NCBI GenBank assembly: GCA_029532415.1
Contig: JAQOTA010000047.1
Coordinates: forward strand, 3,410,001 to 3,474,000
Length of the DNA stretch: 64,000 nucleotides
Direction of reading: 5' to 3'
DNA from: Marasmius tenuissimus
Lineage: Eukaryota; Basidiomycota; Agaricomycetes; Agaricales; Marasmiaceae
Shown here: piece after piece, positions 1-64,000 of the stretch
How the letters are laid out: each line of letters begins with the position of its first letter
Numbering within the stretch: the stretch's first letter is position 1
Notes under the pieces: model-generated
Database searches by the model: none
The model's input: only the letters and a program-made list of their open reading frames with translations
What the model was told of the DNA's origin: nothing
Program-made: the position numbers and the translations under genes

Positions 1-2580
1 TCGGAGAGCAAATAGTCAGTGTTCATTAAGACCTAAATCATCGCCAGTACATACCGGAGCTTCATCATGGTCTTTGAGAGGGGCAAAAAGAGGAAAGAAG
101 GGTTGTTCATCGAGTTTGGTGATCCCACATATGTAGTGAGACAAGGTTTGATAATTCCCATGTCCTGGTTGTTGTGGCTGACGACAGGGGAATAAAATCA
201 TGATCTCCAACTGGCTTCTAGAACTCGAGAAGGCCAAGTGCATCAGTGAGTTTAGTTACGAGTCGAAAGGCTGTGGTCGAATATTGATGGGAGCACCCCT
301 CGAGTGCGTGGAAGCCCGAGAGACTTAAATGTCGCCGTCGAGACTCTGGAGAATGTAGAGCACGAGTCACATCAAAGGACTTAGGGGAGGGATCGGGACT
401 GCGGTGTATCGAGTGTGATTCAAGCAGAGACGGTTTCCTTCGAGGAGACGTCGGGCCGGCACCAACCCAATTTCGCTCAGATTTATAGAAGATCGGCGTG
501 TACTATTCCAGGCCCGAATCCCTATCGAAGTATTTTGTCCCCGAACCCCACACCCTCCTCCACCTCTGCCCCAAGAGCACACACCACTCCCACAGCACTA
601 CCCGGCTACCCGAGCTACACCCTCACCGGATGTCGTGCCGATCTTCGGATTGGGCTAGTATCCAACCTATATTTTATATGCACGGGTAGACATTTGAGTG
701 AGGGTTTCGAAGGATGCGGGGGAAGTGACGGGTGGCGCCTGTTCCGAGTCGTTTTCTTTGATGATCTTCGTGTGTTAACCCTTCATCTGACTGTCAGTGG
801 TCTATTCTGTGCATCTTTTATGATTGGGTCTCGTATGCTTGAGGTACTTGTGTGTACTATGCAGGTTCGCGACAAGGCGAACTCAGGAGATGCCTCGCTG
901 CAACGTGTTAATCGAGTTTGACCCCGCTATGAGGTTCAATCTCCTCGAGGTCGGAGGGCGAGAACCATGCAGTTCTGCAGCTTCACATAAAGGGCCAATT
1001 TGCAAGGTAACGGGATTGTGGCGTATCGAGCATAAGCTCGTATATGAAACTATTTTTCAGTATTCTCATTCAGGTTGGCGTAAGCCTCAGCACGCAGTGC
1101 TGATCTGTCGTGATCTGAGTTGTCGGTTGACTCCAGGGGATTGCTCCGACCTTCCTGATTGTCAGAGCAAATATTCGAAAGGACGAAACAAAATTTGGGG
1201 ATACTGTACACTATACCAGACTCACTTCTATCTCTCACATGCTCACGTTTTCAGTCGAGGCAGACAAGAAACCAGAAACCGTCAGGGATCACGATGAGGT
1301 AAAAGCTCCGTAATATGTTGGATATTTCGATAGTACCAAGTCGGCCACTTTCACTAGACAAAAATTTTGAGCAACTCGAACTGCGTACAGATCTGTAATG
1401 GCAGATGGTCCCGGCTTTTGCCTCGCCATCTTGTACTTATATCCCAACCACTCGCGAGCTTCTTTCGTCCCATAACCCTTGTGGGCCTCAAGTACTATGC
1501 CACTTTACAATGCATGTCTTCCGTACCTAACAGCCACAATCATGCCAGTCTGTATTTTAATGATAGTTGTTACCGAGTTCCGATGACTCGAGGGAGGAGG
1601 AACGACTAAGGCTACCTAAAACTTTGTATTTTCATACTGGGCCACGGTGTGGCTTGAGCTGCTATGGCGCCACGAGCGACTGGGCAATGGCTTACCTTGT
1701 CTTTTTATTGGATCTTGTCTATGACGGTGATGGCCGTCTAAAATCTCTTCCGGTAGCGGGCACGACCTCTGTGTGAAGTGGGTATATGTCGAGCTCGAGA
1801 AAATCGTTGATGGTCCCGGTGGTTGTCGTTTATTCCATTGATACGGCAAGGAGCTCGGTTTTTGGTGATGCGAGTTGAAGCTTGAACGATACTGTGAGGC
1901 ATGTTAAATTGGGTTCTGGGTCGCACATTCCAGTACAGAGATCTGAGAAACGCTTTGAGAGCTCGAAGCTTCAGGATCGCGGCGTCACTTCGAGAGATAT
2001 TCATATTATTCAGATTTGGAGGTGGATTGACACGTTCTTGATTCTGTCCATGAAGCCTCAAGGTGCCCTTGATAAGCAGAGACTCAAAGAGTACGAGTTA
2101 ATTCGCTGTAACCTCGTGTGACGGTAGCTCGGATGAACGGTCGGCAGCGTGTGGCCTGGTGTATTTGAAACCCTTGGGTTATTGAAGGGATGCGCGCTCG
2201 ATGGGTTGCGAAAACCACTAGATTCCACTTGCTCCACAGTGATCTTTATCCTTCCGGGCCCCGTTATTCAAATGATTATTATCTGGCATTTCGCTCAAGT
2301 AGAAGGCTGAGCTGGAACGTTTTTTGTGAGGATATGGGCGCATCTTACCTGAGTTTACTGAATACATTACACCAGGGGCGAAACAGTGTGTGTCTCACAT
2401 ACTCCGCAGCGGTGCGAACCCTCGCCAGACCCTCCGTAACAGAACGGCATTAGCCAGCCAGCGCTTCAGCACTGAACGGTTTGCATGGGCCGAAAAATAC
2501 TTGATGGTGAGGCACTGAGTAAACCTCAATTCGATTCAATACAGTTACATCTTGTCCCGCACGTTCCTAATCCGGTGCGA
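1..2580. other. Intergenic, no supported gene
   Basis: Open frames up to about 168 codons occur on both strands (for example 415-921 and 824-1297). None shows a recognisable domain, a convincing intron chain or a signal peptide, and several do not start with ATG. I see no gene I can support. Confidence 0.4.
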
Positions 2581-2588
2581 CCGAGAGC

Positions 2589-2595
2589 TATAAAG
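2589..2595 (+). promoter_or_regulatory. TATA box of small secreted protein gene
   Basis: TATAAAG lies 62 bp upstream of the ATG at 2651, a normal spacing for a fungal TATA promoter with a short leader. Confidence 0.6.
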
Positions 2596-2650
2596 CCAGG
2601 CCAGGATCAGGAAGACAAGGCATAATCCTCACACGAACAACACACAGGTC

Positions 2651-3127
2651 ATGAAGCTCACCATCCAGACTCTCGGACTCTTAGTCCCTCTTCTTGCTGC
2701 TGGAGTTTCTAACGCTATTTGTCCCGGATTCAACTACGGAATTGGAAACGCTCAAGATCTCGGAGGAGGGGTCACACGTTGTTCGTAGCCTCTTCTTCGC
2801 CACTATCACTGGCTTGACTTTATTAAAACGATAACACTGACACCTTCACTAGGGCAAGTTTATGACACTAGTTGCAATAGTGTCGACAGTCTCACCACCA
2901 ACCAGAACCCTTGCACCTCGGGAACGTTCACTTGTAGCCCTCCTCCCATCAAGTTCACAGGGTATAAGAACACGTTCAGTGGACTTCAGTATGCTTGTCG
3001 TACAGACCCAAACTCAGGAAGCTGCGGTGGAGATACTATCTCTGTTTGCGTAAGTGATTTTGTCCCCTTGGTGGTTACCTGGGCTAATTGTACTTGTACA
3101 ACGAAGTGCCGAAACGATGGTAATTAG
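2651..3127 (+). CDS. Small secreted cysteine-containing protein (CCRNDGN type)
   Basis: A secreted protein of about 108 residues. Exon 1 starts at the ATG at 2651 and encodes a signal peptide (MKLTIQTLGLLVPLLAAGVS, cleavage likely after ..SNA), then ICPGFNYGIGNAQDLGGG. Exon 2 (2853-3049) gives YDTSCNSVDSL.., TSGTFTCSPPP and YACRTDPNSGSCGGD. Intron 2 (3050-3106) has a GTAAGT donor, and exon 3 (3107-3127) ends the protein in CCRNDGN. The first intron runs from about 2778 or 2781 to 2852; two weak donors keep the frame and I cannot choose between them. From family knowledge, agaricomycetes have many small secreted proteins with this Cys spacing and C-terminus; their function is unknown. An effector-like or cell-surface role is only inference. 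The gene has its own TATA box and stands alone. Confidence 0.75.
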
Positions 3128-3971
3128 GCACGTCGGACATCATCGGTTTGAACGCGTTGGAGCCGACGAAATGGGTAGTGATAGTGGAGAAACGTCACTA
3201 GGACTCTTCAACGGGGTCCAGAATGTTGCTGGACTAAAATAACACAGAATGAGATGACCATGATAGTGACAAGACTATTTGAAGTCTACGAAGGAAGTGG
3301 GTGCGAGATGGTATGTTGCAAGATTACTCACACAGATCAAGCGCTAAAAGCCTTTGGCTGCGGTGGATCGATACTTCAGTTAAGTCCCTTCAATACGTAG
3401 TTCGTAACCGATGACGCGCCGAGCGAAGCCTTGATCTCGGACATCAATAGTCACTTGTCGGACCGACGCGACGCGTTGTGCACGTGCACTCGAAACGTGA
3501 TTATAGCGTGAGCACAAAGCTGTACAGCTTGAGACGAGTTCCCACCGGGGGTCGCCCTTCCTCTTACCTCCTTCCCAGGCGAATCCCAGGGCCTTGATTA
3601 GATCTCATGCGCTACTTCGCACTTTGGAATGATTTACATCATCAGCCACCTCTCTAAATCAAGTAAGTCCAAGTTCGACAGTCATCGCCTTTGATCATTC
3701 TCGTCGGATGTCATCCGCAGTATACTGTATCTGAACCGCCCCTTCGGACGTCCCAAACTTGACTGAGCAATATCCAAATTTGACTTCGTTTTCCGGCTTC
3801 CGGTATACTATTCGAACTCGAACTAAGCCGTTCTACCCCAGCCTATTGGGGTGAGAGTTATGCCAGGTTCCTCGGTGACGGGCGCGAACTATCGGTAATT
3901 AGGTGGCTATTTTTACAATTTCAAACATCTATAGATGGAAGATCCTGTGAACCTTGACAACGAGCGGGAAG
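3128..3971. other. Intergenic
   Basis: No gene, repeat or RNA seen. The segment includes the 3' flank of the secreted-protein gene and the promoter of the mannosyltransferase. Confidence 0.5.
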
Positions 3972-5795
3972 ATGCTCCATTTCGTATTCGTGATGATATC
4001 TTTCTTTCTTTCTCCCACTCACCTTGACCATCTTCAAGATGCTCAGAGGACGACACAGACATATTTTCGGGTTGGGCATACTGGTGCGTTGTGGTCCTAC
4101 TCACCTCAGAACCTATCTCATTGGTACGCATCTTAAAGGCGGCATTTATTTATGGAACAAGCCTATTATTGAAGGATACGAGCATGCTGGTCAATTTGCT
4201 GGGACGACAATTCACCAATGAGCCTGAGCAAGAACCCATGCTCGTCGAAGAGACTCACCCGCCGGACCTCTCACAGCCAGAGCAAGTTGAGGTTGCTAAC
4301 CATATACCCCGACCTGTCGGAGAGGGTACAGCCAACGCTACACTCGTGTTCCTCGCCCGTAACTCGGAGTTGGATGGCGTTCTTTCGAGCATGGAACATG
4401 TGGAGATGCGATTCAACAAACGGTTTGGATATCCGTGGGTATTCCTGAATGAGGTAGAGTTCGAAGATGAATTCAAGAGGTACGTGTTCACAGTGCTCGA
4501 CTGCAACAGCCTCGCTGATTGTTACCTTTACGACCGTGTTAGACGTGTGCAAGAGGCAACTTCAGCACCTGTTTCCTTTGGCCTTATACCGCACGATCAC
4601 TGGTACCAGCCAGATTGGGTTGACGAGGACCGAGCAAGGGAAGGTAGAGAGCGAATGAAGGCGCTGAATATGATTTATGCCGGTACGTTGTCATTGCCTA
4701 CTACTCGTTGGCTACTGATTTTCCGCCACAGATAACGTTCCATACCGCAACATGTGTCGATTCAATTCAGGCGTAAGTGCCCTCCAGGGCAGTTATTCAT
4801 TTTTGGAGCGGTCGTGTTCTTACTCCATGTCCATCCGGTTTCCAGTTCTTTTTCCATCATCCTCTTCTGCAACCGTATCGTTACTATTGGCGGGTCGAGT
4901 ATATCTTTGTCTCAATCCTCCTGCCCTATACGGCACGCTAATTTCGTCATTGTACAACGCAGACCAGGAATCTCGTACACATGCGACATTCCTTACGATC
5001 CATTTGACTACCTGAGGGACCACGGCAAGATATACGGTGCATCTCTTCGTTCACCAGGATTTTTGCTGGTGCTAACGCGGCGTCTGGTTGACGCTCCACA
5101 GGCTTCACGATCACATTCACCGAGTGGGAGGCAACTATACCCACTCTTTGGGCCAGCGTCAAAGGTAAACTCGATCGATCCTCGATGTGACGTCTCGGAC
5201 CTAATCCAAACCCACAGAATTTATTGAAAAATACCCTCAATACGTGTCTGACAGTAATGCGATGAGCTATCTGAGTAAAGACGGAGGGACGACATACAAC
5301 CTATGTCACTGTAAGCCTTCGTTCACCGCTTGGATGTGGGCCATTTGTTTGACTCCGGGTTTCTCCTGACAGTTTGGAGTAACTTTGAGATAGCCGATTT
5401 GGATTTCTGGCGAAGCGAGGCCTACCAGAAGTTTTTTGAGTTCTTGGACTCCAAAGGTGGTTTCTACTACGAGGTACGCCTCTCATCCAATTCCTAGGAG
5501 ATGATCCTCAATGCCGTTTGATAGAGGTGGGGTGACGCGCCAGTACACTCTATTGCGGCAGCTCTCTTCGCAGACAAAGAGAAACTTCATTTCTTCAATG
5601 ATATCGGATACTCACATCCTCCCTTCGAGCATTGTCCAGCGGGAGAGTTGCGAAACGGGAAGAATTGCAACTGCAATCCTGCGTTATCAATAGGTTCGTC
5701 GCTTGTCTTCGGGTGGATGCAATTCTTGCTGACCTGGAGCTTGGTTAGATCGCCGACCACAGTCGTGCCTGGCGAAATATGAAAAACTATGGTAG
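3972..5795 (+). CDS. Alpha-1,2-mannosyltransferase, KRE2/KTR family (GT15)
   Basis: A type II Golgi enzyme that moves mannose from GDP-mannose onto O- or N-linked glycans. The exons give a continuous GT15 protein: ANATLVFLARNSELDGV, RFNKRFGYPWVFLNEVEF, FGLIPHDHWYQPDWVDEDRA, YRNMCRFNSG then FFFHHPLLQPYRYYWRVEP, GISYTCDIPYDPFDYLRD, FTEWEATIPTLWASVKEF, DLDFWRSEAYQKFFEFLD, and a C-terminus with WGDAPVHSIAAALF and HFFNDIGYSHPPFEHCP, ending SCLAKYEKLW. The YYWRVEP and GDAPVHS motifs are family hallmarks. Introns: 4480-4542, 4683-4731, 4773-4845, 4899-4962, 5037-5101, 5165-5217, 5311-5372, 5474-5524 and 5694-5748, all in frame. The 5' end is uncertain. I start at 3972 because MLHFVFVMISFFLSP could be the membrane anchor, joined by an intron at about 4071-4174. 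ATG 4039 or 4184 are alternatives. The remaining reading frame shows no break. Confidence 0.85.
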
Positions 5796-6201
5796 TCATG
5801 ATGTGGCTCGTGTGGACAAAGTCCAGAGAAACCTGGTACGCCGTGTGTCAACACTCACGGTCGTGTACAAAGAAATGTAAGGCCTGCGTACGGACTATGA
5901 TTTAGATAGCAATATTTATGTATAGCTAATTTATCATCTATGGGTATCGGACCCAGACAACGTGGGATTTATTCCCATCCGTTGGGTTATACGTTCATTT
6001 TGCCTTCTGAGCCTAAGGATTGCGTCTATATGATACAGCGATCCAAACACTTAAATACGCTTCGCATTAGTCAATGTGCTGAATACTTGATCAGCAAGAG
6101 CTGCCCCTATAGCATTGTCACACCGGGTGGTACGAATAAGCCTTTTGGGTATTTCTGCCGTGTTGGGTACGACTCCTGGTCTACCAGCAAGTTCAGGGCA
6201 G
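5796..6201. other. Intergenic, left flank of transposon
   Basis: An open frame runs through 5940-6260 but crosses the transposon terminus and has no recognisable content. Nothing else seen. Confidence 0.4.
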
Positions 6202-6236
6202 CACCAGCGAAACGAGGCCACCCTGATCAGTGGCTG
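6202..6236. repeat. Left terminal inverted repeat of Plavaka-type element
   Basis: Begins CACCAGCGAAACGAGGCC and matches the reverse complement of 15917-15951 at 29 of 35 positions. Confidence 0.65.
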
Positions 6237-6692
6237 ACGCGGGTTGCAAGTGATAGGTAGACTTACCATAGATGATCGTATACTGTAAATCTACAATTAG
6301 AATAATGTAATATGATCAAACGATAATCACTTACCGTCAGTATGTTTGTAGAATGGCGAGGCGTTGGCCAAGCATCAACAGGCTGGATGAGTTTGATAAG
6401 ACAATGATCAGCGGCTGATGAGATAACGAAAGAATGAGATGATCTTATCAGCAAAAGATCAGCCGCTGGTCAGAGCGCCCAAGACTGACGCGCGTCTTGT
6501 CAGAAAGCGCTAGGCTGGGTCTACATGACCGAGGGCTGTTGATCGTCTGTTCATCCTCTGATTAGATAGAGTCCGAATGAAACCGACGTCCCAAATACTG
6601 GTGCTCATACACGGGAGCGCTTACTATTTGGGTCCGACATTGAGTAAAGAAAAACTGCGTGAATTGGCAGCGTCTACGTGAGTACATCCTAA

Positions 6693-9600
6693 CTAGTCGA
6701 AATTGCTACCACTGTCTTCACTGTCTGACTCCCGGGCCAGCTCTGCGTCGTCCCATATAGCCATCCCCCGGTTATACATGTCCTCCAAGGTCTCCTCGTC
6801 CTCCATTTCGTCCTCCACTTCGTCCTCATCTTTGTCCTGGGCATCGTCTTCCTCCATAGCATTTTCACCTTCACCTGGCGCTTGTACAACGTTCCCGTTG
6901 TCATCGTAGACGGGTAAGGGAACGTCGTTAGCAGTGGCCTCCTTTTCCAAGGCATGAAGGAACTCATGAAACTCGATGTGGCCGATGCCGCCGCCTCGAT
7001 AACGCATGAACATATCCGTGTCAGGGAACCTGTAGAATCAGTTTCAGTAAGAGAACGATAGAGATGGAACTAGAAAACTTACAAGTTCACATAAAAATAA
7101 CGCCAGTCTTTTTCTTCCTTGATGTATTTCCCTTCGTAAAACTCTTCATACATACGTGCAAGAGAGTCTTTCGGCAAGAGATCCTGGACTGTGCTATACT
7201 CGTATGCCGGTATCATGTGCGACGCTCGGATGACTCGTGCCGGGTCTACGAAACCAAACGCCTCGGGATCCTCTGCGTTGAGGAATTGAACACGGGGGAG
7301 ATGTTTTGCCTTCCATCCCCACCGGTGGCTTTCGTCGAACTGGAGCTATCGGACGTACAGAAACTCCATAGGTCTCATCTTCCCATGAACAGGACCTGCT
7401 CCAGTGTAAAGAACATTGGCATGATATATTCCAATGACTCAGGCGTAGAGATAGGGATGGGGATCACTGGGGTCGCCTGTGAGCATCATGATGTGCGGAC
7501 ACCGCCGAAACCCGATGCTCTCCTTCTTGCGTCGACAATCGTATGTCGTGTAATGAAGCCTGAATCTCTGGTGCCTGTAGAAATGTTCACCAACGAGACC
7601 TAGGCGGTAGAGATCTTCGTCAGGGACCGAGTCAGGATCCACGTCCAAGATGCGGGATATCAGATGCCTCTGAAGCTTTGTCGCGAAATCCTACAACAAA
7701 AAAACCTTAGTCTTGCAACGAAAAAGACAAAATAACCAGCATACCTTCAAGGCCAGATCGTATGAATACTTTCTACTCATCACGTTGTACAACTTCATTG
7801 AGTTGTTCCGGTTGATCGGAAACTGATGGTGGACAGAGGGGTCTGCATGCGGCATAACCTCGTTGTCGCGAGAAGCAAGCTTGCGTTCGACTAGCACCAG
7901 GGCACCAATCTGGCCTTCAGGTCGGTTCTTGTTTGTTACTTGATACTTGTTCTTGACTTGTCGGTGCTCCCATTCGCCCTGAAATCAATGTTCAACATCA
8001 TATTGAAAGACTGATGAACCATACTCACCGGCTGGGTACTAGTACCATCGGTTGTACCATACTTCATGATAGCATCTGCTTCGTGTCCTAGCGCATGGGT
8101 CTTGTAATTGACTAAGCTGAAGGCCTTTCTCCGTGAACCCTTGTCGCCATTGGGGTCCCTCTTGAGCCTGGCTTGGCATTCGTGCTTGCTTTCCACAGTA
8201 GCTATCCCAGACACAGCATCTTTGTAACGCCGTAGCTGACGCCCGAGCTCCGAAGTCGTTGATTTCATGGTGTTGATCGTGGAGTCTGTGTGCTGGCAGA
8301 GGTTGCAGTATCGTTCATACGTCGCAAACGTGAAGAGGAGATCTTGAATGATCTCATCCAGCTCATCGAGGAAAAGCCCTTCGAAGCATGGCATCACGCA
8401 CTGCGGGGATGTATGAATATAGTCTGTCGACTTGGGAGGGTAGACACGTACCTCAAGAGCATCTTGATAGTCGCGACCTGCGAATTTCGTGAAGCTTGAC
8501 ACGCTATTCTTGAATCTCTGGATGGTGCCACTGCCGAAGGTCGGTACCTGGCGAAAGCTGGGAAGGAATGTCTGTTGGTAAAGATAGATATTGATAGGTG
8601 TAATTTTGACTTACCGTTGGTCCAAAACCTCGATGTTGGGCTTTTTTTGGACTGACAGGATGCGGACGTTGTGCTTCAAGAGATCCAATATCCTTCCAGT
8701 AAGGTCGTGAAAGCTGTCGGGGACATACATCTCGTAATGATTGAGACCATGGGCTTGAAACAGCTTTGAGAAAGCGCTCTGAAGGAAGATTAGTAAGAGA
8801 AAGTGCGACGAAAAGGTGAGCTTACCCGAACAGGTAACGTTGAAGTATCTTCGAGATGGTTCTGGACGTGCTTCTGGTTGTTGATTGCGTACCCACGAGC
8901 GAATATGGTGGAACGAGCAGCAGCAATGTCTGCCAACAGCTCGTCGTTGTCCGACCTTGCAGTCACCGAATGACGGTTCATATCCGCCTTGGTGCCGAGG
9001 AGATGGACCTGGTCCTTCCTCGTCATGCACAGAGGGCACGGATGGGTAGAAAGATATTTGATGCACGCAAGAATGACCCTAAGAGCATGGTAAGTCTGTG
9101 ACACAACAAGACCGAGTAGGAAGACTTACTTTTCCACATAGTCCGCGCTGTAGCAGAGAAAACGATAGAAAAGTAGCCGGAGCACCCCATCGGTACACTT
9201 TTCGAGGTACCCGTTGATGTACGCATCGACGAAACGCTCATCGGATACGAGGAGATGCCAGACCGCGTGTAGGAGTTCTACTTTGCAGAATCGCAGCTCG
9301 GCCTCCGATGCCAACTGGCCGAAGTGGCGCTTGTAGTGATCTTGTACTGTCCTGGGAAGCTGCGGAAGGTCAGTGAGTAGCAGATGAGGAGAATTGAATA
9401 GAAACTTACTGAGGGAAAATATATAACGTGGTTCATTGCCAGCGCCGAAGGCTTGAGACGGTCGTACTTTGACCAGTTCCCAAATGTGAGGTAGGCGGGC
9501 CAAAGGCTTGCTTCGCCAAAGTTTGCGAGCTGCGTTGAGTCCGAGTACAGCATGATGCTGACAATTCCAACCTCGGGGCTGCCTTCAGGTCGAGGGTGAA

Positions 9601-10924
9601 GCTTCGCCATGATTTCTTGCTCAAACTTGAGCATCCTGTCAGAGGTGTATCCCTCGCCGTAGACACGTTGGACCGGAGAAGATGGATCCGTAGGATTTTG
9701 CCAAAAGAGTTTGTGTGGTTTGAGGTGAAACTGCGCCGAATATGGCTCTGCCATCTCCGTCTTGATGACATCGAAAGGGTTTCGATACCATACATTGTCG
9801 ACGTGAATGGCAGGGGCATCTTTTTCTGCTACACGGTTCCTTGCACGAGGGAGTTTGACCTTGACCTCGCTCTTGATCCACCCATCGTGGCCCTGTAAGG
9901 GAAGTTTGGAGGAGGTCTTGTTGTTGTACACGACATCCGTCTCGCGTTTTGCACTGAACCCTACAAGGTGGTCAACCTCGAAGTCAGGCTGTAAGATAAC
10001 ATCTTGGACGAGACGGTCGAGTGATCCCTTGGACTTTGAATGTCCGTAGCAGTGGTGCCATCGCAGGAGGCGAGAGATTGTGGGATTAGCGTGAGGGTGC
10101 CACCAGGGTGGAGGATCGACATTCGGACCACCTTCAGCGTCCAGCTCCGGCTTGGGAGCTCTCCCAAACACTCGGTCTGGTGAACGACAAGGCACATTGG
10201 GGACTGCGGATGTGTCTACATCGTTCGCGGGCATGTAGTAATGATGCATTCGATATAGTCCGGCATTGTTTGGCTCGGACACGAATGTTTCTATAGGAGG
10301 AGATGGAGGTCGGGGAGGTGGTCGCAAAGGCAAAGGAACGGGTGGCGGCAAAGGCAGAGGTGAAGGCGTAGGTGAAGGTGAAGGTGAGGGCGAAGGTGAA
10401 GGTGGCTTAGGGGGAAGTAACGGTGTGTTTTCCGACACCACAAAATCGTCGAATTTACGGGGCATTCTTCGATTACGCGGCAGTCTCGCCAATTGAGACT
10501 ATGATGAACAGTTATAAGATTAAATGTATCGAATATGTTCGGAAATGCTTACCCGGGGATGCACGGTTGCCGGCTCATCATGTACAGAGGTTTCCTCGGG
10601 CTCATTTACCGGCCCCTTGTTTTCGATAACGGGTTCTTCAGGTTCGAAGATAGGTTCCTCGGGTTCGATTAGAGGCAATTCGGGTTCGAATGCCATCGGG
10701 GGTACTTCAGGCGCGATTGAGTGTCTGCTAGCCTCGCCTGATGAATTGGTATCCGGATCTGAAGAATTGCGGGCCCTTTTTGCCCTCGGTACAAATTTTG
10801 CGGTACGTTTGGCATTGCAGTGAGGTAGATGAGACGAGAGTTTGACGTAGGGTCCTCCCCCGCAAAAAGGACAAGGAGCCGAGAATTTCGAGGCTTTAGG
10901 AGATGACCGTTGACACTTTAGCAT
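6693..10924 (-). pseudogene. Plavaka transposase, disabled by two in-frame stops
   Basis: The coding order on the minus strand is: an N-terminal Cys/His finger (CPFCGGG..HLPHC) in exon 1 (10924-10553); a Glu/Pro-rich tract; exon 2 (10498-9410) with a proline-rich linker, HHYYMPANDVD, and the family signature LYSDSTQLANFGEASLWPAY followed by TFGNWSKY; CSADYVEK and HPCPLCMTRKDQVHLLGTKA; HYEMYVPDSFHDL; then FEGLFLDE.., QHTDSTI, YKTHALGH, and near the end DMFMRYRGGGIGHIEF with an acidic tail. These blocks are characteristic of Plavaka (CACTA-related) transposases of Agaricomycetes. The reading frame is interrupted by TGA at 7439-7441, where the family has Arg (CGA), and TAG at 7346-7348, where it has Trp (TGG). 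Other exons splice in frame. The start ATG at 10924 faces the palindrome at 11043-11379. Enough of the catalytic region remains to recognise the family, but the protein would be truncated. Confidence 0.85.
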
Positions 10925-11042
10925 TGTTCGAGACGCCGAGGTCGTCCACGAGCGTCATACAGAATGCCTATAAGTATAAAAGCGAATCGTCAGCATCGTT
11001 GCTAACGGTTTCAATGTTCAGGTAGTGAAAATGAATTCAAAT

Positions 11043-11379
11043 GGGCCATCTGCCCTTTATTTCACTTGTTATGTAGCTTATAACGTTTATTTATAATTCT
11101 ATATAACTATTATATACTGTATGAATGGATTCTTACCTTGGTTGAACGACACTCAACCACGATGGTGGTGGTCCAGTGTCAAGAGCAGAGGAAGCGCCCA
11201 AGTGTTGACGCGCGCGTGCCTCTGGCGCTTATGCCCCTCCTGACACTGAACCACCACCATTGTGGTTGAGTGTCGTTCAACCAAGGTAAGTTTTCGTTAG
11301 TATAGTATATAATAATTATCTATGAGTACAATACAATCATTTGAACTACATTACGAGCGAAATAGAGGGCAGATGGCCC
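11043..11379. repeat. 337-bp imperfect palindrome between divergent genes
   Basis: Arms 11043-11198 and 11224-11379 are reverse complements over most of their length, around a 25-nt centre. The most conserved part is the inner 65 bp of each arm. Both arms contain GTTGAACGACACTCAACCAC and, facing outward, CCAAG|GTAAG, a perfect splice-donor consensus. The palindrome sits between the transposase (minus) and the plus-strand genes. It is therefore a good candidate for a symmetric divergent promoter with mirrored 5' leaders; that role is inference. Confidence 0.8.
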
Positions 11380-11588
11380 GTTTGAAACCGTCCTAATTCT
11401 GTCATCATTGAGACCGTCAGCATGCATGCTGACGGTTCATTTTTCCCTTCTGCAGGATCGGCGTCACCCGTTCAGACCATACCCCAATTTGCATACTCCT
11501 CGATGGTATGTCTCGTCTTTTCAATAACGAAAAATAAGAGCTGATATCATTTCTACAGTCTAGCTCACTGATCAACAAAAATTTGCAG

Positions 11589-13107
11589 GATGGAATCGAT
11601 GGGGAAGAGGAAGAGATGGAAACTGTGATGCTGTCCCCGGCGGAATCGTATCGACTGTACGAGATGGAAAAGCAACGTGCGGCGCAGAAACTACAAGCAT
11701 TGCAGGTATGTATCTTTTGCTTGTCGTCAGCTATAACAACTAAAGGTACCTGTTAGGATGAAAACGACGACAATGACGACGAAGAAGACAACGAGAACGA
11801 AGATGAAGAAGACGATGAGATTGAGGACGAGAATGAGAACAAGAACGAGACGGACGAACGTTGCGCACAAATGATTGCAGACGTTATTGCTGCGAGTCTG
11901 TGAGCAGACGCTGCTGCTGCTGGCAGTGACACTCTTGACAATTCGATGGATTCCGAACCTACCGCAACCGCAGAACCCGACCCTTTGCCAACACCAATGC
12001 CAGCCCAGACCGCTGAAGATCCCGAACCGGTATTTGGTCCCGACTTGGGTCCTGAAGAAACTGGAACCAGGCCGATGTACACCGGACGCGATCCTTGGTT
12101 AGGCACCAAGGTCTGGGTCATCGGCTCGTTCTCCAAAGCTTGCTCGGGGACAGTTCGAGGCGTCCACATCGACTGGGGGCTGCTGGGAACGATCATCAAC
12201 ATGACTCCCAAAGCAGACCTCAGCGACATAAAATCTGGTTTACTGCTCAATATCGAACTCAACGTCATGCGAGACGGCCGGGCTCAGCCCATCGAACACA
12301 TTGACTACCGACACGTCGTCGAGGAGAACAGTCTTCTCCGGCTGAACCGCTGGCGGCCACTTGACCACTACCATGAGGTGTGGTATCTTCGACCTGACCT
12401 CCCCGACCCAGAAGTTTGTCTTCGGAGGTTCGACGCGTTGCCCGTAAACCTCAATTCTATACCCCGTTCTCGCGGTGATACACCACCTCCTCAAACCCAC
12501 CCTACAATGCGAGATTGCCACGACGTGTGGAACCCTCTCTCGGAGCTGGCCCCAACTGAGCGAGACCACTGGATTCTCCATCCAAAACTGGTTGGCTTGC
12601 AGATCCAGGTCCGAATCGTTGGTGGGCCTCACGACTCCGGAGACAAAAACGTCTATGTCAAGCCTGTTTCCCAAACCCGCGGCGTCGAAGTCGAATACAA
12701 ACTGGGGAAAGGGAGACTGGCAGTCGCTCATACCATTCCGCATCACCGTATCACTCGCTCGCTCGCTGGAGGCCATCAAGGCCAGCACCGAAACATCACT
12801 CATGGTAGTTATGGCCGGCTCCAGCGCAGATATTGGGAAACTCGTTCGTCGGATCTCTACGCTCTACATAGGAGAGCAGAAGGCAGAGAATGAATGGATC
12901 GTCAGCGGAGTAATCGAGAGAGACAAGAGTAAAGAGACTCTTACCGATGAGAGGGTTGAGCTTCAGCCTCACCTTCAGGTCGTGAGGGTGAAGGAGTCGG
13001 CTCAACAAAAGGCTACGGCGAAGCAGTACATGCATGCTGCCAGGGAGGAGGCTCGGATCCGGTTTGCTCATAGACCAGAGGTTCGCCCATACGCTACGTC
13101 CACTTGA
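11589..13107 (+). pseudogene. Transposon-borne gene 2, acidic protein with a KOW-like segment; nonsense and frameshift
   Basis: A plus-strand gene inside the Plavaka element. Exon 11589-11708 (ending ..QKLQALQ at a GTATGT donor) is followed by an exon from about 11759 that encodes a long Asp/Glu/Asn run, then ADVIAASL, an in-frame TGA at 11901-11903, and again the same open frame into ADAAAAGSD and MDSEPTATAEPD. Next come GTKVWVIGSFSKACSGTVRG and HPKLVGLQIQVRIVGGPHDS, which look like beta-rich KOW/Tudor-type segments (my impression, no database support). At the CGCT repeat near 12750-12760 the frame shifts. The continuation LEAIKASTETSLMVVMAGSS..ENEWIVSGVIERDK runs in another frame to 13107. 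Removing one CGCT unit would restore the frame. The start codon is not identified; the first exon may lie nearer 11460. I do not recognise a function; linkage suggests an accessory transposon protein. Confidence 0.6.
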
Positions 13108-13354
13108 TTTCTTGTTGTGTTTACACGCTTTCGTACAGAATCCTGTCCTGGTGTCTTTCTACGTACTGAATCATAGCTATTTTTCCTGTCGCAACCTGTG
13201 TGACGTCTGTGACGTATGCGAAAGACTGACGCGACTGACCGACGCGACTGGCCTGACGCGATTTCAAACTCCGCTGGCCCAGCCTATAAATTCCCCCCCC
13301 TCCCCTCCTCCTCCTCCTCCTCCTCCCTCTTGTCCTCCTACCACCACCATCACC

Positions 13355-15228
13355 ATGGCTCCTCGTACCAGTAATACTGCCTCCCGTACCGCTGACCCTC
13401 GTGCTCAGGCCCCGGCCACTCCAGTACGGTCGTCTGCTACTCCTCCTCCTCCAGTGCGCCAGCCAGTTCAAACAGCTGCCGACAAGAAGCGTAAAGAGTG
13501 CGAGTCGGCCTTAAACTCGTTAAAAGTGGTCAAGAAGCCTCACGTCAAGTAAGTTTTCCCTTTCTATGAAGTTGACATATCACTTATACCCGCATATATA
13601 GACGCCCCTGACAAGCCATGGAGAAGACTGTCGAGCAGCAGCTCGTTGAGGGTGCCAAGTACTTCAAGCGCTGCATCGATCCTTTCCTCCCGTTGTTCAA
13701 CGTCTACGTTGAGGGCGTCAGGGCAGAACAACGAGACAAATATGCAGACAATTGGGCCGACTTCATCGTCGAGCTTCCAAACCTCGAAGCAACTCCTGCA
13801 GCTGACCCCAACGCCGACCAGAATATGGAGCCAAGTGAGCCCACCCCCCCGGATGCCACGCCTCTCATCCAACCAGAGAACACTGAGAAGACCACTCCTG
13901 GTACACGGTACGTGCATCGTCGTTTTTTTTTGGCGCATATATCTCATTCATGATCTGAAAGGGACTACCTCACTCACTGTCTCGACTGTTGGGAGAAGCT
14001 CAAAGCACACAGCCCAGTCTTCCTCATCTTCGCGGAATTCTGTGTCGTGCATCAAGATCCGGAAGAATTTCTGAAGATTGCTTCGAAGGTACGTTGCTGA
14101 TGCCATTGTCTTTCGAATATCCACTGACTATCCCTTACTAGCTCTGGGAGGTCGCTAACCAGGTCCAATACGACGACAATCATACACTCAAGCGAGAATT
14201 ACACAAGCTTGTCAGCCCCAATATCTTAACCGGCACCAGCTGCGTGCAAAGTTTCTCCTCGAAAGGTCCAAAGACCGAACGTGGTATGAGGAACGACGTG
14301 ATCCTCGAGCTCATGCTCGACTGGGACGACATTGTCGAGTACTGCAATGGCAATGATGCTGAACAATCCAAGTAAGTTTCCATCCACTGTCATTCATTCA
14401 ACGCCCAACTAAGTCTGTCAACGTTAGGATCCTGGACGCCTATAGAACGTCCAAGAAAGAACTCGACGCGGGTGGCCTTCCAGCACTGCTCTACGATGTC
14501 TTCTTCATTGAGGAACCCGCCCTGGACGAAGATGGAGAACCAATCAAGCGGTTCGAGGACGGTTTTCTTCTATCCCCCCTACTCGCCAACGTAAGATTTC
14601 CTCGTCGTCCTTCTATGATCCTGCTCACTGTTTTCCAGGTTGCCAGAACTATCTTCACGTCGGGCAGGATTGGAAACAAGAACAAACATGTTGACGTTGC
14701 AAGATCCATGGACATGCGCGTCTTCACTCCAGAGTCCAAGGTCTACGTCGCAATGATGGTAAGTCTCTCCCCTTACCAGTTGTTTCACAATGCTCAAATA
14801 TTTCATCTAGCTGCGCTACGCAATGAGCACTGTCGACTCGTGGGGCGAGGACGACAACAACTTCTCTTTCCAGGAATTCTATTACGGCACACTCGATTTC
14901 TACCGGACCCTCGACGCCGTCCAGCAAGACCAGATCATGCAGTTCTGGAACATGTAAGTGGGTTCTCTCTCCTCACCCGTACATTTTCACTGACTCTTAC
15001 CATGACAGAGAGGTATTCGGCGACGTGAAGGGTCGTGTAGAGAAGTCGCTGAGGGACAAGAAACCCAAGGACGGCTCTAACCTCAACCAGTACCACCAAC
15101 GTCGCGAGAAGGAGGCCACTGCTGCTAAGGCTGCCGCCAAGAAAGCTGCTGCCGAGAAAGCTGCTGAGGAAGCCGCTACAGCCACCGGTCATGGGGAGGA
15201 ACAGAATGGTGATGGCAATGGTAACTAG
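13355..15228 (+). pseudogene. Transposon-borne gene 3, possibly DUF6698-like; one nonsense codon
   Basis: An eight-exon gene: 13355-13548, 13602-13907, 13962-14088, 14142-14371, 14428-14590, 14639-14758, 14811-14953 and 15009-15228, with every intron in phase. The N-terminus is Ala/Pro/Thr-rich. The middle holds NVYVEGVRAEQRDKYADNW, CLDCWEKLKAHSPVFLIF, RGMRNDVILELMLDWDDIVE, FLLSPLLANVARTIFTSG and YVAMMLRYAMSTVDSWGED. The C-terminus is Lys/Ala-rich (KKAAAEKAAEEAATA). The general pattern recalls DUF6698 proteins of Basidiomycota, a weak impression. One codon, TGA at 13609-13611 just after the first splice junction, breaks the frame; CGA would keep it. Alternatively translation could begin at ATG 13618 (MEKTVEQQLVEG), giving an intact shorter product. 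The promoter region (13290-13330) is a CT-rich tract followed closely by the ATG. Function unknown. Confidence 0.65.
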
Positions 15229-15916
15229 AATCTTTTTGCTTGCTCGCTTCCTTTTTTTTCGTTATCGTTCTCTCAATCCGTGCTCCCTGTTGCTATCGTT
15301 TGCATCCCCTCGCTTACTATTGCTATTGTCTGCTGTCCGTGCTGTATTTGCTTGCCTGTGTCGTCTGTATCGTGCTATGAGTATCCAATGCTATCATGTT
15401 TTCCGCCTATCAATATCGCACAGTCGTCGTGCTACATGTGAGAGTCAAATGGAATAATGGTAGCTTGGCATAGGCATCAACGTTGGCTGCGTATGGTCAC
15501 TCCAACTCAGCATTCATCTCACTGATCATCCTTGTTAGATTGCTGTTGCCCTGGCATCGAGAACGAGACTGACGTTGCTTGATCATACTCACCGGAATGG
15601 GGGTGCCCGACCATGCGGATCAGGCTGATGTTGTCTTGTCATCCCCGTCAGACTGGCAACTCAGGCCAGGCTGACTCCGTCTTCTCATGCCGATTAGCCT
15701 GTCCTCTCTGAGAATTCCGTCTCAGATTGTTGAACTCCGGCCGGTAAGTAGTCATACCATTTCATTCGTACGGCTACTTACAATTATCTAGCATACTTAC
15801 AACTATTATAAGGTCGCGAAATCCTTACGCTATCTGGGCAGAAACGCCATCACCCATCAGCCAGTGACCCGGGAGCCCCAGGGTGAAGGGTCCTGGTCGT
15901 GGCTGGCGGGGCTCAC

Positions 15917-15951
15917 CAGCTAGTGGTCAGGGCGGCCTGGGTTCGCTGGTG
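15917..15951. repeat. Right terminal inverted repeat of Plavaka-type element
   Basis: Reverse complement of the left end at 29 of 35 positions; ends ..GGTTCGCTGGTG. Confidence 0.65.
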
Positions 15952-17040
15952 AGAGTTCGGCTCACCCGGTATCTAGTGTGCAGAGCTAGACGTAAAATAT
16001 ATCGGTTTAGCCTTCAGAGTCGAAGACTGACGAAGTTGCGAACTTTTAATCTATGGCGGCAGTGGTATCAAGTAACGGTCTAAGATCTCCACTGATTGTA
16101 AGATGATGGTCAGATGAACTCCCAAAGTGTTTTTTTTTGTTCAACCAAGTTTCACTCTCAGCTCGTCTTGGCTCCTCCGAGAATTTGTCGGCTTGGAGTT
16201 TGGAGTGGTAGTCGAACAAGATTTGCATCTAGAATGACTAAAAACGGATGACGAGCCGCTGATCATGGCATGGCGGTCAGTGCGTGGGAAGTACTACCAG
16301 CCGCCTGTGCCAATTTAGTAATAGCGTGTTCGACAGGTTTATCACTTACCACAAGCCACGACAGAATTTTAACGCTCAGCGTTCACTCCTCCAGTGGTAA
16401 GTGCATGCAGACTTTGATACTACGGTAAGAAAAGATCTCAAGCGCAGCCTGTAAGGGTTTCTCCGTTGCCTCATGTTCTTTTTGTACCCCAAATTGATCT
16501 TTCGAGCGCTAAACCCCCGTGAACGCCTTCGGTTGATTCAATGTCGATCGTTGAATACAGCGCTTATAGCGGCTGGTATACACGCTCCACGAAACACGTA
16601 TACCGATTGGAAATCATGATCCCGGGTCCTCCAGCTAGCATCGGACTGCAGTTGGCCAACGCCTTTTACCGCAGCAACCCACTCACTCTCACTTCGATGG
16701 CCTGAATAATCATCTAATCGTCATGCACAGAGCGAGAAGCTACTAGAAGAGCATTCCTGTTCCATCGGTAACGCTCTAGGCGCAAGTAAAACGTGCCCAA
16801 ACGGACATTGCGGTCAGGGTCCACACAATGTGACACAGTAGTGCTGAACATGACTGAACAGATCGCCCTTGTTGGCAGTGTGCGGGTACTACAGATTTAC
16901 AACTGCGTCGGAACTGAGAAATTCAAACCCGCCGTAAGTTACTCGCCTTCACCATGCCTTCAGTCGACTTTCGGTGACCTCGTGCTTAATTAGTGTCTCT
17001 GACATGATGTCTCTGCCGGAGCTCGGTAGTGTCTTTTGCG
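15952..17040. other. Intergenic
   Basis: No gene, repeat or RNA seen between the transposon end and the bestrophin promoter. Confidence 0.5.
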
Positions 17041-17043
17041 AGC

Positions 17044-17050
17044 ATATAAG
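17044..17050 (+). promoter_or_regulatory. TATA box of bestrophin gene
   Basis: ATATAAG lies about 85 bp before the ATG at 17130. Confidence 0.55.
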
Positions 17051-17129
17051 CAAGACCCTACAAGCGAGTCATTACGCAAGCCTCATCTTGTAACTTTCCC
17101 CTCCCTGTGATCTCAGCCCTCAACCCAAG

Positions 17130-19267
17130 ATGGTCGCATCAAATCCCTTGTTTCGAGGTGGCATGTCCGTCAAGAAGAAGTTTGCCTCTACCGTGATCAA
17201 TGACATTTGGCCAGAGATGATATTCTTCACTCTCGTTGCTACTGGTTAGTGCGGTTTGGGCCTCTCCTGATAGCTCTGGGGTACTCATTCATCATTTCCA
17301 GTGGTCAGTCTGGTGGATGGGCTCACAAGCGTGAAGATGTCGTTCCAGCCAACCCTTTTGACCGCGCTTGGTACCGTGCTCGCTTTAGTCATATCCTTCC
17401 GGACATCTTCTGCCTACGAGAGGTAACGGCGAAACAAATCGATCGCCAAGAATGTCCTCTGAGTGTTTCATTAGGTACCAGGAGGGTCGAAAAACATGGT
17501 CAAACGTAGGTCACGATCTTTCATTATCAATCTTCTGATTTATTGACGACTTCCAGATTATGACCTTGACCCGAAATCTTGCTCAATTGGTACGGAGAGT
17601 TTTTTCTTACCCGGCGTTTGTTTTATCTTGGGACTTTAGATTTGGATTCACGTGCCCAACGACCGTCTGGAGAAGGAGGGAGAAAGAAAACCAACTCATC
17701 TCGAGTGTGTGATAGAAAAGAAGACTATGATCAACCTTGTGCGTCTCCCGAGACATACCTCCGTGTGGCAAGTCTTGATCACTTGGTTTGAAGGTCCAAG
17801 CCTTTGCCGTTTCCGTCAAGGTTTGTTCTTGATTCTGTGTACTTAGGCCAAGCGCTTACCTGATCAACCTAGCATTACATTCGTGGAGAGAGCGGGGTGT
17901 ATTATGAAGACCTCTATCCGCTCGTCTGCTTCCTACCTCGATATAATGACAACTCGAATACGGCGACCGATATGCTACCTATGTGGCATGCTTCAGAAGA
18001 CGGAGAATATCCCTACAATCATCGATTCAAATACTCTGCCTGGGAAGCCAGTGGTGAGGACGCCACCCGTACTTTGGTCGGTAAACAGGAAGGCGAAGTC
18101 GACCATGAAGCCAACGTTGAGGATGGCATCAGCAAGAAAGCAAAACGAACCAGTCTCATTCACTCACACACGCTCCCACATGTTCAGGTTCATCGGCCGC
18201 TGAAGCCGGCGAGAAACCCACCAGTATCGACAATCTACGATTATTTCCCTTTCCTCAAAGTCTGGAGGATATTCAAGAGAATGATCAGGAAGAACTCCCC
18301 GTATGAGCCAGTTGGCACACTGAGAAATCGCTCTAAGCCCAAGCTGGGGGATAGCAATGTCCCCTTGGAAATCACCCTGTATCTACACCGGTGAATTTTC
18401 CTCTAATCTACATTCAGGCTGTATCGAACTCAAGCTATATCCCCTCCAATGCTGCAGGTATATCGATGGTAGGTCGCCAATCGAGAAATTAGTCCCGTGT
18501 TAACTGACCTTTGCGTTGTCGAAGGTCTCCTCAGAGCGAACTTGGTGCAATCAGCGATTGCGACTGGATTGGTGAACTCGATGGCTGGCCTTCAAGACAA
18601 CTTGAGCAACCTTGAGCGTATCAGAAACACACCACTTCCGTTTGCCTATCAGGCTCACTTGCGAATGACCCTCTGGTAAGTCTTCGTCCACAGAAGCTAG
18701 TATGAGGGTCCTTAACCTCTCTGAAAACAGGCTTTACCTCTTTTTCCTTCCCGTAAGCGATCCTGCATTGTGATGGGATCGGGCCTGACTTGCAGTTCTC
18801 TTAGTTCCAAATTTGGCAGGCTCTGGGATGGTTGACTACTCCAGCAACCGCTTTCACATCCTTCCTTTTCCTCGGATTCCTCGAAATTGGACAGGAGATG
18901 TAAGCCCTGAACTCGTGCATATACTTTCCCTCAGTTCGACCTGACTGATCATTGTCGCAGCGAGAATCCCTTTAACTACGACCTCAACGACCTGGACTTG
19001 GACAGCTTCTGCTTGGCGATACAACGTGAACTACACGAGATCACGGCGCACTGCTCGCCGGAACCCGAGGAGTTCATGTTCAGCCCATGGAATCAACCGT
19101 TTGCTCCGGCCGACCGACGTACGGCCGAGGACATCTTGAACCATACCAGGGAAACGGAAGCTTATCACCATCCGGAGAATACAGGCGTTGAGCCGGGAAT
19201 CATGAGCTTGAGGAGGACTTTGTTGCAAGGCTGGAAGGACGTCGACGTCCGGACAAGGTGGATATGA
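17130..19267 (+). CDS. Bestrophin-family anion channel (UPF0187)
   Basis: An integral membrane protein of the bestrophin/UPF0187 family; members form Cl-/HCO3- channels. It starts MVASNPLFRGGMSVKKKFAS, then STVINDIWPEMIFFTLVAT. Next comes LLTALGTVLALVISFRTSSA followed by YERYQEGRKTWSN, the classic TM1-TM2 signature. NLAQLIWIHVPNDRLEKEG, MINLVQAFAVSVKHYIRGE and SGVYYEDLYPLVCFLPRYND follow. A linker of about 110 residues then leads to PLEITLYL. The C-terminal part has TGLVNSMAGLQDNLSNLERI, TPLPFAYQAHLRMTLWLYLF, FLGFLEIGQEIENPFNYDLN and DLDLDSFCLAIQRELHEITA. ENPFNYDLNDLDLD corresponds to the acidic stretch that binds Ca2+ in animal bestrophins (family knowledge). Clear introns include 17245-17301, 17423-17474 and several later ones. 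The junction around 18390-18530 is uncertain. The frame is otherwise intact to the stop at 19267. Confidence 0.9.
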
Positions 19268-19398
19268 TGCTGGAAAGGTTGCTCAGCCGGTGTGGTGGGT
19301 AGGTTGGGCATGTTATGATATTCTGCCTTTGTATATTGAGATTCATTGCATATATTGATTATGATGAATTTGGTTAACGGAATGAGCTGGTCGGCAAC

Positions 19399-19402
19399 AA
19401 AA
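19399..19402 (-). terminator. Pol III terminator of tRNA-Lys
   Basis: TTTT on the minus strand, 19 nt past the 3' end of the tRNA; a minimal RNA polymerase III stop. Confidence 0.5.
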
Positions 19403-19421
19403 TGTAACGAGAACACTTGGT

Positions 19422-19504
19422 AGCCCACCGCGAGGGTCGAACTCGCAGCCTTCAGATGCCTCGCCTTAAAAGTCTGACGCTCTATCCGATTGAGCTAGGC
19501 GGGC
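19422..19504 (-). tRNA. tRNA-Lys (anticodon UUU) with 9-nt intron
   Basis: The reverse complement starts GCCCGCCTAGCTCAATCGG. The 7-bp acceptor stem GCCCGCC pairs with GGTGGGC (one G-U). The D arm contains TAGCTCAATCGGATAGAGC. The anticodon arm is CAGA-CTTTTAA.., with stem TCAGA/TCTGA once the insert is removed. The T arm is CGAGTTCGACCCTCG. About 9 nt (AGGCGAGGC) lie between the base 3' of the anticodon and the rest of the loop, the standard position (37/38) for a spliced tRNA intron. The mature length would be 74 nt before CCA. It lies alone between the bestrophin and GATA genes. Confidence 0.9.
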
Positions 19505-20365
19505 ATAAAGCTAATGAGGCTTACGCTTCACTCAACCTGGTGGATTCTCCAGCAATTCAGATAGGGTCGGAAATAGCGGTTGAAAGTCGAATTCACCCCC
19601 AGCACAACCCACACTCAAGCTTGCGGGTATGTAAGTATACCGCCACGCCCGACGCCCCTGACCCCGAGTAAACAGTCGTTCCGGAAAATCCGAAAGCTGT
19701 CCGTATCCTCCTTCCAATGGGATACATTCGAGCAAGACAAATTCCCAGTCAGAGTAATCGACTTGGCATAGCTTTGACAACGTACGTGCTCGTGCGTTTA
19801 ACGCCAGGCTCGGTGTGTACGGGACTCTTGACCCAGACATACGCTAATCCATGACCTTCTAGGGAAATGTCGAGACGCTTTCAATTTCCCGCTGTTGATT
19901 GTCATATTGGGATCTCGTACCCCTTCGAAGGCGGAGGAGGACTTCGGCGAATTAGGGGTAGGCTATAATCCCTCAGCACAGGAGTATGTAGGTACATACC
20001 ACGCACCATACGGCAACCTTTCGGACGCGGACCAGGGTCCTTGATGAACGCAAAAGTGCGTTGATGATCTACTGTAGCGCGTCGTTCCTGCCTACTAGCA
20101 TTCTTACCAGTTTATCCGTTATTTCCTGCGTTTTTCGACTCTTTGGGACCTCATTTGGAGGTGAACTGGAGATTTTGACGGCAGCTCCGAAGGAACTTGA
20201 AGTGAACTAGAGAAGTGACGCGTAGAAATTGGTGTGCGGAATGGTACTACGGAGATTTGATTGCATTTCATCCTTCAGTTTTGGCGAGCAAGTTCGGACC
20301 GGAATTGAATACCTGCGACTCGGAGCGATCGCCACCTTGTACAAACCTTCCAACGACGTACGAAG
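19505..20365. other. Intergenic
   Basis: Nothing recognisable on either strand; probably the upstream region of the GATA-factor gene. Confidence 0.45.
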
Positions 20366-20373
20366 CTATAAAG
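20366..20373 (+). promoter_or_regulatory. TATA box of GATA-factor gene
   Basis: CTATAAAG stands about 200 bp before the chosen ATG at 20567 and argues against the upstream in-frame ATG at 20384. Confidence 0.45.
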
Positions 20374-20566
20374 GCCAGCGAATATGGCCCATCTGCATTC
20401 AACATTCACCGCCGGCTTCTCTACTTCGCTACTGTCAGCCTCAAAGACATTTCTCAAGTCTACTACCGTCAACTTTGGACCTTTCGTTTTGCTAGTAAGA
20501 TTCCAGTGCTTGACAATCTTTCCTCGGCTAATCGAACCTTATGTAGATCTAGTCTCACTGGAAAAT

Positions 20567-21349
20567 ATGTCGCACACAAAACCTTTCGACGACACCACGT
20601 ACATCGCATCCTCCCAATTTCAAGTTTGCAGAACAAGCTTTGTTGTCCGCCAAATGGCTACCACAACTTCTGGCTCTTCCACCCTTCATTCTGGGATCTA
20701 CAATCATCAGCACCCAACTGTTATTCGCCGACAAGAAATCTATTCGGTCAACGTCTATCGCACAATAGCTTTGCCTTCTGAAAGTACTCCCACTAGCTCT
20801 GTTTCTCCCCCAAGTAGTCCCCCTCTGCCCAATTTCCATCCTACATCACTTTCCTCAAAGACCGCAAACCAGCACATCGAACAACGCGTCATGTATACCG
20901 AGGACGCTTCAACGCGTTTATCGGGAAGGGTTAGGAGGCGGTGCTTTACTTGTGGGGAGACGGAGACGAGTGCGTGGAGAAGGAGTACCCGGAGCTCCGG
21001 CAAGCTTGTGAGTTACAGTGGATTCGAAATCCCTCGGGGTCATCGTCAATCTTGGGTCACCTAACGAGTCCCGTCACAGCTTTGCAATAAATGTGGACTA
21101 GCCGAACGGAAAAGCTCTTCTGCATTCCCTCAGATAATCGAGCTAGAACAACGTCAGGCCAAGCTCAGGAACGCAAGCTCTTCAAGCAAGGCCCCACCCC
21201 CGATGTCGACTATACCACATGCTCATTCCAGTCTCCTACCCATGCAACGGAGGTGTAGGTCTACTATCAGCAATCCTCCGCCTCAAAAGCAACGCGCCCT
21301 GGTGCGCAAGGCTCATGGGGATCCTCCTCTTCCTATCACGATCGGATGA
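20567..21349 (+). CDS. GATA-type zinc-finger transcription factor
   Basis: A sequence-specific DNA-binding protein of about 237 residues. The ATG at 20567 (MSHTKPFDDTTYIASSQFQ) was chosen because a TATA box lies at 20366. Exon 1 ends at 21007; the intron 21008-21079 (GTGAGT..ACAG) is in phase 0; exon 2 ends at TGA 21347-21349. The single finger spans the splice site: CFTCGETETSAWRR.. in exon 1, then LCNKCGLAER in exon 2, a Cys-x2-Cys-x19-Cys-x2-Cys finger with the WRR/LCN residues of fungal GATA factors. A Ser/Pro-rich region (TPTSSVSPPSSPPLPNF) precedes the finger and a basic tail follows it. The family includes nitrogen-, light- and iron-responsive regulators; nothing here says which. Further introns in the N-terminal half are possible. 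Confidence 0.8.
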
Positions 21350-21782
21350 GTAGTTCGCCGATGCTATCTCCATCGTTCTTATACCACCCAATGCCATACC
21401 TCTTGAGTAATGACTATTCTATCTTATTGACTAGCTTATTATATCATGACTTCATGTAACGTCAACGAGTACACTGTAAAAATAGAAGAAGCATGGCCGA
21501 AACCAGCGGCCCGTTCTTAAATGAAAGGCCAGGCTGGTCTTTGCCATCTGGCCTTCAAGTTTCAGGTCGATTCATTCGCTCTCTTTCCTAATTGGAAAAA
21601 TAATGTTTATCAATTTCAGTTCATTGTACAAACACAGAAAGTCCGACTCGGAGAGAAGCTCGTAAAGCTAAGGAACTGTGGCCGTATGTCATTCCTACTA
21701 AGTCAAATCAACGAAATCATTTCCAAATACGTGAGTCCTGAGCCAGTTGATAATCCGTAAGTGACCTAAGTGCCCGTGTTCC
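21350..21782. other. Intergenic between convergent genes
   Basis: A 433-bp gap between the GATA factor (plus) and hydrophobin (minus) 3' ends; shared 3' flank, nothing else seen. Confidence 0.5.
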
Positions 21783-22249
21783 TCAAAGGTCGACGGGAAC
21801 ACAGCCGATCGAGACGAGCCCACCTGTGAGATAAGAGGATCGCGTTAGTACACCGCAGAGAGAGGAAAGACAGGAAAGACTCGAGTTCGACGGATTTATC
21901 TTACCGTGACTGTTGTCCGAGCAACACACGGGGCTCGCAGAGCTGCAAAGAGAATTGTCAGCACACGGATTTTACAGCGAAAAGCCAAGAACAGGACTGA
22001 CCATGCACCGTTTCCACCACCGACGACAGTGATCGGGGAGCAGGTGAGACCGACGAGGACGTTGAGGTCCGAAACGTCGACGCCAATTGCTGCAAGAACC
22101 GCGGCAATGCTGGGGTCCTTGGCGGTTCCCGTGCTTTCACAGCACTGCAGGTCGCCAGTCGTGCAATCACCGGCAGGTTCACCACGACGAGTTGGTGTGG
22201 CAGCCGCAAGGGTGGCGAGAGCAAAGAGGGAGAAGAGCTTAAATTGCAT
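21783..22249 (-). CDS. Class I hydrophobin
   Basis: A small secreted amphipathic protein that assembles at air-water interfaces on hyphae and fruit bodies. Three exons on the minus strand: 22249-22002, 21942-21905 and 21823-21783, all splicing in frame. It has a signal peptide MQFKLFSLFALATLAAA, then TPTRRGEPAGDC. The eight cysteines follow the family order C..CC..C..C..CC..C: DCTTGDLQCCESTG, LTCSPITVV, GACSASPVCCSDNS and VSIGCVPVDL. Spacing and the stretch between C3 and C4 (about 40 residues) fit class I. The mature protein is near the usual 90-100 residues. A TATA box sits about 80 bp upstream. No defect seen. Confidence 0.95.
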
Positions 22250-22330
22250 GTTTGGGAGAGAGATGCTTGAAATCCAAGTATTGGCGGTTTGAGTTGTTTG
22301 AGTAAGGAATAACGCTCGAGACGAGCAGGC

Positions 22331-22337
22331 TTTTATA
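22331..22337 (-). promoter_or_regulatory. TATA box of hydrophobin gene
   Basis: TATAAAA on the minus strand, about 82 bp upstream of the start codon. Confidence 0.65.
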
Positions 22338-25300
22338 CATTTCGAGGAGCTGGTGTTCCTGCTTACTTTTCCTACCTCGTCACAACATTTGTGTTATGAC
22401 CATGATGTTGTGGAGACCCTGTGAAAACATGGGAGCGAGAACATTGAACAGCGTGCGGGGGCTATTCAGGGTGCAAATTTAGCGACTTGAGAATAGGTGG
22501 CGTATCACCGTTGGCGAAGCGTTGACAAGAACATAGTCATGATATCATACAACCTCACGTTTGCCGCGAAGACAATGTCTAGACTCTAAAATAAAGCCTC
22601 TTCAATAGAGTCCATGACGCAGAGAATACAGCCTTTTTCATGACAACCATCGCTTAGAGCGGACAAAAGGTGGACATCACGGTTTTGATGCAATGAACGG
22701 ACCGATGAGTACATCCCAACGTTATGGAACCTGATCTTGTGCAAGTCTCGTATATCCATACGGAGAGGTTGAGGCAAATACTCGCGGAATCGGCATCACT
22801 GAACGAAGCGAAGTGCCCCCAAGCGACTCAACGGACCGCCTTCGGAGGGTTCACGTGTGGAGGTCGCGAAACGACCTGCCCTGAAGCGGTCACATGATGC
22901 CTGATCGTCCGATAGACCCGAATGAAACGAACTGGGGAAATCAAGGGCCAGGGGCTGATAAAAAAGCGCGGTCTATTACTCCCCAATGTCATAGACATCG
23001 TCAGCAAGGGTAAAATAAATGTCCAACGATTTACAATGGCGTCATGATCTCAAAACAACGAGAGGTTTCGTGAGCGTTGAAACAACGCAAAAGGCAGCAG
23101 TCTGAGGGCTTCTCCCCGCGTTACGTTGGAGTGAGTTTCAAGCAGCTTCTGTTGAACGAGAAGAGTGGAGTGGGAGAACGGCGATAGCTATAGACTGGGC
23201 TAGAAGGAAACAAAAAAAAGGCCCCGAACACGAGGTTTGCACCTGTGGTTCATCGAAGGGGAAACTACCAGCAGATGGTCGTTTCAACCACAACATAGCC
23301 CATGAAACTAGACGCGATTGGAATACGGCACCAAACGACAAGGCGAGAAACAAGGCGAGGAGAGGATTTCCAAACGAAGGCAAGGAGAGTATAGCTGGGG
23401 ATCAACTTGAACTAACGATCCGTAGAGTTGAGTGAAGCGCGAGGCCCTGTTGAGTTGTTGGTAAGATTTCCCAGTGGCGGTGATACGTAACGAAATTTGA
23501 CAGCCTGGGGACGGTATGTTGATGAACGGGAGGTAACGCTACTTCCATGTACCACCTGGGGTAGCTGTAATAATCGAAATAATGACCATTAGAACCAGCT
23601 AACGTTAGACATCCCACGGCTCCGTTTCACGGCACAAGTACTGGCACCCAACATGAAAGTCAGGTAAAATAAAACGTGTAGGTTGAGTTGTGATAGGCTT
23701 ACCGCCAGAAGATCCACTTGACCCCGTCATAATCACGCCAACTCAACGTTGTGGTGGCTATGTCTCAACAGGTTGTCAGAACGAGAAAATCCACAAGATC
23801 GAAGGTATTTACGGTTCGCTGTGTACAGAGGCAGAAGCACACTCCACCAAACACCGATGAATGTCCGGACCAGTCGGGATGACCAGAAAGGGGAGCTTCG
23901 GAGGCCCGTACGACTGGGGGTCCGCCGTGAGCAGCGTCAGCTGGACGACGTCTGAGAATTTCTTGGGGCTTGGTACCTCTTAGGATCAACTCCGGCCATT
24001 ATAACCCTGGTGTGCCATCCGTTCCGCCGTGCTGTCGGTTATTGCTAGATACGACACAAGGTCAGCGCAGAGGAAATGAACAGCTGTTATAGTTCCATGT
24101 ACCTGAAGTGCAAGGCTTTCGTCCTCCATCAGTTCTCGCTGAGCAGATTCGCTGAGGTAAATCCTCGGGGTGGTACTACGGATAAAAAAGGTGAGTGACA
24201 ACGGATGATACCCAGTTGATGTACATGCACCTTGTTTTCGTTCCTGCGCCATCTGCGTGTTCCCGCAGAGCAGGGATATATATGCCAGAATGCCAATCAA
24301 CTGACCAAAGAGATCCTCACGTCAGCATGGCACGTAGGCTGAATAAAGATCGCTGAAGCATTCCGAGCGGTAGCCTGTGCTGGAGACGGTGACAGAGAGG
24401 TAGTCAATTGTGACCACAAGATCGAGGTGGTGACCCTTGTCGTTCGAAAAGCCAGGGAGGGTGCATTGTATTCTTGCGAAAGACCCAAGCCTTCTCGTGC
24501 TTCCGCAGTTAGTTGGAAATCTGACGCTTGATGTTCAACGATGCTTATCCTAGTGCCGAGAACTAAGAGGAAAACCTCAGATAACGGAAAGTGCGGACGG
24601 TGGGATACTCACCACTCGAGCTCCGCGCGAATCTAAGGACCTCTGCTTCGATATCTTCTCCGTCAAGTGGCCAAACCTATCCTCGGGAAGTCCTCAAGAT
24701 GGCATCCGCTGACTATAGAAGAAGACATTTGAGTAAGGGGTACGAATGGTCCTCTTGAAGCTGCTCATACCTCTAGGTTGCAGTTTGCGAACTTTGAAGT
24801 GAGCCCAAGCTCAGGCTTCCTCGTCACGAGGTGTACCATCCTGATGCTACGTCGTGTCCGTTGTACGGGATACTCTCTTCGCGTACTGCTACGGGTCCTC
24901 TAAATCAAACAAAAGTCAGAACAGTCCTGAAAAGTAACGTGCAGACACTCACTGTGAGAATCAATGAAGGCCATCAAGCCACAGAAGTTATTGACCCAAT
25001 ACTCAAATACCTTGCTCCAATGGGTTGCTCCTGGATCTGGCGGAGATCTCAAGATGGGGGAGAAGAGCAAGGAGAGACGTCACAGCTGAGTGACGCCCAA
25101 GTGACAGGTAATTGTGACTCAGACGTGACCGTCCCAAATATGGAACCGAAATAGGCGTCCATGGGCGCCCGAGGGCCGAATCCTTTCATCCCAACCATCA
25201 TGCACTTGCTCACGTTGATCATGACTCAAGATTGCTCGGTGTCAAAGGATACGGAGAGGGCACGCGAGAATCACCTAGTAGCCCGGCCATACATCTTTGA

Positions 25301-25629
25301 TGCATGACACAGTCTACAGGCGAAGACTCTTACCATATTTGTGATGTGCTTGCCGTTCATCGATACACGATTAATGATCAACCGGAGCATACGAGAGACA
25401 AACCCATGTATCGTATGGCTTCTCGTGCCGAGTGACCTGACAGGGTGAGTGCTCCCTGGCGTTCAAAGAGGATTTGGGAAGTACTTCCAGCTAGCTGTCA
25501 ACTCGGGTCTTGACTCTTCGTTCATCCAGAGAGATCCGTGTGGGTTATAGCTTTTAAATGGACTCACGGTGGACTAGCCGAGTTGCTCTATCTTCTTTTC
25601 AGGTACTCTGTTATCTTATAACCACCACG
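22338..25629. other. Gene-poor interval
   Basis: I find no gene I can name in 3.3 kb. The minus strand at 24050-24490 has short protein-like runs (such as LVVTIDYLSVTVSSTGYRSE and LIGILAYISLLCGNTQ) that could be exons of an unidentified gene, but no consistent model emerges. Near 25175 a motif CAtCCCAACCATCATGCAC also occurs near 32965 and, diverged, near 37965. Confidence 0.4.
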
Positions 25630-27762
25630 ATGTCCCTCTCGCTCCCATTGAATTCGTACAAGTGGCGGGTACGTCGCCTCCTATTCGAATTGATCCTGAA
25701 TTTGAGATGTGGCTAACTCAGCAGTCGCGCTATACTATCAAAAACCATCCTTCACCACTTCGCCAAACGAATGGGTCGAATTCGCTCAAGCAGTACTAGA
25801 GCGCTCAATCGCAAAACTTACGTCCAGTCAACATCCAGTAGCCAGTTTGCAGGTAAGCCTCACTAGTATTTCCAGTGGCTCAGGAACGTATGATCCGAAT
25901 TGATATAATTTTCAGCGCCACAATTCTACTATGCACCCATCTGGGCTACTATACTCACAGATGGCCGAGTTTGATTTGGTGTCAAATCAGGCGCGGTATA
26001 AGGACAAGCTTTCTGTTTTCTTGGAGGCTAGGGAGAAGGAGTGAGAGGGGTGGGTTTTGGTTTCCTTTGGAATGGTCGCGCTCTTACGTCGAGGTCCGAG
26101 CAAGCTAGAACGAACCCAGTGAGTGTGATTTTGGAATAAAATAGATCGGGTTTATCTTAAACTCGACCCGAGGTTTCTTCGCGACGGGATGCGAGTAATT
26201 TGTTCACCTCACGTTCCTCGTCGCCTTGGCACTATTAAGATGTCGTGGACGTCTTCCGGAATACAGAGTATACGGCTTTGCAGGGGCACGGTCGGACCTG
26301 ACCTATAAAGATCCGACATACCTCTCGCACGCTGTAAACTGGTGGGGATGGACCCGACAGGGAACAATCTACTAGGGAAATGTTACTTCTGGGGCATCCG
26401 ATGGGAAGGAATTCACACTCCAGACCGAGTGCCCTGGTAGTGAGTGCTGAGCATCTCCGTTTGCGCAATCCGATAACTCGTGTCGACAGAAAGCGTTGTT
26501 GGGGAGGCATTCGATGTTTGTATCTTGATCCTCCATATGACTCCCGTATACGAATCTCACTTATACTCTCAGACGGCCCCGTTTTCCGTGATGTCAACCG
26601 GGTAAGTCTTCTCAAGATTGTTAATCGTTCAACTGTTCAAATATCTCGACCTCTATATCCGACCACCTCTTAACGCACGTGGTCTTGACCTACCTCGTCT
26701 CTCGATTCAGACCCTGCAATACAAACTAGTCTATCTTCACCGCTCCAACAGGCGACACAAAATCGATTTCACCTTGACCATGCCACCTCATCGTACAACT
26801 TCATACAGACTCACCTATCGCCAACGTCGAGATATCTACCGCAGCATGCGACCCCACTCAATTCGACCGATCCGACCAAATGTACAACTGCTGGATCGAT
26901 CGAGTCTGGGAATGCTGGACTGTGATTGAGGGGCTTGTTTTGTACGAGCCGCTCGCTGCAGCGGAGTCAGGCATCATAGGCGATCTGTGAGTGCTTTGGT
27001 ATTATTTGGCAAGGGATTCAGACTGAATCTTGGCTGGACTTGAAAAAAAAAAACAACATATTCGCGAGTGCTGTGGCTTATGGAGAGTGGAACACGAGCG
27101 AGTGGGTTGTACGGAGTAATAATCCTGGTGAGCCGAGTCTTTCTTTTTTTCTTTGATGGCTATGACAATATCGAGGACTGCAGACATCCTAGTCTCTCTC
27201 TTATCCGACCTGAACCTCCTGCGTGAACTGACGACGCTCTATCAGTGGAATACGTCCGTTCTCCGTTCACAGGTCGAGAAGTACCTTGCAGTGCGCCCTG
27301 AAGCCTGTCCTTCGCCGTGTAGTACGTTACCAAGCGGCTCACACACCATCGTCTTGGTATAATGCAATCCTCAATCAAGCGACCGTTCCTGGGAGTAACG
27401 TGTACCAAAGGGAGTGGACCAACTCCGAGCTTTACCATCTCGGATTGGACGTCGATAGTCAAATAACCGCACAACAGGTTTTCAGTTCCTTGATTTCGCT
27501 TTTATATACTCCAAAACCCCCCGCACCGATAGGATCCCCGGGAAATAATCCACCCTCCTCAAGTTGCTCAGTGTCGCGGGGAGTGATTGGCGGCGTGGTA
27601 GGCGGTATCCTAGGTCCCGTGTCGCACCTTGAGGCATTGTTGTTCTGTGTGAGGCGACGGCGTCGGAGACAGGCCGAGGTTGAGAGAACAACGTGCGAGT
27701 CGATCGGCCATATTCAGTTTCCCTGGCTCAAATTGAAGCATGCACAGGAGAGGAGAATCTGA
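25630..27762 (+). pseudogene. GH76-like (six-hairpin glycosidase) membrane-anchored protein, decayed
   Basis: Fragments in order match a basidiomycete family with a six-hairpin glycosidase-like (GH76, alpha-1,6-mannanase-type) ectodomain and a C-terminal membrane anchor. They are: WVEFAQAVLERSIAKLTSS (about 25765); LLYSQMAEFDLVSNQARYKD (about 25955); ESGNAGL (about 26902) continuing as VIEGLVLYEPLA in the next frame; NAILNQATVPGSNVYQREWT (about 27360); a GVIGGVVGGI membrane segment and an RRRRRRQ stop-transfer (27570-27670). A one-base loss at about 26923, inside the conserved GNAGLVIEGL block, breaks the frame, and a TGA follows EAREKE at 26042. No convincing signal peptide follows the ATG at 25630. 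Identity rests on remembered family pattern. I consider it a relic, though missed introns could explain part of the disruption. Confidence 0.5.
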
Positions 27763-28347
27763 TAGCACTTCAGAGACTTAACGCACAGCTTCAACCAACG
27801 AATGATCCAGAGAAGATATCAGTATCTTCACTGTCGTCGCTTCCGATTATGTTGTCGAACCCGGAGGCTCCGAGGAGTGACTCTGCAAGGAGTATTTTGT
27901 TTGGTGACCAGAGAGCTACCCAATTTTAGGAGGACATTCACAGGCTCCAGAAAAATATCCAACATATCCTCAGAATTCTGGACAAGGGAAAACTCGAGGG
28001 TAACGGCGCCGGCTCACCTCCGTTTTTCCGATCATGGCCCATGTCTTAACTCTATCGCCCCGAGATAAGTCGCTCGTCCTGCGAGCGTCAGATAGTAGGT
28101 TAATTATCACTTATGAATCTACCAAGGTAACGTTGTACCTAAAAGCACTTCAAGTACTTCAAGGGGGATGAGCCAATTTCCGTCACCGTGAACCGAGGGC
28201 CAACACAATCGAAACAATTTCGCAACCCGAAATGGATGCATATCTTGGATTATTTACTCTGCCTTGTTTAATCTAAACAGAGAATGGCAGGTTTGCAGCT
28301 TGACGCGGTACCGCAGATTATCTGTGTCTCCAGGAAGGAAACGGGCT
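27763..28347. other. Intergenic
   Basis: Includes a short open stretch (to 28068) that may belong to the cytoplasmic tail of the preceding relic. No other feature. Confidence 0.35.
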
Positions 28348-29041
28348 TCAATCCTGTGACTCAGCGGGAACGAGCTGCCAGACGGTCTCGTTGCCCGAAA
28401 TATCTCCTTTGAGAGTGATCTAAGAAAGGAAGGCCCGTGTGAAGTTAGTGATCACGACCATTAAAGGGCAAGTGTGACACTGTACTTACATCGTCCCAAC
28501 TGTCATCGCTTGAGCCATCGTACCACCAAACGTCATCTCGCTGGATACCGATGCTTGACGAAGATATGAGCTTCACACGTTGCGATTAGGGAACAAAGTT
28601 GACTGACTTCCAAGTTTCGAAGCCAAAGCTCTTGAAGGTCCACTCGAAGGTAGATGATTGCAGTAACACTCTTCTCTGCTAGAGAACATTGCGTGCGTGA
28701 GAATTACCCAAAACATAACTTGTCCAGCCCACAATCATCAATGACACCTACCTTCTGAGTGGTCTCAGCGCCGACGTAGTAGCCTGTCTCATCTTCTTGG
28801 ATGTGGTAAGTTTCCGTCCCTGTATTAAGGGTGATGTTGAAAGTCTAGAGGAATGAATGGGCGCGATAGTGAGTCTAGGCGTTACGACCAACGAAGACGC
28901 CTAGTGAAGACATACAGCAGGGTTTGAAGCATTGGTGTAGAGGTAATCGTTGAACCCGAGCGCTGCATACTTCTCAGTCCCAATATTTACAAATTGATAC
29001 AACCCGTTCATTGGTCCGTTCATTGTGGCGCTGACAGACAT
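28348..29041 (-). CDS. Small intron-rich protein, possibly beta-trefoil (lectin/inhibitor-like)
   Basis: Five exons on the minus strand encode roughly 145 residues: 29041-28916 (MSVSATMNGPMNGLYQFVNI.. to ..YTNASNPA); 28844-28752 (TFNITLNTGTETYHIQED.. to AETTQK); a third near 28680-28610 (RRVLLQSSTFEWTFKSFGFE); a fourth ending at 28490 (SIGIQRDDVWWYDGSSDDSW); and 28419-28348 (ITLKGDISGNETVWQLVPAE). The junction between exons 3 and 4 is the one I cannot resolve: the apparent intron is only about 37 nt and shifts the frame. Repeating short beta-strand-like blocks ending in W..F/L suggest a beta-trefoil such as ricin-B-like lectins or mushroom protease inhibitors; this is inference. No signal peptide, so probably cytosolic. 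Confidence 0.6.
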
Positions 29042-29109
29042 AGTCCACGAGGGGTAGAAGGTGAGATGAGGATGAAAATGAAGATGGGATAAGATGAACC
29101 GCAGAAAGG

Positions 29110-29117
29110 CTTATATA
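29110..29117 (-). promoter_or_regulatory. TATA box of the beta-trefoil-like gene
   Basis: TATATAAG on the minus strand, about 70 bp upstream of the start codon. Confidence 0.6.
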
Positions 29118-31400
29118 CAGCCCCCCTCCCGGCTTTTTGTTCTCGGCTTGGGAACACCAACAAATTCCTTGAAACCTACTTCAGTAGAATACAGACTATG
29201 GCGTTGACACCGGCAGGTACGAAGCGAAGAGTCCCATTGATAAGCATTGATGACGGAGCTGTTATGTTCGACTCCGTGAGGCGGATTGCTGGGAGGCGAA
29301 ATAATTATCGAAAAATACATGCCTGAATACAAAGGCAACGAAACAAACCGGAGAATTGGTAGTCAAGCTACCCAGCCGCTGCACGTTGTTGCTTGGGCCC
29401 CGAACAAGGCTATCGGCATTGTCATTGAGCGTGAGCGGGTGCTAACTGCGAAATCTAATCAAATGTCTGACTTTCAGAAATGTTGCGACAGCCGAATCGT
29501 CACCAGAAGCACCGTTAAAACACTCCACACCATGGTGCCACCTTGCTTCGTCCGATTGAATGAAAAATTGCCCAGTGAGTGCATGGACCCCACGAGTTGC
29601 CTCTGACGTTGCGAATGAAGGAAGACCTCTTGCCAAAACGAGAGCCGGAAGTGCTTTTTGCGACCCGCTTGTGTCCGTTGTTTTTGGCATTCTGAATGTC
29701 AGATCGGCTGTGAGCCCCACCGCTATAGCGAGGTATTTCGGCCTCTACGTGAGATGCAGGGTGGTTTGTGAGCTGCAGCGGCGTCTGAGTCATGACTCCC
29801 GAGTATCAGGTCAGGGATACGACTGCTGACACCTGTGAGTTTGTCTGGCGTCACAAAGTCATACGTCCCACATGTCCTCAATGCTACTGAAGGACAAAGG
29901 AGGCGAGGGAGATGGGGAAGATAGCATAGATACAGGCTGAACAGTCGTGTGGTTCATTTAGATAAACTCGGATCTCTAAACCTCTGGAGTGAGATCACGT
30001 CTGGGCCGCACTGCGTTGAGCCATTTTGACGTCCTACCTTTGGAAGAGCTATTGGGATGGGTACAACGATAGGATGGAATAGTAAGCTATAGTTCTCAAT
30101 AGGAGTAAGGATTATGAAATGATACACACGATACAGTGAGGGAATCATGACAACAACAGCGACATGGAGTGGTGGCCAACCTAGGGTGATATACCTCAAA
30201 TAGCGGGAGATAGCTCGACTTGTGCAAAGCTAGGCTGTCTGGGAAACGTCGCTACTGATACAGGAACAAATTCTTCACGCCGCACTGCTCATAAGATGAT
30301 ACCTATAACAATCAGGTCGAGGGCACGCGCATGGTGTGACAAGCTTACCGCTAGAAGGTCCAGAGCCCGTTGTTTTGGGGCTTTGACCGCTCCGCGCCAG
30401 CAAGGTTGGTGTATCGCCATTATCAGCGAGGAAGAGCTATCTATGGTGGATACTGTGTCAGAGGAGAACGCCCCTATGTAAAGCTGAGTGCCTACGTGAC
30501 GGTAACGCGGAGCATAAATGCCGAGGAACATCTGATACCGGAAGGAACACCAAGGAGGGAAGCCTGCACTAAAGGCGGAAGGGACGAGCGAAAGGAATGA
30601 TAGTGAGGCCTCAAGAAGTTCGTGTATGCGAGCTCCCTCGAGGTGGCGTATCACCTGGGAGTCACTGCACAATCGTGACTGTGTCCGAAGATTGCATTTT
30701 AGAGAATGAAACTCAATTCTCGAGGATGAGGTCCCCGCCTGGATGAACAAAGGCACAACGACGCGTGCTGGACGTTTAGAAATCCCAGAAACAGCGGCAA
30801 AGGTTGCTTGTGTGCAACTAGTAGCAACGTAGAATAAACAGCTGATTGGGGGGCGAAGATGACGCCTGACATGCAGTTAGAGTTTCTTTGTGAACGTCGT
30901 GTGCTTCTCCAACACCACAAATTACGGCTGTTTATCGCTAGCCGTCTTTCTGCTACCGGGTATTCTTGAGGAAAGAATGTCACCTGAAGATGATATAACA
31001 AGCGTACCTGCACCAAACGAGCGAAAATTTCTCGATTCTAATCCCTGCTTCGGCTCCTGCATCGATTTAAAGTCCGCTATCCTTGAAATCATTGATTTGA
31101 GGTATGGTAGGTTACTGTGAAAGATGTATTTGGATACTGTGCACCAAAAACGACAAAGAACTTCGCGAGAGCACTTTGACAATGAGTAGCGGAAGCGAAT
31201 GAAGCAGGGAGCAAAGCTTACCTGGACGGGTCAATCACCAGAATCGCATACTGTAGATGGCTTTTGTGAGGGGTTCATGTTGGGATTTCAGTGGGATCCA
31301 TTCAGACAGGGCGAAGGAGCTGAGCGTGACAGCTGTGACACAATGACGCCTGGTCAACCGCTCCAATTCCCGCTACTGACGTAAGGAAGTAGAAGGGTAT
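29118..31400. other. Gene-poor interval
   Basis: Several open stretches on the minus strand (29450-29790, 29960-30200 with a hydrophobic run, 30290-30750, 30920-31180) look protein-like in parts, but I could not connect or identify them. They may be a decayed gene. Confidence 0.35.
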
Positions 31401-31869
31401 TTACCATGGTGAAAAAAAAAAGCTCGCTTCGTGAGAATTCTGCCTTTTGGCGCCCAAAACGTGACCAACAGACGCCGTTCATCCTCGAAAGCGCCGTCCA
31501 AGCGCCATAACACTCAAATCTAGCGCCATCCATACAAATTTAAGCGCTACTCCGTACTGAATTTCTCTCGATGCAAGGGGAAGAATGACAGCTCGCCCAT
31601 TCAGTCGGTGAGGCTTGGCGCGACAAAAATTGGCGCCATGTCAGCCCGTTAAGCGCCATGTCAATCTTTTAAGCGCCGCTCATGCCGTTTATAAGCGCTG
31701 TCCCTCGCTGTCCTGGACAACTCTGCCACAACGCAGCTTTCTGTTGGGTCTTCTTAAGCACTCAGAAGCTGCTACTCGGACCAAGATTCAGCATGATGAT
31801 AACCATCATGCACCTCTCAAGCACAGCGTCTTCGAGAGCCATTAGAGACTCCAATTTCAACTTTGGGTA

Positions 31870-31907
31870 ATTACGAGGAGCTGGCCAAAGGCCGGGCGAC
31901 GAGTAAT
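31870..31907. repeat. Conserved hairpin with tandem G-A internal loop, copy 1
   Basis: Outer stem ATTAC/GTAAT encloses GAGGAGCTGGCC-AAA-GGCCGGGCGACGA. The core is shared with copies at 32606 and 41233 while the outer stem differs but stays paired. Confidence 0.6.
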
Positions 31908-32605
31908 GCTCTCTGTTAGCATTCGTACTCAACATCTGACTAGCATGTTCATGAGTGTATCCGACTCATCACAGTACCAAAAAACAGGCACAATATCAAT
32001 GGAGTTGCTTCCAAAGCCCTCAGGAGTCAGGCCTGGGCCCTGTACTATAAGCTGTATGGTAAATCCATGATCTGTATCCCAATTTGAGTCTTCCATAGGA
32101 TTGTAAACCGTTATTTGAGGCCTTGCTACAGTACAGTCATTGACATTTCAGTAGCGGGCCGTGCCGCGTAAGGCGGCGACCAAGGTTATACCAGGCTGAA
32201 AAAAAAATCTCTTTGCGTGGAAATTGCACATTGGCGCTGAAAATTCCCTTTCATGGTAACGAATAAGCGCCATAACAATACAAATGCCCCAAAATAGGCG
32301 CCGCCATTCAAATATGAGCACTTTCTACGCAGAGTTCTAAAAAGAAAATTCTATGCAACTCGGGCTGGGGGAAGGACGACTGCTCGCCCATTCAGTCCTT
32401 CAGGCTTGGCGAAAAGTCTTGGCACAAAAAACAAGCGCCGCTGGCATTCAGAGCGCCTAAGACGCTGCAGGCTGCAATTCAAACGAACAGGCGCCGGTAT
32501 TCAAATTTAAGCGCTTCCTATGCGACTCGACTTGGGGGAAGGACGACTGCTGGCCCATTCAGTCCGTCACGTTGGGCTCCCAAGGCAAACTCCATGATGA
32601 GAACT

Positions 32606-32647
32606 GCAATACGAGGAGCCGGCCAAAGGCCGGGGGACGAGTATTGC
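32606..32647. repeat. Conserved hairpin with tandem G-A internal loop, copy 2
   Basis: Outer stem GCAATAC/GTATTGC (7 bp, perfect) encloses GAGGAGCCGGCC-AAA-GGCCGGGGGACGA. Confidence 0.6.
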
Positions 32648-32902
32648 TGTGAATCTCTCAACCAATGACCATTGACAATATTTAATCAGTTAGTACTACT
32701 ATAGTCTGGTATAGTCATGATTGTGTCCTATTGCGTACGTACCACATGAAAACATGTACATTGAAGCCTGGGTCTGAGGCCCCTACTACAGTCTTCCATA
32801 GACTTTACAGACTTTAGAGTCGTCTCAGGCCTCAGTGCAGACTGTATGGTACAATTGTCAGTACATCAGTAGCGGGCCGTGCCGCGTAAGGCGGCGACTA
32901 AA

Positions 32903-33813
32903 CTTATTCGCAAATAAGGAGCCGAACAAACGGGCGTTAAAGAGCGCTTGATCCCTTTCACCCCAACCATCATGCACTCGCCGCGATTTTTCGTTGCTAG
33001 TTGTCAACGATAGCTTAGTTAACTCTCCGGATCCTCGAGGTGTCCTGGCCTTGTAGTATCTTCTAGCAACGATGCGGAAAGAAGTTCGAGCTTCGAACCT
33101 CTTCAATTCCTCCCGAGTGGGAGCCTCGGAAGGTTCTTCGGCCACAGTTTTGTTTACTTCCCGCTACTGCGAAGCTGGGGAGCAGGTACACTATCTCGCC
33201 CGGTGCTTATAACTCACAATAATTTTCTGCTCAACGGGGCGAAGCAGTGAAAGTAGAACCAGGCTTTTCGAACGCACCTTACTCGCCACTTTCGGTCTTC
33301 GGATACTACGTTCTCTCTGGGCTCGTCTTAACCTCTAGAAGCCCCCTGTATTCAACTGAGCGACTTGATGGTATTGATATCGCGGGTCTCTCGGAAAACG
33401 GAATATAATATAGGGTCTACCGGTGCCAACAACACTTCCTGGCACACCGTGCCTGTGACTATTATCGAGGGCTTCCCGCGCTTTACCTTGTATCGTCCTT
33501 GTCCTGTATAGTCTGCAAGAATATCACAGGACCCATGCCCGTGCTATATCTACGTGCGGCGTTGGCCCCATCCACAATTCGTAACGATCATATCTTCGGG
33601 TGGCGGTCACCAAGTCCCTGGCCGGATTATCAGCGCGATGTATTGAATCGTTAGACTCACGAATGTTCCTTCCCCTCTGAGATTGGGATCGACCGGTAAA
33701 CTTCGCGTCACCGCTCAAATTCTGCTCAACGTATCTTGGCTGCCTTTTTCGTGCTCAATTTGATTCGTGATAGCTTTAAACTACCAGGCCCTTTTATTTC
33801 CTCCCGACCCCCA
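32903..33813. other. Intergenic
   Basis: No gene seen. Open frames at 32858-33145 (minus) and 33524-33718 (minus) have no recognisable content. Confidence 0.4.
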
Positions 33814-35286
33814 CTACTTGCAAATTGGAACTCCCCAGAAACACTGTTGACAGTTGGCGGTACGTGTCGTAGTTCTGATCCTCCAACTGAAACTTATTGT
33901 TGCTGTAGTGACATTTGACAAAATTCTTCATGTACTTTTAGGGATTTACGCGTGCGTACTTATAGCCTTTCAGCCTTCAATCATCAGCCGCCAATGGGCC
34001 TTGTGCTCGAACACAGATGGGAATGGGCTCTCACCCTTGATTTTGAATGGAGGTTCATATCGGGGCAGAAGAAATTTCGTTGGCCAATGGTGAGCTTTAG
34101 GGCCGAACTATAAAGAAATGGGTTCACAATGATCTAGATCTTCTATTTCTATGCACGATATGCTGTGTTAGCTTCGTTTATCGGGATCATAGCTTCAAGA
34201 GATATACACCAGTAAGTTCGCACTGAAGCTTGAGGTCTTGTGTGCTTTCTTGATAAATGGAACGAAGTCCTATCAACTGTGACATCTTGTTTCTATTGGT
34301 CCCGATTTTCGGGACGACTTCACTCGGTGTTGCCAGCTTAAACCTCGCTATCCGAACGTAAGGCAATGTCACTGCGTTTCCTTCATTTGCTACTTACGCC
34401 GACACGATTTTCAGTATGGCCATTTGGGGAAATGACCGACTTGTGGTGGTTGGTCTAACTATCCTTCTTGTAGGACAATTCGCAGCCATCATGAGGTCAT
34501 TTCCTGCCGGTATTAGAGGCAGGTATGTCGAAGGTATCGGCTGCGTGACCAAATCAGTCGAAACGGAAATCTTTGCTACCTTATACATTGTGACAATGGT
34601 GGTCGACTTCGTCATACTCTCGCTGACCGCGTACAAGACATACGTAGAGTACCGAGACATGTATCACGGCGGTCTCATCAAGCTCATCTTTAGGGATGGT
34701 CTGACATACTTTGTTGTGGTGTAAGTCTTCTCTTTTCCTGCCCAAGGTGTTACGGCCTGAGTTTATCTCTAGATTCCTCTCAAATCTGTTCGCAATGGTC
34801 CGGGCCGTAATCTCAGTTTCAGAAATCTAGAGCAATTATTCACACATATCTCTTTCTAGATCCTCTCGCTGCTCAATCTCAACCCTATCATGGCCATAGC
34901 AGCAGAGTGAGTCTCGCTCTCGTGATCTAATATCTCAATCTAACACAATCGTAGTGCACTTTCCTCGATGATAGCCACAATAGGAGCATGTCGACTTGTC
35001 CGTCGTTTGCACCGCTACGCGGTCGATAAACCACGCATACCAACCATGTAAGTAGTTCCAAGGTCGCTCCTTCATAGTAGTTTAAACCTGTAACTAAATC
35101 TCGCCTTTGCATTCAAGTTCACACTCGCTGCCAACGACCAGGTCACATACCCGGCGTGCGCTCAGCCAGGCTAACGCCGAAGCACATATAGAGGCATGTC
35201 AATTCCTGAATCGTTCCGACAGCCTCATCACATCCACTGACCATCTCCCTTTTCTCAGGCGACGACCTTCACCCGCGGAGATGTGA
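33814..35286 (+). CDS. Basidiomycete seven-helix membrane protein, copy 1 (start codon not found)
   Basis: The only plus-strand member of a five-copy family. The exons read WNSPETLLTVGG, VTFDKILHVLLGIYA, WEWALTLDFEWRFISGQKKF followed by RWPM, IFYFYARYAVLASFIGIIAS, SPINCDILF..LNLAIRT, MAIWGNDRLVVVGLTILLVG then ATLYIVTMVVDFVILSLTAY.. to LIFRDGLTYFVV, FLSNLFAMVRAV, ILSLLNLNPIMAIAA, SSMIATIGACRLVRRLHRYA, and a hydrophilic tail ending RRRPSPAEM, stop 35284-35286. About nine introns sit at the same places as in the other copies. The equivalent of the conserved MG[I/L]DW start (33814) reads CTACTTGCAAATTGG, with no ATG, and no upstream in-frame ATG is evident. The gene may be silent or use another first exon. 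Function unknown; the topology resembles receptor-like integral membrane proteins. Confidence 0.75.
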
Positions 35287-35607
35287 GAGAGCATTACTCA
35301 TCGCCCTGTGACGATGACCCAGAAGGGGGGTAGAGCTCTCGACGAAAATTGCATGAGGATCCGTGTATCAACAGGTCTTTGCCAGGGCTCTGAGCACTTT
35401 CCTCCCTTTGTAGTCTACTCGTACTAATCACGTCGCATGTATTGGTAATTTCGCGAGCCATGATATATGCTCCCGAGATCCTGGGGTGTGACAATGGATT
35501 GAGGGTGCTTGCTTTGTGTGAACTCCTGTCGACCAAAGAATTGGGTAAAATTCGCTATTTTCTGTCGAATAAATATAGGCTGGGGCTCAGCCCACCGTTC
35601 GCAGAGT
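35287..35607. other. Intergenic
   Basis: Nothing seen. Confidence 0.4.
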
Positions 35608-36279
35608 ATGCACAAATGCCGTCTTGAAGGAGTACTTTGTGCGGAATGTCGCCTGGAAACGAGGTCTCAACCAATGTTTTCGTGGTATCTCAATCTGAAG
35701 TCCAGAAATCCATTGCTGGGAGATTCAACCAGCGTACGGTACGCGTCGAAAGTTACGTTGATTATTTTCCTGTCGACTTTTGACCGCGACTTCAATTCCT
35801 CAAGATCGCTACCAACAGAGTTGCCTCGTCTTATTGTAATGGTCTTCAGAGAGATAGCTCTGGACACCCAGGAACGATCGTCATGGCGGGTAGCCACCAT
35901 CATTGGCGGCAAGTGTCCTACTCTATACGATAAATCCCTAAAAATCCCACAGGCCGCGACCCTAAATGTTCTTCACCGTTCCGATACACGAATGCCATTT
36001 GAGCCGTCTGTGGATACCAAATTATCTAGGCTCCCGGTATGCGGAGGTGTAATGATGGAGCTTTCTCGCTGTTCTTGCTCCACTATAAGAAAAAGTGTTA
36101 TCGCTTTGGAAGGCGCTGACAAGGGAGCGAATACATTTCAGTCACCTGGCACTGTCACTGTACGCCCGGGAAGCTTGCTCATCAGGGGTATCTACGATGA
36201 ATGCAATACTTGCGGGAATGGCGCCTGTGGCGAGTTGTATGATTCGTTCGTTTGTAATGTTTCACCTGTTGTTAAGTAG
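35608..36279 (+). CDS. Unidentified ORF, 223 codons
   Basis: An unusually long open frame for this interval, from ATG 35608 (MHKCRLEGVLCAECRLETRS) to TAG 36279. No signal peptide or membrane segment. The C-terminal part is Cys-containing (ELSRCSCSTIRKSV, DECNTCGNGACGELYDSFVC). No family recognised. Length alone makes chance unlikely but not excluded. It has no visible introns, unlike its neighbours, and no TATA box. Confidence 0.3.
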   Translation: MHKCRLEGVLCAECRLETRSQPMFSWYLNLKSRNPLLGDSTSVRYASKVTLIIFLSTFDRDFNSSRSLPTELPRLIVMVFREIALDTQERSSWRVATIIGGKCPTLYDKSLKIPQAATLNVLHRSDTRMPFEPSVDTKLSRLPVCGGVMMELSRCSCSTIRKSVIALEGADKGANTFQSPGTVTVRPGSLLIRGIYDECNTCGNGACGELYDSFVCNVSPVVK

Positions 36280-38827
36280 CTCGTTTTGACCTAAATTCCT
36301 AACCTCAGTAAGTAGGAATTCTCAAGTAACATTCCTCAAAAATATGTTAATCGGCTTTCCGCTCCCTTCGTCAACGTCTAACTCAGTTCAGGGTCGCAAT
36401 GGCCGAGTTTCCTAACTCTGACTCCATTGCATAATCATTGCTTCCTGTCAAAGCCCCCGAGCACAAGATCGACATCCGTAGACCCTTCAGGAAAGGGCTT
36501 GTCAACTTGCAATATGGGCATCAGCTCAAGGTAATGCACAAAAGACATTAGGCTTGCCTCTAGCAATTCAATAAAGGAAGCCAGGAGCAGAACAAGCACG
36601 CGTATCGCATCGCCGTGTGAGATTGGAGTAGGTCGGATCTGGTTCCTCAGTTATCACTCCTTCGCTTCCGTGTGGAAGGAATGGTATCCTCGCTGAGGAC
36701 AATCAGCGCGGTGGTGGTGGCGGCTGTGCGACAAAGGCGTTGAATGGAAGGGTCCACCAGAGTGGAACAACTAGATGCTTACAATCTGAAGAATACGCTA
36801 CCAGTGGAGATTATTCTACGGGGTATCCACCTTAGGGAGTGATCTGGTAGTGAATTGTGATAAGCTTTGAGGATCTGGCCCTTGGTAGCCGACTCCAGTC
36901 ATAACCGACTAACCTGATCGCCGTTGCCTGCCTGATCTACTAAAACACTGCACACGGGTCAGACAAGAGAGGTAATCCCTAGTTATAAGTAGCTTACTCA
37001 CCTGAAGTACGCCGTAGATGGTTAGAATTTTCTGAGCGCCACCGTTCTGCATGAGCTGGACTTGACGCAAGTCAGGAAACACTGGTAATGTGGACACTCA
37101 CCAAAAAGAGCAAGGCCGAGGGGATAGATGCTCGCACATGCGCCTCATCTTTGCCTCTTATGCTACCTGCGGCTTGCCACGAAGTCTCAGCAGTCTGCCG
37201 GGAAATGACACATCAGAGAGCGAAAATGGACTGAAAAGGAAAAACATCTTCACGGTAACATTTAGTACATGGTGAACAAAACGCCAGAAAGCGTGTGGCG
37301 CCCTCGAAAAGTTGCTGATCGGAAGCTGCCTGTTCGATAGGAATGACTGAAACCCGGACGATTGGAGAGCGAGGGGCGGCGACCGAAGGCATCTAGTCTT
37401 CGTGGGCGTCGTCGAGTTCCCACAGTCAATAGAAAGTGTTCTGCTCCTGAGTGTTTGGTAGGCCCTGTCGACTACCGAGAGTTCAGCGGAATGTTTCAGC
37501 TAACGGAAAATGAGGACGATGGAGCGTGCTTACCATGGGACTCGCCATCAATACATGCTCCCCTCTTCAACGCACGTTCTTTCATAGTCCATTCCGAGGG
37601 ATATCGCTGGCGTTTTTGACCCTGTAGATTAAAGGGTCCGAATAGAAGGTCTTGACGCGATGATCGGAGATTACTTGATAGGCAGCTTGATAAGTAGCGC
37701 GACCAAGTGATGAGCGGTGGTCAGCAGCGTGTTCAGTGAGACAACGCTTGGATAAAGCTCACTGAGAGAGCGTCGTGACTGGAATTAGGCGGAGATCCAT
37801 TCGTTGGAATGAGGGAGAAGAGAAAGGAGAGATGTCGCGATCGGTTGATAAACTCAGAACTGTGACAGATAGCGATCAGTGGCACTTCATTGTTATCATG
37901 TGACCGCCCAAACATAGAAGCAGCAAATTTAATGAGCGCTTGTGCGTGCCCGATTCCTTTCCCTCCAACCATCACGCTCATCTTGCACCCATCGAAGCTG
38001 GGAATCGTTAAGGTCTCGTCTTCGATCCTCCAACAACGGTACCCAGCCTTTATTAGAACAAGCATTCGGCAAGACCGATACCAATTATCAACCACCATCA
38101 GGCGTACAAAATCAGAATCATAACGTGTGTAATTCCTTGTCGCACTCGACACATAGCTGCTAACTAGAGATACATGAAATCATTTGATGAACATGTCGGA
38201 CTCGCGAGATGTCGTGTGTATTTGTAGATTACTTGTGTTGAACGAGCTTCTGACCAAAATTGAAAGGTGAGTTTCGTTGTCATAATCATGAGATTGTCCG
38301 TGTTTCGCGAGATCTGTTTGCTGTTTGCTGGAACTATATTGCCTCCGAATCTTGTAGGTCCGTCGTTCTAATGTGTAAATCCTCATTTTTTTGTTGAACA
38401 TGATGGATATCATGTGATACATATTGATGTGTTGTTTACGCGTCACACTATTTATAGAGCTACGCCTCTAGGAACACTTGCGCTCTCATGCAAGAATGTA
38501 TCTACGTAGTTATTGCTTCACAAATGACACTGTAGATATCTACTACGTATGTAGTTACATCAAGTATGATGCTTATAGTCCAAAGTGCGAGGCACAACGG
38601 ATGAAAGACTCATTAGTATTGGCTAAATACCTACTTCTAGTAGTAGTTTCATAGTATTGTAATTACTCTTACATGTACAGAAACTTGTGTATAAAAGCTG
38701 GTATTCCAAGGCCTTAAGCCTAAGGACAATCTACTCGATTATCACCTCTTCACAAGCATCTCAAGTCTACAAGAACACTCTGTGTATTACCCATGTGAGG
38801 TTTACTTCGTTATACCCACTGTGCACT
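36280..38827. other. Gene-poor interval
   Basis: The minus strand at 36930-37090 reads VFPDLRQVQLMQNGGAQKIL then TIYGVLQ before a GTGAGT donor, possibly an exon. The minus strand at 37740-38150 has a 139-codon open frame of unknown content. A plus-strand TATAAAA lies at 38691. No complete gene model. Confidence 0.35.
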
Positions 38828-39478
38828 TTAACTATGCTGGCTCAACATTTTTCGGAGCAAAGACAGCGAAGGACGATACCAACTGGTGTTCGGCCAGCGA
38901 AGTTTCTCCCTTGTGCACTTGGGGCACTTGATCCTTTGGCTGTCTTGGCTGTCCACGAATTGCTGTGTAATTTTGGGCAATCTGTAAGATCGCATCACGA
39001 CCTCTTGTGTATGAAACTCACCACCACTTTCCCTAGCCTCCAAGGGGGCAGGTTTGCCCAGCAGAACCTGGAACACTGGTTCTCCCGTTGGAAAACTCGG
39101 GGCCTCCTCATTTATCCAGCCTACCCCTTGATGGGCAACTTTCATTGAGTCAGTAAACCCGTATCACGTTGATCCCGAGCTCAACTCACCAGTCCAAGCT
39201 TCTTTTTTGTATTGAACCGTGTCTCCCTCGGGGGTTGTCATGAAACAAATATCCGAGTCAGCCTGAGCAATATCGCGGCTTTCGAGCCCTCTCGTGGAAG
39301 CCTCGAGCGTTTTGTTGACTCTGAATCTTGGTGGTGAGAAGTTGTTCCTTAACTTGAGAAGTAGTCCCCCCAATCCAGCTCCTTTAAAGCCTGGCGGTAG
39401 TTTTATCATATTACCTGGATAAACGGAGTTCATGTTTACTTTCGGCTCGACGGGTTGAAGTGGCGAAGGCAAGGCCAT
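38828..39478 (-). CDS. Unidentified two-exon gene
   Basis: Exon 1 (39478-39190) starts MALPSPLQPVEPKVNMNSVY and includes KLPPGFKGAGLGGLLLKLRN and DSDICFMTTPEGDTVQYKKE. A 63-nt intron (39189-39127, GTGAGT..CAAG) splices in phase to exon 2 (39126-38828): VGWINEEAPSFPTGEPVFQV then LLGKPAPLEARESGG.., ending LSLLRKMLSQHS. About 195 residues, soluble, no recognised domain. The phase-perfect intron favours this strand over an antisense ORF (38834-39148) that has a TATA-like box at 38691. It lies just downstream of the HMG-box relic on the same strand and could be its 3' part. Confidence 0.45.
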
Positions 39479-39783
39479 AGTCAATATTCTAGGTATGGCA
39501 ACTTCGGCCTAGCTAACCATTGCACCTACCTGACCCTACACATTGTATGATATCATTATCCCTTTGCCCTACATTACCCATATACTCCTCCATACTCCAC
39601 AACCCTTTGCCTTACTGATCGTACTTACTCCTACGTACATCATGCACAGTTGGACCTACATCATGCACAGTACATTCTACTCCATTCTACTATATTCTAG
39701 CTATCTTGTACTCTCATATATAAGCTAGCTAGGAATACCATACTACCTCAGCGGTTTGTACACCACTGCATGAGGCATTCTGC

Positions 39784-40331
39784 CTACTGTCTTTTCTCTC
39801 CTGCTCCCTGCAGTATTGCAACTGCCATCGTACGAACCGATTTCACAGGCTCTTTGGGCGCATTAGACTCGTCACGGCCAACCTTTGAATGTGACTTCTC
39901 GCTGGTCTGGTTCTCTGTAACAGGCACAGGTTCCTTGTTCTCCATGTTCTTCCCCTTCATGCTCTTTTCCTTTCCCCTATCAGACCTCATATGTTTCGGA
40001 TTACTTGGCCTATAGACGTAGTCTGGGTACATCTTCTTGTGCCTCTCCGCCATGTGCTGCGCTTTCTCTGCATACTCCACCTTCTCGGCAGCAGTGAGGC
40101 CATGCCACATTCCGGATATCACTCGAGATACCTTCCCCAAGGAATTGGGTTGATCTGGGCTGTCCCTTTTGATGATTTCAGTGATTTTTTTCGCTTCTCA
40201 TTTCGGAAAATGATCCATTTGTTGTGTGGACGCGGAATGCGTCCTGGCAAGCAGCGAGCAGGCGAAACAGATTTCTTCTTTTTCGGTGCAGGCCTCTTCA
40301 GGTGATAGACAATGGGAGAAGGTAGAGGATT
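39784..40331 (-). pseudogene. HMG-box protein with a one-base frameshift
   Basis: The minus strand encodes a basic lead-in (RPAPKKKKSVSPARCLPG), then an HMG box: IPRPHNKWIIFRNEKRKK up to an A7 run at 40185-40191, and in the next frame ITEIIKRDSPDQPNSLGKVS, RVISGMWHGLTAAEKVEYAE and KAQHMAERHKKMYPDYVYRP. An eighth A would keep the box in one frame. The layout (RPhNkwi.f, W-x-L-x4-K..Y..A, YPDYxYRP) is that of MATA/SOX-type HMG DNA-binding domains. A hydrophilic tail ends ..GAGEKRQ at 39784. The first exon and start codon are not found; a TATAAAA lies upstream near 40375. It is a relic or carries a sequencing error in the homopolymer. Confidence 0.65.
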
Positions 40332-40379
40332 CCGATTGCTGACAATGTCTTCTCAAAAACGAATCTAATCAGGCACATT

Positions 40380-41232
40380 TTATACCCCACAACTTGGCCA
40401 ACCATATTGAAATTTGTGTTTACGACGTGTATCTCATTGTTGTTCACGCTGATTTGTGTATGCTCGGACCTGTCAGACCATCGAGGCTGGCCACATTTCG
40501 CAATTGTTGGGGGTACCCCTCGCCGTTTTTGTCTCATAATACACACTTTGACTCATTGTGTTCCCTAGGTCATTGTTTTTTGAAAGCCATAAATGGCGAA
40601 CAATATGTGGCTCAAGGCTTGATACGCGGAGAACACGTGGTGGACGTGCCACTGCCGGACCAGAGTCCCCGACTCTCTTGAGAGGAGGGCTTTGTCGTTG
40701 CCCGATCATAGTATCACGTGAGAGCACTCACGTGAATATAGAGCACGTGCCTATCAGGACTTGTTTCCTGAATTGTCGCTCACAGGAAAAATTCCCTCCT
40801 TTCCACTTGAGAACACCACTATTCAGAGCCTGGATCCCAACCTTTGCACGCTATCATGAATGGCATTGCACAACTGGTAGATCTCCAGCAAGCGCACGCT
40901 CTCCTACTTGGAATCTGGATGGACAGCTCTCAAGCCTCACTGGGCACCGCCCCAGGAGTTCAACCTATCCTGCTTCCTTACAGCTATTTGCAAGATCGTA
41001 GCACATTTTGGGCGTGAGCTTCAGATTACTAAGCGCTCCAAGCTATACAAAACAGAGGGCCACCTAGACCTATCGGGAGTTCCTGTATGAAGAGCAAGTT
41101 GAGATACGTAGGCCCACCCCACAAATTGTATTGCAGAACATGCAAATTATATAGCTGAGTCATCGAGAGCTCACGCGCGCAAACATGTAAATAGCTGTAA
41201 AGAGGTTTTCTGCTACAGAGCTCCACCCCTGG
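40380..41232. other. Intergenic
   Basis: No supported gene. The plus-strand open frame 40558-41001 has no recognised content. Confidence 0.35.
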
Positions 41233-41277
41233 GCGCTGCGAGGAGCTGGCCCTTCAAGGCCGGGTGACGAGCAGCGC
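41233..41277. repeat. Conserved hairpin with tandem G-A internal loop, copy 3
   Basis: Outer stem GCGCTGC/GCAGCGC (7 bp, perfect) encloses GAGGAGCTGGCC-CTTCAA-GGCCGGGTGACGA. Its flanks do not resemble those of copies 1 and 2. Confidence 0.6.
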
Positions 41278-41703
41278 TCTTCTGAATTGTTTCTTCTGCT
41301 GAACCGGTAACGTACCGGTGGGGAGCTGCTCTCGCTGTTGCACTATACAAAGGTCCTCGAGCCAAGGTTAAGTGTGGTCAACTCAGTCAGTTTCTGTCCA
41401 GCTCGTTCTGACCGCCTTGTTATTGCCTTCGAGTTGAAGATAAATGAGGCTCAGTTTGCACTCCTAATATAATCCAGCATAATTTACAAAAGCATAGGCA
41501 GTTTGAGGATTGTCCCGGCTCTGCTGGTTGAGAGACAGGTGGCTTATGCGCCATGATCAATGTTTGACCAGTGCCCTCAGATTCTTTTGAACTGAAGATG
41601 ACTATATCTCCCTACGAGTCAGAGTGGCACGTCGGTGTTACTGGATAAATCCCTTGTCAGTTTCTGATAAAGTCACATTTTGAGATTTGTTCGTCTTTCC
41701 AAC
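41278..41703. other. Intergenic
   Basis: Nothing seen apart from a small inverted repeat ACCGGTAACGTACCGGT near 41304. Confidence 0.4.
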
Positions 41704-42188
41704 TATTTAAGAATCCCTAGCAAATTTCCGCACAACTCCCACTGGGTGCAAAATAACATAATACGCGTTGCTTTATTCAAACTTTATGTTGAAATTAACC
41801 TGGATTTTGTGTTTTTTAGAATAAATTCAACATAAAGTTAGCATAAAGCTACGTGTATTATACTATCTTGCACCCAGTGTCCAGGAATTTGATCTGTTGA
41901 CATGCCAAACACGACCACGTGCAGATAATCCCAAATTGGTATTTTCTGTGAAGGTGGACTTTGCTTGCACCCACTTTGAGGCGGAGGGAATTGATAAAAT
42001 GAAGATTCTGCTGATTGTAGTAGACCATAGTAGCTCAACGAGAGTCAAGTCAAAGAGGTACGGGTGGTTTGAGGCGGAAAAGGGAAAATAATATTCCATT
42101 TTTGGGTTATTTGCACGTGCAATTGTTTAGCGTGTCAACAGATCAAGTTCCTGGAGTTGTGCAAAAATATGCTAGGGATTCTTAAATA
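41704..42188. mobile_element. Outer foldback MITE, interrupted by a second MITE
   Basis: The arms begin TATTTAAGAATCCCTAGC at 41704 and end GCTAGGGATTCTTAAATA at 42188. The inverted match continues inward through GCACAACTCCAGGAA and TTGATCTGTTGACA for about 100 bp per arm once the inner insert is removed. Non-coding. Confidence 0.8.
41740..41879. mobile_element. Inner 140-bp CACTA-type MITE with 3-bp target duplication
   Basis: The ends are CACTGGGTGCAA / TTGCACCCAGTG. The whole element folds into arms of about 55 bp (..TTTATGTTGAA / TTCAACATAAA..). It is flanked on both sides by TCC (41737-41739 and 41880-41882), which occurs once in the uninterrupted partner arm. Confidence 0.85.
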
Positions 42189-42986
42189 GATGTCATCTGG
42201 AATGATTGAACGAATCCCGAGTCTAGTGTCGAGTCAAAGTAGAGTTACTACTAAGTAGAGAGTCGGGGATTGGCGCGCTCGTGTGCCCCTCAGGATTGGG
42301 GTTGGGGAGATTGGTCGTGGACTCCTGGCGCGAAAGTCATGTGACCGTGTTCTTTGCTCAGCCGGCCGGGCTTGCGGCATGGACTCACTTCCGTGGCTTT
42401 GGCCTTCTGTTCTTGAAATTTCTGAGACAGAGAACACGGCAGCTTCGGAGGAGCTCAGAGGTACGTGAATACATTGTCATCAAACTTCCACCCATTCCGA
42501 TTTACGACCGGGTTCAAAATACCACTCGCAGGCTGTCAACTGGTGGATACACCCAAAGATGGCCTATTTAGGAGGCGAACATTACGTCGGGAGACTTGGT
42601 GACACCTGTATCACTAACAGTAGCTGGAAAGCATCACTGGTTGTGGATATTCGCTACCACAATACCGAGGCCGTGCTTAGACGATTATATGCCCTCCTAT
42701 TCCTCAATCGGATACATTAGTCAACCATCCGATGCCACAGTGGCGTCTTGGAACGCAGACGGCTATGTAGCGCGGGTCGCGAGGATGTCGGACTCTTCTT
42801 ATATACTTACAAATGAAATTGAACTATACAGCGCGCAGACGGAGGACAGCCCATGCTTGGAGCGGTCACAAAACCTTGTTGATATTCAGGTCGCCGTCTC
42901 AGGGCAAAGGGTAGCCCTGTCTTGGAGCTGTGTGAGTGAAAGTCGTCATCTGAGAGGCACAATTTTTTTTAGTAGATGCAATGAGA
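42189..42986. other. 3' flank of membrane-protein copy 2
   Basis: Contains a segment (about 42590-42980) homologous to the downstream flanks of copies 3 to 5, for example ATGCCACAGTGGCGTCTTGG at 42731 against ACGCTACAGTGGCATCTTAA at 45960. The duplication unit therefore includes non-coding sequence. No gene. Confidence 0.5.
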
Positions 42987-44396
42987 CTATCCGAACGATT
43001 CGGGGACGACACGACATGCCTCTACGTGCACTTCGCCGAGTATACGGTTGGTATGTGCTGTAGTTGTTGGTAGTGAATACGAACTAAGGTGTAAGAGTGA
43101 GCATTGAATGAGGACTCCCACTGAAACGAGGGGGAGGGAGAGTAGAATGACTCACATTGTTCGTATCTGTGGTGTATCGCTCATGTATCGGCTCAAACGA
43201 CGGACACTACGACATGCCGCAATCGTGGTAAATACTGTAGAGGGTGGACTACGGAAGTGTCAAAAGAGAGGAAAAATTCATCAGAGAATTAGAGAGACCT
43301 ACTTCGCTGCTACGGCCAAGATAGGGTTGAGATTGAGGAGTAAGAGAATCTAGATGAACGTTCGTGACAGAAGCCCAGAACTCTTTAGTCCATATGATGA
43401 TACGCACCACCGCAAACAGGTTTGAGAGGAATCTATAGGTGTAAGATCAGGCTATTTAAATACATGTGAGGGCGAAGAGAAAGGGCTTACACCACCACAA
43501 AGTATATCAGACCATCCCTGAAAACGAGCTTGATAATTCCACCATGATGATCGTGTTGGTACTCGATGTATGTCTTATAAGCGGTTAACGAGAGTATGAC
43601 AAAGTCGACGACCATTGTCCCAATGTACAGCGTAGTAAAAATACCCGCCTCGGTCGAAGTAATCACACAGCCGGTTCCCTGGATAAACTTGCTTTCAACA
43701 GCGGATCGGAAGGATCTCACGATGGCTGCAAACTGTCCTACAAGAAGGATAGACAGACCGCCCACCACAAGTCGGCAATTTCCCCATACGGCCGAGCTTC
43801 GAAATGAGGGGTGGCTCAAGTGTCAATCGTAAAGCATTTTTTGAATCTTGACGTTGCCTTACGTCCGAATGGCGAGGTTCAAGCTGCCGACACCGAGTGC
43901 AGTTGCCCCGAGACTCGTCGAGAAGGTAAAGAAGGCGTCACAGTCGATGGGGCTTCGTTCTTTTGGTCAATAGTCAAGACCTTGAGCTTCAATGACGACT
44001 TACTGTTGTGTATTGATCACAGCGATAGTCCCAATGAATAGAACTAAAGCAGTGTATCGCGCACAGAAATAGAATATCTAGGTGCTTGTGAGTCCACGTT
44101 TTGCATGCAGACTCAAAAATCACCATTGGCCACCGCAATTTCCTTTTCCTTGATATAAAGTCCCATTCAAAATCCAGAGTGTTAGCCCATTCCCATCTGT
44201 AAAAGGTCCATTAGCAGCTGATGAGTGCAGGTCGAAAAGCGGTGGGGAAGCACATGTAGATGCCTACGAGAACATGAAGAGTTTTGTCGACTAAAGCTGC
44301 AACAACCACAGTAAGACCTGGTTAATCAGGCTCAGATTTATGGCACGCACCACCAGACATTGTCAGTATCTCTGGGGATTCCCAATCAATACCCAT
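42987..44396 (-). CDS. Basidiomycete seven-helix membrane protein, copy 2
   Basis: Starts MGIDWESPEILTMSGG at 44396. Recognisable exons follow: RWEWANTLDFEWDFISRKRK then LRWPM; a CARYTALVLFIGTIA helix; SPIDCDAFFTF..LNLAIRT; SAVWGNCRLVVGGLSILLVG then TLYIGTMVVDFVILSLTAYK.. to LVFRDGLIYFVV; FLSNLFAVVRIIIWTK; LLLNLNPILAVAA; TIAACRSVRRLSRYMSDTPQ; and a last exon SYSLPTTTAHTNRILGEVHV ending at TAG 42987-42989. All splice sites are acceptable and I see no frame break. The family has seven predicted helices, is confined to basidiomycetes as far as I know, and has no established function. Confidence 0.8.
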
Positions 44397-46280
44397 CAGG
44401 AAAATGTTCGAACCGGTGGGAGACGGGGAAGGATACGGACGTCCTGAGCCTCCTTAAAGGTATCATAATTAGAATTGAGATTGAAAAAGGTAGTCAAAAT
44501 ATATTGGCGGGGATCGATCCTAAAGCGCGTCAAAGCTGTAGCGGGGAAGACAAGATTTGTGGAATTTATCATAATGACGCACGATTCGATGGGACCTCAA
44601 GCTGCTACTTAGACACTACCTGAAAGTGTCACTCATGCCGAATTTTGGCAAGAGCACAGGTGTGAAACTCGTGGGATTGTAACTTACTAAAAGCAACGAA
44701 ACTGAGAGATACAGCCCCGGAGGCCCTGCAGAGCCTTAGAGCAAACGGAGATATCGGGTAGTATCCTCATCCTTCAGCCGATTACATGCATACTTCCGGG
44801 ATGTAACGGGCATGAGCCCCGGAATGTCACTCTCTCGAACCTTGTACACGACAAGCTTTTATAGGCACTGCAGGTGAAAATAAGCACAAACAATATATAC
44901 GTACGATGAGTTTCAGATACCACAGTGGTGGTATGAATCATGGATGATATATAAACATGGCAGGAATGTTACATGTGCTTGTGTTCTCCGAAATCTATAA
45001 TATAGCCAACCTATCTGGATGCTCATCGTACTCTTGTCAGGAAGACGGAGACTATACAATTCAAGGGGTCTCACCAAAAAAAAACTTTAGATATGATCTT
45101 CCCATACGATCTTAAGGCCCCTCGGGACCCCCCCTCCCCCCCCTCTCTCCTACCATTTTAGGAAGGTGGTTCCCACAGTCACATGTCAGTCCCACCTGGT
45201 AAACACATTCCAGTGGTGTATTGCCTGGCCTGAACAGGTGCTAAAGCTACAGAATAGGTACTAAGAGCCTCCAAGTACTGGTAAAAGTCAGGTAGGTTGA
45301 ACTAGAGAATGTTATGTTCAACAGGAAGGTCCAGAAACGGGAACCCAAACTCCGTCTTTGATGGGACATACCTTCTGAATTTGGCAACCTGTACGGCCCA
45401 CACAAGATTTTGGAGCAAAATCATGCAAGATGGGCTGTTTTGGCTAGCTGCTTCATTTCACAGCCACCCAACATCCTAAATGAGGGTTGAAATTTCTCAA
45501 AAGTGCTCCCAAGACTATCCCAGAACATACTTCAGAGGGGATCACCTTTTGACCTTAAGGCCTTCGGGACCCCCTCCCCTCCCTACCCCATATGGCCGAG
45601 ATGCCCAGGTGACACCCCTTGATACAATTGCTACTCACATATATATGACTGACGATGAATACGCGTTCCAAACGGACAACAGTCCATTCTCGGAGCCCTA
45701 ACAAAAGATTTGAACATATGGATCATCATAGGATTCCCCTTCCGAAATCAAGAATAGCGCTGATCCTGATCAAAAGACTTTCCGTACGCTGTCAACTGGT
45801 GGAAAATGCCCTGGACTACTCTGGAGGTAAACCTTGTGTTGGGGGGTTTGATAATAGCGAGTGGCGGGCATCACTGTTTGTGAACATGCAGTAACGAAAC
45901 AGGGCTTAAGCAATCATAAATTCTTCTGTCTCACGATTGGATGCATCATTCCACTATCCGACGCTACAGTGGCATCTTAAAATGTAGAGGGCTAGGTAAA
46001 GCGGTCTGCGGGGGTGCCAAAATGCTCACTTATACAATACAGATTGGTACAGAGTCCGGACGGAGAACAGTCGACGCTTAGAGCCCTCACATAACCACAT
46101 ACATGAGGGGTCCCCATGTTACTCCCAAAGAGAACTCCCCCTCCCCTTCCAGGTCACCGCTGTCGTGAATCTGTGTGAGTGAAAATCGTCATCTGAGAAG
46201 CACAAACTTGTTTTTAGACGTGATGAGACTATCCGGACGATGGAAGGACGACTTGCCTTCACATTCACTCCATCGGTAGC
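44397..46280. other. Intergenic between copies 2 and 3
   Basis: Holds a short direct repeat (CTTAAGG-CC-TCGGGACCCCC-CTCCCC) at about 45112 and 45555, and the 3' flank homologous to other copies (45830-46280). No gene. Confidence 0.45.
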
Positions 46281-47646
46281 CTAGTTGAGCGGATGATGGG
46301 TGTTTACCCTGGTGGATGGTCGTGAATATGAGCTTGGAAGCGAAGGTCTGATTGAGTCGAGGGCTTCAACTGAGACGGCAAAGCAAGATGTAGAAAGCCC
46401 ACATTGTTGGTATCTGTGGCGTATCGTTAACGTATCGGCTCAAACGACGGACCAGGCGACATGCTGCAATCGTAGCAAATACTGTAGAGGGTGGGCTAGG
46501 GATGTGTCAAAAGAGAGGAAAATCATCAGAGAATAAGAGAGGGACCCACTTCGCTGCCACGGCCAAGACAGGGTTGAGATCGAGGAGTGAAAGAATCTGC
46601 AGTAGTATCTGAAAGAGCGCAACAGACTTTTTGAGTCTAGAAAGGTTTAGTACGCACCGCCGCAAAAAGATTTGACAGGAATCTGGAGGGATGGAATCAG
46701 ACGGCGAAACTTTTGTGATCACGAAAGGAGGGACTCACACCACGACGAAGTATGCCAGACCATCGCTGAAGATGAGCTTTATGAGACCACCATGATACAG
46801 GTTACGGTATTCGACGTATGTCTTGTACGCAGTCAACAAGAGTATAACGAAGTCGACTACCATTGTCACAATGTACAAGGTAGTAAAGACGTCCGCATCA
46901 GTCGAAGTAATGACGCAGCCGGCACCCTCGACATAATTGCCTTCAACGGTGGATGGGAAGGATCTCATGATGGTTGCGAACTGTCCCACAAGAAGGATGG
47001 ATAGACCGACTACCACAGGTCGACCATTTCCCCACACGGCCATGCTTCAAAATGAGGAATGGTTTGAGTGTCAGTCGAAGAGGATGCCGTGTCGTTGTCT
47101 TACGTCCGGATCGCTAGGTTGAGACTGTCCGCACCGAGTGCACTTGTCCCGAGACCCGTTATGAATGTAAAAAAGGCGTCACAATTGATAGGGCTTCATT
47201 CCTTCTGTCAAAAGTCATGATCCCGAACTCGAAGGGAACTCACTGTTGTGTATTGTTTGCTGCAATAACTCCGATAAATGAGGCCAACGCGGCGTATCGA
47301 GCATAGAAATAGAAGATCTAGACCCTTGTGAGCTCACTCTCCCTGACAGACAGTTCGGGTCCACAACTCACCATTGGCCACCGAAATTCCTTCTGCCCCG
47401 ATATAAATTCCCATTCAAAATCCAGAGTGGTAACCCATTCCCATCTGCAGTTAAGCGTAAGACCCATTGGTAGCTGATTTCAGATTGAAAAGACGCAGGT
47501 CCGCACATATAAACGCCTACGAACACATGAAGAGATTTAACGAATATCACTGCAGCAACAGTAAGTCCCAGATATTCAGACCTAGGTTTATGGCACGTAC
47601 CACCAGTCGTTTCAAGTGTTTCTGGAGATTCCCAATCGATAACCAT
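46281..47646 (-). CDS. Basidiomycete seven-helix membrane protein, copy 3
   Basis: Starts MVIDWESPETLETTGG at 47646. Blocks seen: LDFEWEFISGQKEFRWPM, MAVWGNGRPVVVGLSILLVG then TLYIVTMVVDFVILLLTAYK.., LIFSDGLAYFVV, LNPVLAVAA, TIAACRLVRRLSRYVNDTPQ, and a short last exon SYSRPSTRVNTHHPLN ending at TAG 46281-46283. At the position of this TAG copies 1 and 4 have CAG and continue, so the tail is shorter. Exon order and intron phases equal those of copies 2, 4 and 5. Confidence 0.75.
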
Positions 47647-48405
47647 TAGGAGGCTATTCGAAACTTGCGAGAAGGGGGAGGAACACAGAGGGCCTGGGGG
47701 TACTTAAAGGTATCTTGACTCGGAGTAGAACTGAGCACGAAAAAGGCAGTCAAGATACTTTAACGGGGAACTAGCGCATTTGAAGTGGGGAATGTAATAT
47801 TTATGGAAATGTTTGATTGAATATACCATTGGCATGATGCCGAATACCTCGGTGATCCAGGGACCGGTCGACACAGGTGCGAAGCACATGGAATTGTACC
47901 TCATATGGATTAAAGACACGATGAGGTCCAATGTTGGAGGTTCTCTGGGACCTTGGATGAAACGAAGATATAAGGTACTGCCGTTGATAGTGGAGTTCCA
48001 GGCCTAGCGACCGGGTTAGAACTAAGGTCCCCGTCGCCGAACGACAATTTAATGCAAATTCCGGTAGGTGCACTGAACACCGCCTCAAGAGAGCACGGGG
48101 ATCGATCCATCGTTTCAGTCGACTATCACTATCGTAAACCCTCATTCTCACGTTCTTCCTCACCCCACAGCTATGATCGTCTCGGGCTACAGCATACTCG
48201 GGAGACTGGCGATCTCTTTGGTGTTTATTTCTCAGCATTCAATCTATCTTGAACGCTCAATGGACTCTCGCGAAGAACACAGAGGGCTAGGTATCTCGGT
48301 TGGAGGAATGGTACCGGAATATACATTACAACGACGATGGATACAAGCTACGAATGCGTAACAGTTCATATTTAGAGCCCTTCCAGCGCCCTGTGGATAT
48401 ACGAA
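47647..48405. other. Intergenic between copies 3 and 4
   Basis: Duplicated flank sequence; no independent gene seen. Confidence 0.45.
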
Positions 48406-49934
48406 TTATCGTGCGACTCCCCGCAAGACGCCTGCCCCCTTCATGATCACCGTCGCGGGACGAAAAGTAGTGCCCTCTCGAGTCTGTCTGGAGTGAAAGT
48501 CGTCATCTGAGAAACGCAAGATCAAATGTAATAGCGCTGTGACGGGTCGACACACCTCGACGTGTACCTCACCGTTACGCTGGCTCAAATCACGGTGGGT
48601 ATGTGGTTTGGTTGTTGGTAGTGAGTACGAGCTTGAACACGAGAATGGCATTCAGATCGAGAGGTTCATCTACCATCAGAGGAATCATGGTCAGGATAAC
48701 CCACATTGTTGTCATCTGGGACGCATCAGTGTAACGGTGCAAACGCCGCACAAGACGACATGCTCCGATTGTAGCAAATATCGCAGCAGGTGCGCTATGG
48801 GGGCTTAGAACGGAAGAGAACTAGTTAGACCATGAGAGGAAAACGTACTCCGCTACTACGGCCATGATAGGATTGAGGTTGAGCAGTGAGAGTATCTAGA
48901 AAGATGCTCGAATGAGGGCCCTGGATAGCTTAAAATCCGGGTCATGAGACGAACCACTGCAAACAGGTTTGAGAGGAATCTAGAAAGATAAAGTCAGGTT
49001 GTGGAACTGAACACAAAGGAAAGGACTCACACCACAACAAAGTATGTAAGACCATCCCTGAAGATGAGTTTAATAAGGCCACTGTGATAATTGTATCGAT
49101 ACTCGACGTATGTCTTGTACGCGGTCAACGAGAGTATGACAAAATCGACCACCATGGTCACAATGTACAAGGTAGCAAAGATTTCCGCCTGAGCCGAGAT
49201 GATTACACAGCCAGTACCTTCGACATAACTGCCTCTAACAGTGATTGGCACGGATCTCACAATGGCTGCGAACTGTCCTGCAAGAAGTACAGAAAGACCC
49301 CCCACCACGAATCGGTCATTTCCCCATACGGCCATGCTTCAAAATGCGGCACGGTGAGTGTCAGTTAGAGAGAACAGTAACGTTGCCTTACGTCCGAATG
49401 GCGAGGTTCAAGCTGTCAACCCCGAGTGCAGTCGTCCCAGGAATCGTTACGAAAGCATACACGGTGTCACAGTTGACAGGGCTACACGCCGCTTGTCAAT
49501 GAACAATATCAAGCCCTGGAGCCATTGTAGGACTTACTGATTTTGGGTCCCCACACCGATAATCGCGACAAATGAGACCAACACAGCATACCGAGCATAG
49601 AAGTAGAAAATCTGGACCCTGGTGAGCTTACGTTCTTCGATAATCCGAAACCAAAACTCACCATCGGCCACCGAAACTTCTTCCGCCCCGATAGAAAATC
49701 CCATTCAAAATCCAGAGTGGTAGCCCATTCCCATCTACGTTTGAGCGAAGGGACATTGGGGGTTAACGACAAAAACTCGAAGAGTCACAAGCACGCACAT
49801 ATACACCCCGAAGAGCACATGAAGAAACTTGTCTAATATCACTACCGCGCTGGTCAGCCGTTTGCCAAATCGGAGTCATAACACATACCACCGACGACCG
49901 ACAGTGTTTCTGGGGAGTTCCAATCAAGACCCAT
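48406..49934 (-). CDS. Basidiomycete seven-helix membrane protein, copy 4
   Basis: Starts MGLDWNSPETLSVVGG at 49934. RWEWATTLDFEWDFLSGRKK then FRWPM; MAVWGNDRFVVGGLSVLLAG then ATLYIVTMVVDFVILSLTAY and LIFRDGLTYFVV; TIGACRLVRRLHRYTDASQM; and a last exon SYSLPTTKPHTHRDLSQRNG that stays open far beyond the others, to TAA 48406-48408, adding roughly 45 residues (DDDFHSRQTREGTTFRPATV..). It is closest to copies 1 and 5 in the central exon. No frame break seen. The long tail may be functional or read-through of former 3' UTR, since the corresponding DNA is non-coding in the other copies. Confidence 0.75.
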
Positions 49935-52900
49935 CAGAGGCTATTTGAAGGTGAAGACTGGTGTGAGGGGCGGAGGAAATCTCAGGCGAGCTGGGAGTGT
50001 TTAAAGGTATCGTGAGTAGAATTAAGCACGGAAATGGTATCCATAATATTCTCGTGGCGCTATGCCAAATCATAACGACAGGAAAGAGATAGTCCGTAGC
50101 AATTCAATGCATCACGCCGATAATCCCGTCAGAAACTTGGCGAGCGCTAACTGAAGGCATTGATCGTCGCAAGTTAATTTGGGCGAGTGCCCTTGAGAAT
50201 GATTGGGGAAGAGGAATCTCGGGAAGTGGTATCTTCGGTAGTGGGGCTACGTAAGCAATCTGCCGTTACATTGAAATGTTGCCCGCCATGTAAACTCAAC
50301 ATCATTGAGCGTTCCCGAATCCAGTCTATCTCAGGCTTAGCAGTGTGCTACATTAGTGTCTACCCTCCCGAATGCTAGGCGGTTGAGCCACAGTCAAAGT
50401 TGAGTCACTTGCTTGATGTTTCTCAAGCCTGGGAGCTTCTCCCAATGTTACTTATTTGGATTCGGCTACCCTTACTTCTGAGAAGTCCTACAGGCCACCC
50501 CGTTGCTTGCTGAGGTATAACTTCGCGTTGTATCAATCTGGGTTTTTCGGAGCATCTCCGATGGCTTGGGAGCACGCTCTCTCCATCACTGGAACGAATT
50601 CTGGTTCGAGAGAGCTCATACCCGGCTCTCCATCGTCGAAGTGCGGCACCGTCGACTCTGGTTATTGTAATCACTGTGTTCTTCGTAGGCTCTAGTTCCT
50701 GTCAGTCTCAGGTGAGGGTAAAGCAAATTCAAAAGAAGATAAAGGTGAACTTAATACATGATTGATAAGTACGAGGGGTAAATGCGTCGTAGAGAATGGA
50801 AAAGATGGGGAGTCGGAAGAGCAAGGAGCGTCACGAGTGATTCCCAATGAAGCGTTGATGACGCACAGTGACACCTACTGACCAGACGTACATGACAACC
50901 CAGAATAGTCGTCCGTGGACGCTTGGGTCCCTTCAACTCTACTTTCATGCACTACTCGTGATTTTGTCACTCGGGCCTCGGCGTTCGCTCCGATGATGCT
51001 ACACTTGTATTTCCACAAGACACAAAGTCATTCCAACCTCGTGGTTCTCTCATAGGAAGACCTTCCCGAGGATCTCGATTGTTAACCACTATCAGACAAC
51101 ATTGGGGCAACATCGAACAACGGATGAGGTTCATGATGATTATGAGTTGCTGTGCTTGGTACATAACCATGATACCTAGACAAGTTGGGGAGGTACGACT
51201 CATACATGAAATATCGCTCCATTGCGACGATTTGGGGATGGCGCTCCCCGTGTCGATTGAACCCCTGTCCAAGCATTGAGGATTTTGTTTCGTAGGATCT
51301 TTATCTGTTACAAGGAAGTTTAAATGGAGTGGTGGTAAGTATGAGGATAGGGAACAATCAAATACCGAGATACATCGAGATAGCAAACGTCCAGTACAGG
51401 AAAATTTGCCCGTGTCCTCATCAGACGTACATCAGTTCAGTCTCATTGAATCTCAATGTTGGATTATTCTCTCTCTTCTCATCATAGCTGCCGTACTCTC
51501 GAAACTGTGGCGGTCTTACAATCATACTCAGTGCTTGAGCGGTTATTGACCCCCTTGTCTCTTGGTCGGGTGCATCATCCCAACCATCTTACACCACGGT
51601 AGCATCTGAAACGAAGAGGGCTACTAGAGTATGGTAATGCCGTATATATAACTTATTAGCTGAACCTTTAGGTTTAGCCCTCAAAGAGAAAACGGAACTC
51701 GGGCAATTTCACAATGTGTACAAACAATAAACCGGTCCGCCGCCTCCCAATAGATTACAAAATACGATTACGTGCTACAAGTTATTCACAACGTTCATCG
51801 ACAACGATCACACCCCCCCGTCCGGCGTCGTTCAACAGACTCATCTAATAATCATCTAGTGGTGTTTACTTCGTTGTTCGAAGTATACTGCTCAGTTTCT
51901 GGGCTCTAGTGAGTCGGCCTCGGGTCTTAGTCTGGACTAAGACCACAAGTTGGGACTGAGTCAGAAATCCTCCCGCGACTTTAGTTCTTCGATACGACTC
52001 CGAAGTCGAACTCGGACTGGGCCCTCGAATAGGTGGGCAGGAGTTTGATATGATCATTGATTCTCAACAAATAGTGGCCCACTGGTACGTGCCAGTCACT
52101 GTCTTGCGCGATGGATCACTTAACTTCTGACTGACTCATCCACTTCAGATATGTGCTTTACGTCTCGATGTCTATCATTCTCATTGAACACATATCGGAA
52201 GCTGAATAGACAATGGACATCTCAACGGCACTGGACATACATATACATCCCGGTCACCTTTTCGGAGTATTCAGCGCCTTTGAGGGGCGGATCAGTAGGT
52301 TCCAAACAGTCTCGGAGGGAAGTGCCATCCGCAGGATACCAGTTCTAATCAAGGGCTTAATCTGCGTGTCCTGAGATTCAGACCCATACTCAGGTAGGTC
52401 AATGATAAGTAATCATGGCGCACCGTTGATAACTCTTCTCCGAGGTATGTATGCTCTTCCCTAGATCACAAAAACTTCGACACACAAATGGTCCCTCAGT
52501 ATCTGGCGACCAAGGCAGACAGCAGCAAGAGGTGACCGTCATATCTAAGCGCGGAATTTAAACTTCCTGAGTCACTGCAGTCTCACTATACAACTCGGGC
52601 CCAACTTGAACAGTAGCCCCGCCGTCTCCAGACAATATCACGATCCTTTCCCATTCTATCCCATTCCACTCTTCTCTCACGCTGTTTGTACATACGGAGG
52701 GTTGTAGAGGGACATTACTTGTGCTATTTAAAGAGTACAATCCAGTGTTGCAGTTTGCACTCTTCATCCACATTGCCATTATACTTCCACCCTGTTGAAC
52801 ACCAAAGTCAATTAAGGTTCAGCTCCCGCCTCGTAGAGGCCTAATCTTTCGTCATATATATATATATACATATACAAAACAACATGATGGCACAGAGTTC

Positions 52901-53112
52901 GTGAGGAGAGCGGTCCTTGCTCGGAGCCGGGACAAAGCCTTGTCGATACGGATCGGGCCGCGACTTCCCACTGGGGTGAGGAGCAATGCCCCCTTGGATA
53001 TGTATGATTAAGTTTGGTGCTTTGAGAAACATATATCTTGTCAGTGGATACACTGAGACTGTTTGAACGATTTGGGTACCGATATTCCTGCCCGGTGGAC
53101 TCCACCGCTAGC
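49935..53112. other. Intergenic between copies 4 and 5
   Basis: 3.2 kb without a supported gene. A flank related to other copies appears around 51580-51700. A (TA)n microsatellite lies at 52853-52868. Part of 50200-50350 resembles 54900-55010, so upstream flanks were duplicated too. Confidence 0.4.
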
Positions 53113-54480
53113 CTAGCTAAGCGTACGTCGGGTATGTGGGCTGGTGGTTGGTAGCGAGTGTGAGCTTGGATACAACGATCAGATTCAGATAAAGAATTTC
53201 TCTTCCACCACGCGGGCAAGAGTGTGACAACCCACATTGTTGGTACTTGTGGTGTAACGGTTACATATCGGTTCAAACGACGCACAAGGCGACATGCGGC
53301 GATCGTAGCGAATACCGAAGCAGGTGTGCTGTGATTGTATTAGAGCGGGGTAGACTGGTCAAAGTATAAGAAACAGACTAACTTTGCTGCTATGGCCATG
53401 ATAGGGTTGAGGTTGAGGACTGAAAGAGTCTGCAGGACAGTTTGAACAAGAACGCCAACTCAAGGTAAGATTGTGGCACGCACTACCGCAAACAAGTTTG
53501 AGAGAAATCTAGAGAGGTAGGATCGGATCGTGAGGTTTCTTTGTGAGTAAAAAGAAAAAGACTCACACCACAACAAAGTATGTGAGGCCGTCTCTGAAAA
53601 TGAGCTTAATAAGACCACCATGATACATGTTTCGGTACTCGACATATGTCTTGTACGCGGTCAATGAGAGTATGACAAAGTCAACTACCATCGTCACAGT
53701 GTACAAGGTAGCAAAGATTTCCGCTTCAGCGGAAATAATCACGCAACCGATACCATCGAGATACCGACCTCTAACGGCAGTGGTTGGCACGGATCTCATA
53801 ATAGTCGCAAACTGTCCTGCAAGAAGGATAGACAGACCGACCACCACGAATCGGTCGTTTCCCCACACGGCCATACTTCAAAGTGCGGCGCAACGTCAGT
53901 GTACATTTGAGAAAACCGTACGTTGCCTTACGTCCGAATGGCGAGGTTCAAGCTGTCAACCCCGAGTGCAGTCGTCCCAGGAATCGTTATAAAGGCAAAC
54001 AGGGTGTCACAGTTGATCGGGCTTCATTCATTTGTCAGGCAACAAAATTAAAGACATGAGCTTGAATGGGGACTCACCGACGTACACTCCTTGCAAAAAT
54101 GATCCCAAAAAACAATGCCAACGCCGCATATCGAGCATAGAAATAAAAGATCTGACCTTTTGTGAGCTCACATATGTTCGATAATTTAGTCTAAAACTCG
54201 CCATTGGCCACCGAAATTTTTTCCTTCCTGATATGAAATCCCATTCAAAATCCAAAGTGATAGCCCATTCCCATCTTCGATTGAGTGCAGGACTCATCAA
54301 AAGCTGATGATAAAAAACTCATTAGTTATAAGTACGCACATATAAATTCCCAAGAGCGCATGGAGCAATCTGTCGAATGTTACTGCAGCAACAAAAGTGA
54401 GTCTCAATCATAGAACTCGGACTATGACGCGTACCGCCAACGGCCGACATTGTTTCTGGGGAATTCCAATCAATACCCAT
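53113..54480 (-). CDS. Basidiomycete seven-helix membrane protein, copy 5
   Basis: Starts MGIDWNSPETMSAVGG at 54480, then VTFDRLLHALLGIYM, WEWAITLDFEWDFISGRKKF then RWPM, MAVWGNDRFVVVGLSILLAG then ATLYTVTMVVDFVILSLTAY and LIFRDGLTYFVV, and IAACRLVRRLNRYVTVTPQV. The last exon SHSLPTTSPHTRRTLS ends at TAG 53113-53115, exactly where copy 1 has CAG. The best-preserved member for defining introns. No other defect. Confidence 0.8.
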
Positions 54481-56733
54481 CGAAGTCACTTCGAAACTGG
54501 TGAAAGGGCGGGAGGATTCAGAGGGCCTGAGGGTTTAAAGGCGTGGTGAGCCAAAATTGAGCACGAAAAAGGCAGCCAAAATATGCGTGGTGGGAATCAA
54601 GCGATGACGTGAATCATAACTGGTCGCCGTCACCCCTTAATTGCTATAATCGACTCCATCCGAAGAGGGACAGGAATATTCGTGGACATAGTGGTTGAAT
54701 TCACCATACCGCTCATTCCGCTAGGGTCCGGGGACCTCCAGTTGGTGATCGCTACCCGGAAGCGTCGCTCGTGATGAGTGGTTTGGCAAGTGCCAACCCC
54801 TGGCATCCTATACCGAGCGAGAACGCGGCCAGAGAAAATGCGGGAGGTTCTTGAGAATGATCCGAATCGAAAGCAGAGATGTTGCATGGTGGACGTCCGT
54901 ACGTAGTCTGCTTACTTAGTCTGCCGTTACACAAGATGAAAAATGTTACCCACTATGCAGCTGTTACGAGACCTACCAGTCCATTCAACGCCTCAAGTCT
55001 AGTGTATCGGGTCGTGAATCTCAGATATCTGACGTATCCCCAGCCCAGAAGCCTCTTCCTGCGAGAAGCCCTACACGTTATACAAATTTTGCCTAGCAAC
55101 GGCGAGCTTAGTAAATGTATGCATGTTGAACCCGCTCACCATGGATTAGGTTAATCCGTTCAACAACTTCAACGCTGCAGGTGACCCGAAGGATCGACCG
55201 TTACACAGTGAATCCGCTACAGGAAATATTCGCCTTAACTCAGCATCAGCATCTACAGTGAGTGATCGGAGGGGAAGACTGTATTTGAATGAACCCGCAC
55301 AGACGCCGGCATGTTACCGAAAATGTGGAGTACTTACTAGTATGTCAGGTACATCATTTGGGACCATGGAACATGAATAACTCACGTCAATAATCCAAAG
55401 CACCTGGATTTCATTATTTTCGGCTGTAAGTACCTTCACCGTCGGGATTCAAGTACTAAATTCGAGCTCTCTCCCTCATACAGGAACATGTCCTTCAATT
55501 CCGATGTCCCACTTGAGGGTCTCAATAATCTATCTCAGCGCAAGATTGGTGGGAGAAGTGGGGGGTGCATTGAACCAACGCCAAATTAAATCCGTTTTGT
55601 CTTAGGGAACTACCGAAATACCCAACACATTGATCGAGACTATATTCTAAAGTCTTTGAATATAGATCTTTACAGAGTCGGGGTATCGGTGCGAGGATAA
55701 ATCGGAGAGACTTCCAACGTGCGGGCGAGCCTAGGCCACTCACCCACTAACGGTACCAAGTCGATTCGTACTATTCTCAATGTACGTTATCAAGCCTTCC
55801 TTCTCGAATTATTACTGTAGTTTTGATTTCATCACCGCGCCAGCCCGTAATTCGGTCATGGTCCATTCCCAAGATTACTAGCTCTCAAATCTTGGCCCAT
55901 CTCTCATGAGGTTTCCTGTCCATCGAGTCTGAAATCACGAATCCTTTCGAGCCGGACGGAATGTTGCCTACCGGCGAATACCGACTCTCCCCTCGTTGAA
56001 AAGCCTGCTACGGTATCTGATGCGTCCCTGTCTGTGCTTCATGGTTCCCCCGCCGTAGGTCCGATTATAGTTTAACTGGCGTAATTACAGCCCGAATATT
56101 ACCTTAATTAGTATCTACGTCTTCTCAAACTTCTTTTTGATGGGATCGAATAGTACGAATCGTCATACAGGCATTTTCGGAACAACCCGAGACTGTACAG
56201 TTCAGGAACAGCTACCCTGGTCCGCCCCGTAATCCGAGGTCTCAATCACAGGACTTGAAGCTTGAAGCTTGAGATCTTGAGAGTCCAGTCCCTTCATCCA
56301 AACCTTTTCTCTCTCCTCAAACCAGTATAAGGGCCCATCAACACTGCGACTCTTCCCGCTTCTTGCTTCTTTGCAGCTGCTTAGCAACAGATTTACGGCG
56401 GTATTCATCACGAACCCATCATTGCCCTTCATCACCGTGTGCATCGTATCCTCACGGCCCCGCCCCTCAGCTATTCTGTTCTCGAACCGCGAGCAGAATC
56501 TTGGCCTTTGTTCTGGAATCTATGACTCGGCGCTTGACGAGCTCTCGAAATCACTCCGACTATGTGAACACAAACACGGACACGAGAGGCATGGGCAGCA
56601 TCAGTCTCAGTATAGGAGAGTTTGCCGAAGTGTCTTATGTTCCGTTTCAGGCCTTTTTATACCATAGGGAACTAGACAGGCAGAAGAAGAGAAATTGCTG
56701 ATAACGTCGCCTCGGTGGCAATCCTACAAAGTA
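54481..56733. other. Intergenic
   Basis: No supported gene. Around 54890-55020 is related to 50200-50350. Confidence 0.4.
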
Positions 56734-57114
56734 CTGACCTATTTTATTCAATTCGTATATCACACGTCACAGGCCCCTGGGCATACGAAATTTTTTCGTA
56801 TGGTCACCCAGTCACAGGGGGGTCATACGAATTGTCCCAGTATGGGACAAATTTTGGAGAAGCTTAAAAAAGGCGAGAAACTCACTTTTTCCAGGATTTT
56901 TTGGCCCAAATCAGGTGTTTTTCATAGATTTCTGCTTGCAGCAGCCACACCCGTCGTTGTCCTCCTCGCTTGTCCTCTCCTAGGGGCCGATGGCCTGAAA
57001 GTTTCATACTAATATTGATTTTTGTCACCAGTCACCTGCCCACCATACGAATTTGCACCGGCAAAATTTTTCGTCACACGGAAAACCCCATACGAATTGA
57101 ATGAAATAGGTCAG
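56734..57114. mobile_element. 381-bp MITE with TA target duplication
   Basis: The ends are CTGACCTATTTTATTCAATT.. and ..AATTGAATGAAATAGGTCAG, 25 bp inverted with one mismatch, flanked by TA on both sides (56732-56733 and 57115-57116). That is the Tc1/mariner pattern. CATACGAA motifs recur inside in both orientations. No coding capacity. Confidence 0.85.
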
Positions 57115-57274
57115 TATGCTCAGCAAGGTCCGAGCAAAACGTCATATAACTAAGTAAATCTAGCCTCACTACTCCTAGACTCCTGTCTCCCGGCTTACTG
57201 ACATCATATCCTAATGCATTCTGGGTATACTAGCTCTATCCGGATATAAGTCCTCAGAGTTGCAAAGATCTCTA

Positions 57275-58970
57275 TCAATGCATTTCTGCCCATTCTGACT
57301 GCCAACTGCTTTCAACATCGCCCTCGCCTGGCGTTCCATCAACAATACCTCTCAAACTAGTAGGATAAACTCCCTCAAGTGAGTCGGCATCTCCCTCGAA
57401 ACGAGCCTCGCTCACTGGCTCGTAATCCTCCCTTTTTAGTGCCAAAGTCATTCGAATATGTAAGATGACATGACTCGTGAGAATCGAATGCAAGACCCTT
57501 TCGAAGCTATCCAGATCTCTTGAGATCTACCAACAGGAGTTGTACCGTCAACTAAGCTCACCTTGATAGAACATGAACGAGGTCTCTCTAAAAAAGGCAA
57601 TTGTCATCAGTCTGCTCGCCATAACTGACTTAGCTCGAGGTGAGGGGAGGTCTCACCGGTAGGATCAGAATCACGATCACGTTGACTACGGATACAACTG
57701 AGACCAAGAGGGGGAGGCGGAACACATCAAATAAGATCGCGAGCACGTCCAACGTGATGGTAACGCACGCGACGTCAAGGCATAGTAAACTACTCCTGTC
57801 AAAGATCAGGCTTCAGTGGTCCCGAAGTTTGAGGTTTGAAGCGTAGCATTGAACGCACCGTCCCGGTAAATCACTTTCAAGAGCTCGGTTTTTCCCCCGT
57901 GGCGAACTAATTAGAGTAGAAATATGACCATCACCTGGTGCGTCCTGTCGGGAATGAAGCTGGGCTCACAAGCTTTGATCCCGGGAAGGAGCATCACGAC
58001 GAATGTTCCTATTTTCCAGCCCGCTGAGGTCAGGACTGGACAGAATGCAAAGAAAGATAGCGGATTTACACCTACCCGTATCATAAATCATCATCATCAG
58101 CCAACTAATGAACAGAAGATGGTTTCCACTAATAACAAAGCAGCCCCGGTCACCATTCAGACCAGCAGGTGGGGGTCCAACTAGGGCCCGATGAGTACCG
58201 ACGTCAATAGAAATGTAACCTTGATCACTCACACTCGAACCCGTTGAGAAACTTCCCAAAAAATATATACGCCGGTATCCAGCAGGAAAGAAAAAATGTT
58301 ATGAGTATGGGGTTAAAGTTTTTCCTGCCCCACCAAATTGCCCGGAGTCGAAATGCAAGAGCAACTGGTGAGTTCTTTCAGTCGAATTTGGCAAGCATTT
58401 TTGAGGGCGCTGACTCTTACTTTCGGAGAGTACGATTCCTGTGATTGAGCTCCCTGAAGTGGCCTGATATGAGCCTCTACCCCCAGAGAATACTAAAAAC
58501 GTACATCCGCTTATCAGTACTGTTATTCGACATGATTGAGGGTCATTCGTGTGAAAAACCTGATCATAGTCTGGTACGATCGCAGATATAAGTACGAGAT
58601 TGATCACTAGTAGTCTGAGGTACTCACAATGATATCGCAAAATTGTTATGTCGAAGAGGGGGAGATAGCGCTGGACAACGTAGAGTATTTGAAGGGTCGG
58701 CAGAGAGGACGGATGTCGCCAGATGTAATCCAACTCGAAGTGAAAATGGACTAGCCAATCGTATAGAAATAATGCCGAGGCCGAAGCTAGTAATCGAACC
58801 GATTAAGAATTGGGATGGCGAGGTTAAAGGGGTCATTACCGTCAAAATACTAAAGCACTATGATCAGAAAAGAATATTTGACTGTTGGCATTCTGAGAGG
58901 TCCTACTCACTGAGGCGACCCGTTGGTGTTTGAAACTCAACAGGAATCCGGCAGCAGCCGCCTCTGTCAT
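57275..58970 (-). CDS. DUF6533-type membrane protein, copy A
   Basis: The first exon is MTEAAAAGFLLSFKHQRVAS (58970). Then ASASALFLYDWLVHFHFELD then YIWRHPSSLPTLQILYVVQR, the DUF6533 signature; DYDQVFHTNDPQSCRITVLI; SSITGIVLSE joined to IALAFRLRAIWWGRKNF; FFLSCWIPAYIFFGKFLNG; VGPPPAGLNGDRGCFVISGN then HLLFISWLMMMIYDT; IGTFVVMLLPGIKA; LLKVIYRDG; VVYYALTS; LVSVVNVIVILILP; and a hydrophilic C-terminus (MHSILTSHVILHIRMTLALK) ending at TGA 57275-57277. It resembles receptor-like multi-pass proteins; function unknown. The acceptor of intron 1 is missing where copy B has TTTAG (copy A has TTTAA), and no other acceptor keeps the frame. The gene may be damaged there. Confidence 0.7.
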
Positions 58971-59814
58971 GAATGAGAAGCGAGTATGACGAAATTTAGG
59001 AGTTGAATTGGACGATGCAAGTCGGAGGTCAGTACCGCTTCTGCACGGAAAGCAGTTTGCATCTTTATATACGAATAAAACGGGAATGAAGGTCATTAGA
59101 TTATTGACGCTGCGTCAGTTTTCACAGTATCGGTCTTGACTCTTGATGTGATTCGAGAGCAGGACGTCTTGTTGATTTGATGTATCAGCTCTGGAACCCG
59201 ACGAACAGGAACGCACCAAGTATGCTATAGATCAAATCTTGTTGTGGGCTTGATCCTGTAGGCGTCCGTTCGACGTATTGAATTAGTTCACTGGGGAGAT
59301 CCTTTGCCTTCTGTGTGCCACAATACACTTTTTTAAGGAACCTCCCCAGCGACCATACATAGAGAATGACGCATCTGTCGAGGAAGTACATAGTTTCAAT
59401 GTGTCAGAGCGGGGTCCGCCCGTAAAGGAAGGACATGTGACCGTGATTCTACCGCGTCCAAGCCGAGCTATGCGCTCGCCTCCCTCATTATCATCATTAC
59501 GTGGCGATACCAATTGATGATAGTGCGGGGGATACGCTGGCATTATATCTCTACTCATTCCGATCCTTCCAAGGCAATATTCTCCGTCTCCTAGCGCCGG
59601 TATGTCTCGGAAACGCGAATATATGCCTGAGTCTTCCCAATACCTAAGTAAAACACTTGTGTTGGTATTTCCCATCAATCGTCAGACCTAAATGGGAATA
59701 TTTTAGAACTCGTAATGTCAATCGCTAGTCCAAGGTAGTAGTACATAGGCAGTAGTAAATATATATCAGTAAGGCATTTGACAAGTCCGTTGTGTTCGCA
59801 ACCAATTTCGCTTG
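58971..59814. other. Intergenic between DUF6533 copies
   Basis: No supported gene; the minus-strand open frame 59283-59678 has no recognised content. Confidence 0.4.
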
Positions 59815-61453
59815 CTAAACCCTCCTCTCAATACACGCATTGCATGATCTCAAGGAGTCGTCGTCCCTCCAATGGGTATCAGTGAGAACCTTTGGAACCT
59901 TCTTCCTTTCAGCCGCCACGGTCATTCGAATATGTAAGATCGCATGACTGGTAAAAATCGAATGTAGGACCCTTTCCAAGCTGTTGAGAGATGCAATCAC
60001 CTGAGAACTGCTCACAGAAGTTTGACCATCATTAATGGGACTCACCTTGAGAGTACATGGACGAGATCCCTCTGATAGAATTGAATATACTTATTCGGAC
60101 ATGAGACACTCTAAGAACTTACTGGTACGATCAAAATCACGATCACGTTGATCAAAGATGCGACTGGGAGCGAGAGAAAATCAGAAATTCGGATTCGAGG
60201 AATAATTTGAGACGTGAAGCGTGGGAGAAAGCCTCACGCGATGTTAAAGCGTAGTAAACCACTCCTGCAGGTCAAAATTTAGCTATGAAGAGAAATCGAC
60301 GTAGAGCCGACCGCGCGGCAACGTACCATCCTGGTAGATGACCCTTAGAAGCTCGGATCTTCCCCCATGGCGATCTGATCGAGAGTAAGAAAATGATCGT
60401 CATCATTAACGGGACCTACTGTGGCAATTCACTTACATGCTTTTATCCCAGGTATGAGCATCATAACAAATGTTCCTATCCAACAATCCATATCCAGGGC
60501 TCTAACCAAACGCAGAGGTGTGAAACTCACCCGTATCGTATACCATCATCAAAAGCCAGCTGATGAACAAAAGATGGTTCCCGCCTATCACGAAGCAGCC
60601 TCGGTTATTATTCAAACCAGGGGGTGGGGGTCCAACTGAGGTCGTGAGTAGTAAGTAAGGCAGAATATACGGCCGGACCTCAGCGACGTACACCTATACC
60701 CATCGAGAAATTTTCCGAAAAATATGTACGCTGGTACCCAGCACAGAAGGAAGAACACAACTAGCACGGCAGTAAAGTTCTTCCGACCCCACCAAACTGC
60801 TCGGAGCCGGAATCCCAGAGCAACTAGAAAGAGATTGAGCGAAGACTTCGCCGACGAGTGAGCCTGGATCCTTACTTTCTGATATCACTATTCCCGTTAT
60901 CGAACTCCCTGAACACCTCATGAACTCTCGAAAATACCCGAAAGCTGAACGAAACTTACATCCACTGAGTAGAATTGTCGTCCGACATGATTCGGGATCA
61001 GTCGTATTGAAGACTTGATTGTAGACTAAAAAGGGTTTGAACCACCTCACGTGAGTAAGAGCGCCAAAGATAACCAAGTTTGTGTAAGTCTCTTACAAAG
61101 GTATCGCAATAATGCTATGTCAAGGAATGGTAGGTACCGCTGGACGACATAGAGTATCTGAAGTGTCGGAGGAGAGGACGGGCCTTGCCACATGTAGTTT
61201 AGCTCGAGATGGAAGTGGACCGCCCAGTCATAGAGGAAGAGGGCGGATGCTGAAGCTGATAGAATGAAAGTCAAAACCACAACCTAAACCGCGGAGTGAA
61301 AGATATTATTACCGTCAAAATACTACAGGGTTACACAAAAGCATCAATCAGCTCAGGATAGAAATTTCGCGTGTTCTGACGGGCGGTACTCACAGAGGCG
61401 ACCCGCAGGTGAGTGACAGACGATAAGAAATTGGCGAAGGCGACTTCTGACAT
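59815..61453 (-). CDS. DUF6533-type membrane protein, copy B
   Basis: The first exon is MSEVAFANFLSSVTHLRVAS (61453). Exon 2 gives VVVLTFILSASASALFLYDW then AVHFHLELNYMWQGPSSPPT and LQILYVVQRYLPFLDIALLR. Then VYNQVFNTTDPESCRTTILL, SSITGIVISE + IALGFRLRAVWWGRKNF, VVFFLLCWVPAYIFFGKFLD, VGPPPPGLNNNRGCFVIGGN then HLLFISWLLMMVYDTG, IGTFVMMLIPGIKA, GGRSELLRVIYQDG, VVYYALTS, LASLINVIVILIVP, RDLVHVLSR and VIASLNSLERVLHSIFTSHA.., stop TAG 59815-59817. Introns match copy A in position and phase, and all junctions work. The DUF6533 motif (YDW..HF..EL.Y.W) lies in the second helix. Function unknown. Confidence 0.8.
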
Positions 61454-61904
61454 TGAGAACAGATAAGACCAGCTGTAAGATAGAAGACGAGGAGACCTTG
61501 CAAGAGGTTGTCGTGAGGTTGGTACGGGTCCCGCCGTAAAAGACAAAGTTCAACGACGAATGGATACTTATACTAGTCGATCAAAGGCGGATTCCTGTGA
61601 ACATAGAGTCAGTATTGTGTCAATCATTGGTGGGTTGGGGGTAACTGAATGTCGGCAAATGAAGAGGAAAGCTCATTTGATAGAACCTTGATACATCGTT
61701 CTTTCAGCGATGATATATCAAAAACGAGGGAAGCTCGAATGGGAAGTCAATACAAAGCCTTGGGAGGGAGGGGAGATTGAATGGCACTGATTATAATTGT
61801 TCAAACTCCGAAGAACCCACGGTGTCATTCAAACCCGCGACCTTCGATGAACGCTGTATAGCTATGATGATACTTTACATGCAGGTTTGATTGTGTCAGG
61901 CTCC
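61454..61904. other. Intergenic
   Basis: 451 bp between the DUF6533 copy B promoter and the 3' end of the epoxide hydrolase; nothing seen. Confidence 0.5.
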
Positions 61905-63181
61905 CTAGAAGGTACCCAACCACTCCAAAAGCATCGTATTGAGTTCATGAGGGATGCGAAACAACACCCAATGATCCACCTCTACGCGCTTCACGGTTGC
62001 ATTTTTGCAATGTTTGGCTATCGGGCTTTCGTCATGACCCATCGCGACACTGAAATGCTTTTCGCAAGCAATAACATCCTTGAGAGCATCAAGGAAGAAA
62101 ACCGGCTTGTCGATATCAGCTTTTCCCTCGAGTACTATCACAGAATGGGGTGAGTACCAGTGTGTTCAGAGTCGAATGAGAACTGCACATACATTTGTCG
62201 TCCTCGGGAGCGATACCCGAGGCATAAGCGCGATAATAAGTCATCGGTGCTTCGAGCCCGTTTTTCAAGAGATGCTCCGACATCAGACGCTTATCCTATA
62301 CGAGAACGGTTGAATGAAGAGCCATTCGCTCGGGGAAACAACGCGTACCTCTTCTGATAATTGACGTGGGGGTGGAATAGTCACTTTGGATTCGAGGACT
62401 GTCCTGAAGCTTACGTCGGCTTTTGCAGGGTCAAGGTGTTCCACAGGGTCCGCCCAAACGGCGTTGAAGAAGTTTTCGAACTGTATGGAATGGTTGTCGG
62501 TTGATCAATATGACCCGGCTTTCGAGAATCGAAACCACGTACGTTATCCATACATAACTTGGGGGCATCGGGAGCCGTCAAGAAGTTCCAGTAGCCCAGG
62601 ACCTCGAAACCCAACATCTCTTTCGTCTTTTTATTGGAGGCTTCGAGATTGAAGTTCGGATTCGGCGGGAGGTAGCCAACGGTCACGAAGCCAACAGCAA
62701 TCGTTCTCTCTGGTCGGAAGTTGGCAAAGCGAGCTGCGACAAATGAGCCCCTGTTATCGTGGGTAGATGAGTCTTGGCGTCAAGAAAACGATGGGTGCAG
62801 ACGTACCAATCATGGCCAATCACGACAACCTGGTTTATCCCTTCAGCGTCGAGAATCTCCGCTAAATCTGTCGACATCAGGCTCTGGCGATAAGCTGCAG
62901 GGTCGGTAGGCTTGGAGGTCTCTCCATATCCCAACATCTGGGGTACGACGACGCCATATCCGCGCGCTTTGAAGAAAGTCACCTGAGATTGAGGTTAGTA
63001 TTGACGGGAGAAAATGATCGTGCAGGAAGACACTTACCTGATGCCTCCAATCGGTATCTGCGTTCGGGAAGCCATGGAGGAAGAGGATCGTTCGAGCTTG
63101 ACTATCCTTCGGAGGTGAGGAATAGTAGCGATAAGTGAATCCACGAGAAACTTTGAAGGTCTTGTAGAGTGATGGATCCAT
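61905..63181 (-). CDS. Soluble epoxide hydrolase (alpha/beta hydrolase)
   Basis: Converts epoxides to vicinal diols via an Asp-ester intermediate. Exons: 63181-63038 (MDPSLYKTFKVSRGFTYRYY.. LHGFPNADTDWRHQ), 62982-62807, then an exon ending 62543, 62480-62415, 62295-62193 and 62134-61905. Motifs: HGFP oxyanion hole; GYGETSKPTD; nucleophile Asp in VIGHDW|GSFVAARFA (split by an intron); GYLPPNPNFNLEA and ..EMLGFEVLGYWNF, the cap region; APMTYYRAYASGIAPEDD; and a C-terminal DHWV with the catalytic His. The fungal enzymes are usually 320-340 residues, as here. The start ATG follows a TATA box at 63214-63220. No frame break. The substrate is not predictable; detoxification or oxylipin metabolism is possible. 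Confidence 0.9.
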
Positions 63182-63213
63182 GGGTGTTTGGAGATAGCGT
63201 CCGGTGGGGGCTT

Positions 63214-63220
63214 CCTTATA
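63214..63220 (-). promoter_or_regulatory. TATA box of epoxide hydrolase gene
   Basis: TATAAGG on the minus strand, about 35 bp upstream of the start codon; a short leader is implied. Confidence 0.5.
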
Positions 63221-64000
63221 TGCAAGGCATTACACGTCATCGGAGCCGAAGTTTTACGTTCTCGAGAAACTAGAAGGGTCATCGACTATGTGCACAACAT
63301 TCTGGGGGCCTGAATATGAGAGCTAAGAGAACACGCTCAGTAATAAGTGTCGGCTAAAGAGGAAGCGCGTACCCGAGCGGACCGCTTACATAGAATGCTC
63401 GTGAAAATGGAACAGTCAGCTGAGACTTCTGTTAGAAGCTCTGTCGTGGTAAGTAGCTCCAACGAGTATCGACCGAAATCCGAGTCGGTAGCCTGGAACT
63501 ATTTACCGAGTCATCAGGTGTGTTTTCAGTCCCTGACAGTTTACCGGTAAAGGCGAATCGGACTCGATGATTCGATTTTGGGAGAATCGTGCCGAATGAC
63601 GATCATGTGACGAGGTTGATGGGGAAAATGAGCAATAGACAACAGCGATCGGCTTCCATCCGTTTATGTCAAAGACCGGCGGGAAACAAGCTGTTCTTCA
63701 ATTTCTGTGGGTAGCAAGGGGCACCAAGCCAAGGGGAAAACTGATAAATGACGAGCAGATGAAAAACCGCCCTGTCGGTGAGGAAGGTCTAGCAATTTAT
63801 CTAGAACCATCAGTATTCAGTCGGACTTTGACGTGGTGAGCGCAAATGACTCACCGCGAGCTGCCAAGGGTTAGTGGACATCGTGGAAGAAGGCTGAGTT
63901 CAAGAATCAATCAGCTGTTCAAGCTCCGTCCAACTCCGAAGGCAAACACGTGGGGGCTATGCGTGGGAGAACAAGGATGAAGTAGATTTCCGGCATACTG
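63221..64000. other. Intergenic to window end
   Basis: No supported gene or repeat. Confidence 0.45.

Follow-up and report, generated by a model that had tools for sequence, protein, structure and literature searches.

A hairpin with covarying outer stems and two predicted tandem G·A steps inside short Helitron2-type elements of Marasmius tenuissimus

Helitron2, HINE and DINE-1 elements are described, in the available portions of three papers, as having short asymmetric terminal inverted repeats, left and right terminal hairpins, a T-rich target, non-coding short copies and copies arranged head to tail (PMC3627910, PMC4067079, PMC5148889). Besides the terminal hairpins, the descriptions in those portions mention a core block in Drosophila, microsatellites and central repeats, and no covarying internal hairpin. 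For Helraiser, the accessible part of the work has its authors proposing lagging-strand synthesis on the peeled-off strand (PMC5876387). Plasmid and phage systems, according to the part of the source available, begin their complementary strand with host enzymes at sites termed sso or ssi (PMC5714925).

In a 64,000-nucleotide stretch of the Marasmius tenuissimus genome (the window), a hairpin had been predicted from the letters alone at three positions, with one fixed core and outer stems that differ completely yet pair. The three hairpins, with that core and those stems, are present at the predicted positions on the plus strand (Table 1), and the core pattern had no match in 100 shuffles of the window. 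They sit inside short non-coding elements with Helitron2-type ends, which fall into at least three terminus classes. The elements share with the systems described above the inverted repeats, the terminal hairpins, the non-coding short copies and the head-to-tail copies, and possibly the T-rich target, and their ends agree with those that the available text of Bao and Jurka gives for Helitron2 (PMC3627910) and that of Thomas et al. for HINE (PMC4067079). Many short AGCGCC/GGCGCC words occur in A and B (31400-31720 and 32230-32560) and also in host flanks (L031).

Table 1. Hairpins and elements in the window
Feature	Position	Strand	Details
Hairpin 1 (family A)	31870..31907	+	P1 ATTAC/GTAAT at 31870-31874/31903-31907; core 31875-31902
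Hairpin 2 (family B)	32606..32647	+	P1 GCAATAC/GTATTGC at 32606-32612/32641-32647; core 32613-32640
Hairpin 3 (family C)	41233..41277	+	P1 GCGCTGC/GCAGCGC at 41233-41239/41271-41277; core 41240-41270
Element A, non-coding, holds hairpin 1	31367..32189	+	Helitron2-type ends, CCCGC class
Left subterminal inverted repeat of element A	31369..31379	+	CCCGCTACTGA
Right subterminal inverted repeat of element A	32148..32158	+	TCAGTAGCGGG, then terminal hairpin
Element B, holds hairpin 2	32190..32907	+	Head to tail behind A, left end missing
Element C, holds hairpin 3	40666..42296	+	Ends CCCCGACTCTC 40667-40677 and GAGAGTCGGGG 42258-42268

Comparison of flanks sorted the copies into clusters of 22, 4, 4 and 2 and three singles. 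Stem sequence divided the cluster of 22 into two families of 11 copies each, A and B, and the other families were named C, D and E; two A copies (L011 and L027) lie within one long duplication. Families A, B and D start with TTCCCGCTACTGACGTAAGGAAGTAG and finish with TCAGTAGCGGGCCGTGCCGCG plus about 20 bases, and they have an 11-bp subterminal inverted repeat (CCCGC class). The subterminal inverted repeat of class C, CCCCGACTCTC/GAGAGTCGGGG, is likewise 11 bp, and the window element C is longer than the 935-base family consensus. One of the singles, L035, is a member of a 738-bp family with the ends TCCGAATTCG/CGAATTCGGA and a 10-bp inverted repeat. At the left terminus, a hairpin in which the left inverted repeat takes part folds for A/B and for C and is weak in the L035 family (-3.5 kcal/mol), and the right-end fold is clear for A and less clear for C, D and L035. 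All 23 of the CCCGC-class left ends in loci L009-L040 follow TT, and the right ends finish in AT. A search for the ends of E and L040 by means of inverted repeats gave none that was convincing.

Head-to-tail copies occur, the A-B pair of the window among them. Some second units lack their first bases and abut the right end of the preceding unit (window, 32184-32200; L015:2963-3500; L029:2670-3260), and rolling-circle copying could leave such truncated units. A reading of the tandem copies as LTRs or retrozymes was dropped on finding the terminal inverted repeats.

The third copy had been said to share no flanking homology with the others. This stands for A against C, whose ends are unlike and whose alignable part is confined to the hairpin (81% identity in 42 bases), but copies 1 and 2 do share flanks, as A and B are adjacent related repeats, about 67% alike in the alignable stretches outside the hairpin and ends. 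Within the CCCGC class, A or B aligns with D only over the left end (44 to 103 bases), the right end (34 to 35 bases) and the hairpin (82 to 85% over 34 bases), so that between families with unrelated interiors the hairpin and the end regions are what can still be aligned; weaker BLAST matches in these comparisons have E values above 0.2. The copies lie in transposons, but because several families share only the hairpin and within-class ends, drift of a single transposon, the alternative named in the original prediction, does not explain them. Something maintains the hairpin. Insertion of a micro-hairpin into palindromes was also considered and is unneeded, as within families homology continues past the outer stem.

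Read from the aligned copies, the outer stem (P1) would have about 4 to 8 pairs, with a T-A pair closing it near the core. The core would then run G·A, A·G, G-C, G·A, A·G, that is, two tandem G·A steps flanking one G-C pair, and the steps probably have sheared geometry. Beyond them are predicted a G opposite a variable base, a C-G pair and a bulged purine; the inner stem that follows would have five pairs and be capped by a loop of three or six bases. One family reads GAG at the point at which the rest read GGG, and for this reason the one extra purine on the 3' side is best taken as a bulge. Kink-turns and tandem sheared G·A motifs have in common with the hairpin tandem G·A steps of the 5'-CGAG-3'/5'-CGAG-3' type beside stems. 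A canonical kink-turn is nevertheless unlike it, as the hairpin appears to place two G·A steps on either side of a single G-C pair and to lack the 3-base bulge.

For covariation analysis, the 35 copies in the loci examined were reduced to 18 distinct hairpins of 48 to 51 bases (alignment A1), with a structure of seven P1 pairs, the G-C pair between the two G·A steps, and a six-pair inner part with one bulged purine. Paired cells made up 96.8% of 252, a value reached by none of 500 shuffles, and neither the number of cells changed on both sides nor the covariation score was reached by any of the 500. Two further measures were uninformative, namely, the six pairs changed on both sides (145/500 shuffles) and the number of pair types (409/500). 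With 24 distinct strings from a looser pattern, 98.3% of 239 cells were paired, again in 0/500 shuffles. In the inner stem, a G-C pair is replaced by A-T in four further copies (two distinct strings). There are twelve one-sided pair changes, all of the G·U/G·T type, against four unpaired cells.

We also permuted the P1 strands among six lineages, taken from eight stem representatives with G and L040 (related to C) left out. With their own partners, 39 of 42 positions pair, and this was matched by 1 of the 720 arrangements, which is the true one; the P1 stems of G and L040 have 6/7 and 5/7 pairs. P1 covaries over these six lineages, and the further copies pair in their outer stems as the window copies do. 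The P1 covariation, the paired cells and the inner-stem replacement are all in keeping with the proposal that selection acts on a structure of RNA or of single-stranded DNA. A double-stranded protein-binding site was rejected, given that at least six P1 sequences serve and that neither half of the core is an inverted copy of the other.

The exact core pattern occurs at 34 places in the 71-Mb, 70-contig host genome, and a looser pattern, with nothing fixed but the closing triplets and both strands of the core, occurs at 46, one of which (47 bases, without the inner stem) is probably due to chance. Two fixed-length patterns, allowing up to three mismatches, match 90 and 21 places; together with one extra place from the looser pattern these make 112 distinct places. 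The reversed control of each of the four patterns gave no match in the host genome. A slightly wider core pattern had no match in IMG/VR and four in a prokaryote contig collection of 257 Gb, all four of which lack the TRY/RYA closing triplets. A covariance model of the hairpin (R1), applied to 57 sources, recovered 40 hairpins with scores of at least 47 bits, one place being counted twice. The four prokaryote matches score 26 to 31 bits with R1, and a weak match in the window at 27862 scores 13 bits.

No Rfam family fits the hairpins at the gathering cutoff in a covariance-model search of the window, where the only hit, elsewhere, is a tRNA gene (19422-19504, minus strand). At nine hairpin loci, a search with E values up to 10 gave only three weak matches, far below gathering scores, one of which, RF01276, lies over the hairpin at L015 (18 bits against a gathering score of 49).

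The position of the hairpin relative to the ends was counted in three classes. In two of these, 45 of 46 short units carry it, and its orientation with respect to the ends is the same in all of them, with no case of the opposite one. The CCCGC class, in which a short unit was defined as a right end less than 3 kb behind a left end (27 units) or behind another right end (6 units), contributes 33 of 33 units under 3 kb, and class C contributes 12 of 13. The distance of the hairpin from the ends varies among the counted units. Orientation within a class may be inherited, so there may be about three independent cases. The counted units of the three classes hold 53 of the 112 places (36, 14 and 3), and at least three of the 59 outside belong by sequence to the CCCGC class (L015:1885, L032:4055 and L034). 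Two longer class C pairs (7.5 and 24 kb) also carry the hairpin, and three class C left ends have no right end.

The hairpin was found at 3 of 16 lone CCCGC left ends and at none of the six CCCGC right ends that have no start less than 3 kb away. With R1, ten extra right-end regions divided into five with a hairpin, which are five short units, and five without a near start (L066, L067, L068, L072 and L075; four of those six right ends, plus C8), which had no hairpin by the model in 600 to 850 bases. Among the 13 long left-end matches of the L035 class, a hairpin is present in 3. The host genome has 21 matches to PF14214, the RepHel match used here. Three lone CCCGC left ends are followed on the same strand by a lone right end 68, 62 and 94 kb on (G000:C3:3122660-3190782, C7:3297233-3359070 and C34:175818-270105), and each of these intervals holds one same-strand PF14214 match, where 0.07 would be expected by chance. 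Their RepHel open frames are 2,280 to 2,544 amino acids long, and together with a RepHel beside a lone left end on C56 they form one group, 62 to 79% alike and at most 54% alike to the others. The intervals, defined by ends and RepHel match alone, are possibly giant Helitron2-type elements, perhaps with nested insertions. In the CCCGC class, a RepHel-coding partner with the same ends thus appears to exist. No hairpin lies in the three intervals within three mismatches. Its absence there, together with its low frequency in the L035 class, counts against a general need for the hairpin.

Our tentative preference is for the hairpin as a strand-specific cis-acting module in the rolling-circle copying of short non-coding Helitron2-type elements, most likely as single-stranded DNA. 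The strand that reads GAGGAG is the one expected to fold, and the one-sided changes, all G·U/G·T, suit it as the folding strand. It is also the strand on which the right inverted repeat and the terminal hairpin come last, and, if the identity of the transposed strand is as in the Helitron model, the one that a Helitron Rep would be expected to peel off. The hairpin would then most likely act in single-stranded form, on the DNA strand that is displaced or circular. Since the mobilized product would be a DNA strand, selection on DNA is the plain expectation, and a hairpin with a set strand but a variable distance from the ends suits a site that tolerates changes of position and not of orientation. 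In the most specific version, it would be a start or loading site for complementary-strand synthesis; small circles would need such a site, and large elements may do without. The supposed likeness to sso/ssi, as far as the available part of the source describes them, would be that of a single-stranded start site read by host enzymes and lying apart from the Rep site (PMC5714925); sso/ssi sites are prokaryotic, and we claim no sequence relation. Covariation, presence in nearly all counted short units of two classes, fixed strand, the Helraiser lagging-strand model and the plasmid and phage origins together lead us to favor a cis-acting single-stranded DNA hairpin, perhaps a start site. The class C short unit without a hairpin counts against it, as do the absence of the hairpin from the three long intervals and the five lone right-end regions, its low frequency in the L035 class and the 59 places outside the counted units. 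So does folding, which for about the same three hairpins is weaker as plus-strand DNA (z of 0.04, -4.34 and -1.87) than as RNA (-2.61, -4.59 and -3.61).

Nearly as likely is a role as RNA, with the hairpin as a protein-binding or stability element of a small-element transcript or as the core of a longer non-coding RNA. The RNA folding z scores of -2.6 to -5.3 in all six hairpins calculated (three from the window and three from other families), stronger than for DNA, and the G·U type of the one-sided changes speak for it. About 200 bases around the hairpin that look common to E, G and L040 (L021, L033, L032:3940-4190, L038 and L040; MAFFT alignment judged by eye, without computed significance) would suit an RNA gene, and the functional unit may be longer in these. 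However, DNA transposons that encode no protein are not known to need an RNA, an RNA role would not require that the hairpin keep one orientation with respect to the ends, as it does in the counted units, and Rfam gave no match in the window or at the nine loci. A second stem-loop is seen by eye downstream of the hairpin in E, G and L040. The L021 hairpin (G000:C19 near 640,000) lies between astacin-like metallopeptidase genes (PF01400 in some homologues), several paralogues of which are on the same contig.

Less probable by a wide step is a functionless passenger, an ancestral hairpin that has persisted through inheritance or through exchange from one element to another. The families of a class are indeed related, and the hairpins of C, E, G and L040 look alike beyond the core, but the compensatory changes in P1 and the survival of the core where the remainder of the element has diverged speak against such a passenger. 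We consider it very improbable that the elements carry a new small self-cleaving ribozyme. An internal loop that is fixed, rich in purines and set between two stems, is spread by mobile elements and is fitted by no Rfam family would be in keeping with it, but no observation points to cleavage, a single two-stem hairpin lacks a known catalytic core, and we can name no benefit of a cut to a DNA element; the hint of a ribozyme in the original prediction gained no support. Guide RNAs of the Fanzor/TnpB type lie next to the right end of the element. The hairpin does not, and its being the scaffold of a Fanzor (TnpB-like) guide RNA deserves almost no credence: PF07282 has no match in the host genome and matches in 6 of 14 control genomes, even though, in the available text, Fanzor1 genes are reported in Helitron2 elements of a green alga (PMC3627910).

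The elements are thus known transposons with a structured module for which no description was found; our literature search, whose coverage excluded most subscription papers, gave no internal hairpin of this kind. The module is a clear covariation case for a double tandem G·A motif without an Rfam match. It bears on how the displaced Helitron strand becomes double-stranded and on why some short derivatives multiply. The hairpin, present in nearly all counted short units of two classes and absent from the three long RepHel intervals, gives a concrete sequence to manipulate. Taken furthest, the single-stranded DNA reading would make it a eukaryotic counterpart of single-strand origins, a rather doubtful proposal at present: an orientation-locked hairpin with two tandem G·A steps in its core that would let small elements become double-stranded, may have been passed between classes with unrelated ends, and would decide which short derivatives multiply.
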